From: Gammaproteobacteria bacterium
Lineage (GTDB): Bacteria > Pseudomonadota > Gammaproteobacteria > 21-64-14
Direction: 5' to 3'
NCBI GenBank assembly: GCA_027013145.1
Contig: JALUXX010000036.1
Coordinates: forward strand, 62,001-126,000
DNA: 64,000 nt
Position numbers and translations under genes: made by a program. Positions 1-64,000 of the stretch are shown here, in pieces. A model generated the notes under the pieces. It was not told where the DNA came from, did not search any database, and was given only the letters and a program-made list of their open reading frames with translations. Position 1 is the first letter of the stretch. Every line of letters begins with the position of its first letter.

Positions 1-1
1 A

Positions 2-2305
2 ACCGTCGGTGAGCGGCTGATCATGGACCGCCGGTGGTATGCGCAGGAGGTCGAGCACGGGCGGCTCACGCTGGCGGATATCCTGGAGGCGGCGCAGGCG
101 CTCGGGCTCGACGCCGACGAGGCCGCGTGGAGGGCCTATCTGGGGCAGACCCCGGGCGGCCCGGTCGCACATCTGCGGACCTTGCCGGAACTGCTGGACC
201 GGCGCGGGCGGGCGCCGGTCTCAAGGTATGTCGTCGAACAGATCAGCCGGCTCCTCGCGGCCTACTACGATCGCGGGCAGGCGACCTGGGCGTTTCCGAG
301 AAGGCCGGGATCGGGGCTGTTCGCGGCGTGGCGACACTACACGCTGCATGACCGCAGCCTCGGACCGATGGGGCTCAAGGCCGTACGGGCCCGGTTGCTG
401 CAGCTGCCCGCCGACGCCGCGGCGGCCCGGGCGTGGGCGCGGCAGACCCTGGGGATCCCCGGGGCGGCGGAAGAGGCCTACTTCCTGGTGCTGCTGAAAT
501 CCGTCGGGGGATGGGCCGGCTGGTGTCGCCACCTCCTCTGGCAGGCCGAGCTGGAGGGACAGACTCACCCGGACCTGGGGGACCTGCTCGCCATCCGCAT
601 GGCCTGGGAGGCACTTTTGCACAGGACGGCGGAGCCCGCGGTCCTGGAGCGGTGGCGGCGCCAACTTCACGGGTGGATCGCGGCCGACCGGGGCGCCGAG
701 GCCGAAGCGGCCCGTCGCGGCGAGGTCCTGCTCCGCGCCTCGGAGATCGCCTTCCGGCGCCGGCTCGCGGCGGGCATCCGGCGGGGGCGCGTCTCGACCG
801 CGGCCGCGGCGCGGCCCAGGGTGCAGGCGGCCTTCTGCATCGACGTGCGCTCGGAGGTCTACCGTCGGCATCTGGAGAGCGCCATGCCGGGGTTGGAGAC
901 GATCGGCTTCGCGGGCTTCTTCGGCGTGATGCTGGACTATCGGCGCCACGGGGACGCGGTGCCCCGGCCGCAGACGCCGGTGCTGCTCAGACCTCAGGTC
1001 CATGTGCATGAGCGGATCCCGGCGCCGGTGTTCCGGCGGCGCCTGCGCCGCTTGCGGCGCAGCGCAGTCTGGAAACACTTCAAGCTTTCGGCGGCCTCGT
1101 GTTTCTCCTTCGTCGAAACGGCCGGGCTTTTCTACGTGGGGCGACTGCTCCTCGACGCCCTGGGCTGGCATCGTCCCTCGCTTCAGCCGGACCGCGCCGG
1201 ACTCACGGCGTGGGAACGGGCCGGCGTGGAGTGCGAGTTCTCGACCTCCCTGACGCTCGAGGAACGGGTGCGCATGGCCGAATCCATCCTCACGGGCTTG
1301 GGGCTGACGCGCCGGGTCGCGCCCGTGGTGCTCCTCGTCGGCCATGGGGGTTCCACGACCAACAACCCGCACCGGGCGGCGCTCGATTGCGGGGCGTGTG
1401 CCGGCCAGACCGGTGAGGTCAACGCGCGGGCGGCGGCCGCGCTCCTGAACGACCCGCAGGTGCGAAAGGCGCTGGCGGGCCGCGGCTGGGAGCTGGATGA
1501 ACACTGCCGCTTCCTGCCCGCGCTGCACGATACCACCACCGATCGGGTGGAGCTTCTGGAGTGCCCGGACGATTCGTATCCGTACGCCGGAACGCTCGTG
1601 GAACTGCGCGCGGCGCTGGCGCGGGCCGGTGACCTCACCCGGCTGGAGCGGATCGTGCGTCTGGAGCCGGGGCTGCGCGATCCCAACGGCGCGGCGAGGA
1701 ATGTGGCTTCGCGCGCCGGGGACTGGTCCGAGGTGCGCCCCGAGTGGGCGCTGGCGGGTAACGCAGCCTTCATCGCCGCCCCCCGCTGGCGCACGCGCGG
1801 GATGAATCTCGCCGGGCGGGCGTTCCTGCACGACTACGACGCGGCGAAGGACCCGGATTTCTCGCTCCTGGCTCTGATCATGACCGCGCCGCTCGTGGTG
1901 GCCAACTGGATCAACCTGCAGTATTACGGCTCCACCGTGGACAACGAGCGCCAAGGCTGCGGCAACAAGGTCCTGCACAACGTCGTCGGCGGCACCGTGG
2001 GCGTCCTCGAGGGCAACGGCGGCGACCTGCGCGTCGGCCTGTCGGAACAGTCGCTGCGCGACAGCAGCGGTCGCCTGCAACACGAGCCCCTGCGTCTGTC
2101 GGCCTTCATCGAAGCCCCGGCAGAGGCCATGGACCGCATCATCTGCGAAAACGAGCCGCTGCGCCGGCTGGTTGACAACCGATGGCTGACCGTCCTTCGG
2201 ATCGGCGACGACGGCAGCCTGCACGAACGCCGCGGCGCCGGTCGGTGGGTGGCGATCCGCGCGGGGACGCGCCGGCTTCAGTCCGTTTCCTCGGCGTCGT
2301 CGTAG
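2..2305 (+). CDS. dabA: DabA-type inorganic carbon accumulation protein (5' end outside window)
   Basis: This is the zinc-dependent, carbonic-anhydrase-like subunit of the DAB bicarbonate accumulation complex (DUF2309), which works with a DabB membrane subunit to raise cytosolic bicarbonate for carbon fixation. The frame is open to the left edge. The first ATG at position 23 lies inside the conserved N-terminal region, so perhaps 60 codons are missing upstream and dabB is not visible. Counting from that ATG, the expected zinc ligands are present: C272 and D274 in FCIDVRSE, H441 in VGHGGS and C456 in the following ALDCGAC. Their spacing agrees with Halothiobacillus DabA (H to C 15 residues). 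The last 28 bp overlap the 3' end of the convergent YkgJ-type gene. Family assignment is secure; activity is inferred. Confidence 0.93.
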   Translation, partial: TVGERLIMDRRWYAQEVEHGRLTLADILEAAQALGLDADEAAWRAYLGQTPGGPVAHLRTLPELLDRRGRAPVSRYVVEQISRLLAAYYDRGQATWAFPRRPGSGLFAAWRHYTLHDRSLGPMGLKAVRARLLQLPADAAAARAWARQTLGIPGAAEEAYFLVLLKSVGGWAGWCRHLLWQAELEGQTHPDLGDLLAIRMAWEALLHRTAEPAVLERWRRQLHGWIAADRGAEAEAARRGEVLLRASEIAFRRRLAAGIRRGRVSTAAAARPRVQAAFCIDVRSEVYRRHLESAMPGLETIGFAGFFGVMLDYRRHGDAVPRPQTPVLLRPQVHVHERIPAPVFRRRLRRLRRSAVWKHFKLSAASCFSFVETAGLFYVGRLLLDALGWHRPSLQPDRAGLTAWERAGVECEFSTSLTLEERVRMAESILTGLGLTRRVAPVVLLVGHGGSTTNNPHRAALDCGACAGQTGEVNARAAAALLNDPQVRKALAGRGWELDEHCRFLPALHDTTTDRVELLECPDDSYPYAGTLVELRAALARAGDLTRLERIVRLEPGLRDPNGAARNVASRAGDWSEVRPEWALAGNAAFIAAPRWRTRGMNLAGRAFLHDYDAAKDPDFSLLALIMTAPLVVANWINLQYYGSTVDNERQGCGNKVLHNVVGGTVGVLEGNGGDLRVGLSEQSLRDSSGRLQHEPLRLSAFIEAPAEAMDRIICENEPLRRLVDNRWLTVLRIGDDGSLHERRGAGRWVAIRAGTRRLQSVSSASS

Positions 2306-3177
2306 CGCGGGTCGTGCGGCGGCGCGCCGCCGTCTTCGGCCCGTTGCGCCAGCCGGCGGCGCCGGCGCTCGATGCGTTGGTCGCGCACGCCTTCGCGCAG
2401 GGGGATGCTGCGCTCCCCGAACAGGACCTGCTTGAGGAAGCGTGCCGCGAAGCGCAGCAGGGCCTCGTCGTCGCGTTCCAGTTCCGCGTAAATTTCGGGA
2501 GCGAGGTCGAACGTCTCGCGGAAGCTGGAACCGAGCACGAAGCGCCGGAAGCCGTCGAGGTCATAGCTCGCCAGGTGAAAGAGCTGCAGGCTGCGCTCGC
2601 TCGGTCTGCCGACGGTCGGGCCGCTGGAGCGTTTCTTGAGCACAATATCGCGCCAGTCGCGATTGATCTCGTCGTAGATCTCCACGCCCTGTTCCCGCCG
2701 GTACTCGCCGACGGTCAGCGTGCGATCCTCGAGATGGCCGTGGCAGTGGGGCTCCTTGACCAGGAAGTAGATGTCGTCCACGACCGGGGAATCCTTGCGC
2801 CGCAGCCCCATGCTGCCGAGCGCGTAGTAGCGGCAGGCCGCGGGGCGGTCCTCGTACACGCCGCAGCCCTCGGCGGTGACGAACTGGCAGGCGGGAGCGT
2901 CCTCACGGGTGCGCAGCTTGTAGCCGGGCATGCCGTGCTGGTCCATCTCGAAGGGGACGGCGTGGAGCGCCAGGAACTCCGCGGTGCCGATGCTGAGCCG
3001 GCGCGACAGCCGCACGATGTCGTACGGCGTCAGCGTGATGTCGATGTCCATGCAGCACTGGTTGAAGCAGTCGATGTCCTTGTGGCAGCGGAACCGGATC
3101 GTATCCTCGAGTCCGAGCTGCACGGGTTCGACCGGCCCGCGCGGGGGGTTCTGTACCAACGTCTTGATGTCCTTCAT
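2278..3177 (-). CDS. YkgJ-family cysteine-cluster protein, last gene of the sat-apr cluster
   Basis: A 299-residue soluble protein of the YkgJ family (putative zinc- or iron-chelating). The N-terminal half carries C31, C37, C41 and C42 (pattern C-x5-C-x3-CC) and, around residues 105-115, a second pair in GCGVYEDRPAACRYY. This C/C/CC/C/C arrangement is thought to bind a metal or Fe-S cluster. No signal peptide or membrane segment is seen. It follows aprA by 90 bp on the same strand, where other sulfur oxidisers often have aprM or qmo genes. A role in maturation of, or electron transfer to, APS reductase is only inferred from position. ATG start with a GAGGTGG Shine-Dalgarno-like sequence. Its 3' end overlaps the dabA tail by 28 bp. 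Confidence 0.8.
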   Translation of the reverse strand: MKDIKTLVQNPPRGPVEPVQLGLEDTIRFRCHKDIDCFNQCCMDIDITLTPYDIVRLSRRLSIGTAEFLALHAVPFEMDQHGMPGYKLRTREDAPACQFVTAEGCGVYEDRPAACRYYALGSMGLRRKDSPVVDDIYFLVKEPHCHGHLEDRTLTVGEYRREQGVEIYDEINRDWRDIVLKKRSSGPTVGRPSERSLQLFHLASYDLDGFRRFVLGSSFRETFDLAPEIYAELERDDEALLRFAARFLKQVLFGERSIPLREGVRDQRIERRRRRLAQRAEDGGAPPHDPRYDDAEETD

Positions 3178-3197
3178 ACACCACCTCGCAGAGAAAC

Positions 3198-3233
3198 GAA
3201 GGCCGGGCGCCCGGGAGTGGACGCCCGGCCTTC
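3198..3233 (-). promoter_or_regulatory. Hairpin in the aprA to ykgJ-like gap
   Basis: A perfect 12-bp inverted repeat (GAAGGCCGGGCG with its complement, 12-base loop) lies between the aprA stop and the next gene. On the minus strand it is followed by GTTTCTCT, only weakly U-rich. It could be a leaky terminator or an mRNA-stabilising 3' hairpin that keeps the downstream gene at lower expression than aprBA. Confidence 0.5.
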
Positions 3234-3267
3234 GGAACGGCCGGGTACTGGCGCCTGCGGCGGCTGT

Positions 3268-5175
3268 TTACTTGATCAGCTGCACGTAGGGCACCTTACG
3301 GAACGTCCACTCACCACTGGCCTTGTTGTACTTCGAGTTCACGAACACGCGCCAGTTGTCGTCGTCCAGGTCCAGGAAGTCCGCCCGGTAGTAGTAGCCC
3401 GGGTAGCGGGTCTCCTCACGGAACTGGATGTGCCGCATGTGCGCCTCGGCGGCGATGATGCGGTGGTAGTTCTCCCAGGCGCGCAACAGCTCGTGCAGGT
3501 CCTTGGCGCGCATCTTCAGGGAGTCTTCCTTCAGCATCTGGAGCTTGCGCTCGGCGATGCTCAGCATACGCGCATTGGTCTGGTACCAGGTGGACACGCC
3601 CGCCACGTACTCGTCCATGATCTTCTGCAGGCGGAACTGCAGCATCTTCGGCGTGATGTAGTGCGGGTTGACGTCCTCCGCCGTGGTGTAGTCCTTGTGC
3701 TCCAGGTAGGTCTTCACCGGGCGGTAGATCTCCTCGACCAGCTCGGAGACCGGGGTCGCCAGCTCGGGCTTCCAGTCCTTGTTGTCGCGCACGAACTGGA
3801 CCATGGACTTGGCCGCGATGCGCCCCTCGGTGAACGAGCCCGAGGAGAACTTGTGGCCGGAGGCCCCGACGCCGTCACCGCCGGTGAACAGGCCCTTGAC
3901 GGTGGTCATGCCGCGGTAGCCCCAGCTCCAGTCCTTGGGGACGCCCGGCAGGTCGGTCGGACCGGAGACCCAGATGCCCGCGCAGCCGGCGTGGGAGCCC
4001 AGCAGGTAGGGCTCGGTCGGCATGAGCTCGGACATCTCCTTGTCGGGCTCGATGTTCTCGCCCGCCCAGACGCCGCACTGGCCGATGGTCATGTCGAGGA
4101 AGTCCTCCCACGCCTCGGCCTCGAGGTGCTTGATCTCCTTGGGCGTCATGGTCTCGGCGAGCTTCGCCAGCGCCGTCGGGGTGTCCATGAGGATCGGGCC
4201 GCGGCCCTCGCGCATCTCGTGCATCATCAGATGGTTGCGCAGGCAGGTCCCCATCACGTGGCCCTTGGCGTGGTTGCCGTAGTTGTGCTGCTTGAGCATG
4301 TCGGCGTTCTTGGTCTGGTAGTCCTCGCCGGCGCCGTTCTGGGCCTTCGCCTTGAACAGCAGGAACCACGCGCCGACCGGGCCGTAGCCGTCCTTGAAGC
4401 GGGTCGGGACGAAGCGGTTCTCCATCATGGTCAGCTCGGCACCCGCCTCGGCGGCCATCGCGTAGGTGGAGCCGGCGTTCCACACCGGGTACCAGGCGCG
4501 ACCCGTGCCCTCACCGACGGAGCGCGGACGGAAGACGTTGACCGCACCGCCGCACACCAGGAGGCAGGCCTTGAACTTGTAGACGAAGAGCTTGTGCTCG
4601 CGCACCGAGAAGCCGATGGCGCCGGCCACACGCTCCGGGTCGTTCTTGTCGTTGACCATCTTGACGATGAAGACGCGCTCCTGAATGTTCTCCATCCCGA
4701 GGGCCTTCTTCGCCGCCTCGGCGACGATCCACTTGTAGGACTCGCCGTTGATCATGATCTGCCACTTTCCGGAGCGCACCGGCTTGCCGCCCTCGGTCAG
4801 CTTCTTGCCTTCGTCCCCGGGCTGCTTCCACACCGGCAGGCCCCACTCCTCGAACAGATGCACCGAGGAGTCGACGTGGCGGCCCACGTCATAGACGAGA
4901 TCCTCGCGGATGATGCCCATCAGATCGGTGCGGACCATGCGCACGTAGTCCGACGGGTCGTTCTCGCCCATGTAGGTGTTGATCGCCGAGAGGCCCTGCG
5001 CCACCGCGCCGGAGCGCGACATGGCGGCCTTGTCGACGAGCTTGATCTTCATGTCGCTGTCGGCCCACTGCACGATCTCCACTGCAGCGCCGCAGGCGGC
5101 CATGCCCCCGCCGATGATGAGGATGTCGACTTCCTCCTCGACGATCTCGGGATTCCCAAATGCGTAATCGGCCAT
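3268..5175 (-). CDS. aprA: Adenylylsulfate (APS) reductase alpha subunit
   Basis: The FAD-containing catalytic subunit of dissimilatory APS reductase. In a sulfur oxidiser it runs in reverse, joining sulfite to AMP to form APS in the cytoplasm. At 635 residues it matches the family. The dinucleotide-binding motif GGGMAACG is at residues 22-29, followed by SRSGAVAQGLSAIN near residue 55, and the full-length fumarate-reductase-like flavoprotein architecture extends to a lysine-rich C terminus. ATG start with AGAGGG about nine bases upstream. It lies 67 bp after aprB and is likely co-transcribed with it. No truncation or missing motif was seen. Confidence 0.98.
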   Translation of the reverse strand: MADYAFGNPEIVEEEVDILIIGGGMAACGAAVEIVQWADSDMKIKLVDKAAMSRSGAVAQGLSAINTYMGENDPSDYVRMVRTDLMGIIREDLVYDVGRHVDSSVHLFEEWGLPVWKQPGDEGKKLTEGGKPVRSGKWQIMINGESYKWIVAEAAKKALGMENIQERVFIVKMVNDKNDPERVAGAIGFSVREHKLFVYKFKACLLVCGGAVNVFRPRSVGEGTGRAWYPVWNAGSTYAMAAEAGAELTMMENRFVPTRFKDGYGPVGAWFLLFKAKAQNGAGEDYQTKNADMLKQHNYGNHAKGHVMGTCLRNHLMMHEMREGRGPILMDTPTALAKLAETMTPKEIKHLEAEAWEDFLDMTIGQCGVWAGENIEPDKEMSELMPTEPYLLGSHAGCAGIWVSGPTDLPGVPKDWSWGYRGMTTVKGLFTGGDGVGASGHKFSSGSFTEGRIAAKSMVQFVRDNKDWKPELATPVSELVEEIYRPVKTYLEHKDYTTAEDVNPHYITPKMLQFRLQKIMDEYVAGVSTWYQTNARMLSIAERKLQMLKEDSLKMRAKDLHELLRAWENYHRIIAAEAHMRHIQFREETRYPGYYYRADFLDLDDDNWRVFVNSKYNKASGEWTFRKVPYVQLIK

Positions 5176-5242
5176 TGCTTGTTACCCTCTGGTCTCTTTC
5201 TGTAATCCGTTCGTCCGCGTATGGACCGGTCTCGGCCGCGAC

Positions 5243-5707
5243 TCAGCCGTTGACAAACTGGCTCATGTCGCAGGCATGCAGGTCGTGATCGAACAGCACG
5301 TCCGGCTTGCCGATCTCGGCGCCGTCCGGCTTGCCCTTGCCCACGGTGGGATCGGCCGAGCCCTCGGGCGTGGTGCGGATCGGGAACTTGAACCGCTTCA
5401 TGGTCCCGTTGCGGAACTTGATCGTCCACATGATCGAGTCGGTACCGCGCAGCGGCTGTACGGAGGCGCCCAGCGGGACGATGTCGGCATAGTGGCGGCA
5501 CTCGATCGCCTGCTGCGGGCAGATCTTCACGCAGGAGTAGCACTCCCAGCACTGCTCGGGTTCCTGGTTGAAGGCCTTCATCGCGTGGCCGGTATGGGAG
5601 CCGTCCTTGTCGAGCAGCATCAGATCGTGCGGGCAGATGTACATGCAAGCGGTCTTGTCCTGACCCTTGCAGCCGTCGCATTTGTCGGTGCGGACGAAAG
5701 TAGGCAT
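5243..5707 (-). CDS. aprB: APS reductase beta subunit
   Basis: The 154-residue iron-sulfur subunit that passes electrons from the AprA flavin to a membrane acceptor. Two ferredoxin-type [4Fe-4S] sets are visible: C10, C13, C21, C25 and C53, C56, C59, C63. The C-terminal tail (VLFDHDLHACDM) is of the kind that wraps around AprA. The start is the ATG at 5707 because GGAGAGAG lies six bases upstream and the family begins MPTFV; a longer in-frame extension to 5749 has no ribosome site. Placed between sat and aprA. Confidence 0.97.
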   Translation of the reverse strand: MPTFVRTDKCDGCKGQDKTACMYICPHDLMLLDKDGSHTGHAMKAFNQEPEQCWECYSCVKICPQQAIECRHYADIVPLGASVQPLRGTDSIMWTIKFRNGTMKRFKFPIRTTPEGSADPTVGKGKPDGAEIGKPDVLFDHDLHACDMSQFVNG

Positions 5708-5749
5708 GGTTCTCTCTCCACCTTGACGTTTAACTGCAGTTGAAAACAT

Positions 5750-5776
5750 CCGCCGGGCGCTTCATGCGCCCGGCGG
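5750..5776 (-). terminator. Hairpin with T-run between sat and aprB (attenuator-like)
   Basis: An 11-bp perfect inverted repeat with a 5-base loop lies just after the sat stop codon. Read on the minus strand it is followed by ATGTTTTC, so it resembles a rho-independent terminator. A 10-bp palindrome AACTGCAGTT follows at about 5732-5741. The arrangement suggests partial termination after sat, or that aprBA also has its own start signals. Confidence 0.5.
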
Positions 5777-5789
5777 TCTCCGGAGTCGT

Positions 5790-7007
5790 CTATTTCGCCG
5801 AGTGGCCGGTCAGCTTGATTTTCACCTTCTGGTCGTCGGCGAGGCTGCCGTAGTACGCGCGCAGGATCTCCAGGACCTCGGGGCGGCTGAAGTGGTCCGG
5901 GACCGGGTCGCCCTCGGACAGCGCCTTGCGCAGCTTGGTGCCGGACAGCAGCAGGCGGTCGGCGGCCTCGTGCGGGCAGGTCTTCATGGAGGCCATGCCC
6001 TCGCACTTGTTGCACCAGAAGGTCCAGTCGATCTTCAGCGGCTTGGTCTCCAGCGCGTCGGCCGGGATCTCGTCGAATATGTGGTGGGCGTCGAACGGAC
6101 CGTAGTAGTCGCCGACACCGGCGTGGTCGCGACCGACGATCAGGTGCGAGCAGCCGTAGTTCTGCCGGAACAGGGCGTGCAGCAACGCCTCCCGCGGTCC
6201 GGCGTAACGCATGTCGAGCGGGTAGCCCGACTGCACCACGGTGTCCTTGACGAAGTACTTGTCGATGAGGGTGGAGATCGCCTTGGTGCGGACCTCCGCC
6301 GGGATGTCGCCCGGCTTGAGCTTGCCCAGCAGCGAGTGGATGAGCACGCCGTCGCAGATCTCCACGGCGATCTTGGCCAGGTACTCGTGGGAGCGGTGCA
6401 TCGGGTTGCGGGTCTGGAAGGCGGCGACCGTCGCCCAGTCCTTGCTCTCGAACAGCGCCCGCGTCTCGGCCGGGGTCATGTAGAGGCCCGGATACTTTTC
6501 CGGGAAGCCGCCCTGGGAAAGCACCTTCACGGGTCCGGCGAGATTCACCTCGCCCTGATTCATGACCATCTGCACGCCCGGATGCTCGGCGTCGGTGGTC
6601 TTGAACACGGCCATGCACTCGTGTTCCTTGTCGATGGTGTATTTTTCGGTGACCTTCATGGTCGCCAGGATTTCACCGCGCTCGGGGTCGAAGAGTGCGA
6701 TCTCGCCGCCGGTCGGGATACCGTCGGCGGTGGCGCGGTCGGTGGACAGGGTGATGGGGATCGGCCAGAAGACGCCGCTTGCGAGCTTCATGCCGTCGCA
6801 GACGCCCTGCCAGTCGGCATGGGTCATGAAGCCGTCCAGCGGGGTGAAGCCGCCGATGCCGAGCATGATCAGGTCGCCGGCCTCACGCGAGGTGATCGGG
6901 ACCTGGGGAAGGCCCTGCGCGCGCTTGCGCTCCTCTTCGAGGGCCGAACCTTGAAGCAGTAGGGGTTTGAGTTGACCGCCGCCGTGGGGTTTCACTAGCC
7001 TCGACAT
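5790..7007 (-). CDS. sat: ATP sulfurylase, dissimilatory type
   Basis: Sulfate adenylyltransferase of 405 residues. In the oxidative direction it converts APS and pyrophosphate to sulfate and ATP, the substrate-level phosphorylation step after AprBA. Seen: [11 protein letters not shown] at residues 198-208 and GRDHAGVG at 292-299, the two nucleotide-binding signatures, plus C332, C335 and C344 in the zinc-binding segment [14 protein letters not shown] typical of dissimilatory Sat. ATG start with GGAAGGAA seven bases upstream. First gene of sat-aprB-aprA-ykgJ. Confidence 0.98.
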
Positions 7008-7200
7008 GGTGTTCCTTCCTTCCTGAATTATCGAAGATTCAGAAGCCGAACCGGGGGGCGATCGTTCTGGTGTGGACCCGCGCCCGCCTTGTTACGGACG
7101 GGTGGCTCGGAGAGCCGTATACGGTAATGAAAACCCGTGCGAAAAGCCAACCAAACTTGCCTTTACGCGCTATAAAAACCGCTTATTGACTGGTGTTACG
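7008..7200 (-). promoter_or_regulatory. Leader and probable promoter region of the sat-apr operon
   Basis: The only AT-rich patch nearby (about 7125-7195) lies upstream of sat. It contains a perfect 10-bp palindrome CCGTATACGG at 7115-7124 and a small hairpin GGCTC-GGA-GAGCC at 7104-7116. The palindrome contains a TATACG hexamer that could be a -10 element on the minus strand, but no convincing -35 box was found. Treat it as a candidate operator/promoter region only. Confidence 0.35.
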
Positions 7201-7281
7201 CGGCGCGCCCGCCGGGCGCGCCGGCGTCCGTATGCCGATTCCTGAAGTTCCCGGACGATGGGCGGTATTCTGGACCGGGTC

Positions 7282-7527
7282 TCAGTGTCGCCCGCTCAGG
7301 CCGCCGTTGCGGCGCTCCCCCCTCCGGCGCGTCACCTTGCGCCGGCAACTCAGGCAACGGGTCCGGTCCCGGCGCCGCTCGGCGTGGCGCCGCTCGGCGC
7401 CCTCGCGCCGCTCGAGCGCCAGGACGACGCCGTCCGCATCCGCGCCGGTGGCCTGCGCCGGGTACGCCACCAGCAGGCCGTCCCTCGCGTGAGCCCACCG
7501 CATGCGAAAATGGACCTCCCGCGCCAT
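7282..7527 (-). CDS. Small arginine-rich hypothetical protein
   Basis: An 81-codon frame whose ATG is preceded by GGAGGG at good spacing, the main reason to list it. The predicted product starts MAREVHFRMRWAHARDGLL, becomes strongly basic, and contains a single CLSC pair in RTRCLSCRRK. No family was recognised. It lies between the sat promoter region and a REP array, and in GC-rich DNA such frames arise by chance, so it may not be real. Confidence 0.35.
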   Translation of the reverse strand: MAREVHFRMRWAHARDGLLVAYPAQATGADADGVVLALERREGAERRHAERRRDRTRCLSCRRKVTRRRGERRNGGLSGRH

Positions 7528-7655
7528 CTCGGTCCCTCCTGCCAAGCGCCGGGCACATGGATACCCCGGGACACCCCCCGAAACGCGGGATCGCGCGCCG
7601 CCCGGCGATTCAATATTAGGGCCCGCGAGGCGTTTCCGCCAGTTGGCACGGGCGC

Positions 7656-8032
7656 CGCCGGCGGGCCCAGGTCGTCCGCCCTACGGATGCCCGGGTCGGC
7701 GTGAGATGGGGCGGTAGGGCCGTGCTTGCCCGGCCGAGGCCGTTGGCCGTCCCGACGTCGCATTTGTCGGCGCCGCCGGCGGGCCAAGGCCCGCCCTACG
7801 GGCGCCAGGGTCGGCGTGAGATGGGGTGGTAGGGCCGTGCTTGCCCGGCCGAGGCCGTTGGCCGTCCCGACGTCGCATTTGTTGTCGGCGCCGCCGGCGG
7901 GCCAAGGCCCGCCCTACGGTCGCCCGGGTCGGCGTGAGATGGGGTGGTAGGGCCGGGCTTGCCCGGCCGAGGCCGTTGGCCGTCCCGACGTCGCATTTGT
8001 CGGCGCCGCCGGCGGGCCAAGGCCCGCCCTAC
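7656..8032. repeat. REP/REPIN-like palindrome array 1
   Basis: Three inverted pairs of GTAG-headed hairpins at 7714-7799, 7829-7917 and 7947-8032, plus a degenerate half copy at 7656-7684. Each pair starts with GTAG followed by the arms GGCCGGGC and GCCCGGCC (one base changed in the first two). It ends with the opposite-facing hairpin GGCGGGCC/GGCCCGCC closed by CTAC. The pairs are separated by about 30 bp of conserved spacer. The structure (GTAG head, hairpin, inverted dimer) matches REPINs mobilised by RAYT transposases. No RAYT gene is in this window. Confidence 0.8.
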
Positions 8033-8061
8033 TGGCGCCCGACGGGTGTGGCCGCCCGCGG

Positions 8062-9429
8062 TCAGCGGATCCAGAGGGTCTTGACGTTGACGAACTCGCG
8101 GATCCCGTGGTGCGACAGTTCCCGCCCGTAGCCCGAGTCCTTGACGCCCCCGAATGGCAGCCGCGGATCGCTCTTGACCAGGCCGTTGACGAAGGCGGCG
8201 CCCGACTCCAGACGCCGGGCGACGCGCTCGCCGCGGGCCGGGTCCGCAGTCCACACGCTGCCCCCGAGCCCGAAGCGCGAGTCGTTGGCGATGCGCACCG
8301 CATCCTCCTCGTCGCGCGCGCGGATGACGCTCGCGACCGGGCCGAACAGTTCCTCTTCATAGGCACGCATTCCCGGGGCCACCCGGTCGAGGATCGAGGG
8401 CTGGTAGAAGGCCCCCGGGCCCGAGCCCGGCGCGCAGCCGGTGACGGCGACGGCCCCCTGCTGCAGGCTGTCGAGGACCTGCCGATGCAGTTCGTCGCGC
8501 AGATCGTGGCGCGCCATCGGCGGCAGCGTGGTGGCCGGGTCCATCGGGTCGCCCGGCACCAGCGCCTCCGCCCCGGCGCGGAAGCGCTCGACGAACGCAT
8601 CGGCGACCGCCTCGACGACGATGAAGCGCTTGGCGGCGATGCAGCTCTGGCCGCCGTTGAGGTAGCGTGAGGTCACCGCGGTCTTGGCCGCGAGATCGAG
8701 ATCGGCGTCGTCGAGGACGATGAAGGCGTCGGACCCCCCGAGTTCCAGCACGGTCTTTTTCAGGTTTCGGCCCGCCTCCCGCGCGACTTCGCGTCCGGCC
8801 GGCTCGCTGCCGGTGAGCGTCACCGCGCGCACGCGCGGGTCGGCGATCACGCGCGCGACCGACTGCGCCGGGATCATCAGGGTCTGGAAAACGCCTTCCG
8901 GGAAGCCGGCATCGCGAAACACGGCCTCGATGGCGAGGGCGCACTGCGGCACGTTGGAGGCGTGCTTGAGGACGCCGGTGTTGCCTGCGGCGAGCGCCGG
9001 CGCGGCGAAGCGGAACACCTGCCAGAACGGGAAGTTCCACGGCATCACGGCGAGCACCGTGCCCAGCGGCTGATAGGCGACCAGGCTGCGCGAGGCGTCG
9101 GTCTCGACGGGCTCGTCGGCGAGGAAATCCGGGGCCCGGTCGGCGTAGTAGTTGCAGACCCAGGCGCACTTGTCGATCTCGGCGCGCGCCTCCCCGATCA
9201 GTTTGCCCATCTCGCGGGTCATGGTCGCCGCGAGATCCTCGCGCCGCTCCCCGAGCACGCGAGCGGCGACGCGCAGGCGCTCGCAACGCTCCGCCAGGGG
9301 GGTCTGGGCCCAGACCGGCCCCGCGGCGGCCGCGTCGGCGAGCGCCTGTTCGAGGCGCGGTTGCTCCCAGGTCTCGAACTCCCGCAGCGTGGTCCCGTCC
9401 AGTGGGTTGATCGATTTCATGCGTCCCAT
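8062..9429 (-). CDS. NAD(P)-dependent succinate-semialdehyde dehydrogenase family protein
   Basis: An aldehyde dehydrogenase of about 455 residues that most resembles succinate-semialdehyde dehydrogenases. Seen: the cofactor and structural segment VMPWNFPFWQVFRF, the general-base glutamate in LELGG, the nucleophile cysteine in GGQSCIAAKRF, and a C-terminal PFGGVKDSGYGRE. Substrate cannot be fixed from sequence. Two ATGs lie close together (9429 and 9420); GGGAGG sits four bases before the first. Single-gene unit on the minus strand, with REP array 1 immediately downstream. The upstream gene is divergent. Confidence 0.88.
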   Translation of the reverse strand: MGRMKSINPLDGTTLREFETWEQPRLEQALADAAAAGPVWAQTPLAERCERLRVAARVLGERREDLAATMTREMGKLIGEARAEIDKCAWVCNYYADRAPDFLADEPVETDASRSLVAYQPLGTVLAVMPWNFPFWQVFRFAAPALAAGNTGVLKHASNVPQCALAIEAVFRDAGFPEGVFQTLMIPAQSVARVIADPRVRAVTLTGSEPAGREVAREAGRNLKKTVLELGGSDAFIVLDDADLDLAAKTAVTSRYLNGGQSCIAAKRFIVVEAVADAFVERFRAGAEALVPGDPMDPATTLPPMARHDLRDELHRQVLDSLQQGAVAVTGCAPGSGPGAFYQPSILDRVAPGMRAYEEELFGPVASVIRARDEEDAVRIANDSRFGLGGSVWTADPARGERVARRLESGAAFVNGLVKSDPRLPFGGVKDSGYGRELSHHGIREFVNVKTLWIR

Positions 9430-9575
9430 GATGCCTCCCGGGGCCGGTCGCGGCGCTCCCGCCATACGTTCAGTATACCGCCCGGCGCCGCCGCCCGAAG
9501 CCCGCGGGGCGCTTGACCGCGCCGGCGACCGTCCCCACTATCCCGGTTGCCTGCGAACATACAGGGAGCCTGGGG

Positions 9576-10523
9576 ATGTCGCTGCACCGCATCTTGATCC
9601 TGGGGGGGACCGGATTCGTCGGCCGTCATCTGACGGCTGCGCTGGCGGGCGCCGGCCACGGGGTGCGGATCCTGTCACGCGATCCGGAACGCCATCGGGA
9701 GCTGCGGGTGCTGCCGGGCGTGGAACTGCGCCCCGGCGACGTGCACGACCCGGACACCCTGCGGCGCGCCCTCTCCGGCTGCGATACCGCCGTCAACCTC
9801 GTCGGGATCCTCAACGAGCGCCGTCGCGGCCGGGACTTCCGCGCGGCCCACGTCGAACTGCCGCGCAAGCTGGTCGAGGCGTGCGCCGCGAACGGTGTGC
9901 GCCGGCTCCTGCACATGAGCGCCCTGAACGCGGACGCGGCGCGCGGCTCGAGCGCGTACCTGCGCACCAAGGGCGAGGGCGAGGACCTGGTCCATCTGGC
10001 CGCCGGTCAGGGCCTGCGGGTGACGAGTTTCCGCCCGTCGGTCATCTTCGGCGCCGACGACAGTTTCATCAACCGCTTCGCCGGTCTTCTGCGGCTCGCA
10101 CCGGGCGTCCTGCCTCTCGCCTGCCCCGAGGCGCGCTTCGCTCCGGTCTACGTCGGCGACGTCGTCGAGGCGTTCCGGCGCAGCCTCGACCTGCGTGCGG
10201 CGTTCGGTGCCCGCTACGAGCTATGCGGGCCCCGCGTCTACACCCTGCGCGAGATCGTCGAGTGGATCGCGCGCATGCTTGGGCTGCGCCGTCGTGTCCT
10301 CGGCCTCGGCGACCGCCTCTCGCGGCTGCAGGCGCGCCTCCTCGACCATGCGCCCGGGCGCCCGTTCACCTACGACAACTACCTCTCCCTGCGTACCGAC
10401 AGCGTCTGCCGCGAGCCGGCGCTGGGGCGGCTGGGCATCGAGCCCACGGCCCTCGAGGCGATCATGCCCCACCTCCTCGAGCGTGCGCGCTCCAATCCCC
10501 TCGACCGTTACCGCCGCCGTTGA
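9576..10523 (+). CDS. NDUFA9-like NAD(P)-binding atypical SDR
   Basis: A 315-residue Rossmann-fold protein of the complex I NDUFA9 / NAD-dependent epimerase-like group. The nucleotide-binding motif GGTGFVG is at residues 10-16, and a YLRTK (Y-x3-K) motif is near residue 128. Similar proteins are annotated as sterol- or quinone-related NAD(P)H-binding proteins, but the substrate is not known. The ATG at 9576 is preceded by GGGAG; longer in-frame starts upstream lack a ribosome site. REP array 2 begins about 70 bp downstream. Confidence 0.82.
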   Translation: MSLHRILILGGTGFVGRHLTAALAGAGHGVRILSRDPERHRELRVLPGVELRPGDVHDPDTLRRALSGCDTAVNLVGILNERRRGRDFRAAHVELPRKLVEACAANGVRRLLHMSALNADAARGSSAYLRTKGEGEDLVHLAAGQGLRVTSFRPSVIFGADDSFINRFAGLLRLAPGVLPLACPEARFAPVYVGDVVEAFRRSLDLRAAFGARYELCGPRVYTLREIVEWIARMLGLRRRVLGLGDRLSRLQARLLDHAPGRPFTYDNYLSLRTDSVCREPALGRLGIEPTALEAIMPHLLERARSNPLDRYRRR

Positions 10524-10591
10524 CCGCGGTGGACCGGGCCGGCCTACGGGTCGGCGGCGCGGATCGGCGCGACATTGTTCGGATCGGCGTG

Positions 10592-11244
10592 GCCGGCGGG
10601 CCGAGGCCCGCCCTACGGGGGTCCAGGATCGCCGTTGGAGGTGGGGTAGGGCCGGGCTTGCCCGGCCGACGTCGTTGCCTGGCCCGACGTTGTTTGGATC
10701 AAACGTCGTCGGCGGGGCAAGCCCCGCCCTACGGATGCCCCGTCGGCGTGTGAATCATGGGGTAGGGCCGGGCTTGCCCGGCCGACGTCGCCGAATGAAT
10801 CGATGTGGTTCGGGTTATGCGTCGCCGGCGGGCCAAGGCCCGCCCTACGGATGGCCCGTCGGCGTGTGAATCATGGGGTAGGGCCGGGCTTGCCCGGCCG
10901 ACGTCGTTGCCTGGCCCGACGGTGCTTGGATCAAACGTCGTCGGCGGGGCAAGCCCCGCCCTACGGGCCGACGTCGTTGCCTGGCCCGACGGTGCTTGGA
11001 TCAAACGTCGTCGGCGGGGCAAGCCCCGCCCTACAGGCCGACGTCGTTGCCTGGCCCGACGTTGCTTGGATCAAACGTCGTCGGCGGGGCAAGCCCCGCC
11101 CTACAGGCCGACGTCGTTGCCTGGTCCGACGGTGTTTGGATCAAACGTCGTCGGCGGGGCAAGCCCCGCCCTACAGGCCGACGTCGTTGCCTGGCCCGAC
11201 GTTGTTTGGATCAAACGTCGTCGGCGGGGCAAGCCCCGCCCTAC
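10592..11244. repeat. REP/REPIN-like array 2 with four extra 70-bp tandem units
   Basis: A right-hand half copy (10592-10616) is followed by full inverted pairs at 10646-10732, 10762-10848 and 10878-10964. Four tandem 70-bp units then end in CTAC at 11034, 11104, 11174 and 11244. Each 70-bp unit keeps the right hairpin (GGCGGGGC/GCCCCGCC plus CTAC) and only a remnant of the left one. The spacers differ from array 1 (they contain GGATCAAACGTCGTC). The last two units are read as the C-terminal codons of the aminopeptidase gene. Confidence 0.82.
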
Positions 11245-12351
11245 GAGGCCTACCGGCCGGCGGCGTCGATCGGTGCGACATTGTTTCGGTCGGGCCTGCT
11301 CCGCCAATGCGGCGAGCACGGTGTCGCGGCGTGCCTTGGGGAGCTTCGCGAGGGCGCGCGCGGTGGCATAGAACGCGGGGAAGTCCCCGTGGGCCGCGGC
11401 CAGGAGGCGGCGGAACGCCGGCACGTACTCGTCGTAGGTCTGCAGGGCGACGAGCTTGGCGTTGTTCATCCCGCCCTCGAACCATCGGTCGTACCCGGCG
11501 TAACCTCCCCACGAACGCTTCAAGGCGCGGTAGTCGCGGGTCAGCCGCGCGAAGATTCGCTCCTTGATTACGCGCTTTGCGGCGTTCGGGCGCGCGCCCG
11601 CGTAGACGGCGGCGAGGCGGGCGCGGGCGGCGTCGATGAGGGCGCGGAACGCCGTCTGCCGGCGCCGGGCGGCGCACCAGGCGGCGCGCGCGGCGGGGGT
11701 GCCGTGCGTCTGGAGCCAGCGCCGGACCCCGGCCTCCTGCACGGCCACGGCGAAAGATTCGTCGAAGCGGCTGTCACCGGGCACGAACAGCTCCTGATGG
11801 GCGAGTTCGTGGAAAATGAGCCCGGCCAGCTCCGGGACCGGCCAGTCGATGACGGTGCTCGGCAGCGGGTCGGCGAACCAGCCGAGCGTCGAGTAGGCCG
11901 GGACGCCGCCGACATAGACGTCGTCACCGTCCCGGCGCAGGCGCGCGGCGAAGGCCGTCGCCGCGCTGCGGTGGAAATAGCCGCGGTAGACGGCGCAGCC
12001 GACAATGGGGTAGCACCAGCGCACCGGTTTCAGGGAGAGCGCCGGGGCCGCGAACACCACCCAGGTCAGGTAGGGGCGGTCGACGGCGACGTAGCTGCGG
12101 TAGCTGGCGTTGTCGGGCAGCGCCAGTTCGCGGCCGGCGAAGGCGCGGATCTCGAGGACCCGCGCGAGGCGGGCCTTGAGCGCCGGCGGGGTATCGGCCG
12201 CATGCAGCAGCCGGGGGATCGGCTCGCGCCGCGCAAGCAGCGCCGCCTGCCCGCGGATCGACTGGGCGTAGTAGCCGAGGTCGGCACAACCCGGGAGCAG
12301 GGCGGCGGCCGCGAGCACGACCGCTGGCAGGGGAAGGGACCGGCGGGGCAT
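11101..12351 (-). CDS. Putative aminopeptidase lipoprotein (PF10023-like)
   Basis: A 416-residue predicted zinc metallopeptidase. The N-terminal hydrophobic segment ends in LLPGC (C22), a lipobox. HELAH at 181-185 is the zinc-binding site, and the glutamates at about E199 and E206 are candidates for the third ligand. The body matches the uncharacterised 'putative aminopeptidase' family of proteobacteria. The conserved part ends near residue 365. The last roughly 47 codons come from REP array 2 and are low-complexity, and the TAG stop is the complement of the array's CTAC. ATG at 12351 has no strong Shine-Dalgarno. Divergent from cca. Confidence 0.82.
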
Positions 12352-12389
12352 GGTTGGTGAACGATAGCACGCGCCGGTACCATGGCGGC

Positions 12390-13640
12390 ATGGACGTCTA
12401 TCTGGTCGGCGGGGCGGTGCGCGACGAACTCCTGGGACTCCCGGTGCATGAGCGCGACTGGGTGGTGGTGGGGGCCGCGCCGGAGGAACTCGAGGCGCAG
12501 GGCTTCCGCCCCGTCGGGCGCGACTTCCCGGTGTTCCTGCACCCGCAGACGAAGGAGGAGTACGCGCTGGCACGCACCGAGCGCAAGAGTGCGCCGGGTT
12601 ACCGCGGCTTCACGGTCCACGCCGACACGGACGTCACGCTCGAGGAGGACCTCCTGCGCCGCGATCTCACCGTCAACGCGATGGCCCGCGCCGCCGACGG
12701 TACCCTCATCGATCCCTACGGCGGGCGCGCCGACCTCGAGCGGCGCATCCTGCGTCATGTATCTCCGGCCTTCGTCGAGGACCCCGTACGCATCCTGCGC
12801 GTGGCGCGTTTCGCCGCGCGCTTCGCCCCGCTCGGGTTCACCGTGGCGCCGGAGACCCTCGCGCTGATGCGCACGATGGTCGACAACGGCGAGGTCGATG
12901 CCCTGGTGCCCGAGCGTGTCTGGGCCGAGTTGCGCCGCGCTCTCGAGACGGCCTCGCCTTCGCGCTTCTTCGAGACGCTGCGGGCCTGCGGTGCGTTGGC
13001 ACGCCTGTTTCCGGAACTGGAGCGGCTGTTCGGCGTCCCGCAACCGGCCCGTTACCATCCGGAGATCGATACCGGTGTACACGTGTTCATGGTTCTCGAT
13101 GCGGCCGCGCGGCTCTCGCCCGATACCCGCGTGCGCTTCGCGGCGCTGACCCACGACCTCGGTAAGGGCGAGACGCCCCCGGCGCAGTGGCCCAGCCACC
13201 GCGGGCACGAGGAGCGCAGCGTACGCCTGGTCGAGGAGTTGTGCCGCCGGCTGCGCATCCCCAACGACTACCGCGACCTCGCCGTGCTGGTGGCGCGCTG
13301 GCACGGGCACGCACACCGCGCCGCGGAGTTGCGCCCCGCCACCCTGCTCAAGCTCTTCGAAGCCCTGGGCGCCTTTCGCCGTCCCGAGCGCCTCGATGAG
13401 TTCCTGCTCGCGTGCGAGGCCGACGCCCGCGGGCGCGCCGGGCTCGAGGACCGGCCCTATCCCCAGGCCGGGTGGCTGCGTGCGGCGCTGGCGGCGGCGG
13501 CCGCGGTCGAGGCCGCACCGATCGCCGCACGCGGTCTGCGCGGGGCGGACATCGGGCGCGAGTTGCACCGCCTGCGCGTGGCCGCGATCCGCCGCGCCCT
13601 CCCGGAGCGCGACCCGGACGGGCAACCGAAACCGGCGTAG
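12390..13640 (+). CDS. cca: tRNA CCA-adding enzyme (class II, with HD domain)
   Basis: The tRNA nucleotidyltransferase that builds or repairs the 3' CCA end. The 416-residue protein starts [16 protein letters not shown], the class II nucleotidyltransferase head. [11 protein letters not shown] and [17 protein letters not shown] follow in the nucleotide-binding region, and a C-terminal HD phosphohydrolase domain carries HDLGKG, as in E. coli-type enzymes. It is needed here because the CAU tRNA at 28.06 kb does not encode CCA. The ATG at 12390 fits the family start. The divergent aminopeptidase starts 38 bp away. Confidence 0.96.
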
Positions 13641-13755
13641 TCCCGACCGTTGTTCCCGGACTGCGCCGTGCTTCATCCGGCCCGCGCAGGGAGCATCCGA
13701 TGCAGCGCGGATGGAGGCCGCAGGCCGGAATCCGGAGGCACTTCCCGCGCGGCGC

Positions 13756-14553
13756 TCAGAGGAACAAGACGAGCAGTACCGCGCCCAGGACCAGGCGATA
13801 GGCGACGAAGGGCATCATGCCGATGCGATCCAGCAGTCGCAGGAAGAAGTGGATCGTGAGATATGCGCTCACGCCCGCGATCGCCGCCCCCATGGCCAGG
13901 ACGCCGAGGGCCGCATGGGGGGCGGTGAGCAGCCGGGTGCCGACCTCCAGCGCGCCGGCGGCGGCGATGATCGGGATCGAGAGCAGGAACGAGTAGCGCG
14001 CCGCGGCGGTGCGGTTCAGGCCGCAGAACAGCGCCGCGGTGATGGTGATCCCGGAGCGCGAGGTGCCCGGGATCAGGGCGAGGGCCTGGGCGCAGCCGAT
14101 CACGGCGACGTCGCGCCAGCGCAGCATGAACTCGTCGCGCGGACCGCCGCCGCGCCGGTCGGCCCAGCCGAGCAGCAGGCCGAAGGCGAGTGTGGCGGCG
14201 GCGATGACCAAGGGCGTGCGCAGTTGTGTCTCCACGACCTTGTGCAGCAACAGGCCGGCGAGCCCGGCCGGGATCGTTCCGAACAGCACGGCCCAGGCGA
14301 GGCGCGCGTCCGGGGTGAGGCCGGCGCCGGTGAGGCCGCGCAGCCAGGCGCGCGCCATGTGCACGAGTTCGCGCCGGAAGTAGGCGATCACCGCCGCGAG
14401 CGTTCCGAGGTGGACGGCGGTGTCGAAGCCGAGGCCCTGGTCGGGCCAGCCGAGCAGGCGCGGGACCAGGATCAGGTGCGCGTCGCTCGAGATCGGCAGG
14501 AACTCGGTGACGCCCTGCAGCAGCGCCAGCCAGGCGGCGTGCACGGGATCCAT
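13756..14553 (-). CDS. uppP: Undecaprenyl-diphosphate phosphatase
   Basis: A BacA/UppP-type integral membrane enzyme that recycles the C55 lipid carrier for peptidoglycan and O-antigen synthesis. It has 265 residues with about seven to eight membrane segments. The two catalytic motifs are QGVTEFLPISSDAH near residue 14 and PGTSRSG near residue 150. An aspartate follows ISS where serine is more common. The start MDPVHAAWLALLQG matches the family although no clear Shine-Dalgarno is seen. It lies 120 bp downstream of the methyltransferase gene on the same strand. Confidence 0.95.
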   Translation of the reverse strand: MDPVHAAWLALLQGVTEFLPISSDAHLILVPRLLGWPDQGLGFDTAVHLGTLAAVIAYFRRELVHMARAWLRGLTGAGLTPDARLAWAVLFGTIPAGLAGLLLHKVVETQLRTPLVIAAATLAFGLLLGWADRRGGGPRDEFMLRWRDVAVIGCAQALALIPGTSRSGITITAALFCGLNRTAAARYSFLLSIPIIAAAGALEVGTRLLTAPHAALGVLAMGAAIAGVSAYLTIHFFLRLLDRIGMMPFVAYRLVLGAVLLVLFL

Positions 14554-14672
14554 CAACGCCGCGGCCACCGGGGACGATATGGGCGGGTGGAAATCGCGGT
14601 GATGGTGGGCGTCGGCACGCTTCGCTCGCGTCGGGCTGGACCGGCGCGCGGCGCGCCGCCTCGGCCGCAAGC

Positions 14673-15866
14673 CTACAATCGATCGCTCAGATCGCGCAAG
14701 GCGAAGCCGGCCAGCGGGGCGTCGCAGTCGCGGGTGAAGCCGATGACCTTGAAGCGCTCGCCCATCTCCCCCGGCAGCGTCAGCTGCTTCACCTGCCGCG
14801 TGAGGGCGAGATGCGCGCGCACGTCGTCGGGGTCGGAGGCGGCGAGGATGCGATCGAGCCCGGTCCCGAGCAGGAAATGCGCCTGGGTCGTGTAGCCGGC
14901 GAGGCGCAGACCGGCGGCGGTCCCCGCGCGCGCCACGGCCGTGAAGTCGACGTGTGCGGTGATGTCCTGCAGGCCGGGCAGCACGAGCGGGTCGGCGTGC
15001 GCACGGTGGCGGTAGTGGCACATCAGGGTGCCGTCACGACGTTCGGGGTGATAGAACTCGCGCCGCGGGTAGCCGTAGTCGATGATGATCATCGCGCCGG
15101 CGGCGAGCGTATCGGCCGCCGACTGCATCCAGCCGGCGAGCATCGGGTTCAGTTCCGAGGTGTACCCGGGCGGGAGCGGTTGGGGCAGGTCGCGTTGCAG
15201 TTCCGCGACCGCCGCGGCCAGCGCCGGTGGGGCCGCGGCCTCGACCCAGTGCAGCCGCGTGCCGTCCCACCCCACCCGCAGCTCGCGCACGCCGTCGGCG
15301 GCGACGCGAAAGCGCACCGCCGGCATGGCGTCGAGGACCTCGTTGGCGAGGATCACCCCGCGGATCGGCCGCGCCGGCAGGCGCTCGCACCAGCGCACGC
15401 GGCCGCGGGCGGCCGGGGCGCGGGCCTCCAGGGTCTCGCGCTGGCGGGCGCGCAGCTCGCCGCTGATTTCGAGGATGGAGTAGCGCGCCGGCGCGCACCC
15501 GAGCTCGTGCAGTTCGGTGATCACGTCGGCCGCCATGGCGCCGCCGCCTGCGCCGAACTCGAGGATCTCGCCGCCGCCGAGCCGGTCGAGGATCTCGGCG
15601 CACTGGCGCGCGAGGCAGCGTGAGAACAGCGGTGCGTTCTCGGGCGCGGTGACGAAGTCGCCCTCGGCGCCGAATTTTCGCAACCCGCCCGCGTAGTAGC
15701 CCAGGCCCGGCTCATAGAGCGCGATGCGCATGTACTCTTCGAAGGCGATCGAACCCCCGTGGCGGTCGATGTGCGCGCGTATGCGTGCGAGCATCTCGGC
15801 GCTGCGCGCCGCGGACGCGGCATCCGGTTCGGGCAGCGGGTGCGTTCGATGCGAGGGCGATGACAT
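14673..15866 (-). CDS. MidA/NDUFAF7-family SAM-dependent methyltransferase
   Basis: A 397-residue class I methyltransferase of the PF02636 family. The eukaryotic homologue NDUFAF7 methylates an arginine of complex I; bacterial targets are unclear. Seen: EYMRIALYEPGLGYY near residue 45, the SAM-binding loop EILEFGAGGGAMA near residue 98, ILEISGELRARQ, and GVILANEVLDAMP near residue 170. These are all family signatures. The start MSSPSHRTHPLPEP at 15866 is the first sensible ATG. Likely co-directional with uppP. The upstream region is shared with the divergent GGDEF-EAL gene. Confidence 0.9.
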   Translation of the reverse strand: MSSPSHRTHPLPEPDAASAARSAEMLARIRAHIDRHGGSIAFEEYMRIALYEPGLGYYAGGLRKFGAEGDFVTAPENAPLFSRCLARQCAEILDRLGGGEILEFGAGGGAMAADVITELHELGCAPARYSILEISGELRARQRETLEARAPAARGRVRWCERLPARPIRGVILANEVLDAMPAVRFRVAADGVRELRVGWDGTRLHWVEAAAPPALAAAVAELQRDLPQPLPPGYTSELNPMLAGWMQSAADTLAAGAMIIIDYGYPRREFYHPERRDGTLMCHYRHRAHADPLVLPGLQDITAHVDFTAVARAGTAAGLRLAGYTTQAHFLLGTGLDRILAASDPDDVRAHLALTRQVKQLTLPGEMGERFKVIGFTRDCDAPLAGFALRDLSDRL

Positions 15867-16172
15867 GCTTGCGGTCCGGGGCGACGGGGCGGGCCGCTCG
15901 CGCCCGTGCTCGTGGCGGCCAAGGATCCCGCGTCGGCGACGGGGGATTGCGCCGGCGAGGTTCGAGAATAGGGGGCGCGAAGGCGGCTGGCAAGGCGGTG
16001 GGGCCCCTGCTATCCTCCGCCGTTCGTTCCGGCGCTGCGGTGGCAACCACGCCGGGGCGTTTTCTAAAGAATTCCTGTCGGCGGCCGATGCAATTCAGGG
16101 TCCCGGAGGCGCGATGCACGCCGGCCCCGATGCCCCGACCCGCAACCCAAGCCGACGCACCCGGGCCGCGCG
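15867..16172. other. Divergent intergenic region, no gene seen
   Basis: About 300 bp between the methyltransferase (minus) and GGDEF-EAL (plus) genes. No coding frame with a ribosome site was found. It contains one AT-richer patch (TTTTCTAAAGAATTCC near 16061). CTGGCA and TATCCT hexamers spaced 18 bp apart lie around 15990-16018, a weak plus-strand promoter candidate. Confidence 0.4.
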
Positions 16173-18044
16173 ATGAGTTACTTCGAATTCGAGCGCTTTC
16201 GTCGGGGTGCGGAACGATCGCAGACCATCGCGCGCATCGCCATCGTCTCGCTGGCGGTGATCTATCTGGCGCTGATGGCCGCTCACAGCGACCCGCCGGC
16301 CCCCGAGCTGTGGCGCGCCGCGGGCGTGGCGCTCGCGTTCCTCGCCTTCGCGCTGGCGCTCTTCCTCGTCGTGCGCCTCGATCCGCGACCCTCGGTGCTG
16401 CGCCGCGGCCTCGGTATCACCGGCGACGTCGCCATCACCTCCTATGCGCTCTACCTGACCGGTCCGGTCGGCGCGGCCTTCTATCCGGTGTACCTGTGGA
16501 TCATCATGGGCAACGGCCTGCGCTTCGGGCTGCCCTACCTGACCTACGCCCTGCTCCTGTCGGTGGCCGGTTTCGGTGCGGTGATCGCCGCCAGCGAGTA
16601 CTGGAACGCCCATGTCAACGCCGGTGTCGGTCTGCTCGTCGGCATCGGCGTGCTGCCGCTGTTCTTCTCGACGCTGCTGCGCGAGCTGCATCAGGTCAAC
16701 AACCGGCTCGCCGAGGAGGTACGCCACTCGGCGTTCTCGGCGACCCACGATCCGCTCACGGGGCTCGCCAACCGCACGCTGTTCAACGAGCACCTCCTGC
16801 GCGCGACGGCGGCGGTCGGGCGCACCAGCGCGGTCCTCTACCTCGACGTCGACCGTTTCAAGGAGATCAACGACCACTACGGCCATCTCGCCGGCGATGA
16901 GCTGCTGCGGCAGATGGGCGAGCGCATCGGCCGCTGCGTGCGCCAGGACGACACCGTGGCGCGCTTCGGCGGCGACGAGTTCTGCGTGCTGCTGGCCGGC
17001 ATCCACGACGCCGACGACGCCGAACGCGTCGCCGTCAAGCTGATCGAGGAGACGGCGCGCCCCTACCGCATCACCGGGCAGACGGTGCGTGCCACGGTGA
17101 GCGTGGGCCTCAGTCTGTTCCCGCGCGACGGCTCCGATCTGGATGCGCTGCTGCGCCACGCGGATGCGGCGATGTACCGGGCCAAGCGCGGCGGCGGCAA
17201 CCGCTTGCGCCGCTACGACGCGGGCGCCGCGCGCGTCTCGGCCCGCGAGCGCGAGACCGAACGCGCCCTGCGCCGTGCCCTGCGCGAAGAGGAACTCGAA
17301 CTCTACTATCAACCGCGCGTCGCACTCGCCGGCGGGCGCATCGTCGGCGCCGAGGCGCTCCTGCGCTGGCGCCACCCGGGGCTGGGCCTCACGCCGCCCG
17401 GCGACTTCCTCCCGCTCGCCGAGAAGACCGGTCTGATCGTCCCGATCGGCGAGTGGGTCATCCGCCGCGCGCTGCGCTCGCGCCTGGCCTGGTGCGCCGA
17501 GGGGCTGTGCGATATCGGGCTCTCGGTCAACGTCTCGCCCTCGCAGCTCGCGCACGCCTCGTTCATCCCCTTCCTCCGCGATGCGATGGCGGCGCGCGAG
17601 GGCTGCGCGGCGTGCCCGCGCAGCGGTCGCTGCTTCGAGCTGGAGATCACCGAATCCGCGGACCTGCACGGCTCCGAGCAGGCCCGCGAGGCGCTCGCTG
17701 CGGTGCGCGCGCTCGGCGTGTCGATCGCCATCGACGACTTCGGGACCGGCTACTCGTCGCTGGACTATCTCAAGCGATTCACCGCCGACTGCCTGAAGAT
17801 CGACCGCTCCTTCGTGGAATCCGTCCACGCCGACCACCGCGACCAGACCGTGGTCTCCGCGGTGATCGCCCTGGCGCACGGTTTCGACCTGCCGGTGGTG
17901 GCCGAAGGGGTGGAGACCGAACGCCAAGCGCTCTACCTGCGTGGCCTGGGCTGCGACGAGGCGCAGGGCTATTGGTTCGCGCGCCCGATGCCCGAGCCGG
18001 AGTTCCTGGCGCGCCTCGCGGCGCAGGAGGGGGCCGTTTCCTGA
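16173..18044 (+). CDS. Membrane GGDEF-EAL protein (c-di-GMP synthesis/degradation)
   Basis: A 623-residue protein with about five hydrophobic membrane segments in residues 25-170, then a GGDEF domain (active-site GGDEF at 266-270, preceded by an RQDD inhibitory-site motif) and an EAL domain (EAL at 394-396, DDFGTGYSSLDYLKRF later). Both catalytic signatures look intact, so either activity is possible. Unusually, just before the ELEITES strand of the EAL domain there is a cysteine-rich insert, CAACPRSGRC, which could bind metal or sense redox state. The gene stands alone. The palindromic element at 18056 starts 12 bp after its stop codon. Confidence 0.93.
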   Translation: MSYFEFERFRRGAERSQTIARIAIVSLAVIYLALMAAHSDPPAPELWRAAGVALAFLAFALALFLVVRLDPRPSVLRRGLGITGDVAITSYALYLTGPVGAAFYPVYLWIIMGNGLRFGLPYLTYALLLSVAGFGAVIAASEYWNAHVNAGVGLLVGIGVLPLFFSTLLRELHQVNNRLAEEVRHSAFSATHDPLTGLANRTLFNEHLLRATAAVGRTSAVLYLDVDRFKEINDHYGHLAGDELLRQMGERIGRCVRQDDTVARFGGDEFCVLLAGIHDADDAERVAVKLIEETARPYRITGQTVRATVSVGLSLFPRDGSDLDALLRHADAAMYRAKRGGGNRLRRYDAGAARVSARERETERALRRALREEELELYYQPRVALAGGRIVGAEALLRWRHPGLGLTPPGDFLPLAEKTGLIVPIGEWVIRRALRSRLAWCAEGLCDIGLSVNVSPSQLAHASFIPFLRDAMAAREGCAACPRSGRCFELEITESADLHGSEQAREALAAVRALGVSIAIDDFGTGYSSLDYLKRFTADCLKIDRSFVESVHADHRDQTVVSAVIALAHGFDLPVVAEGVETERQALYLRGLGCDEAQGYWFARPMPEPEFLARLAAQEGAVS

Positions 18045-18055
18045 GTCCGGCGGCT

Positions 18056-18224
18056 CCTGGGAGCCTGTCGGACTTAGGTGTTCGTAGCGAGGCGGCGGGA
18101 GGTCGAGGACAGTTTTCCGATCGTTTGAGGCGAATAGTGATCGCTATTTAACGAAAACGATCGGAAAAATGGGCCGATCTCCCACCGCCGCAGTAGAAAA
18201 GCCTAAGTCCGAGAGGCTCCTAGG
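18056..18224. repeat. 169-bp palindromic element, copy A (MITE-like)
   Basis: Terminal inverted repeats of 23 bp (21 matching) occupy 18056-18078 and 18202-18224. Inside lie GC-rich arms (GGCGGCGGGAG and its near complement) and a perfect 14-bp inverted repeat at 18113-18126 and 18155-18168 around TTTTCCGATCGTTT, with a further AATAG...CTATT core. The whole element can fold as one long hairpin. It carries no coding frame. A second copy at 43381-43548 is about 90% identical by eye. Its right end contains CTA, which is the folK stop codon. Confidence 0.85.
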
Positions 18225-18744
18225 CCCGCGGCGGGCCCGGCGCGGTCTCGGGCTCCGGACGCAGCGGCACCGGGCGCAGGCCGGTGCGGGCGGCGGCCCC
18301 GAATTCCTCCCACAGCTGCGCGAGGGTCTTCCCCGCGACCGGATGGCGCAGGGTGCCGGCGATCTCCGCCAGCGGCCCGAGCACGAAGGCGTAGCGCAGC
18401 AAGTCGGGGCGCGGCAGTTCCAGCCCCGGTTCGCGGATCACCAGATCGTCGTAGAGCACGAGGTCCAGATCGAGGCTGCGCGAGGCGTAGCGCGGGCCGG
18501 TCCGCACGCGCCCGTGGGCGTCCTCGATGGCGCGCAGCGCGGCGATGAGCGCCCGGGGAGTCTCGTCGGTGTCGAAGGCGGCCGCCAGGTTGTAGAACGG
18601 CGGACCCTCGAAGCCGACCGCGTCGGTCTCGTAGACGGTGCTCACGGCGAGCGCCCGATAGCGCCGGCCGAGCGCGGCCAGGGCCGAGCGCACGTTGCGC
18701 TCGGGCTCCACGTTGCTGCCGATGCTCACGTAGGCGCGGGGCAA
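18220..18744 (-). CDS. folK: 2-amino-4-hydroxy-6-hydroxymethyldihydropteridine pyrophosphokinase
   Basis: HPPK transfers pyrophosphate from ATP to the pterin in folate synthesis. The protein (about 174 residues) opens with AYVSIGSNVEPERN and contains RYASRSLDLDLVLYDD (the HPPK signature with metal-binding aspartates) and LELPRPDLLRYAFVLGPL. There is no ATG near the conserved start. A TTG at 18744 gives MPRAYVSIGSN and is the preferred start, 29 bp after the folB stop; the next ATG upstream would overlap folB. The last codons and TAG stop abut or lie within the palindromic element. Confidence 0.92.
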   Translation of the reverse strand: MPRAYVSIGSNVEPERNVRSALAALGRRYRALAVSTVYETDAVGFEGPPFYNLAAAFDTDETPRALIAALRAIEDAHGRVRTGPRYASRSLDLDLVLYDDLVIREPGLELPRPDLLRYAFVLGPLAEIAGTLRHPVAGKTLAQLWEEFGAAARTGLRPVPLRPEPETAPGPPRA

Positions 18745-18772
18745 GGTGCGGTGTCCGGCGGACGCGGGGCGG

Positions 18773-19129
18773 TCAGGGCGCCGTGCCGCGCTCGATGACG
18801 ACGCCGACGTCGCGCGCGCCGCGCACGGCACCCATCTTGTTCACGCTCAGGCGCAGCCACGGGACCTTGAACTCCGTGAGGACGACCTCGGCGGCGCGCT
18901 CGGCGAGGGTCTCGACGAGCCGGAAACGGCTCGCGCCGACGAACTCGATCAGCCGTTTGGCGACGGCCTTGTAGTTGAGGGTGTCCTCGATGGCGTCGCT
19001 GCGCGCCGCCGCGGCGATATCGGCGGCCATCTCCAGGTCCAGGCGCACGGTCTGGCGGATGCGCCGCTCCCACTCGTAGATCCCGATGACGGTGTCGATG
19101 CGCAGATCGCGCAGGTAGATGATATCCAT
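18773..19129 (-). CDS. folB: Dihydroneopterin aldolase
   Basis: A 118-residue enzyme that converts dihydroneopterin to the hydroxymethylpterin used by FolK, its downstream neighbour. Seen: MDIIYLRDLRIDTVIGIYEWERR, here split as the N-terminal MDIIYLRDL and VIGIYEWERR, then DTLNYKAVAKRL and LVETLAERAA, all typical of FolB. The same ORF could be FolX-like, but linkage to folK favours FolB. Divergent from plsY, with an 85-bp shared upstream region. Confidence 0.95.
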   Translation of the reverse strand: MDIIYLRDLRIDTVIGIYEWERRIRQTVRLDLEMAADIAAAARSDAIEDTLNYKAVAKRLIEFVGASRFRLVETLAERAAEVVLTEFKVPWLRLSVNKMGAVRGARDVGVVIERGTAP

Positions 19130-19214
19130 GCCGGAACTATAGAGAATCGGGGGGTGCGGACGCAAAGCGCCGCCTCCCCTTGACCGGGCGCGCGCGAATC
19201 CGTCCAATACCGCC

Positions 19215-19802
19215 ATGCCGCTCGACGCCGCCTTCGTGCTCTGCGCCTATCTCCTGGGTTCGCTTTCGAGCGCGGTGCTGGTATGCCGCGCGCTCGGCCT
19301 CCCCGATCCGCGGACCATGGGTTCGGGCAACCCCGGGGCGACCAACGTGCTGCGCTTCGGCGGGCGCGGGGCGGCGGCCGCGACGCTCGCCGGCGATCTC
19401 GCCAAGGGCCTGATCCCGGTCGCGGCGGCCAAGGCGCTGGGGCTGGGCGCCCCCGTGCTCGGGGTGGTGGGACTGGCGGCGTTCCTCGGTCACCTCTACC
19501 CACTCTACTTCGGTTTCCAGGGCGGCAAAGGGGTCGCGACGGCGCTCGGGGTCTGGCTGGGGACCGACTGGCGGCTCGGGCTGGGGCTCGCCGCGGTGTG
19601 GCTGGCGGTCGCCGTCGCGGTGCGGATCTCCTCGGCGGGCGCGCTGAGCGCGGCGCTGGCGGCGCCCTTCGCCGTGGCCTGGCTGGAGCACGATCCGGTC
19701 CTCACCGCGGTCACCGGCGTCATCACCCTGCTGCTGTTCTGGCGTCACCGCAGCAACATCCGCAAGCTGCTCTCCGGCACCGAACGGCGCATCGGCCGCT
19801 GA
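19215..19802 (+). CDS. plsY: Acyl-phosphate:glycerol-3-phosphate acyltransferase
   Basis: A 195-residue membrane enzyme that makes lysophosphatidic acid from acyl-phosphate and glycerol-3-phosphate, the first step of phospholipid synthesis. The three family motifs are present: MGSGNPGATN near residue 36, the second around FLGHLYPLYFGFQGGKGVAT near residue 95, and the C-terminal FWRHRSNIRKLLSGTE. About five membrane segments. The plsY/folB divergence is a common gammaproteobacterial arrangement. tsaD converges on it 33 bp downstream. Confidence 0.96.
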   Translation: MPLDAAFVLCAYLLGSLSSAVLVCRALGLPDPRTMGSGNPGATNVLRFGGRGAAAATLAGDLAKGLIPVAAAKALGLGAPVLGVVGLAAFLGHLYPLYFGFQGGKGVATALGVWLGTDWRLGLGLAAVWLAVAVAVRISSAGALSAALAAPFAVAWLEHDPVLTAVTGVITLLLFWRHRSNIRKLLSGTERRIGR

Positions 19803-19835
19803 ACATCGCGTTCCCGCCGCTCGGGTGCGCGCCGG

Positions 19836-20969
19836 TCAGGACCGTGCCCCCCGCGGGGCGCGATCCGCCGCGCCCGCCGGGGGGCGCAGGGTATCGAGCG
19901 GCCAGCGGGCGCGCGTCTCGATCGCGAGTCCCTCCTGCTCCCCGGCCGCCAGGCGCAGCGCCCCGGCCAGCGCGACCATGGCGCCGTTGTCGGTGCAGAA
20001 CTCCGGGCGCGGATAATGGACCGTCGCCCCTTCGGCGCGCGCCAGCGCGGCGAGCGCGGCGCGCAGCGCGCGGTTGGCGCCGACGCCGCCGGCGACCACC
20101 AGGGGTTTGAGGCCGGTGGCGCGCAGCGCGCGCCGGCACTTGATCACCAGCGTGTCCACCGCGGCGTCCTCGAAGGCGCGGGCGACGTCGGCGCGGGTGG
20201 CGCGGTCGCGCGGCAGTTCGCTGAGCGTCTGGAGCACGTGGGTCTTCAGCCCGCTGAAGCTGAAGTCCAGCCCGGGGCGGTCGGTCATCGGGCGCGGAAA
20301 GCGGAAGCGCGCCGGGTCGCCTTCCTCGGCCAGCCGCGCCAGTGCGGGGCCGCCGGGATAGGGGAGTCCGAGCAGCTTGGCGGTCTTGTCGAAGGCCTCC
20401 CCGACCGCATCGTCCAGGCTCTGCCCGAGGGTGCGGTAGCGCCCGAGGCCCGCGACCTCGACCAGGAGCGTGTGCCCCCCGGAGACCAGGAGCGCCAGGA
20501 ACGGGAACGCGGGCGGATCCGGTTCGAGCAGGGGCGCGAGGAGATGGGCCTCCATGTGGTGGACCCCGATCGCCGGCACCCGCCAGGCCCAGGCGAGGCT
20601 GCGCGCGAGGGCGGCACCGGTGAGCAGGGCACCGATGAGCCCCGGCCCGGCGGTATAGGCCACGCCGCCGATCGCCCCCGGCGGGAGGTCGGCCGCGGCG
20701 AGGACGCGGCGTACCAGCGGCAGCAGCCGGCGCACGTGGTCCCGGGAGGCCAGCTCCGGCACCACTCCGCCGTGGGCGGCGTGGATCGGAATCTGGCTGT
20801 GCAGGGCATGGGCGAGCAGCCCGCGCCCGCCCGCCGGCCCGGCGACGGTCTCCCCGTCCCCAGCCCGGGCGGCGATCTCGTAGATCGCCACGCCGGTCTC
20901 GTCGCACGAGGTCTCGATCCCGAGCACGCGGCGCAGGGGCCTGTCGCCGGCGGCTGTCGTGCTTTGCAT
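19836..20969 (-). CDS. tsaD: tRNA threonylcarbamoyladenosine synthase catalytic subunit
   Basis: TsaD transfers the threonylcarbamoyl group to A37 of ANN-decoding tRNAs, working with TsaB and TsaE. The 377-residue protein contains [17 protein letters not shown] at the start, the metal-binding HMEAH near residue 125, LLVSGGHT near 148, and [10 protein letters not shown], all of the Kae1/TsaD ASKHA fold. It is somewhat longer than usual at the C terminus. It is divergent from rpsU, and its start codon overlaps the candidate rpsU -35 box. Confidence 0.97.
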
Positions 20970-20990
20970 TTGGCGGCCCGCCCGTATAGC
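20964..20990 (+). promoter_or_regulatory. Candidate promoter of the rpsU-yqeY-dnaG-rpoD operon
   Basis: TTGCAT (20964-20969) and TATAGC (20985-20990) lie in the tsaD-rpsU gap, with short 15-bp spacing. On the other strand the same site reads TGCTATAC, an extended -10 shape pointing toward tsaD. The site may therefore serve both directions, but no start site is proven. Confidence 0.4.
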
Positions 20991-21051
20991 ATTACCCGTT
21001 TTCCGGGGTAGCCCAGCCTACCACCCTGCGGAATTCGAGGTCACGGGTTTC

Positions 21052-21267
21052 ATGCCGAACGTAAAAGTACGCGAAAACGAGCCCTTCGACGTGGCGCTCC
21101 GGCGGTTCAAGCGCGCCTGTGAGAAGGCGGGGGTCCTCACCGAGATCCGCCGCCGGGAGTTCTACGAAAAGCCCTCCGTAATGCGCAAGCGCAAGGCGGC
21201 CGCGGCGGTCAAGCGCCACCTCAAGAAACTGGCGCGGGAAGCGGCCCGGCGCGCGCGCCCGTTCTGA
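21052..21267 (+). CDS. rpsU: 30S ribosomal protein bS21
   Basis: A 71-residue, very basic protein with the family N terminus [20 protein letters not shown] and the tail [20 protein letters not shown]. It binds the small subunit near the anti-Shine-Dalgarno region. First gene of the macromolecular-synthesis operon with dnaG and rpoD. Confidence 0.98.
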
Positions 21268-21299
21268 AGCCCGCGGCGACGAGCCGCTCCGCGCGGGCC

Positions 21300-21770
21300 A
21301 TGAATGTTGCCATGAACGCCGAAGGATCCCCGCTGCGCCGGCGGGTCGAACAGGACATGAAGGACGCGCTGCGCGCCGGCGACCGGCGCCGCCTGGGTGT
21401 GGTCCGGTTGATCCTCGCCGCGCTCAAGCAGCGCGAGATCGACGAGCGTATCCAGCTCGACGACGCGCAGGTCCTGGCGGTGCTCGACCGCATGCTCAAG
21501 CAGCGCCGCGACTCGCTGGCCCAGTACGAAGCCGCCGGTCGTCAGGACCTGGCCGATCAGGAATCCTACGAGATCGAGCGCATCCGCGAGTATCTCCCGC
21601 CGCCGCTGGACGCGACGCAGATCGACGCCCTCATCGACGAGGCGATCGCAACCACCGGCGCGGCCGGGCCCAGGGATATGGGCAAGGTCATGGGGCAGCT
21701 CAAGCCGCGTCTGCAGGGGCGCGCCGACCTCGGCGCGGTCAGCGCACGGGTCAAGGCACGGTTGGCCTGA
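21300..21770 (+). CDS. YqeY/GatB-related domain protein
   Basis: A 150-156 residue helical protein related to the tRNA-binding tail domain of GatB. Seen: QDMKDALRAGDRRRLGVVRLILAALKQ and later EIERIREYLPPPLD and GPRDMGKVMGQLKPRLQGRAD. It is given here by its short signatures RLGVVRLILAALK and MGKVMGQLKPR. It commonly sits between rpsU and dnaG; function not established, possibly tRNA-related. Two ATGs are possible (21300 and 21312), neither with a strong ribosome site. Confidence 0.9.
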   Translation: MNVAMNAEGSPLRRRVEQDMKDALRAGDRRRLGVVRLILAALKQREIDERIQLDDAQVLAVLDRMLKQRRDSLAQYEAAGRQDLADQESYEIERIREYLPPPLDATQIDALIDEAIATTGAAGPRDMGKVMGQLKPRLQGRADLGAVSARVKARLA

Positions 21771-21924
21771 GCCGGGCCGCGCCGCCCGGCGCGCGCCGGC
21801 GTGCGCCGGCGTGCGGTTCCAGGGCTTTTCACGTATTCCGGAACGACTATGCTTGGGACGTGCGGCCGGCGGAGGCCTCCCCGACCCGGCCGTCCCCCAC
21901 AGGCGGGCAGGTGACGGGCGACCG

Positions 21925-23712
21925 ATGGCGGGACGCATCCCCCAGGAGTTCATCGACGAGCTGCTCGGGCGCGTCGATCTCGTCGAAGTCATCGAGGCGC
22001 GCGTGCCGCTGCGCAAGGCGGGGCGCGAGTATGTCGCCTGCTGCCCGTTCCACAACGAGAAGACCCCCTCGTTCACGGTCAGTCCGGTCAAACAGTTCTA
22101 CCACTGCTTCGGTTGCGGCGCGCACGGCAACGCCATCGGCTTTCTCCTCGAGTACGAGCACATGGAGTTCGTCGAGGCGGTCGAGGAGCTGGCCGCCGGC
22201 GTCGGGCTGACGGTCCCGCGCGAGGCCGCGAGCCGTCGCGGCGGCCCCGGTCCGGATCTCTACGCAGTGCTGGAGCGCGCCGCCGGCGTGTACCGCGAGG
22301 CGCTCCGTGCCCACCCCGCGGCGGGGCGCGCACGCACCTACCTCGAGGCTCGCGGCCTCGACGCGGCGGTGACCGAGGACTACGGCCTGGGCTACGCCCC
22401 GCCGGGCTGGGACCACCTCCTGGGCGCTCTCGGCGCCGACGCCGAGGGACGGCGGCGGCTGCTGGCCGCCGGGCTCGCCGTCGCGCGCGACGGCGGCGGG
22501 GCCTACGACCGTTTCCGCGACCGGGTGATGTTCCCGATCCGCGACCGGCGCGGCCGCACCATCGCCTTCGGCGGGCGCGTGCTCGGCGAGGGCACGCCGA
22601 AATACCTCAACTCCCCCGAGACGCCCGTGTTCCACAAGGGGCGCGAACTCTACGGCCTGTACGAGGCCCAGCGCGCCCTACGGCGGCTGCCGCGCCTCCT
22701 GGTCGTCGAGGGATACATGGACGTGATCGCCCTGGCACAGCACGGGATCCGCTATGCCGTCGCGACGCTGGGTACGGCCACGACCGGGGAACACCTCGAG
22801 CGGATCTTCCGCGTGACCCCCGAGGTCGTATTCTGCTTCGACGGCGACCGCGCCGGTCGGCAGGCCGCCTGGCGTGCGCTGGAGGCATCTCTGCCGGCAC
22901 TGCGCGGCGGGCGTCAGGTCGGATTTCTCTTCCTCCCCGAAGGGGAGGATCCCGATACCCTGGTACGGCGCGAGGGTGGAGAGGCGTTCGAGCGGCGGAT
23001 TGCGCAGTGCGTACCACTTTCGCGTTTTCTCTATGAAGAGCTGGAGGGGCGGGCCGATACCACCAGCATGGACGGCCGTGCGCGACTCGTGGAGCTGGCC
23101 CGCCCGCTGCTGGCGCGGGTCCCCGAGGGGGTATTCCGCGAACTCCTGGTCGACGGGCTGGCGGAGCGGGCCCGGGTCGAGCGGGCGCAGGCCCGCCGCT
23201 GGCTGCAGGAGGGGCGCCCCCCGGCCGCACCGCGGGCGCCCGGGTCGGGCCTCGCCCGGGTGCATGCGCGCAGCCCGGTACGACGGGCCCTGGCGCTTTT
23301 GCTGCACCGGCCGGGACTCGCGGCCGAGGTGGGCGCGGAGCCGGAGCGGTTTCGCGGGCTGGAGCGCAAGGGGATCGACCTGCTGGTGCAACTGCTTGAA
23401 ATGCTGCGGGAGCACCCGCATCTCAATACCGCCGCGGTGCTGGAGCGCTGGCGCGGGACCGAGGCGGGTCGCCACCTCGAGCGGCTGGCGGCGGTGCCGC
23501 TGGAAGTGCCCGAAGCGGGTCTGGCACAGGAATTGCGGGATACCCTGGCGAAGCTGGAGGCCGAGGGCGGTGCGCGTGCCTGGGACCGGCGCTGGGCTGA
23601 ATTGTCCGCGCAGCTCGCGGGGCGGTTGCCGAGCGAGTGGTCGGAGGCCGAGCGGCAGGAGGCTCAGGCGCTGTTCGCGCGGCGCGCGGCGCGGCACCGG
23701 GGAGAGGGGTAG
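21925..23712 (+). CDS. dnaG: DNA primase
   Basis: Makes RNA primers for replication. The 595-residue protein has the CHC2 zinc finger with C40, H43, C61 and C64, a catalytic core with the Toprim motif VVEGYMDVIALAQ near residue 263 and FDGDRAGRQAA near residue 308, and a C-terminal helicase-binding region. The start at the ATG giving MAGRIPQEFIDELL fits the family. Preceded by rpsU and yqeY, followed by rpoD after 85 bp. Confidence 0.97.
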   Translation: MAGRIPQEFIDELLGRVDLVEVIEARVPLRKAGREYVACCPFHNEKTPSFTVSPVKQFYHCFGCGAHGNAIGFLLEYEHMEFVEAVEELAAGVGLTVPREAASRRGGPGPDLYAVLERAAGVYREALRAHPAAGRARTYLEARGLDAAVTEDYGLGYAPPGWDHLLGALGADAEGRRRLLAAGLAVARDGGGAYDRFRDRVMFPIRDRRGRTIAFGGRVLGEGTPKYLNSPETPVFHKGRELYGLYEAQRALRRLPRLLVVEGYMDVIALAQHGIRYAVATLGTATTGEHLERIFRVTPEVVFCFDGDRAGRQAAWRALEASLPALRGGRQVGFLFLPEGEDPDTLVRREGGEAFERRIAQCVPLSRFLYEELEGRADTTSMDGRARLVELARPLLARVPEGVFRELLVDGLAERARVERAQARRWLQEGRPPAAPRAPGSGLARVHARSPVRRALALLLHRPGLAAEVGAEPERFRGLERKGIDLLVQLLEMLREHPHLNTAAVLERWRGTEAGRHLERLAAVPLEVPEAGLAQELRDTLAKLEAEGGARAWDRRWAELSAQLAGRLPSEWSEAERQEAQALFARRAARHRGEG

Positions 23713-23724
23713 GGCGGAATTATT

Positions 23725-23754
23725 TTGGTGAATATCAGTCTTATCGACTATACT
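23725..23754 (+). promoter_or_regulatory. Candidate sigma-70 promoter before rpoD
   Basis: TTGGTG (23725-23730) and TATACT (23749-23754) are separated by 18 bp in an AT-rich 85-bp gap of otherwise GC-rich DNA. The rpoD ATG is 44 bp downstream. It would allow rpoD expression independent of rpsU-dnaG, as in other macromolecular-synthesis operons. Confidence 0.6.
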
Positions 23755-23797
23755 GGTGCGTTAACTTTGTCCTAACGTTTTGTGGAACAGGAATCGT

Positions 23798-25669
<1,872 letters not shown>

Positions 25670-25670
25670 A

Positions 25671-25737
25671 CCCCCGCCCGCGAACCGGGGCCCCGGGCCG
25701 CCGGGGTCGCCGGTTCGCGGGCGGGGGGGTCGTCTTT
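25671..25737 (+). terminator. Rho-independent terminator after rpoD
   Basis: A perfect 18-bp stem (25671-25688 with 25710-25727) is followed by TCGTCTTT on the plus strand. It lies two bases after the rpoD stop and immediately before the end of the convergent ClC gene. The tail on the minus strand is not T-rich, so it mainly serves rpoD. Confidence 0.88.
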
Positions 25738-27487
25738 ACCGGGCCTCGGTCGTCTCGTTCACTTCGAGAACCGCCTCTGCGGGGTCCTCGCGCGAGGCGA
25801 CCTGTTCGCGGAACCGCTCCAGCGCCTCCCGCGTCCCCGCGACCAGCAGTTGGTCGCCGACCTGCAGGCGCGTGTCTCCGGTCGGCACGATGTGCTTCTC
25901 GCCGCGCAATACCCCGGCGATGAGGACGTCGCGGCAGCCCAGCGCGCGCACCTCCTGACCGGCGACCGGCGTGCCCGCGCGCAGCGCCAGACTGACCAGG
26001 TGTTCGCGCCCGCCGAGCAGCGGGATCCCCTCGCCGCCTTCCAGTGCGTTGTCGAGGTGCTTGTCGAGCATTCCCATGTCGACCTTGACGCGCCGCTCGC
26101 GCAGGAAGTCCGCGACGATGCGTCGATAGGTCTCCAGGTTCGCCGGGCTGTCGACCGGGCTGCGTACCTGCGCCTCATACAGCGTCGGGTAGCGCGCGTT
26201 GCGCGTGAGGAAGGACTGCACCAGGTAGCTCACCGTAACCGCGAGCATCGCCGGCATGATGAGGTCGTAGCCGCCGGTCATCTCCACCACCATCAGCATC
26301 GAGGCGATCGGCACCCGGGCCGCGCCCGCGAACAGCGCCGCCATGCCCACCACGGCGAGCGCCGAGGGATTGACCCCCGTAATCCCCACCGTGTGCAGCA
26401 GCGAGGCGAAGGCCGCCCCGAGGAGGGCACCCACGAACAGGCTCGGCCCGAACACGCCGCCCGATCCGCCGGAGCTGATGGTCAGTGAGAGTGCCAACAC
26501 CTTGCCGATGGACAGGGCGAACAGCAACCACAGAGCCATTCCGCCGCCGCCCTGAAGGGCGAACTGGGTATAGCCGTAACCACCGCTCAGCAGTTGCGGC
26601 ACGAAGATACCGATCAGCCCGAGTGCCAGCCCGCCGATGGCCGGTTTGAGCTGATTGGGCAACTTCAGCCGATGGAACGCATCGCGAATAAAATAAAACA
26701 CCGTCGGCAGGATCGCGCCCAGTACACCCGCGCACACCGCCAGCACGATGAACCAGCCCACGTCCAGGGGCTGACCGAAGGTCACCCCCTTGGGGAGGAT
26801 GAACAGGGGGGTCCAGCCGTCGAAGAGCCCCGTGAGTCCGTAGGCGACCGCCGAGGCCACGAGCGTGAAGATCAGCGCCTCACCCTCGAAGGCCATCCCC
26901 GAGTACAAGATCTCGACGGCGAAAAAGGCCGTCCCCAGTGGACTCTTGAAGATCGCCGACAGCCCCGCCGCCATGCCGATGAGGACCAGGTAGCGGCGTT
27001 CGGCGTCGGGCAACTTCAGCAGGCCGCCGGTGATCGCGCCCACGCCCGCCGCGATCTGGGCGGTAGGCCCCTCGCGGCCCCCGGATCCGCCCGACCCGAT
27101 GGTGATCGCACTGGCCAGCGCCTTGATCGGCGGCACCCGGTAGCGCATACGCCCGGCGGTGCGGTGGAAGGTCTTCACCGCACCGTCCGTGCCGTGTCCC
27201 TCTGCCTCCGGGGCCCAGGTGTAGACGATGAAGCCCGACAGCAGCCCGCCCAGGGTGGTCGCCACGGGGACGAGCCAGAACCAGTGGCCCAGCGCCGGCG
27301 CCGTCCCCAGAAGGTGGGCCTCGGCGACGTCGATCGGGTGATAGCCGCTGATCCATTCGAGCAGGTAACGGTTGCCCACATCGAGCATCCACAGGAACAC
27401 CTGTGCCCCCAGGGCGCCCACGACGCCCAGGAACACGCTCAGGATCATCAGTCTCGGAGTACGGTCGATACGCAGCAGCCAACGCAT
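25736..27487 (-). CDS. ClC-family chloride channel/antiporter with C-terminal TrkA-C domain
   Basis: A 583-residue membrane protein with about ten to twelve hydrophobic segments. Ion-pathway motifs: GSGGSGGREGP at 131-141 (gating glutamate E139 present, suggesting proton-coupled exchange), and GGSGGVFGPSLFVGALLG near 340. After the channel the last about 80 residues resemble a TrkA-C (RCK C-terminal) ligand-binding domain, a variation seen in some bacterial ClC proteins in place of CBS domains. Expressed alone from the minus strand; no Shine-Dalgarno clearly stands out before the ATG at 27487. Confidence 0.93.
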   Translation of the reverse strand: MRWLLRIDRTPRLMILSVFLGVVGALGAQVFLWMLDVGNRYLLEWISGYHPIDVAEAHLLGTAPALGHWFWLVPVATTLGGLLSGFIVYTWAPEAEGHGTDGAVKTFHRTAGRMRYRVPPIKALASAITIGSGGSGGREGPTAQIAAGVGAITGGLLKLPDAERRYLVLIGMAAGLSAIFKSPLGTAFFAVEILYSGMAFEGEALIFTLVASAVAYGLTGLFDGWTPLFILPKGVTFGQPLDVGWFIVLAVCAGVLGAILPTVFYFIRDAFHRLKLPNQLKPAIGGLALGLIGIFVPQLLSGGYGYTQFALQGGGGMALWLLFALSIGKVLALSLTISSGGSGGVFGPSLFVGALLGAAFASLLHTVGITGVNPSALAVVGMAALFAGAARVPIASMLMVVEMTGGYDLIMPAMLAVTVSYLVQSFLTRNARYPTLYEAQVRSPVDSPANLETYRRIVADFLRERRVKVDMGMLDKHLDNALEGGEGIPLLGGREHLVSLALRAGTPVAGQEVRALGCRDVLIAGVLRGEKHIVPTGDTRLQVGDQLLVAGTREALERFREQVASREDPAEAVLEVNETTEAR

Positions 27488-28061
27488 GGCGATCCTTTAT
27501 ATTTGGTCTTCGGTCGTTTCGAATGTAGCAGGCGGCGGTTCGTTGAAGCGGCCGTGCCGGCAGCGACCGCCCGACCGACGGGCCGGCGGGCGGTCCCGAT
27601 CCGGCCCGGGTCGCCACCGAGGCCGGCGCGCGGGCGCGATGCCCGGGATCGATGCCTGGGAGCGGCGCGAGGAAGACCCCCGGGACGATGCGTCACGACC
27701 GGCGGTCCCTTCTCTTCGCGTTGCCACCAAACGGGGCGGGCAGGGACGGATCGCCCCGCCCGCCGGGCCGCTTCCCCGCGCGCGAAAGGTGCACCGGTCC
27801 CGACGCCCTGCGCAGGCGCGAAATCGCCCGACCGTCCCCCGCGGATCGGGATAGCCCGAAATCTACATCGATTGCTTCAACGAAGATTTGAGCCTGCTCA
27901 ACCGAAATTAGTCCGCGAAACGCACCAAAAGTTCCCGCCATTCTTCGGTTTGCACCTCGATAGCGCTCCCTGCCGGCGCCTCCCCCCATCGGAGACGAGG
28001 CCCGTCCAAGGGTTATATACTAGCCCGCGTCTATCCCCGGGCGGCCAAACGCCCTCCAAAC
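27488..28061. other. Long intergenic region with the tRNA promoter, no gene seen
   Basis: A 570-bp gap between the ClC gene (minus) and the tRNA (plus). Frames up to 98 codons exist on the minus strand around 27693-27989, but they lack ribosome sites and recognisable sequence and have skewed composition. The right end holds the tRNA promoter. The left end, just upstream of the ClC gene, is AT-richer (ATATTTGGTC) and probably holds its promoter. Confidence 0.45.
28016..28028 (+). promoter_or_regulatory. tRNA promoter with GC-rich discriminator
   Basis: A TATACT -10 box at 28016-28021 is followed by AGCCCGCG, a GC-rich discriminator typical of stringently controlled stable-RNA promoters. The tRNA starts about 40 bp downstream. 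No good -35 hexamer was found at 16-18 bp upstream. Confidence 0.5.
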
Positions 28062-28135
28062 GGGCCTGTAGCTCAGTCGGTTAGAGCAGGGGACTCATAA
28101 TCCCTCGGTCCCAGGTTCGAGTCCTGGCGGGCCCA
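28062..28135 (+). tRNA. tRNA with CAU anticodon (probably Ile2, possibly elongator Met)
   Basis: A complete 74-nt cloverleaf: acceptor GGGCCTG paired with CGGGCCC (one U-G pair), D-arm GCTCAGTCGGTTAGAGC, anticodon loop CTCATAA with anticodon CAU, T-arm CCAGGTTCGAGTCCTGG, and discriminator A at 28135. CCA is not encoded. It is not initiator Met, because position 1 pairs with 72. The C4-G69 and C5-G68 pairs match the determinants used by TilS for tRNA-Ile2, so an isoleucine tRNA with lysidine-modified C34 is favoured over elongator Met. Confidence 0.93.
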
Positions 28136-28161
28136 TCCAATCGGTTTTTCGCGGGGGGACC

Positions 28162-28845
28162 TTACGGTGCGGCGGCCGGGGCGGTGCCGGGTGTCCAGGG
28201 CGCGTGAAAATCGTAGCGGAAACCCAGCGCCGCAAAGTCCACCGCGCCGCCACGCAGGTCGTAGCGTTGCAGCGAAACACCGACGCTGATGCGTTCGAGG
28301 AGACGGTATTCAACCCCGGCGCCGTAGGTGAAGGCCACGCCGGAGACGGTGCGCTGCAGGTTTGCGAGGGGTGCCGCCGCGACACTGACATCGCTTGCCC
28401 AGCGCAGGAGGCCGATGCGGGCGAACGCGTGCAGGCGGGGTAGGGGAGAGATGCGGCCGACGGCCTGGACGGTCCAACCATGCGGCAGGATGGGGCCGTC
28501 GTCGGCGATGGCGCGCAGCAAGGCCGCGGGATCGCGGATGCCGACGGCGTCGACCGTCGTCCGGGCGCGGCCGAGATCGAGATAACCTCCTTCCAGGGCC
28601 CAGTGACGCTGTAGTTGGAGGCCGCCGACCACGGTCCAGGCGGCGTCGGCCCCATGGACCTGAGCGGTCGCGGGGAGGCCGGCGGCGTCCAGGGCCCCGG
28701 TGAGTTCCGCCGTATTCACCCCCGCGGAGGCGCGGCCGACGGCGGCTCGCAGGTACCATCCCGCGGCGGAGGCGCGGCCGCTGAGCGCGAGGGCCATCGC
28801 GACCGCCGCGAGCGCGGCCCCGAGGCGTTCGGGTTTCAATCTCAT
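28162..28845 (-). CDS. Outer-membrane beta-barrel protein (OmpA-like fold)
   Basis: A 227-residue protein with a cleavable signal peptide (LAAVAMALALSGRASA, cleavage after ASA near residue 27). Alternating hydrophobic strands follow, ending in an aromatic strand (ALGFRYDF) before a short proline/alanine tail. The pattern (GWYLRAAVGRA, VGGLQLQRHWALEGGYLDLG, YGAGVEYRLLERISVGVSLQ) resembles the 8-stranded opacity/OmpW/OmpA barrel group; no precise family is claimed. Its ATG overlaps the stop of the FG-GAP gene (ATGA), so the two are translationally coupled. Confidence 0.75.
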   Translation of the reverse strand: MRLKPERLGAALAAVAMALALSGRASAAGWYLRAAVGRASAGVNTAELTGALDAAGLPATAQVHGADAAWTVVGGLQLQRHWALEGGYLDLGRARTTVDAVGIRDPAALLRAIADDGPILPHGWTVQAVGRISPLPRLHAFARIGLLRWASDVSVAAAPLANLQRTVSGVAFTYGAGVEYRLLERISVGVSLQRYDLRGGAVDFAALGFRYDFHAPWTPGTAPAAAP

Positions 28846-31169
28846 CGCGTCCCGGCGCCGCGACGGCGCTTGCGCCCGGCCAACCCCCCGAACGCGAGTG
28901 CGAGCGCGACATCGAGAGGCCCGGCCGCCCCGCCGCCGCCGGTGGCGCTGGCACGGACGCCGATCGACGGATCGGCGGCGCTGCGGTTGTTCATCGGGTT
29001 GCGGTCGAATTCCCGTGCGCTGACGGTCGCCTGATTGAGGGGCGGTGTGGTCGCCGTCGGTGTAACGATGACCGTGACCACCGCGGAATCCGCCGGTGCG
29101 AGGTTCCCGAGGCTGCAGTTGATCACCCCGTTCGTGAAAGTGCAGGCACCGCCGCTTCCGGTCGAGGCCGATACGAAGTCGACGCCGCTCGGCAGGGTGT
29201 CGGTGACCACCACGCCGGTCGCGGTGTCGGGGCCGGCGTTGGATACCGTGATCGTGTAGCTCAGCCGCTGGCCGACGAAGACCGGATCGGGCGCGGCGAC
29301 CTGGGTCAGGGCGAGATCGGCCTGCGGGGTATCGTTGCGGAAATAGGTCAGCCCCGTCTGGTAGGAGCCGATGAAGGCGTCGTAGTCTCCGTCCCCGTCG
29401 ATGTCGACGAAGGCAGGTGAGGTGTCGGATCCGAGGGCGACGCCGGTGAAGGGGTTGGCCGCGCCGGTGCGCTCGACGAAGGAGGGGCTGGTCTTCGTGC
29501 CGACGTTCTCGTACAGATGGATACTCCCGTCGCCGGCGCCCACGAAGAGGTCGAGGGCGCCGTCGTGGTTGATGTCGACGAGGTACGGACGGCTGCGACC
29601 GCCGACGTCGATGCCGTTGAACGGGTCGGCCGCGCCGGTGACGAGGGTGAACGCGGGGTTGGTCGCGGTCCCCGTGTTGCGGTAGTAGCGCAAGGTCCCG
29701 TCGGCGGCGCCCAGCACCAGGTCGGGCAGCCCGTCCCCGTCGATGTCGGCGAGACACGGAGCGCTGTAGGCGCTCACGGAGAGGGTATTGAACGGGTTGG
29801 CGCTCCCCGTCAGTTCGATGAACGCGGGCGTGGTTGCGGCCCCGGTGTTGACGAAGTAGTGCAGCGTGCCGTCCGCGGCGCCGAGCACGACGTCCGGGAG
29901 GCCGTCGCCGTTGAGGTCGGCGACGGCCGGGACGCTGTATCGTCCCACGTCCACTCCGTTGAGGGGATTGGCGCCGCCTGTCCGTTCGACGAGATCCGGC
30001 TTGGTTGCACTGCCGTCGTTGTGAAAGTAGTGCACGGTGCCGTTTAGGGCGCCGACGAGGGCATCGACGGCGCCGTCGCCGTCGAGGTCGGCGAATGCGG
30101 GGGCCGCGGCGAAAATCCCATAGGTGTCGCCGAGCGGGTTGGGGTCGGTGAAGACGACGCCGGCGGCCGTCCGCTGCCCGGGGAACACTCGTACGTTTCC
30201 GCCCCGATCGCCGACCACGAGGTCCGGGACGCCGTCGCCGTTGACGTCCGCCACGACCGGCACCGCGTCGTTGCCCACGTGGACGGCGGCGGCCGGATTG
30301 GCGGCCCCGGTGCGCGGGGTGAAGACCGGGTTCGAGGCGGTGCTGGTATTCTCGTAGTAGAGCACGGTGCCGTACTTGGTGCCGATGAAGGCGTCGTAGT
30401 CCCCGTCGCCGTCGAAATCGGTGAATGTCGGGGCGCTGAAGAACCCCACGTCGACGCCGTTGAGTGGATTCGCACCGGCGGTGCGCTGCGTGAATACGGG
30501 ATTGGTCGCACTGCCCGTATTCTGGAAATAGGAGATCGTGCCGAAGAAGTCTCCGACGAAGGCGTCGTAGTCTCCGTCGCCGTCGACGTCCACGAAGGCC
30601 GGCGCGCTGCGTCCGCAGCAGCCGCCGACCTTCACGCCGGCGAACGGGTTGCCGGTTCCGGTCTGCTCGACGAACACCGGTCGGGTGGGCGAGCCGGTGT
30701 TGAGGAAGAAGCGGATCGTGCCGTCGTTCGCGCCGACGAAGGCGTCGAGGTCACCGTCGCCGTCGATGTCGACGAACGCGGGTGTGCTGAAGCCTCCCAC
30801 GGTGATACCGTTGAATGGGTTGGCGCTCCCGGTCTGCTCCTGATAGGCAGGGCGCGCGGCGGTGCCGACGTTGCGGAAAAAGCGGATGCTGCCGTCTGCC
30901 GCGCCGACGAAGGCCTCGGTCTTCCCGTCCCCGTCGATGTCCACGAAGGTCGGGGCGCCGTTGGCGGGGACCCGCAGCCCCGGGAGTACCGCCGGGTTGG
31001 TGAACACGAGCTGGGAGGTGGCGGCGGGCGCGGCCGGCGTTGCCGCGCAGAGTGCGGCCAGCATCGTGACGCGCGCGACCTCCCGCGCCAGCGCGGATCT
31101 TCGGAACGGGACCGCAGGCACGCCACGCGGCCGGCGCCGGTACTGAACGGGGGGGTGGATCGTATCCAT
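28842..31169 (-). CDS. FG-GAP/VCBS repeat surface protein with DUF11 and C-terminal sorting-like tail
   Basis: A 775-residue secreted protein. The N terminus has a long basic stretch, then a signal-like segment with ALCAATPAAPA near residue 45. Ten FG-GAP repeats of about 55-58 residues follow, most with a calcium-binding DxDxDG motif (for example DIDGDGDYDAFVG), predicted to form a beta-propeller or two. A DUF11/CARDB-like domain follows (ADLALTQVAAPDPVFVGQ onward). The end is GGGG, a hydrophobic segment (LDVALALAFGGLAG), then RKRRR, resembling GlyGly-CTERM sorting signals handled by rhombosortase. The start is the ATG at 31169. Coupled to the beta-barrel gene downstream. Confidence 0.85.
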   Translation of the reverse strand: MDTIHPPVQYRRRPRGVPAVPFRRSALAREVARVTMLAALCAATPAAPAATSQLVFTNPAVLPGLRVPANGAPTFVDIDGDGKTEAFVGAADGSIRFFRNVGTAARPAYQEQTGSANPFNGITVGGFSTPAFVDIDGDGDLDAFVGANDGTIRFFLNTGSPTRPVFVEQTGTGNPFAGVKVGGCCGRSAPAFVDVDGDGDYDAFVGDFFGTISYFQNTGSATNPVFTQRTAGANPLNGVDVGFFSAPTFTDFDGDGDYDAFIGTKYGTVLYYENTSTASNPVFTPRTGAANPAAAVHVGNDAVPVVADVNGDGVPDLVVGDRGGNVRVFPGQRTAAGVVFTDPNPLGDTYGIFAAAPAFADLDGDGAVDALVGALNGTVHYFHNDGSATKPDLVERTGGANPLNGVDVGRYSVPAVADLNGDGLPDVVLGAADGTLHYFVNTGAATTPAFIELTGSANPFNTLSVSAYSAPCLADIDGDGLPDLVLGAADGTLRYYRNTGTATNPAFTLVTGAADPFNGIDVGGRSRPYLVDINHDGALDLFVGAGDGSIHLYENVGTKTSPSFVERTGAANPFTGVALGSDTSPAFVDIDGDGDYDAFIGSYQTGLTYFRNDTPQADLALTQVAAPDPVFVGQRLSYTITVSNAGPDTATGVVVTDTLPSGVDFVSASTGSGGACTFTNGVINCSLGNLAPADSAVVTVIVTPTATTPPLNQATVSAREFDRNPMNNRSAADPSIGVRASATGGGGAAGPLDVALALAFGGLAGRKRRRGAGTR

Positions 31170-31180
31170 CGGCCGGCGAT

Positions 31181-33274
31181 TCAGGCGATGCGCGGCCGGA
31201 GGCGGCCGGCGGCGTGTGCCAGTTCCTTGCGCGAGCGTCGCAGTTCGCTCAGCGAGATGCCGTACGGGACGAACCGGCGTCGCATGTACGCGGCCATGGC
31301 GCGATTGTGGGGTTGCACGGCGCAGGTCCCCTTGGGGACGCCGCTGACCATCTGGCGGCGTACGGCCTCGGCGAGCAGCGGCAGCGCGCGCCCGAGCCGC
31401 CGCAGGTCGCGGCGCATGAACAGGGTGGTGTACTGGATCGTGTCCGCGACGAGGCGGTGGGTGATGATCCAGCCCACGACCTCGCCGCGATGGCGCAGCC
31501 CGAGGCTGTTGATCGGTTCGAGACGCGCCTCCTCCTGGAACGGGCTCAGCGTACGGGGGTACCACGGCGCACTGCGCTCGCGCGCCAGGAGGTCGCGGCG
31601 CTCGTGGGTGCGCAGCTCGGCCCACGGAAAGATCTCGTATCCCGGCGGCGGCGGGCAGCGGCGGATCCAGCGCGCGGCGGCGATGTCGTCCATCGTCCCT
31701 TTGAACAGCAGCATCACGGGCTGCGGAGAGGTCCAGCCGAGGCGCCCCAGCAGGTGTTCCAGGGTAGCCGTGGCGGGCCAGTCGGAGCGGAACGCGACTT
31801 CCATCTGGCGTGCGCCTTCGCGCCCGGCCGCTGCGGCGAGTTCCGACAGGAGTGCGGCGGCGATCCCCCGGCGACGGTCGGCGGGGCGCACGAATAGCGA
31901 CAGCAGGCGCGCCGCGCGCCCGTCGGCGGAGCGCTCGGCGAGGGCCAGGCTCACCGGCTCACCGCGACGCCGGGCGCAGGCCGCGAGCAACGGCTCGTTG
32001 ATTGTATGCGCCGCGGCCTGGCGCGACAGGCTTGGGAACGTGAGCGCCTCGAACCGTTCCAGGGCGGCGGCAAGCGTCAGGTGTTCCGAACGGTACGCTA
32101 CGTCGGCCCGTCGGGATGGCGGCGCGGCGCCTTCGGGCGCGGGCGTGGGCGCGGAGGGCGGCGGGCTATCGGAGATCGTGTGGATCGTCGTCGCGCCGCC
32201 CTCGACGAAGCGGATGACCCGCGCGATCTCGTCGGTGCGCAGGCCGATGGCGGCCGGACGCCGAACGCCCGGCAGTACGGCGACATCGTAGAGCTCCCGG
32301 ACGGGTCCCTCGAACTCGAGCCAATGCGCGACGCGTCCGGTGGAAAGCTCCACGATCCAGAGGCCGCAGCGGGGGGATGTTCGGCGGTCCCGGAGCCGGT
32401 CGTCGAGCGGCAGGCCGGCGAAGAGTCCGTTGGCACGCGGGAGCGAGAGGCCGACGACGGCGTAGCCGCTGTGGAAAGCGAGCCCGCGCAGATACCCTGG
32501 ACAGAAGGCGACCGGTTCGAAGCGTCCGCACTGTGTGTCGATGCGACCGAGTTCCCCGGCGCCCGAGTTCAGTACCCACAGCCGCCCGTCGTGCCAGCGC
32601 GGCGAATGCGGCATCGTGAGTCCGGCGGCGAGGATCTCGTCCGAGTCGATGTCGATCACGCACCCGGAGGCGTTGCGACGGTCGCGCCAGCCGTATGCGG
32701 TGTCGCAGCGGGCGGCCGCGGTCGCGTAGCGCGGCCGGTCCCCGCGCATCGCGAGGCCGTTGAGGTGGCAACGGTCCTCGGGTACCAGCCGGGAGACGAA
32801 CCGGGGTCGCCACACCGGCTCGAAATTCGCCTCTTCGCTGGTACGCGCGATGCAACTGTAGAGGGTGTTGACGAACCAGGTCCGCCGGTCGGCGCCGACG
32901 GCGACATCGTGGATGCGCAGTTCCCCGGTGATGTGCGCGATACGGGGGACATACAAGCGGTCGTAGTCGATATAGCGCCCGGCACCCGGGGCGGTGGCGC
33001 CGAGGTGCCAGATCTGGCAGCGTCCCGCCAGCGCGAGCCCATCGACGGCGGCGTGCAGGCCCATGGCGCCGTCGAACAGCCGCTCGAAGGCCGACAGCCC
33101 GCCGTCGGGCCTGCGCCCCAGCAGAAACAGCCGGTTGGTCCGGTAGGTGCTGACCGCGAGCGAGACGCCCGCCGTTTCGAGCCATGCCAGGAAGTGCGGC
33201 GAGCAGCGCAGCGCCAGCGCGTTCGGTCCCGCCCCCCCGGCGGCCGGTTCACGAAGTTTCGCGTCCCTGTCCAT
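31181..33274 (-). CDS. TIGR03032-like domain fused to GNAT acetyltransferase domain(s)
   Basis: A 697-residue cytoplasmic protein. Residues about 15-385 match the uncharacterised TIGR03032 family (seen: VSLAVSTYRTNRLFLLG near the start, then HDVAVGADRRTWFVNTLYS, MPHSPRWHDGRLWVLNSGAG and FCPGYLRGLAF), probably a beta-propeller-like fold. Residues about 410-540 look like a GNAT N-acetyltransferase (LFVRPADRRRGIAAALLSEL, the acetyl-CoA loop). A further region to the C terminus (VVGWIITHRLVADTIQYTTLF) looks like a second GNAT-like domain. ATG with AGGGA upstream. Downstream of the radical SAM gene with a 235-bp gap. Role unknown. Confidence 0.75.
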   Translation of the reverse strand: MDRDAKLREPAAGGAGPNALALRCSPHFLAWLETAGVSLAVSTYRTNRLFLLGRRPDGGLSAFERLFDGAMGLHAAVDGLALAGRCQIWHLGATAPGAGRYIDYDRLYVPRIAHITGELRIHDVAVGADRRTWFVNTLYSCIARTSEEANFEPVWRPRFVSRLVPEDRCHLNGLAMRGDRPRYATAAARCDTAYGWRDRRNASGCVIDIDSDEILAAGLTMPHSPRWHDGRLWVLNSGAGELGRIDTQCGRFEPVAFCPGYLRGLAFHSGYAVVGLSLPRANGLFAGLPLDDRLRDRRTSPRCGLWIVELSTGRVAHWLEFEGPVRELYDVAVLPGVRRPAAIGLRTDEIARVIRFVEGGATTIHTISDSPPPSAPTPAPEGAAPPSRRADVAYRSEHLTLAAALERFEALTFPSLSRQAAAHTINEPLLAACARRRGEPVSLALAERSADGRAARLLSLFVRPADRRRGIAAALLSELAAAAGREGARQMEVAFRSDWPATATLEHLLGRLGWTSPQPVMLLFKGTMDDIAAARWIRRCPPPPGYEIFPWAELRTHERRDLLARERSAPWYPRTLSPFQEEARLEPINSLGLRHRGEVVGWIITHRLVADTIQYTTLFMRRDLRRLGRALPLLAEAVRRQMVSGVPKGTCAVQPHNRAMAAYMRRRFVPYGISLSELRRSRKELAHAAGRLRPRIA

Positions 33275-33307
33275 TTTCGGTTCCCTGAAGCCGTAAGTGG
33301 CGAATCC

Positions 33308-33364
33308 CTTCCGGGGACGCGCACGGTGCCCCTCCGCTATCCCCAGCGGCACCGGAGCCGGAAG
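33308..33364 (-). promoter_or_regulatory. Two-part hairpin upstream of the TIGR03032-GNAT gene
   Basis: Outer arms CTTCCGG and CCGGAAG and inner arms CGGTGCC and GGCACCG enclose a short loop in the 235-bp gap between the radical SAM gene and the TIGR03032-GNAT gene. There is no following T-run, so it is not an obvious terminator. It may be an RNA leader structure or a protein-binding palindrome. No small coding frame with a ribosome site was found in the gap. Confidence 0.4.
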
Positions 33365-33509
33365 GATCCCTTCCCCAATCTGTGGATTCGGCGCGGTCCG
33401 ACAGGACTTTAGCGCGCCGCGTGCCCGGTCTCGTCGGGCGGCAGCCCCTGGGGCCGGTTACGCCTCCACGGTTGCGGTCGGGCGGTCGGCGGGTCGCGGC
33501 GACGCCTCC

Positions 33510-34628
33510 TCAGCGGTCCCACCCGACGAGAAACAGCCGGCACCAGGTATCTACCGCCTCGAGCCAGCCGGCGAACGCCTCCTTCGAGCCCAGAAACCGC
33601 CGCAGGCGCCGGCGGAAGGTCGCATAGGCCATGGCGTAGGCGCGACAGTCCGCGCAGTCGAGGTTCGGGGCGCAACACTTCCCGCCGTCGGCCGTGAGGT
33701 CGGTGTGGTAGTGGCGGTGATACGGGGCGTTACGGGTCTCGCAATCGAGCGCCCAGCCGGAGGCGGGGTCGAGCCGGTACAGACCCTCGGGGCGGCTGAT
33801 CCAGTCGTTGAAGCGGCGCGAATAGATCACCGTTTCCGGATGGTCCTCCATCATCCGTTCCACGATGTCGTGGGCGCGTTTGAGGTCGTCGCCGGTCAGG
33901 CGCAGGTTGTCGTCGGCGTTGCTGATGCGGAAGAAGCGGCGGTCGTTGGGGGTGCCGGTCTCCAGGTTCCGCAGGTAACGAGTGGTGGCGGAGAAATGAT
34001 TGAAGGAGATGCGGGTCCCGTGCGCGTCGCAGAGCGAGACGGCCTCCGCGATATCGCCGATATTGCGGTGGTTGATGGTGTAGATGAACGTCGCACGCCG
34101 GTCCCCTTGATAGTTGCGCAACGGCTTGTGCAGCAGCCGGCCGCCGCGAAGGCTGCGGGTGCGTGCCTCGCCTCCCCAGAGCGAGACGTGTATCGCGAAG
34201 GGGATCTCGGGATGGATGCGGATCGTGCCGTTGGTGAAGACTACGCCGCGGCGGAAGTGCCGTGCCGCCGCGCGCAGGCGGTCCTGTGCCAGTGACGGCT
34301 CGGCGCCCACGAAGTAGGGGAAATTGACGCCGCGCCGGGCTTCCGCCCGGAACAGCGAGTCGTAGCGCCGCACCGAGGACTCCTCCGGATGGTCCTCGTA
34401 ATCCGACCCCGAAAAGAACAGGCAGCCCTCGCAGCGCAGATTGCAGCGGCGCGTGAGATCGTAGTTGGAGCTGACGATCGGGTAGACCTCGGTGCGGATC
34501 CGGGTATAGAGCGCCCGCAGCGCGGGATCCGCGTCCAGATAGCTGCGCACGCGCCCGCGTTCGGGAACCAGGTCCGGTGTTCCACCGCCGGCCAGCCCGT
34601 GCGTATCGATCCTGCGAAGCGCTTCCAT
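33510..34628 (-). CDS. Radical SAM enzyme of unknown function
   Basis: A 372-residue protein. C62, C66 and C69 in RRCNLRCEGC form the [4Fe-4S]-binding CxxxCxxC motif. Other radical SAM landmarks are GAEPS (the GGEP position), FTNGT and HVSLWG. The last about 75 residues hold further cysteines (CETRN, GGKCCAPNLDCADCRAY) that suggest a SPASM-like auxiliary cluster domain, as in enzymes modifying peptides. No small precursor peptide was recognised nearby. It precedes the TIGR03032-GNAT gene on the same strand, and the pair may be one unit. Substrate unknown. Confidence 0.82.
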   Translation of the reverse strand: MEALRRIDTHGLAGGGTPDLVPERGRVRSYLDADPALRALYTRIRTEVYPIVSSNYDLTRRCNLRCEGCLFFSGSDYEDHPEESSVRRYDSLFRAEARRGVNFPYFVGAEPSLAQDRLRAAARHFRRGVVFTNGTIRIHPEIPFAIHVSLWGGEARTRSLRGGRLLHKPLRNYQGDRRATFIYTINHRNIGDIAEAVSLCDAHGTRISFNHFSATTRYLRNLETGTPNDRRFFRISNADDNLRLTGDDLKRAHDIVERMMEDHPETVIYSRRFNDWISRPEGLYRLDPASGWALDCETRNAPYHRHYHTDLTADGGKCCAPNLDCADCRAYAMAYATFRRRLRRFLGSKEAFAGWLEAVDTWCRLFLVGWDR

Positions 34629-34766
34629 GCCCGCCCCCGTTTCCCCGAGTCCGCGCGCCGGGTCGGTGTACCCGGCGCGTCGGCTGCAAGGTTAGCGGCG
34701 CCGGAGGCCGGCGCTTTATTGAGGCCTGCACGGATACCAGGTATCCGTAGTGTCGATGCAACGAAG

Positions 34767-34805
34767 CGGAATCCGGGAGCAGGCGGGTGGGTTCCCCGGA
34801 TTCCG
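34767..34805. repeat. 11-bp inverted repeat CGGAATCCGGG
   Basis: CGGAATCCGGG at 34767-34777 and its complement at 34795-34805 enclose a 17-base loop, in the non-coding gap between the radical SAM and Sel1-repeat genes. It could be a factor-independent hairpin for the minus-strand Sel1 gene or a member of another palindromic repeat family; no other copy was found in this window. Confidence 0.4.
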
Positions 34806-34895
34806 GTCCGCCGGGCCTTCATCCGGGCCTCGGGTTGGGCGTCAACCCGTTACCCAAGGGCTCATTGCGCTCACTAGCGGCGGGGAATCGTCGGG

Positions 34896-35585
34896 CTACC
34901 GGCCGTGGTCCGCTTTCCCTTCGGGTGGCGGGCGTACGAGCTGCAGAATGGCGTCGGCGCCGGGGCATTTGTGGGCCAGGGCGAGGCGGTACCAGCGGCT
35001 GGCCGCGGCGAAGCTCGCCTTGGTGCCGACGCCGAACTCATTCATGCGGGCGAGGGCGAGCTGGGCGCGGCAATCGCCGTCCTCGGCCAGCTTCCGCCAC
35101 TCGCGGCGCGCGCTGCGGTAATCGCCGGCGCGGAACGCGGCGGCCGCGGCGTTCAGGGGGCCGTCTCCGGCGCCGGTGACGGTGATGGCGTTGGCGGCGA
35201 GCAGGGAGCGCAGGGCGCTCACGGCGCGGGGGTTGCCCTGGGCGGCGGCGCGCCGGATCCAGGTCAGCGCCTCGCTTTGGTTGCGGTTGGTGCCGAAGCC
35301 GTAGAAGTAGAGGTAGCCGACGCTATACTGCGCATCGGCATTGCCCGCGCGCGCGAGCGGCAGGAGGAGATGCAGGGCCTCGACGTAGCGCCCGCCCTCG
35401 TAGGCCTGTCGTGCCTGGGCGAGGGTCGCGGCCGCGGGGTGGGCCGCGGCGGACGTGGTGCCGCTGGTCGGCCCGTGGCCCGAGGACGCGCAGCCGGCCA
35501 GAACGGCTGCGGTGAGCGCCGCGACCAGGCGGGCCGCGCGGCAAAATTTACCGAGGTTCAATCGGTTCCGGCTGGGGACGCGCAT
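34896..35585 (-). CDS. Sel1-repeat lipoprotein
   Basis: A 229-residue exported protein. The N-terminal signal ends in AVLAGC (lipobox, C32). Two to three Sel1-type helical repeats follow, seen in AQYSVGYLYFYGFGTNRNQ and AQLALARMNEFGVGTKASF, each with the A-x-Y-x-L-G-x-x-Y-x-x-G pattern. Such repeats mediate protein-protein contacts; the partner is unknown. The start ATG at 35585 gives MRVPSRNRLN. Monocistronic; the neighbour upstream is the minus-strand PAS-GGDEF-EAL gene's 3' end 87 bp away. Confidence 0.85.
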   Translation of the reverse strand: MRVPSRNRLNLGKFCRAARLVAALTAAVLAGCASSGHGPTSGTTSAAAHPAAATLAQARQAYEGGRYVEALHLLLPLARAGNADAQYSVGYLYFYGFGTNRNQSEALTWIRRAAAQGNPRAVSALRSLLAANAITVTGAGDGPLNAAAAAFRAGDYRSARREWRKLAEDGDCRAQLALARMNEFGVGTKASFAAASRWYRLALAHKCPGADAILQLVRPPPEGKADHGR

Positions 35586-35672
35586 GATGCCGGGCAGCGT
35601 ATTACATTTCCGATGACGCTGTAAACCGCGCCACCGCGGACTCGGCGGGCGCGGGGCGGCGTGGACGGGCGA

Positions 35673-38534
35673 TCAGGCGCCCCGGGTGCCCATCCGCGCG
35701 GGCGCTGCGGGGATCGCGTCGATCGGCTGCGGCTTGCCGATGTGGTAGCCCTGGGCGTAGTCGACCTTGAACATCTGCAGGATCTTGAGGATGTTCTCGG
35801 ACTCGACGAACTCCGCGGTCGTCTGGATCCCCATGACGTGGGCGACGTGGTTGATGGCCTTCACCATCGCCCGATCGGTCGAGTCGTGGACGAGGTTCTT
35901 GACGTAGCTTCCGTCCAGCTTCAGCAGGTCGACCGGAAGGTTCTTGAGGTAGGCGAACGAGCTCAGGCCGCTGCCGAAGTCGTCGAGCGCGAAGCGGCAG
36001 CCCATCTCCCGAAGGTTGGTGATGAACCGCCCGGCGCTGGTCAGGTTGGCGATCACGGCCGTCTCGGTGATCTCCAGGCACAGGCGGCGCGGATCGACGC
36101 CCGAGGTCTCGACCAGGTCCACGAAGAATGCCAGGAACTCCTCTTCCGAGAGGGATTGGCCGGAGAGGTTGATGGATACGCTGGCCATGTCCTTGAGGGC
36201 GCCCGTGCCGCGCGCCATCGCTCCGAGGGCCGCGCGCACGACCCAACGGTCGATGGCGGGCATGAGGTGATAGCGCTCCGCGGCAGGGATGAAGGCGTAG
36301 GGCGGGATCACCTCGCCGGTGGGGTCCAGCATGCGCAGCAGCAACTCGCAGTGACGCCCGGCGGCGCTCTGGCGCGAGATCGGCAGGATCGGCTGGTAGT
36401 ACAAGCGGAAGCGGTCCTCGTCGAGCGCGAGCTGGATGCGCTGGATCCACTGCATCTCGCCCTGACGCTGCGCCACGGCGCCGTCGTCGGGCTGGTAGAG
36501 GTGGACGCGGTTGCGGCCCTGGTCCTTGGCGACGTAGCAGGCGGCGTCGGCGGCACTGAGCACGTCGGAGAGCGTGCCGCTGTCGGCGGTGATGGGGACC
36601 AGCCCGATACTGGCGCCGACGCGGAAGGTTTTGGACTCCCACGCGAAGCGGAAGGCCTCGACGCTACGGCGCAGATCTTCGGCCACGAGTTGGGCGTTCT
36701 CGACGGTACAGCCTTCCAGGAGCGCGCCGAACTCGTCGCCGCCCAGCCGGGCGATGGTGTCGCTCTCTCGGATCTTCTCGCGGAACAGCCGGGTTAGCTG
36801 CTTGAGCAGCTCGTCCCCGGCGCCGTGCCCGCAGGTATCGTTCACGACCTTGAACTGGTCGAGATCGATGTAGCACAGGGCATGATGTTTGCCGTCGTTG
36901 CGTGCGGTGATCAGCGCGTTCTTCACGCGTGCCTCGAACTCGCGGCGGTTGATCAGGCCAGTGAGCGCGTCATGGGTCGCCTGGTGGGTCATCTGGCGGG
37001 CGAGGCCGCGCAGGCGGGTGACGTCGTGGAGGGCGACGACGGCCCCGATAACCTCGCCGCCGCCGTCGTGGATCGGCGCTGCGGTGACCTCGATCGAGAA
37101 CTCGCGCGCGGCGCCGCGACCCAGCAGGGAGGTGTTGCCGGGTACCGCGGACGCCCGGTTGTCGCGCAGACAGCGGGCGACCGGGTCGGGGACCGGGCGC
37201 CGGGTGGCCTCATCGACGAGCTTGAGCACGTTCGCCAGCGGAAGCCCGCGCGCCTCGCGCAGGCGCCACCCGGTGAGCCGCTCGGCCGTGGGGTTGATGT
37301 ACTCGACGACGCCCTTGACGTCGGTGGTGAGGACCCCGTCGGCGATGGACTGAAGGGTGACCTGGATCTTGTCCTTTTCCTTGTGCAACGCGTCGCGCGC
37401 GTGTCTGAGCCCGCTGACGTCGCGGATGCTGCCCTCGACGCCGGCGATCGCACCTGCGGTATCGTGGTAGAAGTGGGCGTTGATCGAGGCCCAGATCCCG
37501 GTGTCCGCGCGCGTGCGCAGCGCGACCTCGAAATTCTCCACGATGCCGAAATGTTCCTCGAGCGCCGCCGTCAGACGCCCGGCGTCGTCGGGATCCCGGT
37601 AGAGTCCGGCGAATGCCGTGTGCGTCAACTCCGTCGCAGAGTAACCGAGGAGTCGCTCGACCGAGGGCGTGATCCAGACGATGCGTCCGGCGGTGTCGGT
37701 GCGATAGACGACGTCCTGCAGGTTGTGCAGGATCGAGCGCAGCCGGGTTTCGGAGTTGCGGATCTGCTCTTCGGCGCGCTCGCGCTCGCGGATCTGGTCG
37801 CTGAGCGCGGCGTTGGCGTGCTCGAGCTGGGTACGCGCATCCTCGGATTGGCGTCGCGCGGTGGCGAGGCGGTCGATCAGCTCCGTGTTCTCGATGCCGG
37901 CCTGAAAGGAATGGGCGAGGGTCGCCTCCAGGCGGCGGGCGGTGACACCGAGCAGCCCGGCGAAGGCGAAGGTCATGGCCCCGATCGCCGCCGGTACGGC
38001 GCCCCCCGTCAGGATCAGTTCGAATGCCGCCGGAGCGAAGGCCGGCAGGAGAAAGCAGAAGACCGAAACGGCGGAGGCGGCCAGCGTAGCCAGCGCCGCC
38101 GCGCCCAGACCCCACAGCACCAGGACCAGGAACACCTGGTGCAGCAGGCCGCCGTAGTGGGCGACCAGCAGGGCGCCGGCCCCCCACGCGGCGCCGGCGG
38201 CCAGCGTCGCGGCGTTGAAGCGCCGGAACCAGACTCCGGGATCGGACGCGCGCTCGCGATTCCAGTAGCCGTGGATCAGGGCGGCGCGGACCAGGCCGAG
38301 CAGGGCCGTCAGCGCGGCCCAGGGTGCGAGCCACTTGCCGGGGACCGTACCCGCGAGGAGAAGGTACAGCAGCGCCGCGAGCAGGGGCATCACGACCCAC
38401 TCGGCGCGACGCCGCGCGAACAGCAGGTCGAGCCGGCTGGCGAGGAGGCGCGAGTCGCGCCGCGGTCTCGGGGCCGCCGGCCCCGCCGGGGGCGGTGGTC
38501 GGCGGGCCGGTCGGGTGGATCGCTGCAGTCTCAT
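35673..38534 (-). CDS. Membrane PAS-GGDEF-EAL protein
   Basis: A 953-residue regulator. About six membrane segments lie in residues 45-195, then a coiled-coil stretch (about 205-265), two PAS domains (about 265-385 and 390-510), a GGDEF domain (intact GGDEF at 598-602 preceded by RESD, an RxxD inhibitory site) and an EAL domain. The EAL signature reads ELL at 730-732. The metal-binding glutamate is kept, and later motifs (LEITET, LDDFGSGLSSFAYLKN) are present, so phosphodiesterase activity is possible but uncertain. Likely a sensor that makes and/or degrades c-di-GMP. Confidence 0.93.
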   Translation of the reverse strand: MRLQRSTRPARRPPPPAGPAAPRPRRDSRLLASRLDLLFARRRAEWVVMPLLAALLYLLLAGTVPGKWLAPWAALTALLGLVRAALIHGYWNRERASDPGVWFRRFNAATLAAGAAWGAGALLVAHYGGLLHQVFLVLVLWGLGAAALATLAASAVSVFCFLLPAFAPAAFELILTGGAVPAAIGAMTFAFAGLLGVTARRLEATLAHSFQAGIENTELIDRLATARRQSEDARTQLEHANAALSDQIRERERAEEQIRNSETRLRSILHNLQDVVYRTDTAGRIVWITPSVERLLGYSATELTHTAFAGLYRDPDDAGRLTAALEEHFGIVENFEVALRTRADTGIWASINAHFYHDTAGAIAGVEGSIRDVSGLRHARDALHKEKDKIQVTLQSIADGVLTTDVKGVVEYINPTAERLTGWRLREARGLPLANVLKLVDEATRRPVPDPVARCLRDNRASAVPGNTSLLGRGAAREFSIEVTAAPIHDGGGEVIGAVVALHDVTRLRGLARQMTHQATHDALTGLINRREFEARVKNALITARNDGKHHALCYIDLDQFKVVNDTCGHGAGDELLKQLTRLFREKIRESDTIARLGGDEFGALLEGCTVENAQLVAEDLRRSVEAFRFAWESKTFRVGASIGLVPITADSGTLSDVLSAADAACYVAKDQGRNRVHLYQPDDGAVAQRQGEMQWIQRIQLALDEDRFRLYYQPILPISRQSAAGRHCELLLRMLDPTGEVIPPYAFIPAAERYHLMPAIDRWVVRAALGAMARGTGALKDMASVSINLSGQSLSEEEFLAFFVDLVETSGVDPRRLCLEITETAVIANLTSAGRFITNLREMGCRFALDDFGSGLSSFAYLKNLPVDLLKLDGSYVKNLVHDSTDRAMVKAINHVAHVMGIQTTAEFVESENILKILQMFKVDYAQGYHIGKPQPIDAIPAAPARMGTRGA

Positions 38535-38754
38535 CCGCCGACGTCTCCGGGCCGCGGGTGCCCTCGCAGTATCCCCGGGCCGCGGGCCTCCGGGGGCGCA
38601 ATATCCCGCCAGTTTCTCGGCCGCCCGCCCGGGAACTTGAGGCCGGGCTAAAGGTGGCGGCGCACGCGGACGCTAACCGGGGGCAGGGCCCGCGCGGCCC
38701 GCGGATCGGCCGCGGGCGGGGTTGCGGGCCCGGATGAATCCGGAGTCTTCGACC

Positions 38755-39021
38755 ATGAACGACTGCAGCCGAATCCGTGAGTGCGACCGGCGCTCCAAGG
38801 CGGCGGGCACGCTGATCGGCAGGTACCTGCAGCAGGTGACGCTCGCCGGTTGCGCCGTCTACGAGATCATCGAAGAGCACCTCGAGACGGTGCGCATCCG
38901 CGTGTGCCGGGGTCTGCCCGGCACCTGCGTGTTCCCCTACTGGGGGCACGAGACGCTCGTCTACAAGAGCTACGCGTTGCGCAACATCGCCGCACGCGAG
39001 GCCGCCGACGCCTGCCTCTGA
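38755..39021 (+). CDS. Small hypothetical protein
   Basis: An 88-residue soluble protein (MNDCSRIRECDRRSKAAGTL onward) with six cysteines. It has an alpha/beta-looking middle (LQQVTLAGCAVYEIIEE) and no signal peptide. The ATG at 38755 is preferred over one at 38734, though neither has an obvious Shine-Dalgarno. It is divergent from the PAS-GGDEF-EAL gene and 82 bp upstream of the PilZ-like gene, so it may share their regulation. No family recognised. Confidence 0.55.
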   Translation: MNDCSRIRECDRRSKAAGTLIGRYLQQVTLAGCAVYEIIEEHLETVRIRVCRGLPGTCVFPYWGHETLVYKSYALRNIAAREAADACL

Positions 39022-39103
39022 GCTGCGCCCCGCCCCGGATTCCCCGCGCGGGGGGGGGTGATGCCGGCGGGGCCGGTCACCGGCGGGCGTGCAGGAGGAG
39101 TCG

Positions 39104-40957
39104 ATGAGGACCGACCACCCGGGGCAGCCGGAACCCTTCATCGGGGAGAGCGCCCTCGAAGTTCCGGACCGGGGCCGGGATCGGGCGCCGGGCGCCGGCT
39201 CCGATCTCCATGCGAAGGCGATCGGCGCCCGGGTCGCCGCCTTGCCGCTGGCCGATCCGCCGCGCGCGGCCGGCCTCCTGCTCGAGGTGCTCGGCGCCCT
39301 GAACCGCACGTCGATCGACGCCGGCGAGCGCGCCGCCGCGGTGGCATTGCTGCGCCCGCCGCTAGGGACGGTCATGGACGCCCTCGCCGGTTCATACGTC
39401 CGTTCCGCGTTGCCGCTGAGCGAACCCGAGCGGCGCCGCGCCGGGCTCGTGCTCGAACTGGCGAAGGAAGGCGCCTACGCCGAGAAACTCCTGTTGCTGC
39501 ATCCCGTGGCCGCGGGGCCGCGCGAGCCCGCCTTTCCGCGGGCGCTCGCGCGCAGCGCGGCCGCCCTCGCACGGCTGCTGCTGGAACACTACCGCCTGTA
39601 CGCGGTGGAGCCGCGGGGTGTATGGGGGGAGTTGCACCGCCTCTATCGCCACGCCGAGGCGCTATGGACCGCCGCCGGGCGCAACGGTCCGGCGGCCGGC
39701 GCCCTGGGGGAGCTGTTCCGCGAGTATCGCCGTGCGGCCCTCCTGGCGTTGGCCGATCCCTATCACCTCGTACCGGGCGAGGTCGCGGAGGTGCACCGGG
39801 GACTGGGCGGGTGGGTCGAGGCGCAACCCCTGCGGCCGCCGGACCGGGGCGGTGTCGAGGGACGCTTCTACGTCGCGCTCGAAGGCGCGGGGGCGCCCGC
39901 GTTCGGTGTGCCGGGCTGTGCCGCCCCCGCGGGGGGTGTGCGGGTCGTGCCGGTCGACGGGGTGCTGCACGAGGTCGCCGCGCGGATCGCCGCCCTCGGC
40001 GGGCGCGGCGCCGCCGGCGCGGCGGGTCGGTCGTCGCTCGCCCAACGCCTGGAGCGGGCGATGTGGCTGCGCCTGCACCGCACCTGGTCGGCGCGTACGG
40101 CGCGCGGTTCGGCGCGACTGCCGGCGCCCGCGCCGGTGCGGATCGCGATCGGAATCGGGAGCTGCCACCATTTCCTATCGCGCGGGGCCGACTTCCATCC
40201 GGAGCGCGACGAGGTCGAGATCCGCAACGGGCCCCTGTCGGAGGTGTCGCCCCATTTGAGCCTGGTGCCGAAGGAGTTGGAGCCGTGGAAGCGGCACGAG
40301 GCGGTGGAGCGGTTGCGCAACGGGATCGCACGCCCGCGCGAGACCCGTTTCGACCCCGAGGACCGCGAGCGTGACGTCTGGGACAAGGTATACGCACATC
40401 CGGTGGATGAGATCGCGACCGCCCCGGGCTTCGTCGCGCTGCGTTGGGAGCGCTTCGATTCCAGCTCCGGCGGCCTCGCCGTGCGCGGGCGTCCGCCCCG
40501 GGCCGCGCGCGTGCGCGTGGGACAGCTCGCCGCCTACCTCGACCTCGAGGCGCAACCCGCGCGCGCGGACGCATCCGCCTGGACGCTCGGAATCGTGCGC
40601 TGGCTCCGGATCCACGATGACGGGCACATGGAGCTTGGAATCGAGCGGATCGCCGACCGCGCGCAACCGGTCGCCACGCGCGGGGTCGCGGGGACCGGCG
40701 GCGGGACCGAGTATTTCCGCGCCCTCGGGGTACCCGGGGCGGACGGGGACGGGGCGATCGCCGGCATCGTCGTGCCGGCGGCCGTGTATGACGTGGGGAG
40801 CGTGCTCGCGGTCAACCTGACGACGCGCCTGCTCTACGTGCGCCTGACCCGCATGCGCGAATCGACCGGCTCGTTCGCCCGCTTCGACTACCGCGTGGTG
40901 CCGGCGCCGCTCGCCGAACGCGAATTCCTGCCGCAGATCCCGCCGCGCGGCCCGTGA
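39104..40957 (+). CDS. Large protein with a C-terminal PilZ-like domain (possible c-di-GMP receptor)
   Basis: A 617-residue protein. Residues 40-330 are helical, alanine/leucine-rich, with the conserved-looking segment GVWGELHRLYRHAEALW near 170. Residues about 440-590 resemble an atypical PilZ domain: FDSSSGGLAV has the D-x-S-x-x-G shape, and the later WTLGIVRWLRIHDDG and MELGIERIA are typical of this group. A clear RxxxR motif was not located, so nucleotide binding is uncertain. AGGAGG lies five bases before the ATG at 39104, which decides the start over a GTG at 39089. No membrane segment or signal peptide. Confidence 0.7.
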   Translation: MRTDHPGQPEPFIGESALEVPDRGRDRAPGAGSDLHAKAIGARVAALPLADPPRAAGLLLEVLGALNRTSIDAGERAAAVALLRPPLGTVMDALAGSYVRSALPLSEPERRRAGLVLELAKEGAYAEKLLLLHPVAAGPREPAFPRALARSAAALARLLLEHYRLYAVEPRGVWGELHRLYRHAEALWTAAGRNGPAAGALGELFREYRRAALLALADPYHLVPGEVAEVHRGLGGWVEAQPLRPPDRGGVEGRFYVALEGAGAPAFGVPGCAAPAGGVRVVPVDGVLHEVAARIAALGGRGAAGAAGRSSLAQRLERAMWLRLHRTWSARTARGSARLPAPAPVRIAIGIGSCHHFLSRGADFHPERDEVEIRNGPLSEVSPHLSLVPKELEPWKRHEAVERLRNGIARPRETRFDPEDRERDVWDKVYAHPVDEIATAPGFVALRWERFDSSSGGLAVRGRPPRAARVRVGQLAAYLDLEAQPARADASAWTLGIVRWLRIHDDGHMELGIERIADRAQPVATRGVAGTGGGTEYFRALGVPGADGDGAIAGIVVPAAVYDVGSVLAVNLTTRLLYVRLTRMRESTGSFARFDYRVVPAPLAEREFLPQIPPRGP

Positions 40958-40985
40958 CCGGCGCGCGCGGGGGCACGGTCGAGGG

Positions 40986-41786
40986 TCAGCCGGCGCCGTC
41001 TTCCCCCGGGGTGCCGGAGGCGTCTTCCTCCGGCCTGGTGCGGCGGCGCGCGACGAAGCGCGACCACCATACGCCGACCTCGTAGAGCAGCCACATCGGC
41101 ACCGCCAGCGAGACCTGGGACAGGACGTCGGGCGGCGTGAGCAGCATGCCGACCACGAAGCAGCCGACGATGACATAGGGGCGGATGTGGGCCAGTTTCT
41201 CCGGCGTCATCACCCCGGTCCAGACCAGCAGCACGGTGGCGACGGGGGCCTCGAAGGCGACCCCGAAGGCGAAGAACATGGTGAGCACGAAATCGAGATA
41301 ACTCTTGATGTCCGTCATCACCTCCACGCCGTGCGGTGCGGCGTGGGTGAAGAAGCGGAACATCAGCGGGAAGACCACGAAGTAGGCGAACGCCATGCCG
41401 CCGTAGAAGAGGGCGGTGCTGGAAACCAGCAGCGGCAGGACCAAGCGCCGTTCGTGACGGTAGAGCCCCGGGGCGACGAACGCCCAGATCTGGTAGAGCA
41501 GGTAGGGCATCGCCAGGAAGATCGACAGCACCAGGGCGAAATGAAACGGCGCCAGAAACGGCGAGGTGACGTCGACGGCGATCATGCTGCTCCCCTTCGG
41601 GAGCTGGCGGATCAGCGGCTTGGCGAGCAGGGTGTAGAGCTGGTCGGCATAGACCGACAGGCCCATGAAGATGACCACCACCGCGGCGATGCCGCGTAGC
41701 AGCCGGCTGCGCAACTCGATCAGGTGGGAGACGAACGGCTGTTCCCCGTCTCCCTTGTCCGCGTCGCCCTCAGGCCTTGCCGTCAT
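40986..41786 (-). CDS. tatC: Sec-independent protein translocase TatC
   Basis: The core receptor of the twin-arginine pathway for folded proteins, 266 residues with six membrane segments. N-terminal [15 protein letters not shown], the [12 protein letters not shown] loop and [22 protein letters not shown] are conserved. It overlaps the tatB end by 17 bp. The C-terminal tail is acidic/arginine-rich and variable. Confidence 0.98.
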
Positions 41787-42288
41787 GGGTTCCGTCCCGG
41801 TGCGCCGCCGGATGCGCGGGTGCGGGCTCCGGTGCGCCCGCGGGTTGCGCCGCGGGTTCGGGGGCGGCGTCCGCGGGCCGGGGTGCGCCCTCGGCACCCG
41901 CGCGCGGCGCGGCTTGGGCCTCGCCCGCCGCGACCCCCGCCCCACCGCCGTCCTCCGCTGGTTCTCCCTCCAGGATCTCGTAGCGCTGCGGCGCGTCCGC
42001 CGCGCGTCGCGCCGACTCGAGCCCGTCGCGCACTTCACCGTCGGTCGCGTGCAGCTCCCGTTCCAGCTCGTCGAAGCCGCTCTCGTCCTTGAGATCCTGG
42101 AGGCTCTTCTTCAGCTCCTCGGCCTCGAGTTCGCGCCGGATCTCCTCGCGCATGCCGTCGGCCATGCGCCGCAGCCGCCCGATCCAGAGGCCGGCGGTGC
42201 GGGCGACCTGCGGCAGCCGCTCCGGCCCGACGACGAGCAGCGCCACGACCAGCACGACGACCAGTTCCCAGAAACCGAAATCAAACAT
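41770..42288 (-). CDS. tatB: Sec-independent protein translocase TatB
   Basis: A 172-residue single-span protein: [20 protein letters not shown] membrane helix, GPERLP hinge, amphipathic helix, then a long proline/alanine-rich tail rich in EPA repeats. It works with TatC in recognising twin-arginine signals. Lies between tatA (44 bp upstream) and tatC. Confidence 0.96.
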
Positions 42289-42332
42289 GGTGCAGACTCA
42301 GGGCGTGCCCGGACCGGAACGGCCGGGCCGCT

Positions 42333-42599
42333 TCAGACCTTGTGCCTCTCCTGCGGCGCGCCCTGTCGCTGCGCCTCACCCTCAATGACCCGGCCCTGCT
42401 CTCCGCCGGCCGCCGCCTGCCCCTTGGCGGCCGGATCGTCGGCCGCGGGGGTTTTCTCCTCCTCCCCCTCGCGCAGCGAGCTGCGGAAGCCGCGGATGGC
42501 CGAGCCCAGATCCGAGCCCAGGTTGCGCAGACGCTTGGCGCCGAACAGCACCAGCACGATCAGGAGGATGATCAGCAGCTCTTTGAACCCGAATCCCAT
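42333..42599 (-). CDS. tatA: Sec-independent protein translocase TatA
   Basis: An 88-residue protein with the classic short membrane helix (MGFGFKELLIILLIVLVLFG), the FGAKRLRNLGSDLG hinge and amphipathic helix, and a charged tail. It forms the translocation pore assembly. First of tatABC, 35 bp downstream of hisE. Confidence 0.97.
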   Translation of the reverse strand: MGFGFKELLIILLIVLVLFGAKRLRNLGSDLGSAIRGFRSSLREGEEEKTPAADDPAAKGQAAAGGEQGRVIEGEAQRQGAPQERHKV

Positions 42600-42634
42600 T
42601 GCTATGTTCCTCGCAGGTGGCGCCGGGGCGCCAT

Positions 42635-42952
42635 TCAACCGCCGCGCCCGGCCTTCTCTTCGATGCCCGAGACGCCGAAGCGTCGCTCGAGCTCCGCGTA
42701 CACGTCCCGCGGGCCCAGACCCTCGCTGGCGAGCAGCACGAGCGTGTGGAACCACAGGTCCGCGGTCTCGTGCACGATCTGGTCGCGGTCTCCGTCCTTG
42801 GCGGCCAGCAGCGTCTCGGCGGCCTCCTCGGCGATCTTGCGCAGGATCGCGTCCCGGCCCTTGCGGTAGAGCGAGGCGACGTAGGACGTCTCCGGGTCGG
42901 CGCCCTTGCGGGCCTCCAGGGTCGCGCCGAGTCGTTCCAGGACGTCAGCCAT
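42635..42952 (-). CDS. hisE: Phosphoribosyl-ATP pyrophosphatase
   Basis: A 105-residue MazG-like enzyme for the second step of histidine synthesis. The metal-binding motif [19 protein letters not shown] and [15 protein letters not shown] are present. It overlaps the hisI end by 8 bp; here E and I are separate genes rather than a fusion. Confidence 0.97.
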
Positions 42953-43331
42953 AGATCTCCCCGGGATCCTTCAGGACCGGCTCGACCGTCTCCCAGCGGC
43001 CGGATTCCAGGCGTCGGAAAAAGCAGTCGCGGCGTCCCGTGTGGCAGGCGATCCCGCCCTTCTGTTCCACGCGCAGCAGGACCGTGTCGCCGTCGCAGTC
43101 GAGGCGGATCTCGCGCACGATCTGCTCATGCCCGGAGGACTCGCCCTTGTGCCACAGCCGCCCGCGCGAACGCGACCAGTAGACCGCCCGCCCGGCGGCC
43201 AGTGTGGCCTCGAGGGCCTCGCGGTTCGCCCACGCGAGCATCAGCACCGTCCCGGTGGACGCATCCTGGGCCACCACCGGGACCAGCCCGTCGGCGTTCC
43301 AGCGGATCTCTTCGAGCCAGTCGTTACCCAT
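42945..43331 (-). CDS. hisI: Phosphoribosyl-AMP cyclohydrolase
   Basis: A 128-residue zinc enzyme for the third histidine step. Seen: [34 protein letters not shown] and the metal-site segment [29 protein letters not shown] (split signatures LDCDGDTVL and ACHTGRRDC). A 214-bp gap separates it from hisF; the palindromic element fills most of that gap. Confidence 0.97.
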
Positions 43332-43380
43332 CGGATCAGTTTCCGGCTAACGCCCTCCGGTTGCAAGGCGCGACGGCGCG

Positions 43381-43548
43381 CTAGGGGCCTGTCGGACTTG
43401 GGTGTTCGTAGCGAGGCGGCGGGAGAGCGAGGACGGTTTTCCGATCGTTTGAGGCGAATAGTGATCGCTATTTACCGAGAACGATCGGAAAAATGGGCCG
43501 ATTTCCCGCCGCCGCAGTAGGACATGCCCAAGTCCGACGGGCTCCTAG
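43381..43548. repeat. 168-bp palindromic element, copy B (inside the his operon)
   Basis: Second copy of the element at 18056. The terminal inverted repeats are 43381-43402 and 43527-43548 (20 of 22 bases pair). The base change ACTTAGG to ACTTGGG in the left end is matched by CCTAAGT to CCCAAGT in the right end, a compensatory pair. The same internal TTTTCCGATCGTTT/AAACGATCGGAAAA-type palindrome is kept. Its right end supplies the hisF TAG stop. Since hisF-hisI are co-directional it would be transcribed, forming a long hairpin in the his mRNA. Confidence 0.85.
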
Positions 43549-44318
43549 AGCCGCACGGTCACCCCGTGCCGGGAGAGGTATTCCTTGGCCTGGGCGATAG
43601 TGTACTCGCCGTAGTGGAAGATACTGGCGGCGAGCACGGCGTCGGCCCCGCCCTCGCGGACCCCCGCCACGAGGTGGTCGAGGTCGCCCACCCCGCCGGA
43701 GGCGATCACGGGGATCGGGACGGCGTCGCTCACGGCCCGGGTGAGCGCCAGGTCGAAACCGGCGCGGGTGCCGTCGCGGTCCATGCTCGTGAGCAGGATC
43801 TCCCCGGCGCCGTAGTCGGCCATGCGCACCGCCCATTCGACCGCGTCCAGGCCGGTGGCGCGGCGCCCGCCGTGGGTGTAGACCTCCCAGCGCGGCGCCG
43901 CCTCCGTGCCTCCAGCGCGCTTGGCGTCCACGGCGACGACCAGGCACTGGGCGCCGAAACGTCGCGCCGCCGCGCGCACCAGTTCCGGATCGCGTACCGC
44001 GGCGGTGTTGATGGCGACCTTGTCCGCCCCGGCGTTGAGCATGCGCCGCACGTCGTCCACGCTGCGGATGCCGCCCCCCACGGTCAGGGGGATGAACACC
44101 TGGGAGGCGACCTGCTCGACCACGTGGACGATGGTGTCGCGTTCGTCGGAACTCGCGGTGATGTCGAGGAAGGTGATCTCGTCGGCGCCCTGCTCGTCGT
44201 AGCGCCGCGCCACCTCGACCGGATCTCCGGCGTCGCGGATCTCCACGAAACGCACGCCCTTGACCACGCGGCCGGCGTCGACGTCGAGGCAGGGGATGAT
44301 GCGTTTGGCGAGGCTCAT
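43545..44318 (-). CDS. hisF: Imidazole glycerol phosphate synthase cyclase subunit
   Basis: A 257-residue TIM-barrel that uses ammonia from HisH to make IGP and AICAR. Starts [20 protein letters not shown], with conserved [28 protein letters not shown] and the catalytic aspartate pair (about D11 and D130). Its TAG stop lies in the palindromic element. Upstream neighbour hisA ends 51 bp away. Confidence 0.98.
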
Positions 44319-44369
44319 CGTCCGCGTCCGGCCACGCCCCGCGGCGCCCGCCGGGGGGCGGACATGGGT

Positions 44370-45113
44370 TCAGCCGGCGCCGCAGAGTTCATCGGCGAGG
44401 CGCTGCGCCGCGGCGAGGTCCAGCGTCCCCTCGTAGAGGGCGCGCCCGATCACTGCGGCGGCCACGCCGTCTTCGGCGACCTCGCACAGGGCGCGCACGT
44501 CATCGAGGTTGCGCACTCCGCCCGAGGCGATGATCGGGATCTGGACGGCGCGCGCCAGCTCAGCCGTGGCCGCGGCGTTGACGCCGCTCATCATGCCGTC
44601 GCGGCCGATGTCGGTGTAGATGATGGCCTCGACGCCGTCCTGTTCGAAGCGCTGGGCCAGTTCCGCGGCGTTGTGATTGGAGAGTTTGGACCAGCCTTCG
44701 ATCGCCACGCGGCCGTCGCGCGCGTCGAGGCCGACGAGGATGTGGCCGGGGAATTCCAGGCACAGGTCGTTGACGAAATGCGGCGTCTTGACCGCCTGCG
44801 TGCCGACGATCACGTAGCGCACGCCCGCGTCGAGGTAGGTCTGAACGGTGTCCTCGTCGCGGATGCCGCCGCCCACCTCGATATCGAGATCGGGGTGGGC
44901 CGCGGCGATTTCGCGGATGACCTCGGCGTTGACCGGGCGTCCGGCGAACGCCCCGTTGAGGTCCACGATATGCAGGCGCCGCGCTCCGGCCTGCGCCCAG
45001 CGCCCGGCGACCTCCACGGGGTCGTCCGAGAACACCGTCTCATCCTCCATGCGACCCTGACGCAGCCGCACGCACTTGCCGTCCTTGAGATCGATGGCGG
45101 GTATCAGCAGCAT
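44370..45113 (-). CDS. hisA: ProFAR isomerase (phosphoribosylformimino-AICAR-P isomerase)
   Basis: A 247-residue TIM-barrel, start [20 protein letters not shown], with [15 protein letters not shown] and [15 protein letters not shown]. It performs the fourth histidine step. Located between hisF and hisH with short gaps, as in other gammaproteobacteria. Confidence 0.98.
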
Positions 45114-45168
45114 GGTTTGACCTTGGCGGTTGACCGGTTGTTCGATTGCATCGTCGCCGCGGGCGTGG

Positions 45169-45813
45169 TTACGCCGCGCCGTCCCAACGCAGGAAGTTCC
45201 CCAGCAGCGCGAGGCCCGCGAGTTGGCTCTTTTCGGGATGGAACTGCACCGCGAAGATATTATCGCGTGCCAGCGCCGATGCGAATCCCCGGGCGTAGGG
45301 CGTGGTCGCGGCCACGAGATCCTCGTCCTCCGGCGCGACGTGGTAGCTGTGCACGAAATAGTAGCGGCTGTCCTGGGGAATTCCCGACCACAGGGGGTGT
45401 TCGCGCGTGCGGTGGACCTCGTTCCAGCCCATGTGGGGGATCTTCAGCCGCGTGCCGTCGTCCGCGCGTGCGTCCTCCGGAAACCGTATCACGGATCCGG
45501 GAAATACCCCCAGGCCCGGCGTGCCGCCGTCCTCCTCGCTGAACGTCATCAGCGCCTGGAGTCCCAGGCAGATCCCCAGGAACGGGCGCGAGCGCAGCGC
45601 GGCGACGATGGCCTCGTCGAGGCCGGTGTCCCGCAGCCGCCGCATGCACTCGCCGATCGCCCCCTGCCCCGGGAACACGACCCGCGCGGCGCTCGCGACG
45701 CGCTGCGGGTCGCCGGTGACCCACACGCGGGCATGCGGGGCCACGTGCTCCACGGCCTTGTGGACCGAGCGCAGGTTGCTCATGCCGTAATCGATGATGG
45801 CGACGCTGTTCAT
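45169..45813 (-). CDS. hisH: Imidazole glycerol phosphate synthase glutaminase subunit
   Basis: A 214-residue class I glutamine amidotransferase that feeds ammonia to HisF. The nucleophile cysteine is in [11 protein letters not shown] and the His-Glu pair in [12 protein letters not shown]. Start [19 protein letters not shown]. Third gene of the his cluster. Confidence 0.98.
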
Positions 45814-45858
45814 GGCGGCGGATGGCGCGGGGCGGGCGGCGACGCGGGAGGGTCCGGC

Positions 45859-46449
45859 CTACAGACTCCCTTTGGTCGAAGGTACGGCGCCGGCGCCGCG
45901 CGGGTCGGCCTCGACCGCCGCCCGGAGGGCGCGCCCGAAGGCCTTGAACACCGTTTCGGCGACGTGGTGGGCGTTGTCGCCGTACAGGGCGTCGACGTGC
46001 AGCGTCACGCGCGCGTGATTCACGAACCCCTGAAAGAACTCGTGGAAGAGATCGACATCGAAATCGCCGATGCGTGCGCGCGGGAAACGCACGCGGTACT
46101 CCAGGCCCGGGCGGCCGGAGCAGTCGAGCACCACGCGCGCGAGCGCCTCGTCCAGGGGGACGTAGGCGTGCCCGTAGCGGCGGATGCCGCGTTTGTCCCC
46201 GAGGGCCTCGAGGAGCGCCTGTCCGAGCGTGATGCCCACGTCTTCGACGGTGTGATGCGCGTCGACCTCGAGGTCGCCTTCGGCCTCGATGTGAAGATCG
46301 AGGAGCCCGTGGCGTGCGACCTGGTCGAGCATGTGCTCGAAGAACGGCAGGCCGGTGTGCAGTTCGCTGCGCCCTTCGCCGTCGAGCTCGACGCGGACCC
46401 GCACGCGCGTCTCCGCGGTGTTGCGTTCGATGCTGGCGCTGCGCGACAC
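45859..46449 (-). CDS. hisB: Imidazoleglycerol-phosphate dehydratase
   Basis: A 196-residue manganese enzyme for the sixth histidine step. Metal-binding motifs [24 protein letters not shown] and GDNAHHVAE are present. No ATG precedes the conserved N terminus; the GTG at 46449 ([16 protein letters not shown]) is the preferred start. No phosphatase domain is fused, so histidinol phosphatase must be elsewhere. It is the first visible his gene in this operon and is divergent from the Fnr gene. Confidence 0.95.
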
Positions 46450-46747
46450 GGCCGTGGGCTCCGGGTCAGGGACGGGGGTCGGGACGGCCCGGCCATGATA
46501 CCGGGAACGCCCCCCCGGGAAAACCGTAAGCGGTTCAAAACGGGGAACATGCGCCGGCCGGCGGGCGGCGACGGCGGCGGGCCGGTGCGCGAGACCCGAT
46601 CCGGGGGCGCGGGCGCGGCCGGCCCGACGGGGCGGCCCCGGGAGCCGGCGATGCGCCGTGCGCCCCGGCGGTGGCGCAATTTGCCCGCGGCCCCGGAATC
46701 TGTTGAAATCCTTGATCGGAGCGCGGTTCTGCGGGCGAGGGGGTGGT

Positions 46748-47530
46748 ATGAAGGACACGGGCGGCGGGGACAAGGTTGTCAGCCTCAAGGGCCTCAAGGT
46801 CGCCTGCCGCGCCTGCAGCCTGGTGCAGCTCTGCCTGCCCGTCGGCGTCTCGCGCGAGGATGTCGAACGCCTGGATGCGATCATCCGCCGCCGCCGGCCG
46901 CTGCGCCGCGGCGAGTATCTCTATCGCGCGGGCGACCGGTTCCACGCCGTTCACGTCGTGCGCTCCGGGTCGGTCAAGAGCTGCGCGCCCACCGACGAGG
47001 GCCACGAGCAGGTCACCGGCTTCCATCTCCCCGGCGAACTGGTCGGGCTCGACGCCATCCACGTGGGCGAGCACCGCTGCGGGGCGGTCGCCCTGGAGAC
47101 GACCAGCGTGTGTGAGGTACCTTTCGGTCAGCTCGAGACGCTGTCCGCACAGGTGCCAGGGCTGCAGCAGCAGCTCCACCGCCTGATGAGCCGCGAGGTC
47201 TTGCGCGACCACGAGCATCTGCTGATGCTCGGAAAGAAGGGCGCCGAAGAGCGGCTGGCCACCTTTCTCGTGAGTGTCTCCAACAGCTTCCAGGAGCGCG
47301 GATACTCGCCCACCGAGTTCCGGCTGAGTATGTCGCGCGGCGACATCGGCAACTACCTCGGCCTGGCCGTGGAGACGGTGAGCCGGTTGTTCACCCGGCT
47401 GCAGACGCTGGGTTGTATCGAGGTCGAGCGCAAGCTCATACGCATTGCCGATCCGGAGCGGTTGCGCGCGCTGGCGGGCGTGCGGCCCTGCGAGCCGGTC
47501 GCCCAGCCGCGTCACGGGAACGGATCCTGA
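46748..47530 (+). CDS. fnr: Fnr-type oxygen-sensing transcription regulator
   Basis: A 260-residue Crp/Fnr family protein. The N-terminal cysteines C20, C23, C29 and the inner C122 occupy exactly the positions that hold the oxygen-labile [4Fe-4S] cluster in E. coli FNR. A cyclic-nucleotide-like beta-roll follows, then a dimer helix and a helix-turn-helix with [15 protein letters not shown], whose E-x-x-S-R recognition pattern targets TTGAT-type boxes. The ATG at 46748 is chosen because it gives the FNR numbering and follows GGGGGTGG. It may also be called Anr. Divergent from the his operon. Confidence 0.95.
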
Positions 47531-47680
47531 CGGCGACCGGAGGGTTCGGCCGTCGTCATCGCGGGCCGGGCGGGGGGCGCCGCATTTTTTCGAGGGTCGC
47601 ACCTGCGCACGGGCGGCGGTGCGGCACGGGGTGCAAGGGGAGCCGGACGGAGCCGGCGGGGAGCATGGGGGATTCACGGT

Positions 47681-47950
47681 ATGGACGGTTCGACGGGCGT
47701 GGGGGAGATGCCGCGCATCCAGCGCTGCGCTTCGGTGCTCTGGCCGTCGTTTCTGGTGGCGGGGCTGGCGACGGCGGCCTTCTTCATGTGGTTCGATCCG
47801 GTCGAACTGCTTCACTGCAGCGGCCGCCTCCAGGACTGCCGCCTCGGCGCGTATACCGGCGGTTTTTTCCTGTTCTGGCTGACGACATTCGCCTCCTCGG
47901 CGCTGACCTGCTGGTTCCGGCGTCCCTGCGGCGGGGGCCGGCGGGACTGA
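47681..47950 (+). CDS. Small two-span membrane protein
   Basis: An 89-residue protein with two hydrophobic segments (SFLVAGLATAAFFMWF and GGFFLFWLTTFASSALTCWF) linked by a short loop with two cysteines (HCSGRLQDC). It lies 150 bp downstream of the Fnr gene on the same strand. Start is the ATG at 47681, without a strong ribosome site; an internal ATG at 47708 (MPRIQRC) is possible. Function not recognised. Confidence 0.7.
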   Translation: MDGSTGVGEMPRIQRCASVLWPSFLVAGLATAAFFMWFDPVELLHCSGRLQDCRLGAYTGGFFLFWLTTFASSALTCWFRRPCGGGRRD

Positions 47951-47962
47951 CGCCGGCGGCGG

Positions 47963-48409
47963 CTAGCGCGGGGCGGCGCGCAGCCAGAAGGTCACCGGAC
48001 CGTCGTTGGTCAGCTCGACCTGCATGTCCGCCCCGAAGCGCCCGCTGCAGGTGGCGGGATGGCGCGCACGCACCTCGGCGCACAGGGCCTCGTACAGGCG
48101 CCGGCCGGTGTCGGGGTCGGCCGCGGTGCTGAAGCCGGCGCGGGTCCCTTTGCGGGTGTCGGCCGCCAGCGTGAACTGCGGTACCAGGAGCACCGCGCCG
48201 CCCCTGTCCCGGACGCTGCGGTTCATGCGTCCGTCCGCGTCCGCGAACACGCGGTAGCCGAGCAGGCGTCCGGCAAGACGCGCCGCCTCGCGCTCCGTGT
48301 CGCCGCGCTCCACGCCCACCAGCACCAGCAGCCCCGCTTCGATCGCCGCCAGCGTGCGCCCCTCGCTGTGGACGCGCGCGCGGCTCACGCGCTGGAGCAG
48401 TCCGATCAT
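47963..48409 (-). CDS. dtd: D-aminoacyl-tRNA deacylase
   Basis: A 148-residue enzyme that hydrolyses D-amino acids from mischarged tRNAs. It starts MIGLLQRVSRARVHSEGRTL and has VLLVPQFTLAAD near residue 75. Near the C terminus TNDGPVTFWL carries the Gly-Pro motif that reads the chirality of the substrate. Convergent with the small membrane protein gene and 13 bp downstream of the membrane protein gene at 48423. Confidence 0.97.
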   Translation of the reverse strand: MIGLLQRVSRARVHSEGRTLAAIEAGLLVLVGVERGDTEREAARLAGRLLGYRVFADADGRMNRSVRDRGGAVLLVPQFTLAADTRKGTRAGFSTAADPDTGRRLYEALCAEVRARHPATCSGRFGADMQVELTNDGPVTFWLRAAPR

Positions 48410-48422
48410 CCGCCGGACGGGC

Positions 48423-48989
48423 TCAGGTGTCGCGCACGGGCTCGCCGCGCAGGCCGATCGCGGTCGCGATCCCCGCGAGCAGCAGCCCGGCGAGGATGAG
48501 CGCCGGTCCGATGCCGGTGTCGAGTACCGTCCGCGCCCAGGCGAACTGGAACACGATGCCGAGGTAGAGCATTCCGGAGTGCAGCAAAGCCCCGGCGATG
48601 AACGCCCAGCTCACCAGTTGCCGGAGCCACACCGCCCCGGCCGTGAAGCACAGCGTCAGGCCCACGGCGATGTTGAGGAGCGATTCGAGGTTGCCGTGGG
48701 TGTGCGGGCCGCCCTTGATCGCGTCGATGGGGGCGCGTGCGGTGAGCGCGTCGTTGACGGCGAGCAGGGCGCGGGCGTTGATCCGCGCGAGTTGAGCGGG
48801 CGTCAGCGTCTCGAGCGTCGCCGGGTCGGTGAAGCCGCTCGCGGCCATCCCCTGGAGCGCGGCGAGCGCCTTCTGGCGCGCGCCCTCCGCCGTCGCCACG
48901 GTGCCGAACTGGGTGACCATGTAGGGACCCAGCGCCGCGGTCAGCACCAGGTAGAGAAAGCCGAAGACCACGTTCTTCTTGCCGATCAT
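48423..48989 (-). CDS. Predicted integral membrane protein, unknown
   Basis: A 188-residue protein with four hydrophobic segments. The first is near residues 8-26, and a long extra-membrane loop of about 70 residues follows, ending in GGPHTHGNLESLL. Three more segments follow (residues about 110-180). The HTH histidines at the loop/membrane border are notable and could bind a metal. GGGAGG lies six bases before the ATG at 48989. It precedes dtd on the same strand. No family recognised. Confidence 0.7.
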   Translation of the reverse strand: MIGKKNVVFGFLYLVLTAALGPYMVTQFGTVATAEGARQKALAALQGMAASGFTDPATLETLTPAQLARINARALLAVNDALTARAPIDAIKGGPHTHGNLESLLNIAVGLTLCFTAGAVWLRQLVSWAFIAGALLHSGMLYLGIVFQFAWARTVLDTGIGPALILAGLLLAGIATAIGLRGEPVRDT

Positions 48990-49140
48990 CCCGGACCTCC
49001 CCGCGCCGCGTGCGCGACGCAACGATGTTCCCGATCGCTCCGCTCCGGAACGGTGTGGGGCGGCGCTAGCGGTGAGGGTAGCAGATCGGCGCCGCCGCGG
49101 CGGTGCCGGCGGGGGGAAGCGCCCCCCCGCCGGCACCTCG

Positions 49141-50139
49141 CTACGAGCGGCCCGGGACGGGGATGGCCCGCAGGCGCAGCTCCTCGCGAGTCGCGCGCAC
49201 GAAGCCGTGTTTCCCGTAGATGCCCTGCGCCGCGTCGGTCTGCAGGTATTCGAGGAAGCGCCGCGCGTTGCGCGGGTTGCGGGCCTTGACCAGCGGGCCG
49301 ATCGCGTAGCCTACCTCCGAGGCCATGTTGTAAGGGGCCGCGAGGGAGACCCCGTCGATCTTGCGCCCGCTCTCCTTGCCGTAGACCACCTCCGTCGCCC
49401 AGACGATCCCGGCGTCGGCCTGCCCGTGCTCGATGCGGTAAGGCGTCTCGCGGTGGTGGCGCGAGGTGAACCAGGTCTTGCCCGGGATCGCCCAGCAGCT
49501 CTTGCACTTCCTGTCGTGCGTGACCGCCTCGTAGATCCCGACCTGCTTGAGCATCCTGGAGCCGTAGAACTTGAAGATGCCCTCGGTCAGCGGATTGGGC
49601 AGCGACAATACGACGTCCTTGCGGGCGAGGTCCTTCGGTCCCCGGATGTCCTTGGGATTCCCGGCGGCCACCATCAGCGCGAGCTGGTTGTGGGTGTAGA
49701 TCATGTAGTCGTGCATGATCCCCTTAGCGCGGAGCTTTTTCAGGTGGCCCAGGTTCACGCTGGCGAACAGATCCGGGGTGCGCGAGGTGCGCCGCCCGTT
49801 GATCGTCCCCTGGCGCAGGATCTGCTGTTTGAGGATCTGCCCGGGGGGAATCGTCTCGACGTACACCGAGCGGATGTCCGGGTTCTTCTTCTGAAAGTCC
49901 CGCATCAGGTCCTCCATGACCATGAACTGGTTGCCCGCCAGGTACATCACCAGGTCGGCCTTGTAGGAGTCGCCGATGCGCCCGTAGTCGATCTTCCCGT
50001 CGCTGTGGAAGGTTCGGTAGTCGTGGCCGAGGCCGGCACCCTTCTTCGCCGCCGTCGCCGGGCCCGATGCGGCCAGGAGGGCGGTGGTGAGGGCGAGCGC
50101 GAGCCCGAGTGCCGGATTTCTCATAGCGGATTGATTCAT
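49141..50139 (-). CDS. Orphan periplasmic substrate-binding protein
   Basis: A 332-residue exported protein. The signal peptide (LALALTTALLAASGPATA) is cleaved after residue about 31. The mature part resembles ModA-like/SBP type II oxyanion-binding proteins (segments VMYLAGNQFMVMEDLM, LVKARNPRNARRFLEYLQTD). A CKSCW (CxxC) motif sits near residue 210. No permease or ATPase gene is next to it, and the ligand is not known; in a sulfur oxidiser an oxyanion is plausible but unproven. GGAGGAA lies six bases before the ATG at 50139. Confidence 0.8.
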   Translation of the reverse strand: MNQSAMRNPALGLALALTTALLAASGPATAAKKGAGLGHDYRTFHSDGKIDYGRIGDSYKADLVMYLAGNQFMVMEDLMRDFQKKNPDIRSVYVETIPPGQILKQQILRQGTINGRRTSRTPDLFASVNLGHLKKLRAKGIMHDYMIYTHNQLALMVAAGNPKDIRGPKDLARKDVVLSLPNPLTEGIFKFYGSRMLKQVGIYEAVTHDRKCKSCWAIPGKTWFTSRHHRETPYRIEHGQADAGIVWATEVVYGKESGRKIDGVSLAAPYNMASEVGYAIGPLVKARNPRNARRFLEYLQTDAAQGIYGKHGFVRATREELRLRAIPVPGRS

Positions 50140-50284
50140 GATGGATTCCTCCCCCCGCGGTCCGGGTGGTTCGACGGTTGTTGTGGTCATGGTCTCCCCG
50201 ATAAACGACTCGGGTGGACAGGGACGGGACGCGGCCTGTCGCGGGTTTATTCCGGGGCGTGCGGAAAGGGGGCGGGGGATGGGT

Positions 50285-51202
50285 TCAGTGCGCCGGTCGC
50301 CCGCGGATGCCGGCGTCGCCCCGGGGGCGTTTGGGCGCCGCTGCCGCGTCGCGGTGGGCCGGGGTCTCCAGGCGCAGCAGCCCGTGCGAACCGCCGCTCC
50401 CGAGGTGGTAGCTCAGGCCCGCGGCCGGGCGCGCCAGGACCAGGCCGGGCCGAGTGCGGCGGATGACGAACACCAGGGGCGCCTTGCGTCCCTCCAGGCG
50501 CACGGTGATGCGGCCCTTGTCCGGGCCGCCGTGATCGCGCTGGATGAACAGGGCCCGGGCGTCGCGCCAGCGCGCGAGCAGGGCGTCGATGCGCACGGGG
50601 TCGGCCTCCTTGCGCGGCGGGGTGAGCGTCCAGTGCCCCTTGGGCCCGCGGCGCAGCGAGAGGTGCGGCAGATTCAGCGCCTCGATGTCGGCCCCCGGCG
50701 GCAACAGCGCCAGATTGACGAAGGCGGTCGGGGGCATGGTCAGAAAGGGATAGACGGTGTCGCCGATCATGTGGACCCGGTCGCCGACGCGCACGTAACG
50801 CCACTGGTGGATGGGATCGGTGTCGCCGAAGTCGAGTTCGTGCCCGTTGAGCCACAGGCGCACCTTCGGCGGGGCCAGGCCGAACTGTTTGAGTTGGAGG
50901 CCCGGCACGGGATAGCCGGCGAGGCTGGGCGCGTCGGCGGCGTCCTCGATGCCCTCCACGCGCAGGGTGTTGGCGCGCGCGCGGATGGGTGCGGTGATCC
51001 GCCACACCCCGTGCTCGCGCCGCAGCCGGATGGTCGCGTGCCCGGGGCGCTCGATGCGGATGCGGGTGATGTCCGCGGGCTTGAGCGCGGTAAGCGTGGG
51101 CTTCTTCGGCGCCGGATGGTGGCCCGGACGGAAGTAGGCCACGGCGCCGAGCACGGCGGCCAACACGATGAGCGCGAGGTTGAGGAGCGTGCGGCTGCGC
51201 AC
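50285..51202 (-). CDS. DUF4340 protein of a Gld-like ABC system
   Basis: A 305-residue protein with one N-terminal membrane helix (LNLALIVLAAVLGAVAYF) and a large periplasmic domain of the DUF4340 type. It usually forms part of ABC-2/Gld-like transport gene clusters, and here it ends the operon ATPase-permease-GldG-like-DUF4340 on the minus strand, 4 bp after the GldG-like gene. Its start at 51202 (MRSRTLLNLALI) is typical. Role in that complex is unknown. Confidence 0.85.
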   Translation of the reverse strand: MRSRTLLNLALIVLAAVLGAVAYFRPGHHPAPKKPTLTALKPADITRIRIERPGHATIRLRREHGVWRITAPIRARANTLRVEGIEDAADAPSLAGYPVPGLQLKQFGLAPPKVRLWLNGHELDFGDTDPIHQWRYVRVGDRVHMIGDTVYPFLTMPPTAFVNLALLPPGADIEALNLPHLSLRRGPKGHWTLTPPRKEADPVRIDALLARWRDARALFIQRDHGGPDKGRITVRLEGRKAPLVFVIRRTRPGLVLARPAAGLSYHLGSGGSHGLLRLETPAHRDAAAAPKRPRGDAGIRGRPAH

Positions 51203-51206
51203 GGGA

Positions 51207-52622
51207 TCAGCGCCGGCGGCGGCGGGTCCAGATCACGACCCCGCCGGCGAGCAGCAGCGCCGGCAGGCCGAGCAGCAGCCCGAAGCCCATGACCCCCTCG
51301 GCGGTCGGGGAGAGGTTCAGGGACCGGTCCGGGGCCGTGCGTGCGGGCACGTCGACGAAGCGGTCGTTGTGCGTGACCCACTGAAACACCTTGAGCCCGA
51401 GGTTCAGGTTGCCGGCGTTGCCGAGGTAGGTGTTCGACAGGAAGTCGGCGTTGGCGATCACCGCCACGCGCTGGGTGCGCGGCCGCGCTCCGTCCTTGCG
51501 TCCCTCATCCTTCGCCTTGTCCGCGCCGGCGGTCTTGCCCGGCCCGGCGGCCGCGGCCGGTGCCGGGCGCGTCAGGTAGACGCCGATGTCGAGCGGACCG
51601 CGCCGGTCGCGGCCGGCGACGAAGGAGATCTCGCCCTTGAGTGGCTGGGTGGTGTCCCAGCTCGCGCGACTGCTCAGCAGGAAGGCGGCGGCCTGCCAGC
51701 CCCCGTGATCCTTGTCGATGGCGACGGCGCCTGCCTGCGGGAACAGGGTGAGCAGGTTCATGCCGCGCGTGAGTGGGGTGGGCGGATAGTCGGTCACCAG
51801 TGCGAAGGGCGCGCCGAACAGGCGCACCGCCGCCGGATCGACGATGGTCCCGGGGAGCAGGCGCAGGTGCAGCGCCGCGGCCAGCGGGGCGAGGCCGTGC
51901 AGCGGGCCCGGGTCCTGCAGCCACAGCAGGTTCCCGCCGCGACGGACGTAGGCCAGGATCGTCTTCACCTCGCCGGGCAGCAGGTCCACGCGCGGATTGG
52001 CGATTACCAGCACGGTGGTATTGGCGGGGACGCTCGAGACGTCGGCCAGATTGAGCGTCTGCACCGAGATGCCCTTGCGTTCGAGTTCGTGGCCGAAGGT
52101 GCCGAAGTCGAAGTTCGCCCGGCCCAGCGGGTCGGCCTCGCCGTGTCCGGTGAGAAAGACGGCGAGCCGCTTGCCGCCGCTCGCCACCCGCAACAGGGCG
52201 TTGGTCAGGTTCTGCTCGGTGGGCTGGGTGACCTGCTGCGTGCGGCCCCGGTACTGGACGATGAGTTCGCCGTCGACCGTGATGCCGAGTTCGCGCACCT
52301 GCGCGGGGACGGTGTCCGGGTTGATGAAATCGAGCCGCAGGTCCGGTTTCACGCGGCGGTAGCGGTCGACCAGGCTGCGGATCTGCGCGCGCAACTGCGG
52401 GTTCTCCCGCGCGTACGCGGTGATCGTCACCGGGCCGTGGATCTTCTTGAGCACCTGCACGCTCGCCCGGGTCAGGGTGTTGCGGTGTCCGGCGGTCCAG
52501 TCGGCCTCGTAGGTGTACTGCGTGCTCAGCCACGCGAGCAGCCCCACGATGCCGAGGAAGAGCACCAGGAAGGCGGCGTTCTGGGCGCGCAGGTAGCGGC
52601 GCGAGCGGGCGCTCACCTCCAT
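51207..52622 (-). CDS. GldG-like ABC auxiliary protein
   Basis: A 471-residue protein with an N-terminal membrane helix (NAAFLVLFLGIVGLLAW), a periplasmic domain with the IHGPVTITAYAREN, FLTGHGEADP and WLQDPGPLHG signatures seen in GldG/IFT52-like proteins, and a C-terminal helix (GFGLLLGLPALLLAGGVVIW) followed by RRRRR. GAGGGAGG precedes the ATG at 52622. It works with the permease and ATPase upstream, in an operon like gldA-gldF-gldG, though here without gliding genes. Confidence 0.88.
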   Translation of the reverse strand: MEVSARSRRYLRAQNAAFLVLFLGIVGLLAWLSTQYTYEADWTAGHRNTLTRASVQVLKKIHGPVTITAYARENPQLRAQIRSLVDRYRRVKPDLRLDFINPDTVPAQVRELGITVDGELIVQYRGRTQQVTQPTEQNLTNALLRVASGGKRLAVFLTGHGEADPLGRANFDFGTFGHELERKGISVQTLNLADVSSVPANTTVLVIANPRVDLLPGEVKTILAYVRRGGNLLWLQDPGPLHGLAPLAAALHLRLLPGTIVDPAAVRLFGAPFALVTDYPPTPLTRGMNLLTLFPQAGAVAIDKDHGGWQAAAFLLSSRASWDTTQPLKGEISFVAGRDRRGPLDIGVYLTRPAPAAAAGPGKTAGADKAKDEGRKDGARPRTQRVAVIANADFLSNTYLGNAGNLNLGLKVFQWVTHNDRFVDVPARTAPDRSLNLSPTAEGVMGFGLLLGLPALLLAGGVVIWTRRRRR

Positions 52623-52697
52623 CGGCCCGCCTCCCTCGGAACGACGCCCGGCGCGCGGTCGACCCTGCATTCGCGAAGAGCGGTCACCGCCGGGACC

Positions 52698-53446
52698 TCA
52701 GTGCTGCAGGCGGTCGGCGTCGAGGCGCCGGACGCTGAGGACCAGGAAGGTGAGGATGAACAACAGGTAGTAGATCACGTCCTTGGTGTCGAACATCCCC
52801 TTGAGAAGCGAACTGTAGTGCTGCAGCAGCGACAGATAGGCGAACACCCCGCTCATGCCCGGGCGCGCGTTGCCGGACCAGTCGATCACCCACAGCAGCA
52901 GGAGCAGTCCGAAGGTGCTGATCGCCGCCACCGTCGGCTGGCGCGTGAGCGCGGACATGAACAGACCCGCCGCCCCATAAGCGGCGAGCAGCAGGGCGAG
53001 GCCGAGGAACCCCGCCGCCAGCGTGCCGAAGTCGAGACCCCCGCCCATCAGGAGCGAGAGGGGCATCAACGCGATCAGCGCCAGCAGCACGAGGAAGAAC
53101 AGCATCAGCCCGAGGTATTTGCCGAGGACGATCTCGGTCATCGACGCCGGCGAGGACAGCAGCAGGGGCAGCGTGCGGTTGCGCCGCTCGTCGGCGATCA
53201 GGCGCATGGTCAGGAGCGGAGTGACCAGCATCAGGATGATCGCGGCGTCGCCGAGCATGGGGGCGACGACGATGGCGGTCAGGCCCGGGGCGTTGGGGAT
53301 GGCGACGAGCTGCGGCTGGATGCGCTGGAAATACTCCACCTGGGCGAGGAACAGCCAGGCGAGCAGAAACACGACCACCGCGAGGATCGCCCACGCGAGG
53401 GGGGAGAGGAACAGACTGCGCAGCTCGCGCAGGGCGAGGGTGCGGA

Positions 53447-53450
<4 letters not shown>
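52698..53450 (-). CDS. ABC-2 type permease (GldF-like)
   Basis: A 250-residue permease with six membrane segments, starting MIRTLALRELRSLFLSPLAW, with RRNRTLPLLLSSPASMTEIVLGK as the ABC-2 conserved region between segments two and three (short signature LPLLLSSPAS). Its ATG overlaps the ATPase stop by four bases (ATGA). Its gene is followed by the GldG-like and DUF4340 genes. Confidence 0.92.
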
Positions 53451-54421
<971 letters not shown>

Positions 54422-54607
54422 GTTTCTTATTATGGAAATCGTTCCGTGTCTTCCTGATGAATGGCTTGCGGGGCGGCGCGCCCGCCGTCCGCGCGGGGTC
54501 GGACGGATGGTGACATCATTCACGAGGCGGTGCAATTCGCCCCGCGGGGTCGAAGGCTTCGACCGGACGTGCCGGCGTTGGTTCCCGGCCGGCGCGGGTC
54601 TGCGGCC

Positions 54608-56590
54608 GTGAAGCCCGACGGCGCACCGTACTGGCTCGGCGTCGACACCGGCGGCACCTTCACCGACTTCGTGCTCTACCGCGACGGGCGCCTGCGCATC
54701 CACAAGGTCCTGTCCACGCCGGATGCGCCGGAGGCAGCGATCCTGCGCGGGATCCGCGAACTGGGCCTGGACCCCGCGGGGCTGCACCTGGTGCACGGCT
54801 CCACGGTGGCCACCAACGCGGTGCTCGAGGGCAAGGGTGTGCGCACGGCGTTCGTGACCAACCGCGGGCTCGCCGACGTGCTCACCATCGGGCGGCAGGC
54901 GCGCGCGGCGCTCTACGACCTGCAGCCCGCGCCGGTCGCGCCGCCGGTTGCGCCGGAGCTGTGCCTCGAGACCGGCGGGCGGTTGGCGGCCGACGGCGCG
55001 GTGGTGGAGCCGCTGACGGACGCCGACCTCGCGCAACTGCATGCGCGCCTGCGTGCGCTCGCACCGCGCGCCGTGGCGATCAGCCTGCTGTTCTCGTTTC
55101 TCGACGACGGGCCCGAGCGCGCCCTCGCCGCGGCGGTTCCCGAGGGGATCTTCGTCGCGCGCTCCTCCGAGGTGTTGGCGGAATACCGCGAGTACGAGCG
55201 CGGTGTGGCGACCTGGCTCAACGCCTACGTCGGCCCGCTGGTCGAGGGATACGTCGGGCGGCTGCGCTCGCAGGTGCCCGCGGCGTCGGTCGCCCTGATG
55301 CAGAGTTCCGGCGGGACCATGGAGGCCGCGCAGGCGGGCGCGCGCGCCGTGCACCTGTTGCTCTCGGGTCCGGCGGGCGGGGTCATGGGGGCGGGCTACG
55401 TCGGGGCCGCCGCCGGCTGCGGCCGTCTGCTCACCTTCGACATGGGCGGGACCTCCACCGACGTGGCACTCGTCGACGGCGCCCCGCGCCTCACCGGCGA
55501 GGGCCGCATCGGGCCCTATCCGGTGGCGGTCCCGATGGTCGACGTCCACACCATCGGTGCGGGCGGCGGATCGGTGGCGGCCGTCGACGCGGGCGGACTG
55601 CTGCAGGTCGGGCCGCGCTCGGCAGGTGCCGATCCCGGCCCGGCCTGCTACGGGCGCGGCGGACGCGAGCCCACGGTGACCGACGCCAATCTGGTGCTCG
55701 GCCGGCTGCGCCCGGATGCCTTTCTCGGCGGGGCGATGACCCTGGACGCGGCGGCGGCGCGGCGCGTCGTGGGCGATCTCGCGCAACGGCTCGGACTCGG
55801 GGTGGAGGCGGCCGCGCTCGGGATCGTGGCGGTCGCCAACGAGCAGATGGCCGCCGCGCTGCGTCTCATCTCGGTCGAGCGTGGCCTGGATCCGCGCGGG
55901 TTCACGCTGATGTGCTTCGGCGGGGCCGGCGGCCTGCACGTGTGTGCGCTCGCCGAGGCGCTCGGCATGCGCCGCGCCCTGGTTCCGGTCCACGGGGGGG
56001 TGCTCTCCGCCCTGGGGATGCTGGTGGCGCCGCGTGCGCGGCGCCATTCGCGCACCGTGCGCCGCCGGCTCGAAGACACGGACGCGGCGCAGCTGCGTGC
56101 GGCACTCGACGCCCTCGCCGCCCGCGGGCGGCGGGAACTGGTGCGCGAGGGGGTGGCGCCCGAAGCGGTGCGCTGCGAGATGAGCCTCGACCTGCGCTAC
56201 GCCGGGCAGTCGTACACGCTGAATGTCCCGTGGACGGGACTGCGCGCGGCGGCGCAGGCGTTCCACGCCGCGCACGAGCGCCGTTACGGCCATCGCCTCG
56301 CGCTCCCGTTGGAACTGGTGAATCTGCGCGCCGCGACCTTCGGTCCCGCCCCGCCGGTGGGCCTGGAGGAGCGCCCCGCGGATCCCGCCGGCTCGGCGCG
56401 CCCGCGCGCGTGGGCCGCGGTCCACGGGATCGGCGAACCGGTGGCGGTGTACGCACGCGAGGCGCTCGGTGCGGGGGCGGGGTTCCCCGGTCCCGCGCTG
56501 GTCACCGAGACGGTGGCCACCACGTGGGTGGCTCCCGGCTGGACGGCGCGGGTGGACGGTTTCGGGAATCTGGCGCTGGCGCGGGAGTGA
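54608..56590 (+). CDS. Hydantoinase/oxoprolinase alpha-like protein (HyuA family)
   Basis: A 660-residue protein of the hydantoinase/oxoprolinase HyuA group, with an ASKHA ATP-binding core. Seen: LGVDTGGTFTDFVLY near residue 9, HGSTVATNAVLEGKG near 65, FDMGGTSTDVALVDG near 280 and TIGAGGGSVAAVDAG. The substrate is unknown: 5-oxoproline, hydantoin, acetone or acetophenone-like. No HyuB/HyuC partner is found beside it. GTG at 54608 is used as the start since no ATG precedes the conserved N terminus. Confidence 0.9.
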   Translation: MKPDGAPYWLGVDTGGTFTDFVLYRDGRLRIHKVLSTPDAPEAAILRGIRELGLDPAGLHLVHGSTVATNAVLEGKGVRTAFVTNRGLADVLTIGRQARAALYDLQPAPVAPPVAPELCLETGGRLAADGAVVEPLTDADLAQLHARLRALAPRAVAISLLFSFLDDGPERALAAAVPEGIFVARSSEVLAEYREYERGVATWLNAYVGPLVEGYVGRLRSQVPAASVALMQSSGGTMEAAQAGARAVHLLLSGPAGGVMGAGYVGAAAGCGRLLTFDMGGTSTDVALVDGAPRLTGEGRIGPYPVAVPMVDVHTIGAGGGSVAAVDAGGLLQVGPRSAGADPGPACYGRGGREPTVTDANLVLGRLRPDAFLGGAMTLDAAAARRVVGDLAQRLGLGVEAAALGIVAVANEQMAAALRLISVERGLDPRGFTLMCFGGAGGLHVCALAEALGMRRALVPVHGGVLSALGMLVAPRARRHSRTVRRRLEDTDAAQLRAALDALAARGRRELVREGVAPEAVRCEMSLDLRYAGQSYTLNVPWTGLRAAAQAFHAAHERRYGHRLALPLELVNLRAATFGPAPPVGLEERPADPAGSARPRAWAAVHGIGEPVAVYAREALGAGAGFPGPALVTETVATTWVAPGWTARVDGFGNLALARE

Positions 56591-56774
56591 CCCGGGCGCT
56601 CGCCGGCCCCGAGCCCGGGGCCGCTCAAGTCGAAGGGCGGTCCGGCCGACCGGGTGGTCGATAGGCACCGCTGCGCGGCGCTGGAGGGCGGACCGCCGAT
56701 CGGCTATCCTGGCGTAGTCGGCCCGCGTGCGGCGGCGCACCGTCCCGACGCAGTGATTCCGTCGAGGTATTCTT

Positions 56775-57950
56775 ATGCTATTCGGACTCTTCCCGCTCCC
56801 GGTCTGGGGCTACGTCCTGGTCGCGCTGCTCCTGACCCACGTCACCATCGCCAGCGTCACCATCTTCCTGCACCGTCATCAGGCCCACCGCGCCGTGGAC
56901 CTCCACCCGTTGGCGAGTCACTTCTTCCGGCTGTGGCTGTGGCTGACGACCGGTATGGTCACGCGCGAGTGGGTGGCGATCCACCGCAAGCACCACGCCC
57001 GCTGCGAGACGGCGGAGGATCCCCACAGCCCGCAGGTCCTCGGGGTCGGCCGGGTGCTCACCCAGGGGGCGGAGTTGTACCGGCGCGCCGCGCGCGACGA
57101 GGACATGCTGCGCCAGTACGGTCACGGGACGCCGTCCGACGCGCTCGAGCGCCGGCTCTACGCGCGCTACCCGAGCCTGGGACCGACGCTGATGCTGGCG
57201 ATCGATCTGTTGCTGTTCGGTCTCGCCGGGATCCCGATCTGGGGGGTGCAGATGATCTGGATCCCCTTCTGGGCTGCGGGCGTGATCAACGGCCTCGGGC
57301 ACTGGTGGGGGTACCGCAACTTCAAGACCGCCGACGCCTCCACCAACCTCTCGCCGGTGGGTCTGCTGATCGGCGGCGAGGAACTGCACAACAACCACCA
57401 CGCCTTCCCGGCCTCGGCCAAGTTCTCCAGCCGCCGCTGGGAGGTGGATCTGGGGTGGTGGTACATCCGCACCCTGAGCCTGCTGCGCCTGGCGCGCATC
57501 CGCAAGGTTGCGCCGCGGCTGCACGTGAACTGGGCCAAGGGACGCGTCGACATGGAGACCCTGCGCGCCGTGATCGCGCATCGCTACCGCGTGATGGCCG
57601 AGTTCGGCTCGCGCGTGGTGCTGCCGATACTGCGCGAGGAGGTGCGCCGCGCCGACCGTTCCTGCCGCGGGCTCTACCGGCGTGCGCGCGGGGCGCTGCT
57701 GCGCGACGAAGCCTTCCTCGACGCCGGCGAGCGCGCCAGTCTGGGGGAGGTCTTCAGCCGCAGCCAGACGCTTCAGGTCGTGTGCGAGTACCGCCGCCGC
57801 CTCCAGGCGCTGTGGGGCCGCTCGAACGCGGCGCCGGAGGGGTTGCTGCGGGGCCTGCAGGACTGGTGCCGCCAGGCGGAGGAGACGGGGATCCAGGCGC
57901 TGCAGGAGTTCGCCGCGCGCCTGCGCGGCTACAGCCTGAGCCCTACTTGA
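56775..57950 (+). CDS. Acyl-CoA/acyl-lipid fatty-acid desaturase
   Basis: A 391-residue membrane di-iron desaturase, probably delta-9 (DesA/DesB-like). Three histidine boxes are visible: HRHQAH near residue 33, HRKHH near residue 71 and HNNHH near residue 203. Hydrophobic segments flank the boxes. The long basic/helical C-terminal region (ending [20 protein letters not shown]) is usual in proteobacterial homologues. It would insert a double bond into membrane acyl chains using oxygen. Its 3' end overlaps rpmG by 8 bp (convergent). Confidence 0.93.
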
Positions 57951-58098
57951 TCTTGGCTTCCTTGTAGAGGACGTGCTTGCGCACGACCGGGTCGTACTTC
58001 TTGCGCTCGAGCTTATCCGGCGTGTTGCGCTTGTTTTTGTTGGTGGTGTAGTAGTGCCCGGTGCCCGCACTGGATACCAGTTTGATCTTCTCGCGCAC
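57943..58098 (-). CDS. rpmG: 50S ribosomal protein bL33
   Basis: A 51-residue basic protein ([19 protein letters not shown] start, then [16 protein letters not shown] and [10 protein letters not shown]). The start codon is GTG at 58098, with AGGAGT seven bases upstream. It has no zinc-binding cysteine ribbon, so it is the Cys-minus form. Follows rpmB by 79 bp. Confidence 0.97.
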
Positions 58099-58177
58099 GA
58101 CGCAGACTCCTGAAAGATAAAAGAAAACGTTGGGAAAACGTTCGGCGGAAGCTCGATCGCCGGCCGCTGCGCCGGGT

Positions 58178-58414
58178 TCAGACCCTCTCGCCGCGCGCGC
58201 GCAGGTCCGCGAGCACCCGGTCGATTCCCAGCTTGTCGATCACCCGCATGCCCTGGCTGGAGACCCGCAGGCGCACCCAGCGCCGCTCGCTCTCCACCCA
58301 GAAGCGCTGGTAGTGGAGATTGGGCAGGAAGCGCCGCCGCGTCTTGTTGTTCGCGTGCGACACGTTGTTACCGGTGGTGGGACCCTTGCCGGTCACCTGG
58401 CAGACCCTGGACAT
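58178..58414 (-). CDS. rpmB: 50S ribosomal protein bL28
   Basis: A 78-residue ribosomal protein: [37 protein letters not shown], and KGIDRV-like tail ([17 protein letters not shown]). ATG at 58414. First of the rpmB-rpmG pair. The REP array 3 lies upstream. Confidence 0.98.
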
Positions 58415-58541
58415 GCTTGCCGACCCCGATTTCCGCTGGCTGCGTGAGCCGGTCTTTATAGCAGAGGGGCGGCCGCGGGACAAGCCGCGCGCCGGTGGGC
58501 CGGCGCTGCGGGTCGGTGCGACATGGTTCGGATCCGGCGTC

Positions 58542-58793
58542 GCCGGCGGGCCGAGGCCCGCCCTACGCGTGCCCGCGTCGGTATGGGGGGTTGTAGGGCC
58601 GGGCTTGCCCGGCCGAGGTCGTTAGCCGTCCCGACGTCGCATTTATCGGCATCGCCGGCGGGCCGAGGCCCGCCCTACGCGTGCCCGCGTCGGTATGGGG
58701 GGGTGGTGTAGGGCCGGGCTTGCCCGGCCGAGGTCGTTAGCCGTCCCGACGTCGCATTTATCGGCGTCGTCGGCGGGGCGAGCCGCGCCCTAC
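58542..58793. repeat. REP/REPIN-like array 3
   Basis: A right-hand half copy (58542-58566) is followed by full inverted pairs at 58593-58678 and 58708-58793. They have the same GTAG-headed hairpins and nearly the same spacer (GTCCCGACGTCGCATTT) as array 1, which lies 50 kb away, whereas array 2 has diverged. The final CTAC contains the complement of the radC stop codon. Confidence 0.82.
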
Positions 58794-59464
58794 AACAGGC
58801 CGCGCTCGGCGAAGGAGACCGCCTCGCGGTCACCGATCACCAGGTGATCGAGGACGCGGATGTCGACCAGGTCCAGGGCCTCGCGCAGGCGCCGGGTGAG
58901 GGCCTCGTCGGCGCGACTCGGTTCGGCGACCCCCGAGGGATGGTTGTGCGCAAGGATCACCGCCGCGGCGTGGACCTCGAGCGCCCGGCGCACGACCTCG
59001 CGCGGGTGGACGCTGGCGGCGGCCAGGGTGCCGAAGAACAGCTCCTCGTAGGCGATCACGCGGTGGCGGGTGTCGAGGAACAGGCAGGCGAAGACCTCGC
59101 GCCGGTGCCCGCACATCCGCGCCAGGAGGTAGCGGCGGGTGTCGGCGGGGTTGCGCAACGCCGCCTCCCGGGCGAGGCCGGCCTCGAGGTAGCGGCGCGC
59201 CAGCTCGAGCGCCGCCTGGAACTGGACGAACTTGGCGTCGCCGAGGCCGGGCGCGGCGCACAGCCGCCCGCGCGGTGCGTCGAGGAGGGCGCGCAGGCCG
59301 CCGAACTCGCTCAGCAGGGCGCGCGCGAGATCGACGGCGCTGCCGCCGCGGCGCCCGGTGCGCAGGAGCACGGCGAGCAGTTCCGCGTCCGAGAGCGCCC
59401 CGGCGCCGCGCAACAGGAGTTTTTCCCGCGGCCGTTCGGCCGCCGGCCAGTCGCGGATCGACAT
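58790..59464 (-). CDS. radC: RadC/MPN-domain protein
   Basis: A 224-residue protein with an N-terminal helix-hairpin-helix part ([30 protein letters not shown]) and the JAMM-like MPN+ metallo-domain ([39 protein letters not shown]). It is related to DNA repair/genome maintenance, but its biochemical role is unclear. The TAG stop comes from REP array 3. Divergent from coaBC, as in many gammaproteobacteria. Confidence 0.96.
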
Positions 59465-59607
59465 CGGCGCCACCTCCCTGTGGCCGGGTTCCCGAACCGC
59501 GATTGTAGCCGCAGGGCACGGTCGGGCGACAGCGCCGGTCGCGTTACGGCGCCGCCCGGCGCCCATCGGGGTTTCTGGTACACTCTCTGGCGCGGACGGG
59601 GGCGGCG

Positions 59608-60840
59608 ATGGACGTGTTGGCCGACAAGCGGATCCTGATCGGGGTGAGCGGCGGCATCGCCGCCTACAAGGCGTGCGATCTGGTGCGGCGCCTGCGCGAG
59701 GCGGGGGCCGAGGTGCGCGTGGTCATGACCGCGGCGGCCGCCGAATTCGTCGCCCCGCTGACCTTTCAGGCCCTCTCCGGCCATCCGGTGCACCGCGCCC
59801 TCCTCGACGCCGATGCCGAGGCCGCCATGGGCCACATTCGCCTGGCGCGCTGGGCCGACGCGATCCTGGTCGCCCCGGCCACCGCCGACACCGTGGCGCG
59901 TCTCGCCCACGGGCGCGCCGACGACCTGCTCGCGGCCGTGTGCCTGGCGACCACCGCCCCGCTGGCGCTCGCGCCGGCGATGAACCACGCCATGTGGGCG
60001 CACCCGGCCACACAGGCCAACTGCGCCTCCCTGACCGCGCGCGGGGTGCATCTGTGGGGGCCGGCCGAGGGCGATCTCGCCTGCGGCGAGCAGGGTGCCG
60101 GCCGGATGCTGGAGCCCGCGGACCTGATCGCGCGCCTGGCGGGGTTGTTCGCCAGGGGGGCGCTCACCGGGACCACGGTCCTGGTGACCGCGGGTCCGAC
60201 GCGCGAGGCGCTCGATCCGGTGCGCTACCTGACCAACCGCAGCAGCGGGCGCATGGGCTACGCACTGGCCGCGGCGGCCGCGGAGGCCGGCGCGCGCGTG
60301 ATCCTCGTGAGCGGCCCCACGACGCTGGAGCCGCCGGCGCGCGTACGGCGGGTGGAGGTCGAGAGCGCCGCGCAGATGCACGCCGCGGTGCTCGAGCATG
60401 TGGCCGCGGCCGACATCTTCATCGCCGCCGCCGCGGTGGCCGACTACACGGCGGCGCCGGCGGCGCACAAGATCAAGAAGGGCGCGCAGCCCTGGACGCT
60501 GCGGCTGACGCGCACCGCGGACATCCTCGCCGAGGTCGCGGCCCGGCCGCACCCGCCGTTCACGGTCGGCTTCGCCGCCGAGACCGAGCGGGTGGTGGAG
60601 AATGCGCGTGCCAAGCGCATGCGCAAAGGGCTCGACCTGGTCGCCGCCAACCTCGTCGGGGATGGACGCGGCTTCGGTGATGTCGACAGCGCCCTCGAGG
60701 TCGTCTGGGAAGGCGGGGGGACCTCGTTGCCGCAGGCCCCGAAGGCGCGCCTCGCCCGCAGTCTGATCGCACTCGTCGCGGAACGTTATCATGACAAGAA
60801 CCGTACAGCTCAAGATTCTCGATCCCAGGATCGGGCGTGA
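59608..60840 (+). CDS. coaBC: Bifunctional PPC decarboxylase / PPC synthetase
   Basis: A 410-residue enzyme for two coenzyme A steps. The N-terminal flavin-dependent CoaC domain shows [19 protein letters not shown] and [14 protein letters not shown]; the C-terminal CoaB domain shows [21 protein letters not shown] and KIKKG. ATG at 59608 is the sensible start. Its 3' end overlaps the dut start by 50 bp in another frame. Confidence 0.97.
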
Positions 60841-61249
60841 CCTCCCGCTGCCGGACTACGCCACCGCCGGCGCCGCCGGACTCGACCTGCGCGCCTGTAT
60901 CGATGCACCGCTCACGCTCGTGCCGGGCGCGACCGCGCTCATCCCCACGGGGATCGCGATCCATATCGAGGATCCGGCGCTGGCGGCGGTGCTGCTGCCG
61001 CGCTCGGGGCTCGGGCACAAGCACGGCATCGTCCTCGGCAACCTCGTGGGCTTGATCGACTCCGACTATCAGGGGCAGGTGTTCGTCTCCTGCTGGAACC
61101 GCGGCACCGCGCCGTTCACCATCGAAGTCGGCGAGCGGGTGGCGCAGATGGTGTTCGTGCCGGTGGTGCAGGCGCGCTTCGAGCGCGTCGAGGAATTCGC
61201 GCAGAGCGCGCGCGGGGCCGGGGGCTTCGGCCACTCCGGGCGCCTGTGA
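60791..61249 (+). CDS. dut: dUTP pyrophosphatase
   Basis: A 152-residue trimeric dUTPase that lowers dUTP and provides dUMP. Motifs: AGLDLRAC near 28, [12 protein letters not shown] near 74, [18 protein letters not shown], and the C-terminal P-loop-like [10 protein letters not shown]. The start [15 protein letters not shown] at 60791 matches the E. coli form, so the 50-bp overlap with coaBC is likely real, implying translational coupling. Confidence 0.97.
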
Positions 61250-61292
61250 GCGGGCGGCGCGCGCCGTTGGTATTCAGGGGGCAGGCTTGGCG

Positions 61293-63612
<2,320 letters not shown>

Positions 63613-63658
63613 GCGGCCCCGTGGGGCGGCGGTCCGACCGGGCGCGGGGCGCGCGGGG

Positions 63659-64000
63659 GTGAACGTCCTCGAACAGGGGCTGCTGTTCGCGATCGCCCTC
63701 GGCGCCAACACCTTCTCGGCCTTTTCCGGCGGCGGCGCCGGGCTGGTCCAGTTTCCCGCGTTGATCTTTCTCGGCCTGCCGTTTGCGGTCGCCCTGGCGA
63801 CCCACAAGGTGGCCACCGTGGCGCTCGGCCTCGGCGCGACGCTGCGTCACGCGCGCGAGCGCAGTCTGGAGCGCGGCTTCGCGCTGTTCATGCTGGCGGT
63901 GGGGATCCCGGGGGTCGTGCTCGGGGCCGGGGTGGTGCTGCACGTCCCGGGGCGTCTCGCGGAGATCGCGCTCGGGGTCCTGACACTGGGGCTGGGCCTG
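63659..64000 (+). CDS. TauE/SafE-family exporter (3' end outside window)
   Basis: The first 114 codons of a membrane protein of the sulfite/organosulfonate exporter TauE/SafE family. GTG start, first segment LLFAIALGANTFSAFSGGGAG with the SGGGAGLVQFP loop and later FLGLPFAVALATHKVATVALG, family-like. Three to four membrane segments are visible before the edge. In a sulfite oxidiser export of sulfite or related anions is a reasonable inference; many members have unknown substrates. Confidence 0.82.
   Translation, partial: MNVLEQGLLFAIALGANTFSAFSGGGAGLVQFPALIFLGLPFAVALATHKVATVALGLGATLRHARERSLERGFALFMLAVGIPGVVLGAGVVLHVPGRLAEIALGVLTLGLGL

Follow-up and report, generated by a model that had tools for sequence, protein, structure and literature searches.

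The stretch of DNA analysed here (the window) comprises 64,000 nucleotides of contig JALUXX010000036.1 from a Gammaproteobacteria bacterium (GCA_027013145.1). It contains two copies of a short palindromic element, in both of which the right CTAG tetramer supplies the TAG stop of the adjoining minus-strand gene, folK and hisF, respectively (Table 1). The initial annotation had placed the limits of the first copy at 18056–18224; alignment of 20 genomic copies bounded it better, with CTGG on the left, CTAG on the right and 18-bp repeats just inside. The nested inverted repeats described there were recovered, with outer arms (18056–18105/18175–18224) of 50 nt and 78% complementarity and inner arms (18110–18140/18141–18171) of 31 nt and 77% complementarity. 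The proposed single concentric hairpin was also reproduced, as the RNA fold of the plus strand spans the whole of 18057–18223 at −106.3 kcal/mol (z = −12.2, with none of 200 shuffles equally stable), compared with −87.3 kcal/mol for the minus strand. A terminal inverted repeat of 23 bp is present as claimed; most other copies have it without any mismatch, but this one carries two. What had been read as a perfect 14-bp palindrome is not self-palindromic; together with a partner arm located downstream, it makes up a separated 14-bp inverted repeat. Neither a promoter nor a terminator was detected within this copy or close to it.

Table 1. Features of the two element copies in the window (positions are those of the window)
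Feature	Position	Strand	Remarks
Whole element, 167 bp	18057..18223	+	Plus is the strand with the conserved fold; covariance model R1 match G000:C36:80057-80223:+, E 6.6e-41
Left tetramer CTGG (degenerate CTAG)	18057..18060		Presumed half of a 4-bp target duplication, based on empty-site comparisons at other copies
Left terminal inverted repeat GAGCCTGTCGGACTTAGG	18061..18078	+	Agrees with the ends of ISAzo2-group IS1182 elements
Interior	18079..18201	+	Covarying stems and conserved unpaired motifs CGTAGCGAG / GCAGTAGA; GAGGAC / TGGGCCG; TGAGGCGAATAG / CTATTTAACGA
Inner arm TTTTCCGATCGTTT	18113..18126	+	
Partner arm AAACGATCGGAAAA	18155..18168	+	
Right terminal inverted repeat GAGCCTCTCGGACTTAGG	18202..18219	-	One mismatch
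Right CTAG tetramer	18220..18223		Minus-strand reading of 18220-18222 is the TAG stop of a folK-like ORF (18220-18831, -)
Second family copy	43381..43548	+	Less perfect and more diverged; CTAG at both ends; right CTAG is the TAG stop of hisF (43545-44318, -)

Copies in this and other genomes

The left terminal repeat occurs four times in the window at up to three mismatches, compared with 0.04 occurrences expected, these being the ends of both window copies. Within the whole genome, 22 distinct copies were detected with the covariance model, 20 of full size and two short (73 and 62 bp), and a similarity search with the 169-bp query returned about 20 full-size loci. The search for further copies which had been suggested thus showed the element to be multicopy. 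Sequence outside the CTAG tetramer is unrelated from copy to copy, so the copies are dispersed and are not duplicated regions. In being short, non-coding, dispersed and present in 22 copies, the element conforms to the general description of a MITE. A duplication of two loci in a single lineage, named beforehand as a finding that would speak against such an element, does not agree with these 22 copies or with matches in approximately a quarter of the sampled gammaproteobacterial genomes.

The two short copies, near 2995–3070 of L049 (C4) and 3015–3080 of L050 (C47), are derivatives that have lost internal sequence (73 and 62 bp) and whose ends can still be recognised. Each is present as a single copy, and on C4 there is a further partial end immediately upstream of the derivative. 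Solo-end loci on C4, C47 and C60 had been considered as possible IS ends; this was rejected, as two are these shortened derivatives and the third is a degenerate end.

Beyond this genome, covariance-model matches were found in 58 of 229 sampled gammaproteobacterial genomes and in 55 of 299 genomes drawn from the phylum, many of the latter belonging to other classes. Full-length model matches were obtained in Thioalkalivibrio, Pseudomaricurvus, Thiodiazotropha and Massilia, and in MAGs of Zetaproteobacteria, Geobacteraceae and Nitrospirota, where single odd phyla are to be read with care since MAG contigs may be misbinned. Plasmid and phage collections searched with the element gave one weak plasmid match and no phage match. 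A separate short repeat family of about 110 bp, starting with GTGTACTGCGCCACTC, was also observed in dozens of copies in two genomes (G085 and G208), where it directly adjoins copies of the element (for example L269 and L270 in G208).

Conservation of the interior

Elements of many taxa align end to end although identity to the window copy drops to about 63% (a divergence of about 35%). Their size is close to constant: 55 of the 76 elements delimited by paired ends measure 167–169 bp, an estimate free of bias from the interior because sizes were taken from the ends alone. A set of 45 divergent elements was used for covariation analysis and gave a consensus fold of 59 base pairs, 44 of which show compensatory double changes. 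The covariation score was 0.450, compared with 0.165 for shuffled alignments and at most 0.114 with slid partners, and 92.8% of cells were paired. The modelled strand was the more stable one in 44 of the 45 elements, with both RNA and DNA parameters. When close copies were compared cluster by cluster, changes on one side of a pair had produced G-U 129 times and A-C 68 times, an excess to which a transcription-linked mutation bias could contribute. Covariation together with this strand asymmetry would fit a functional structured RNA.

Conservation is also seen outside the stems. Unpaired columns 29, 74, 77, 104, 106 and 144–147 rank with the most conserved positions of the interior (about 1.6–2.0 bits), although the mean over all unpaired columns (1.06 bits) is not significantly higher than that of the paired ones (0.94 bits, p = 0.13). 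In our reading, the conserved unpaired motifs GGAC/GGAC and TGAGG/AACGA resemble tandem G.A pairs.

Correction of quasi-palindromes by template switching is a known mutational process, and in a near palindrome such as this one it could keep imperfect arms palindromic and give the appearance of covariation in a neutral interior. This explanation is improbable and is weakened already by the data above, as such correction would erase mismatched motifs. Several unpaired columns show conservation as high as any in the interior, even if the average over all of them is not significantly raised. Uncompensated one-sided changes are moreover common among close copies, and a process that treats both strands alike should not give rise to a strand preference. 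Given the near-fixed length of approximately 168 bp, the covarying strand-specific hairpin and the internal-loop motifs kept across taxa, selection on the interior is very probable. MITEs are usually regarded as passive deletion derivatives whose middles are unconstrained. In having a conserved, covarying interior unlike that of the ISAzo2-group IS, the element lacks the trait of an interior that is derived from a parent IS or unconstrained, which is common among MITEs and not strictly defining.

Target site, terminal repeats and gene context

CTAG is present at both ends in 65 of about 103 elements, with nothing conserved beyond it. The tetramer is depleted in the window, with 9 occurrences against 81 expected, and three of the nine are element ends. 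Target-site duplications, which had been proposed as a check, were sought by joining the flanks of filled sites and searching for them in sister genomes, so that duplicated target and terminal repeat could be told apart, the species being roughly 75–85% identical and the alignments being read by eye. A single CTAG was found exactly at the empty-site junction in two filled/empty pairs (L247/L284 and L246/L309), and a single CTAG-like tetramer in five others: CCGG (L260/L283 and L248/L311), CTTG (L240/L312), CCAG (L251/L310) and TTAG (L249/L308). With one such tetramer in the empty site and two in the filled one, these seven pairs fit duplication of a 4-bp CTAG-like target. The closest pair (L271/L278, 90% identity) was not clean, since it showed no clean single tetramer and six bases were missing from the empty site; the insertion here has a TGA stop on one side and a terminator-like hairpin on the other. 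It should also be noted that several copies in one genome (L272–L276 of G123) are identical in their left flank, GGTGCAATATCCGGG, a pattern suggestive of a preferred site or of a larger composite repeat.

The search for a transposase with matching ends, which had also been suggested, succeeded in other genomes but not in this one. Public genomes were scanned for the 22-mer CTAGGAGCCTGTCGGACTTRGG, which gave at least 120 stretches; among viral contigs searched with the 22-mer, one contig matched. In one of the genomic stretches (L117) the inward partner of the 22-mer is located about 1.57 kb away, and the two enclose a 455-aa IS1182-family transposase (NF033551, E = 2.5e-108). Relatives at 57–62% identity (L192, L315 and L316), and plasmid-borne relatives including ISAzo2 (78% identical), have the same terminal repeat with CTAG outside. 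Eight elements of this ISAzo2 group, about 1.55–1.63 kb long and all in other genomes (L117, L192, L315, L316, L342, which holds ISAzo2 itself, L343, L344 and L345), share ends of the form CTAG[G/C]AG[C/T]C[T/C]GTCGG[A/G]C, with CTGA at one side of L117. One genome (G092) carries both the IS and copies of the MITE, with an unusual CTAGCAG end common to both. The same terminal repeats were also seen in elements of 239–308 bp (L106:1396–1702, L147:7420–7694 and L092:2624–2862); model matches are weak in the first two, whose interiors seem different, and the third is a variant with insertions. These are perhaps further passengers of the same helper.

Searches of this genome with PF01609, with the L117 transposase and by repeat pattern detected no ISAzo2-type transposase or autonomous partner, and most genomes carrying the element are likewise without such a transposase. 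Mobilisation is therefore deduced from the shared ends and not from co-occurrence, and we infer that the helper was transient in this genome or has since been lost. The 168 bp hold no DDE transposase ORF (NCBIfam NF033551), and with respect to the IS1182 family the element can be no more than a satellite. Nor is it the end remnants of one ordinary IS, the other outcome that would have counted against the first description: the match to ISAzo2-type IS1182 elements is confined to the terminal 18–22 bp or so, and what lies between is a structured, conserved sequence distinct from them.

Dispersal, 18-bp inverted repeats and CTAG-like tetramers, of which one is present in the empty site, are MITE-type features. 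The element is accordingly read, with a probability of roughly 0.83, as a non-autonomous, length-locked, structured MITE moved in trans by an ISAzo2-type transposase. Such a transposase, acting now or in the past, would very probably recognise the terminal repeats and place the element in a CTAG, duplicating these 4 bp, as the matching ends and empty sites strongly support.

Of 144 neighbouring gene 3′ ends, 49 stop at CTAG, compared with 18 ORFs running into the element in other frames and a chance expectation of approximately 1–2 (143 unique copies, element masked); these numbers are approximate, as gene calls were simple ORF choices which missed real genes such as hisF. Since the 4-bp CTAG would be duplicated, insertion into a stop-codon CTAG should recreate the TAG stop, and targeting of a rare tetramer that is often a stop codon would explain harmless insertions at gene ends. 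A bias towards the sense orientation (47 sense, 20 antisense, p = 0.001) was not robust, falling to 44 and 30 (p = 0.13) once the element was masked, and the claim was dropped. The orientation data do not decide between constraint at the RNA level and at the DNA level.

The covarying structure, the frequent position at gene ends and the lack of the IS in most host genomes might together recall a domesticated or selected host regulatory RNA, spread mainly by homologous or illegitimate recombination and carrying IS1182-like ends by chance. This is very unlikely, as the 18-bp ends and CTAG match at least eight IS1182 elements, and transposition is indicated by the CTAG specificity, by the empty sites and by positions that are dispersed and non-orthologous.

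For the mobile, structured MITE preferred here, a role for the fold either as RNA in a 3′ untranslated region or as a DNA-level part of transposition is what we infer. The interior may function at the RNA level, as a structured part of the abutting gene's 3′ untranslated region, protecting or processing the mRNA end and thereby making stop-codon insertion tolerable, a model to which we give slightly less than an even chance. As the main alternative, selection could operate on the DNA, with the hairpin (as a cruciform or single-stranded DNA) and the fixed length of approximately 168 bp aiding end pairing or recognition by the transposase and RNA being irrelevant. This is a possible explanation of lower probability, to which the constant length of a diverging interior, the same strand preference with DNA energy parameters, and the single-copy state of each shortened derivative in this genome lend weight, as does the use of inverted-repeat structures in transposition by IS1272 of the IS1182 family (PMC5678879). 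It is less easily reconciled with the ISAzo2-group elements of about 1.6 kb, which have the same ends without this interior, or with the single-contig genome G123, in which the copies listed are spread over both strands all round the chromosome with no sign of replication-strand preference, the origin and terminus not having been located.

It is more tentatively suggested that the interior could represent a new class of structured RNA of approximately 168 nt with tandem G.A-type loops, spreading among classes and phyla by means of IS1182 ends and providing an instant 3′ untranslated module at stop codons, or else a structure that an IS1182-type transposase needs for short elements. Whichever applies, the element departs from the usual MITE in keeping its length and fold while its sequence diverges, and the family is absent from Rfam. 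Two questions thereby become open to direct test: whether selected RNA modules can reach gene ends on board a mobile element, and whether short elements depend on a defined DNA structure for IS1182-type transposition.

Relation to known elements

The initial annotation had suspected a small mobile palindrome that belonged to no named family, a view which is partly supported. Against Rfam, the window stretch gave only two miRNA matches far below threshold and six further loci gave none. In the papers examined the terminal repeat was not found in print except inside one Geobacter primer, although an earlier listing among unnamed Geobacter repeats is possible. The primer is OmcE_fwd for omcE of Geobacter sulfurreducens, which begins with GAGCCTGTCGGACTTGG (PMC11077965), so a copy or an end of the family may adjoin omcE. 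Geobacter genome papers describe unnamed ‘multicopy nucleotide sequences’, some of them palindromic, and these repeat families could include the element.

At its ends the element resembles the IS1182-family insertion sequences of the ISAzo2 group (ISAzo2 of Aromatoleum aromaticum), which have a terminal repeat of CTAG[G/C]AG[C/T]CTGTCGG[A/G]CT with CTAG on both sides. The group differs in being about 1.6 kb long with a transposase, while the 168-bp element has no transposase gene and similarity between them ends after the terminal 18–22 bp or so. Within the same IS family, that of the supposed helper, DNA palindromes matter for the transposition of IS1272, which replaces a target hairpin and leaves no duplication (PMC5678879). 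IR-replacing transposition was considered for this family reason and rejected, as a 4-bp duplication accounts better for the empty sites.

In overall build the element resembles YPAL (RU-2) of Yersinia, which is likewise approximately 168 bp, palindromic, intergenic, multicopy and non-autonomous with a stable hairpin (PMC2759123; PMC2229807; PMC2267715). YPAL, however, has target duplications of 3–26 bp and internal repeats (PMC2759123; PMC2229807), in place of the 4-bp CTAG and terminal repeats found here, and homology was not detected, with no nhmmer match to the published RU-2 and at most 4.8 bits for the covariance model on an E. coli YPAL relative. The element had also been called shorter than typical MITEs, which is no distinction, since YPAL (approximately 168 bp) and ERIC (127 bp) fall in the same size class. 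ERIC, Correia/NEMIS and RUP are also small, non-coding, multicopy hairpin elements believed to depend on transposases supplied in trans. Their termini are TA, as are their duplications, and they occur in a narrower range of hosts (PMC2229807), whereas the element described here has CTAG, IS1182-type ends and a distribution over several classes and phyla.
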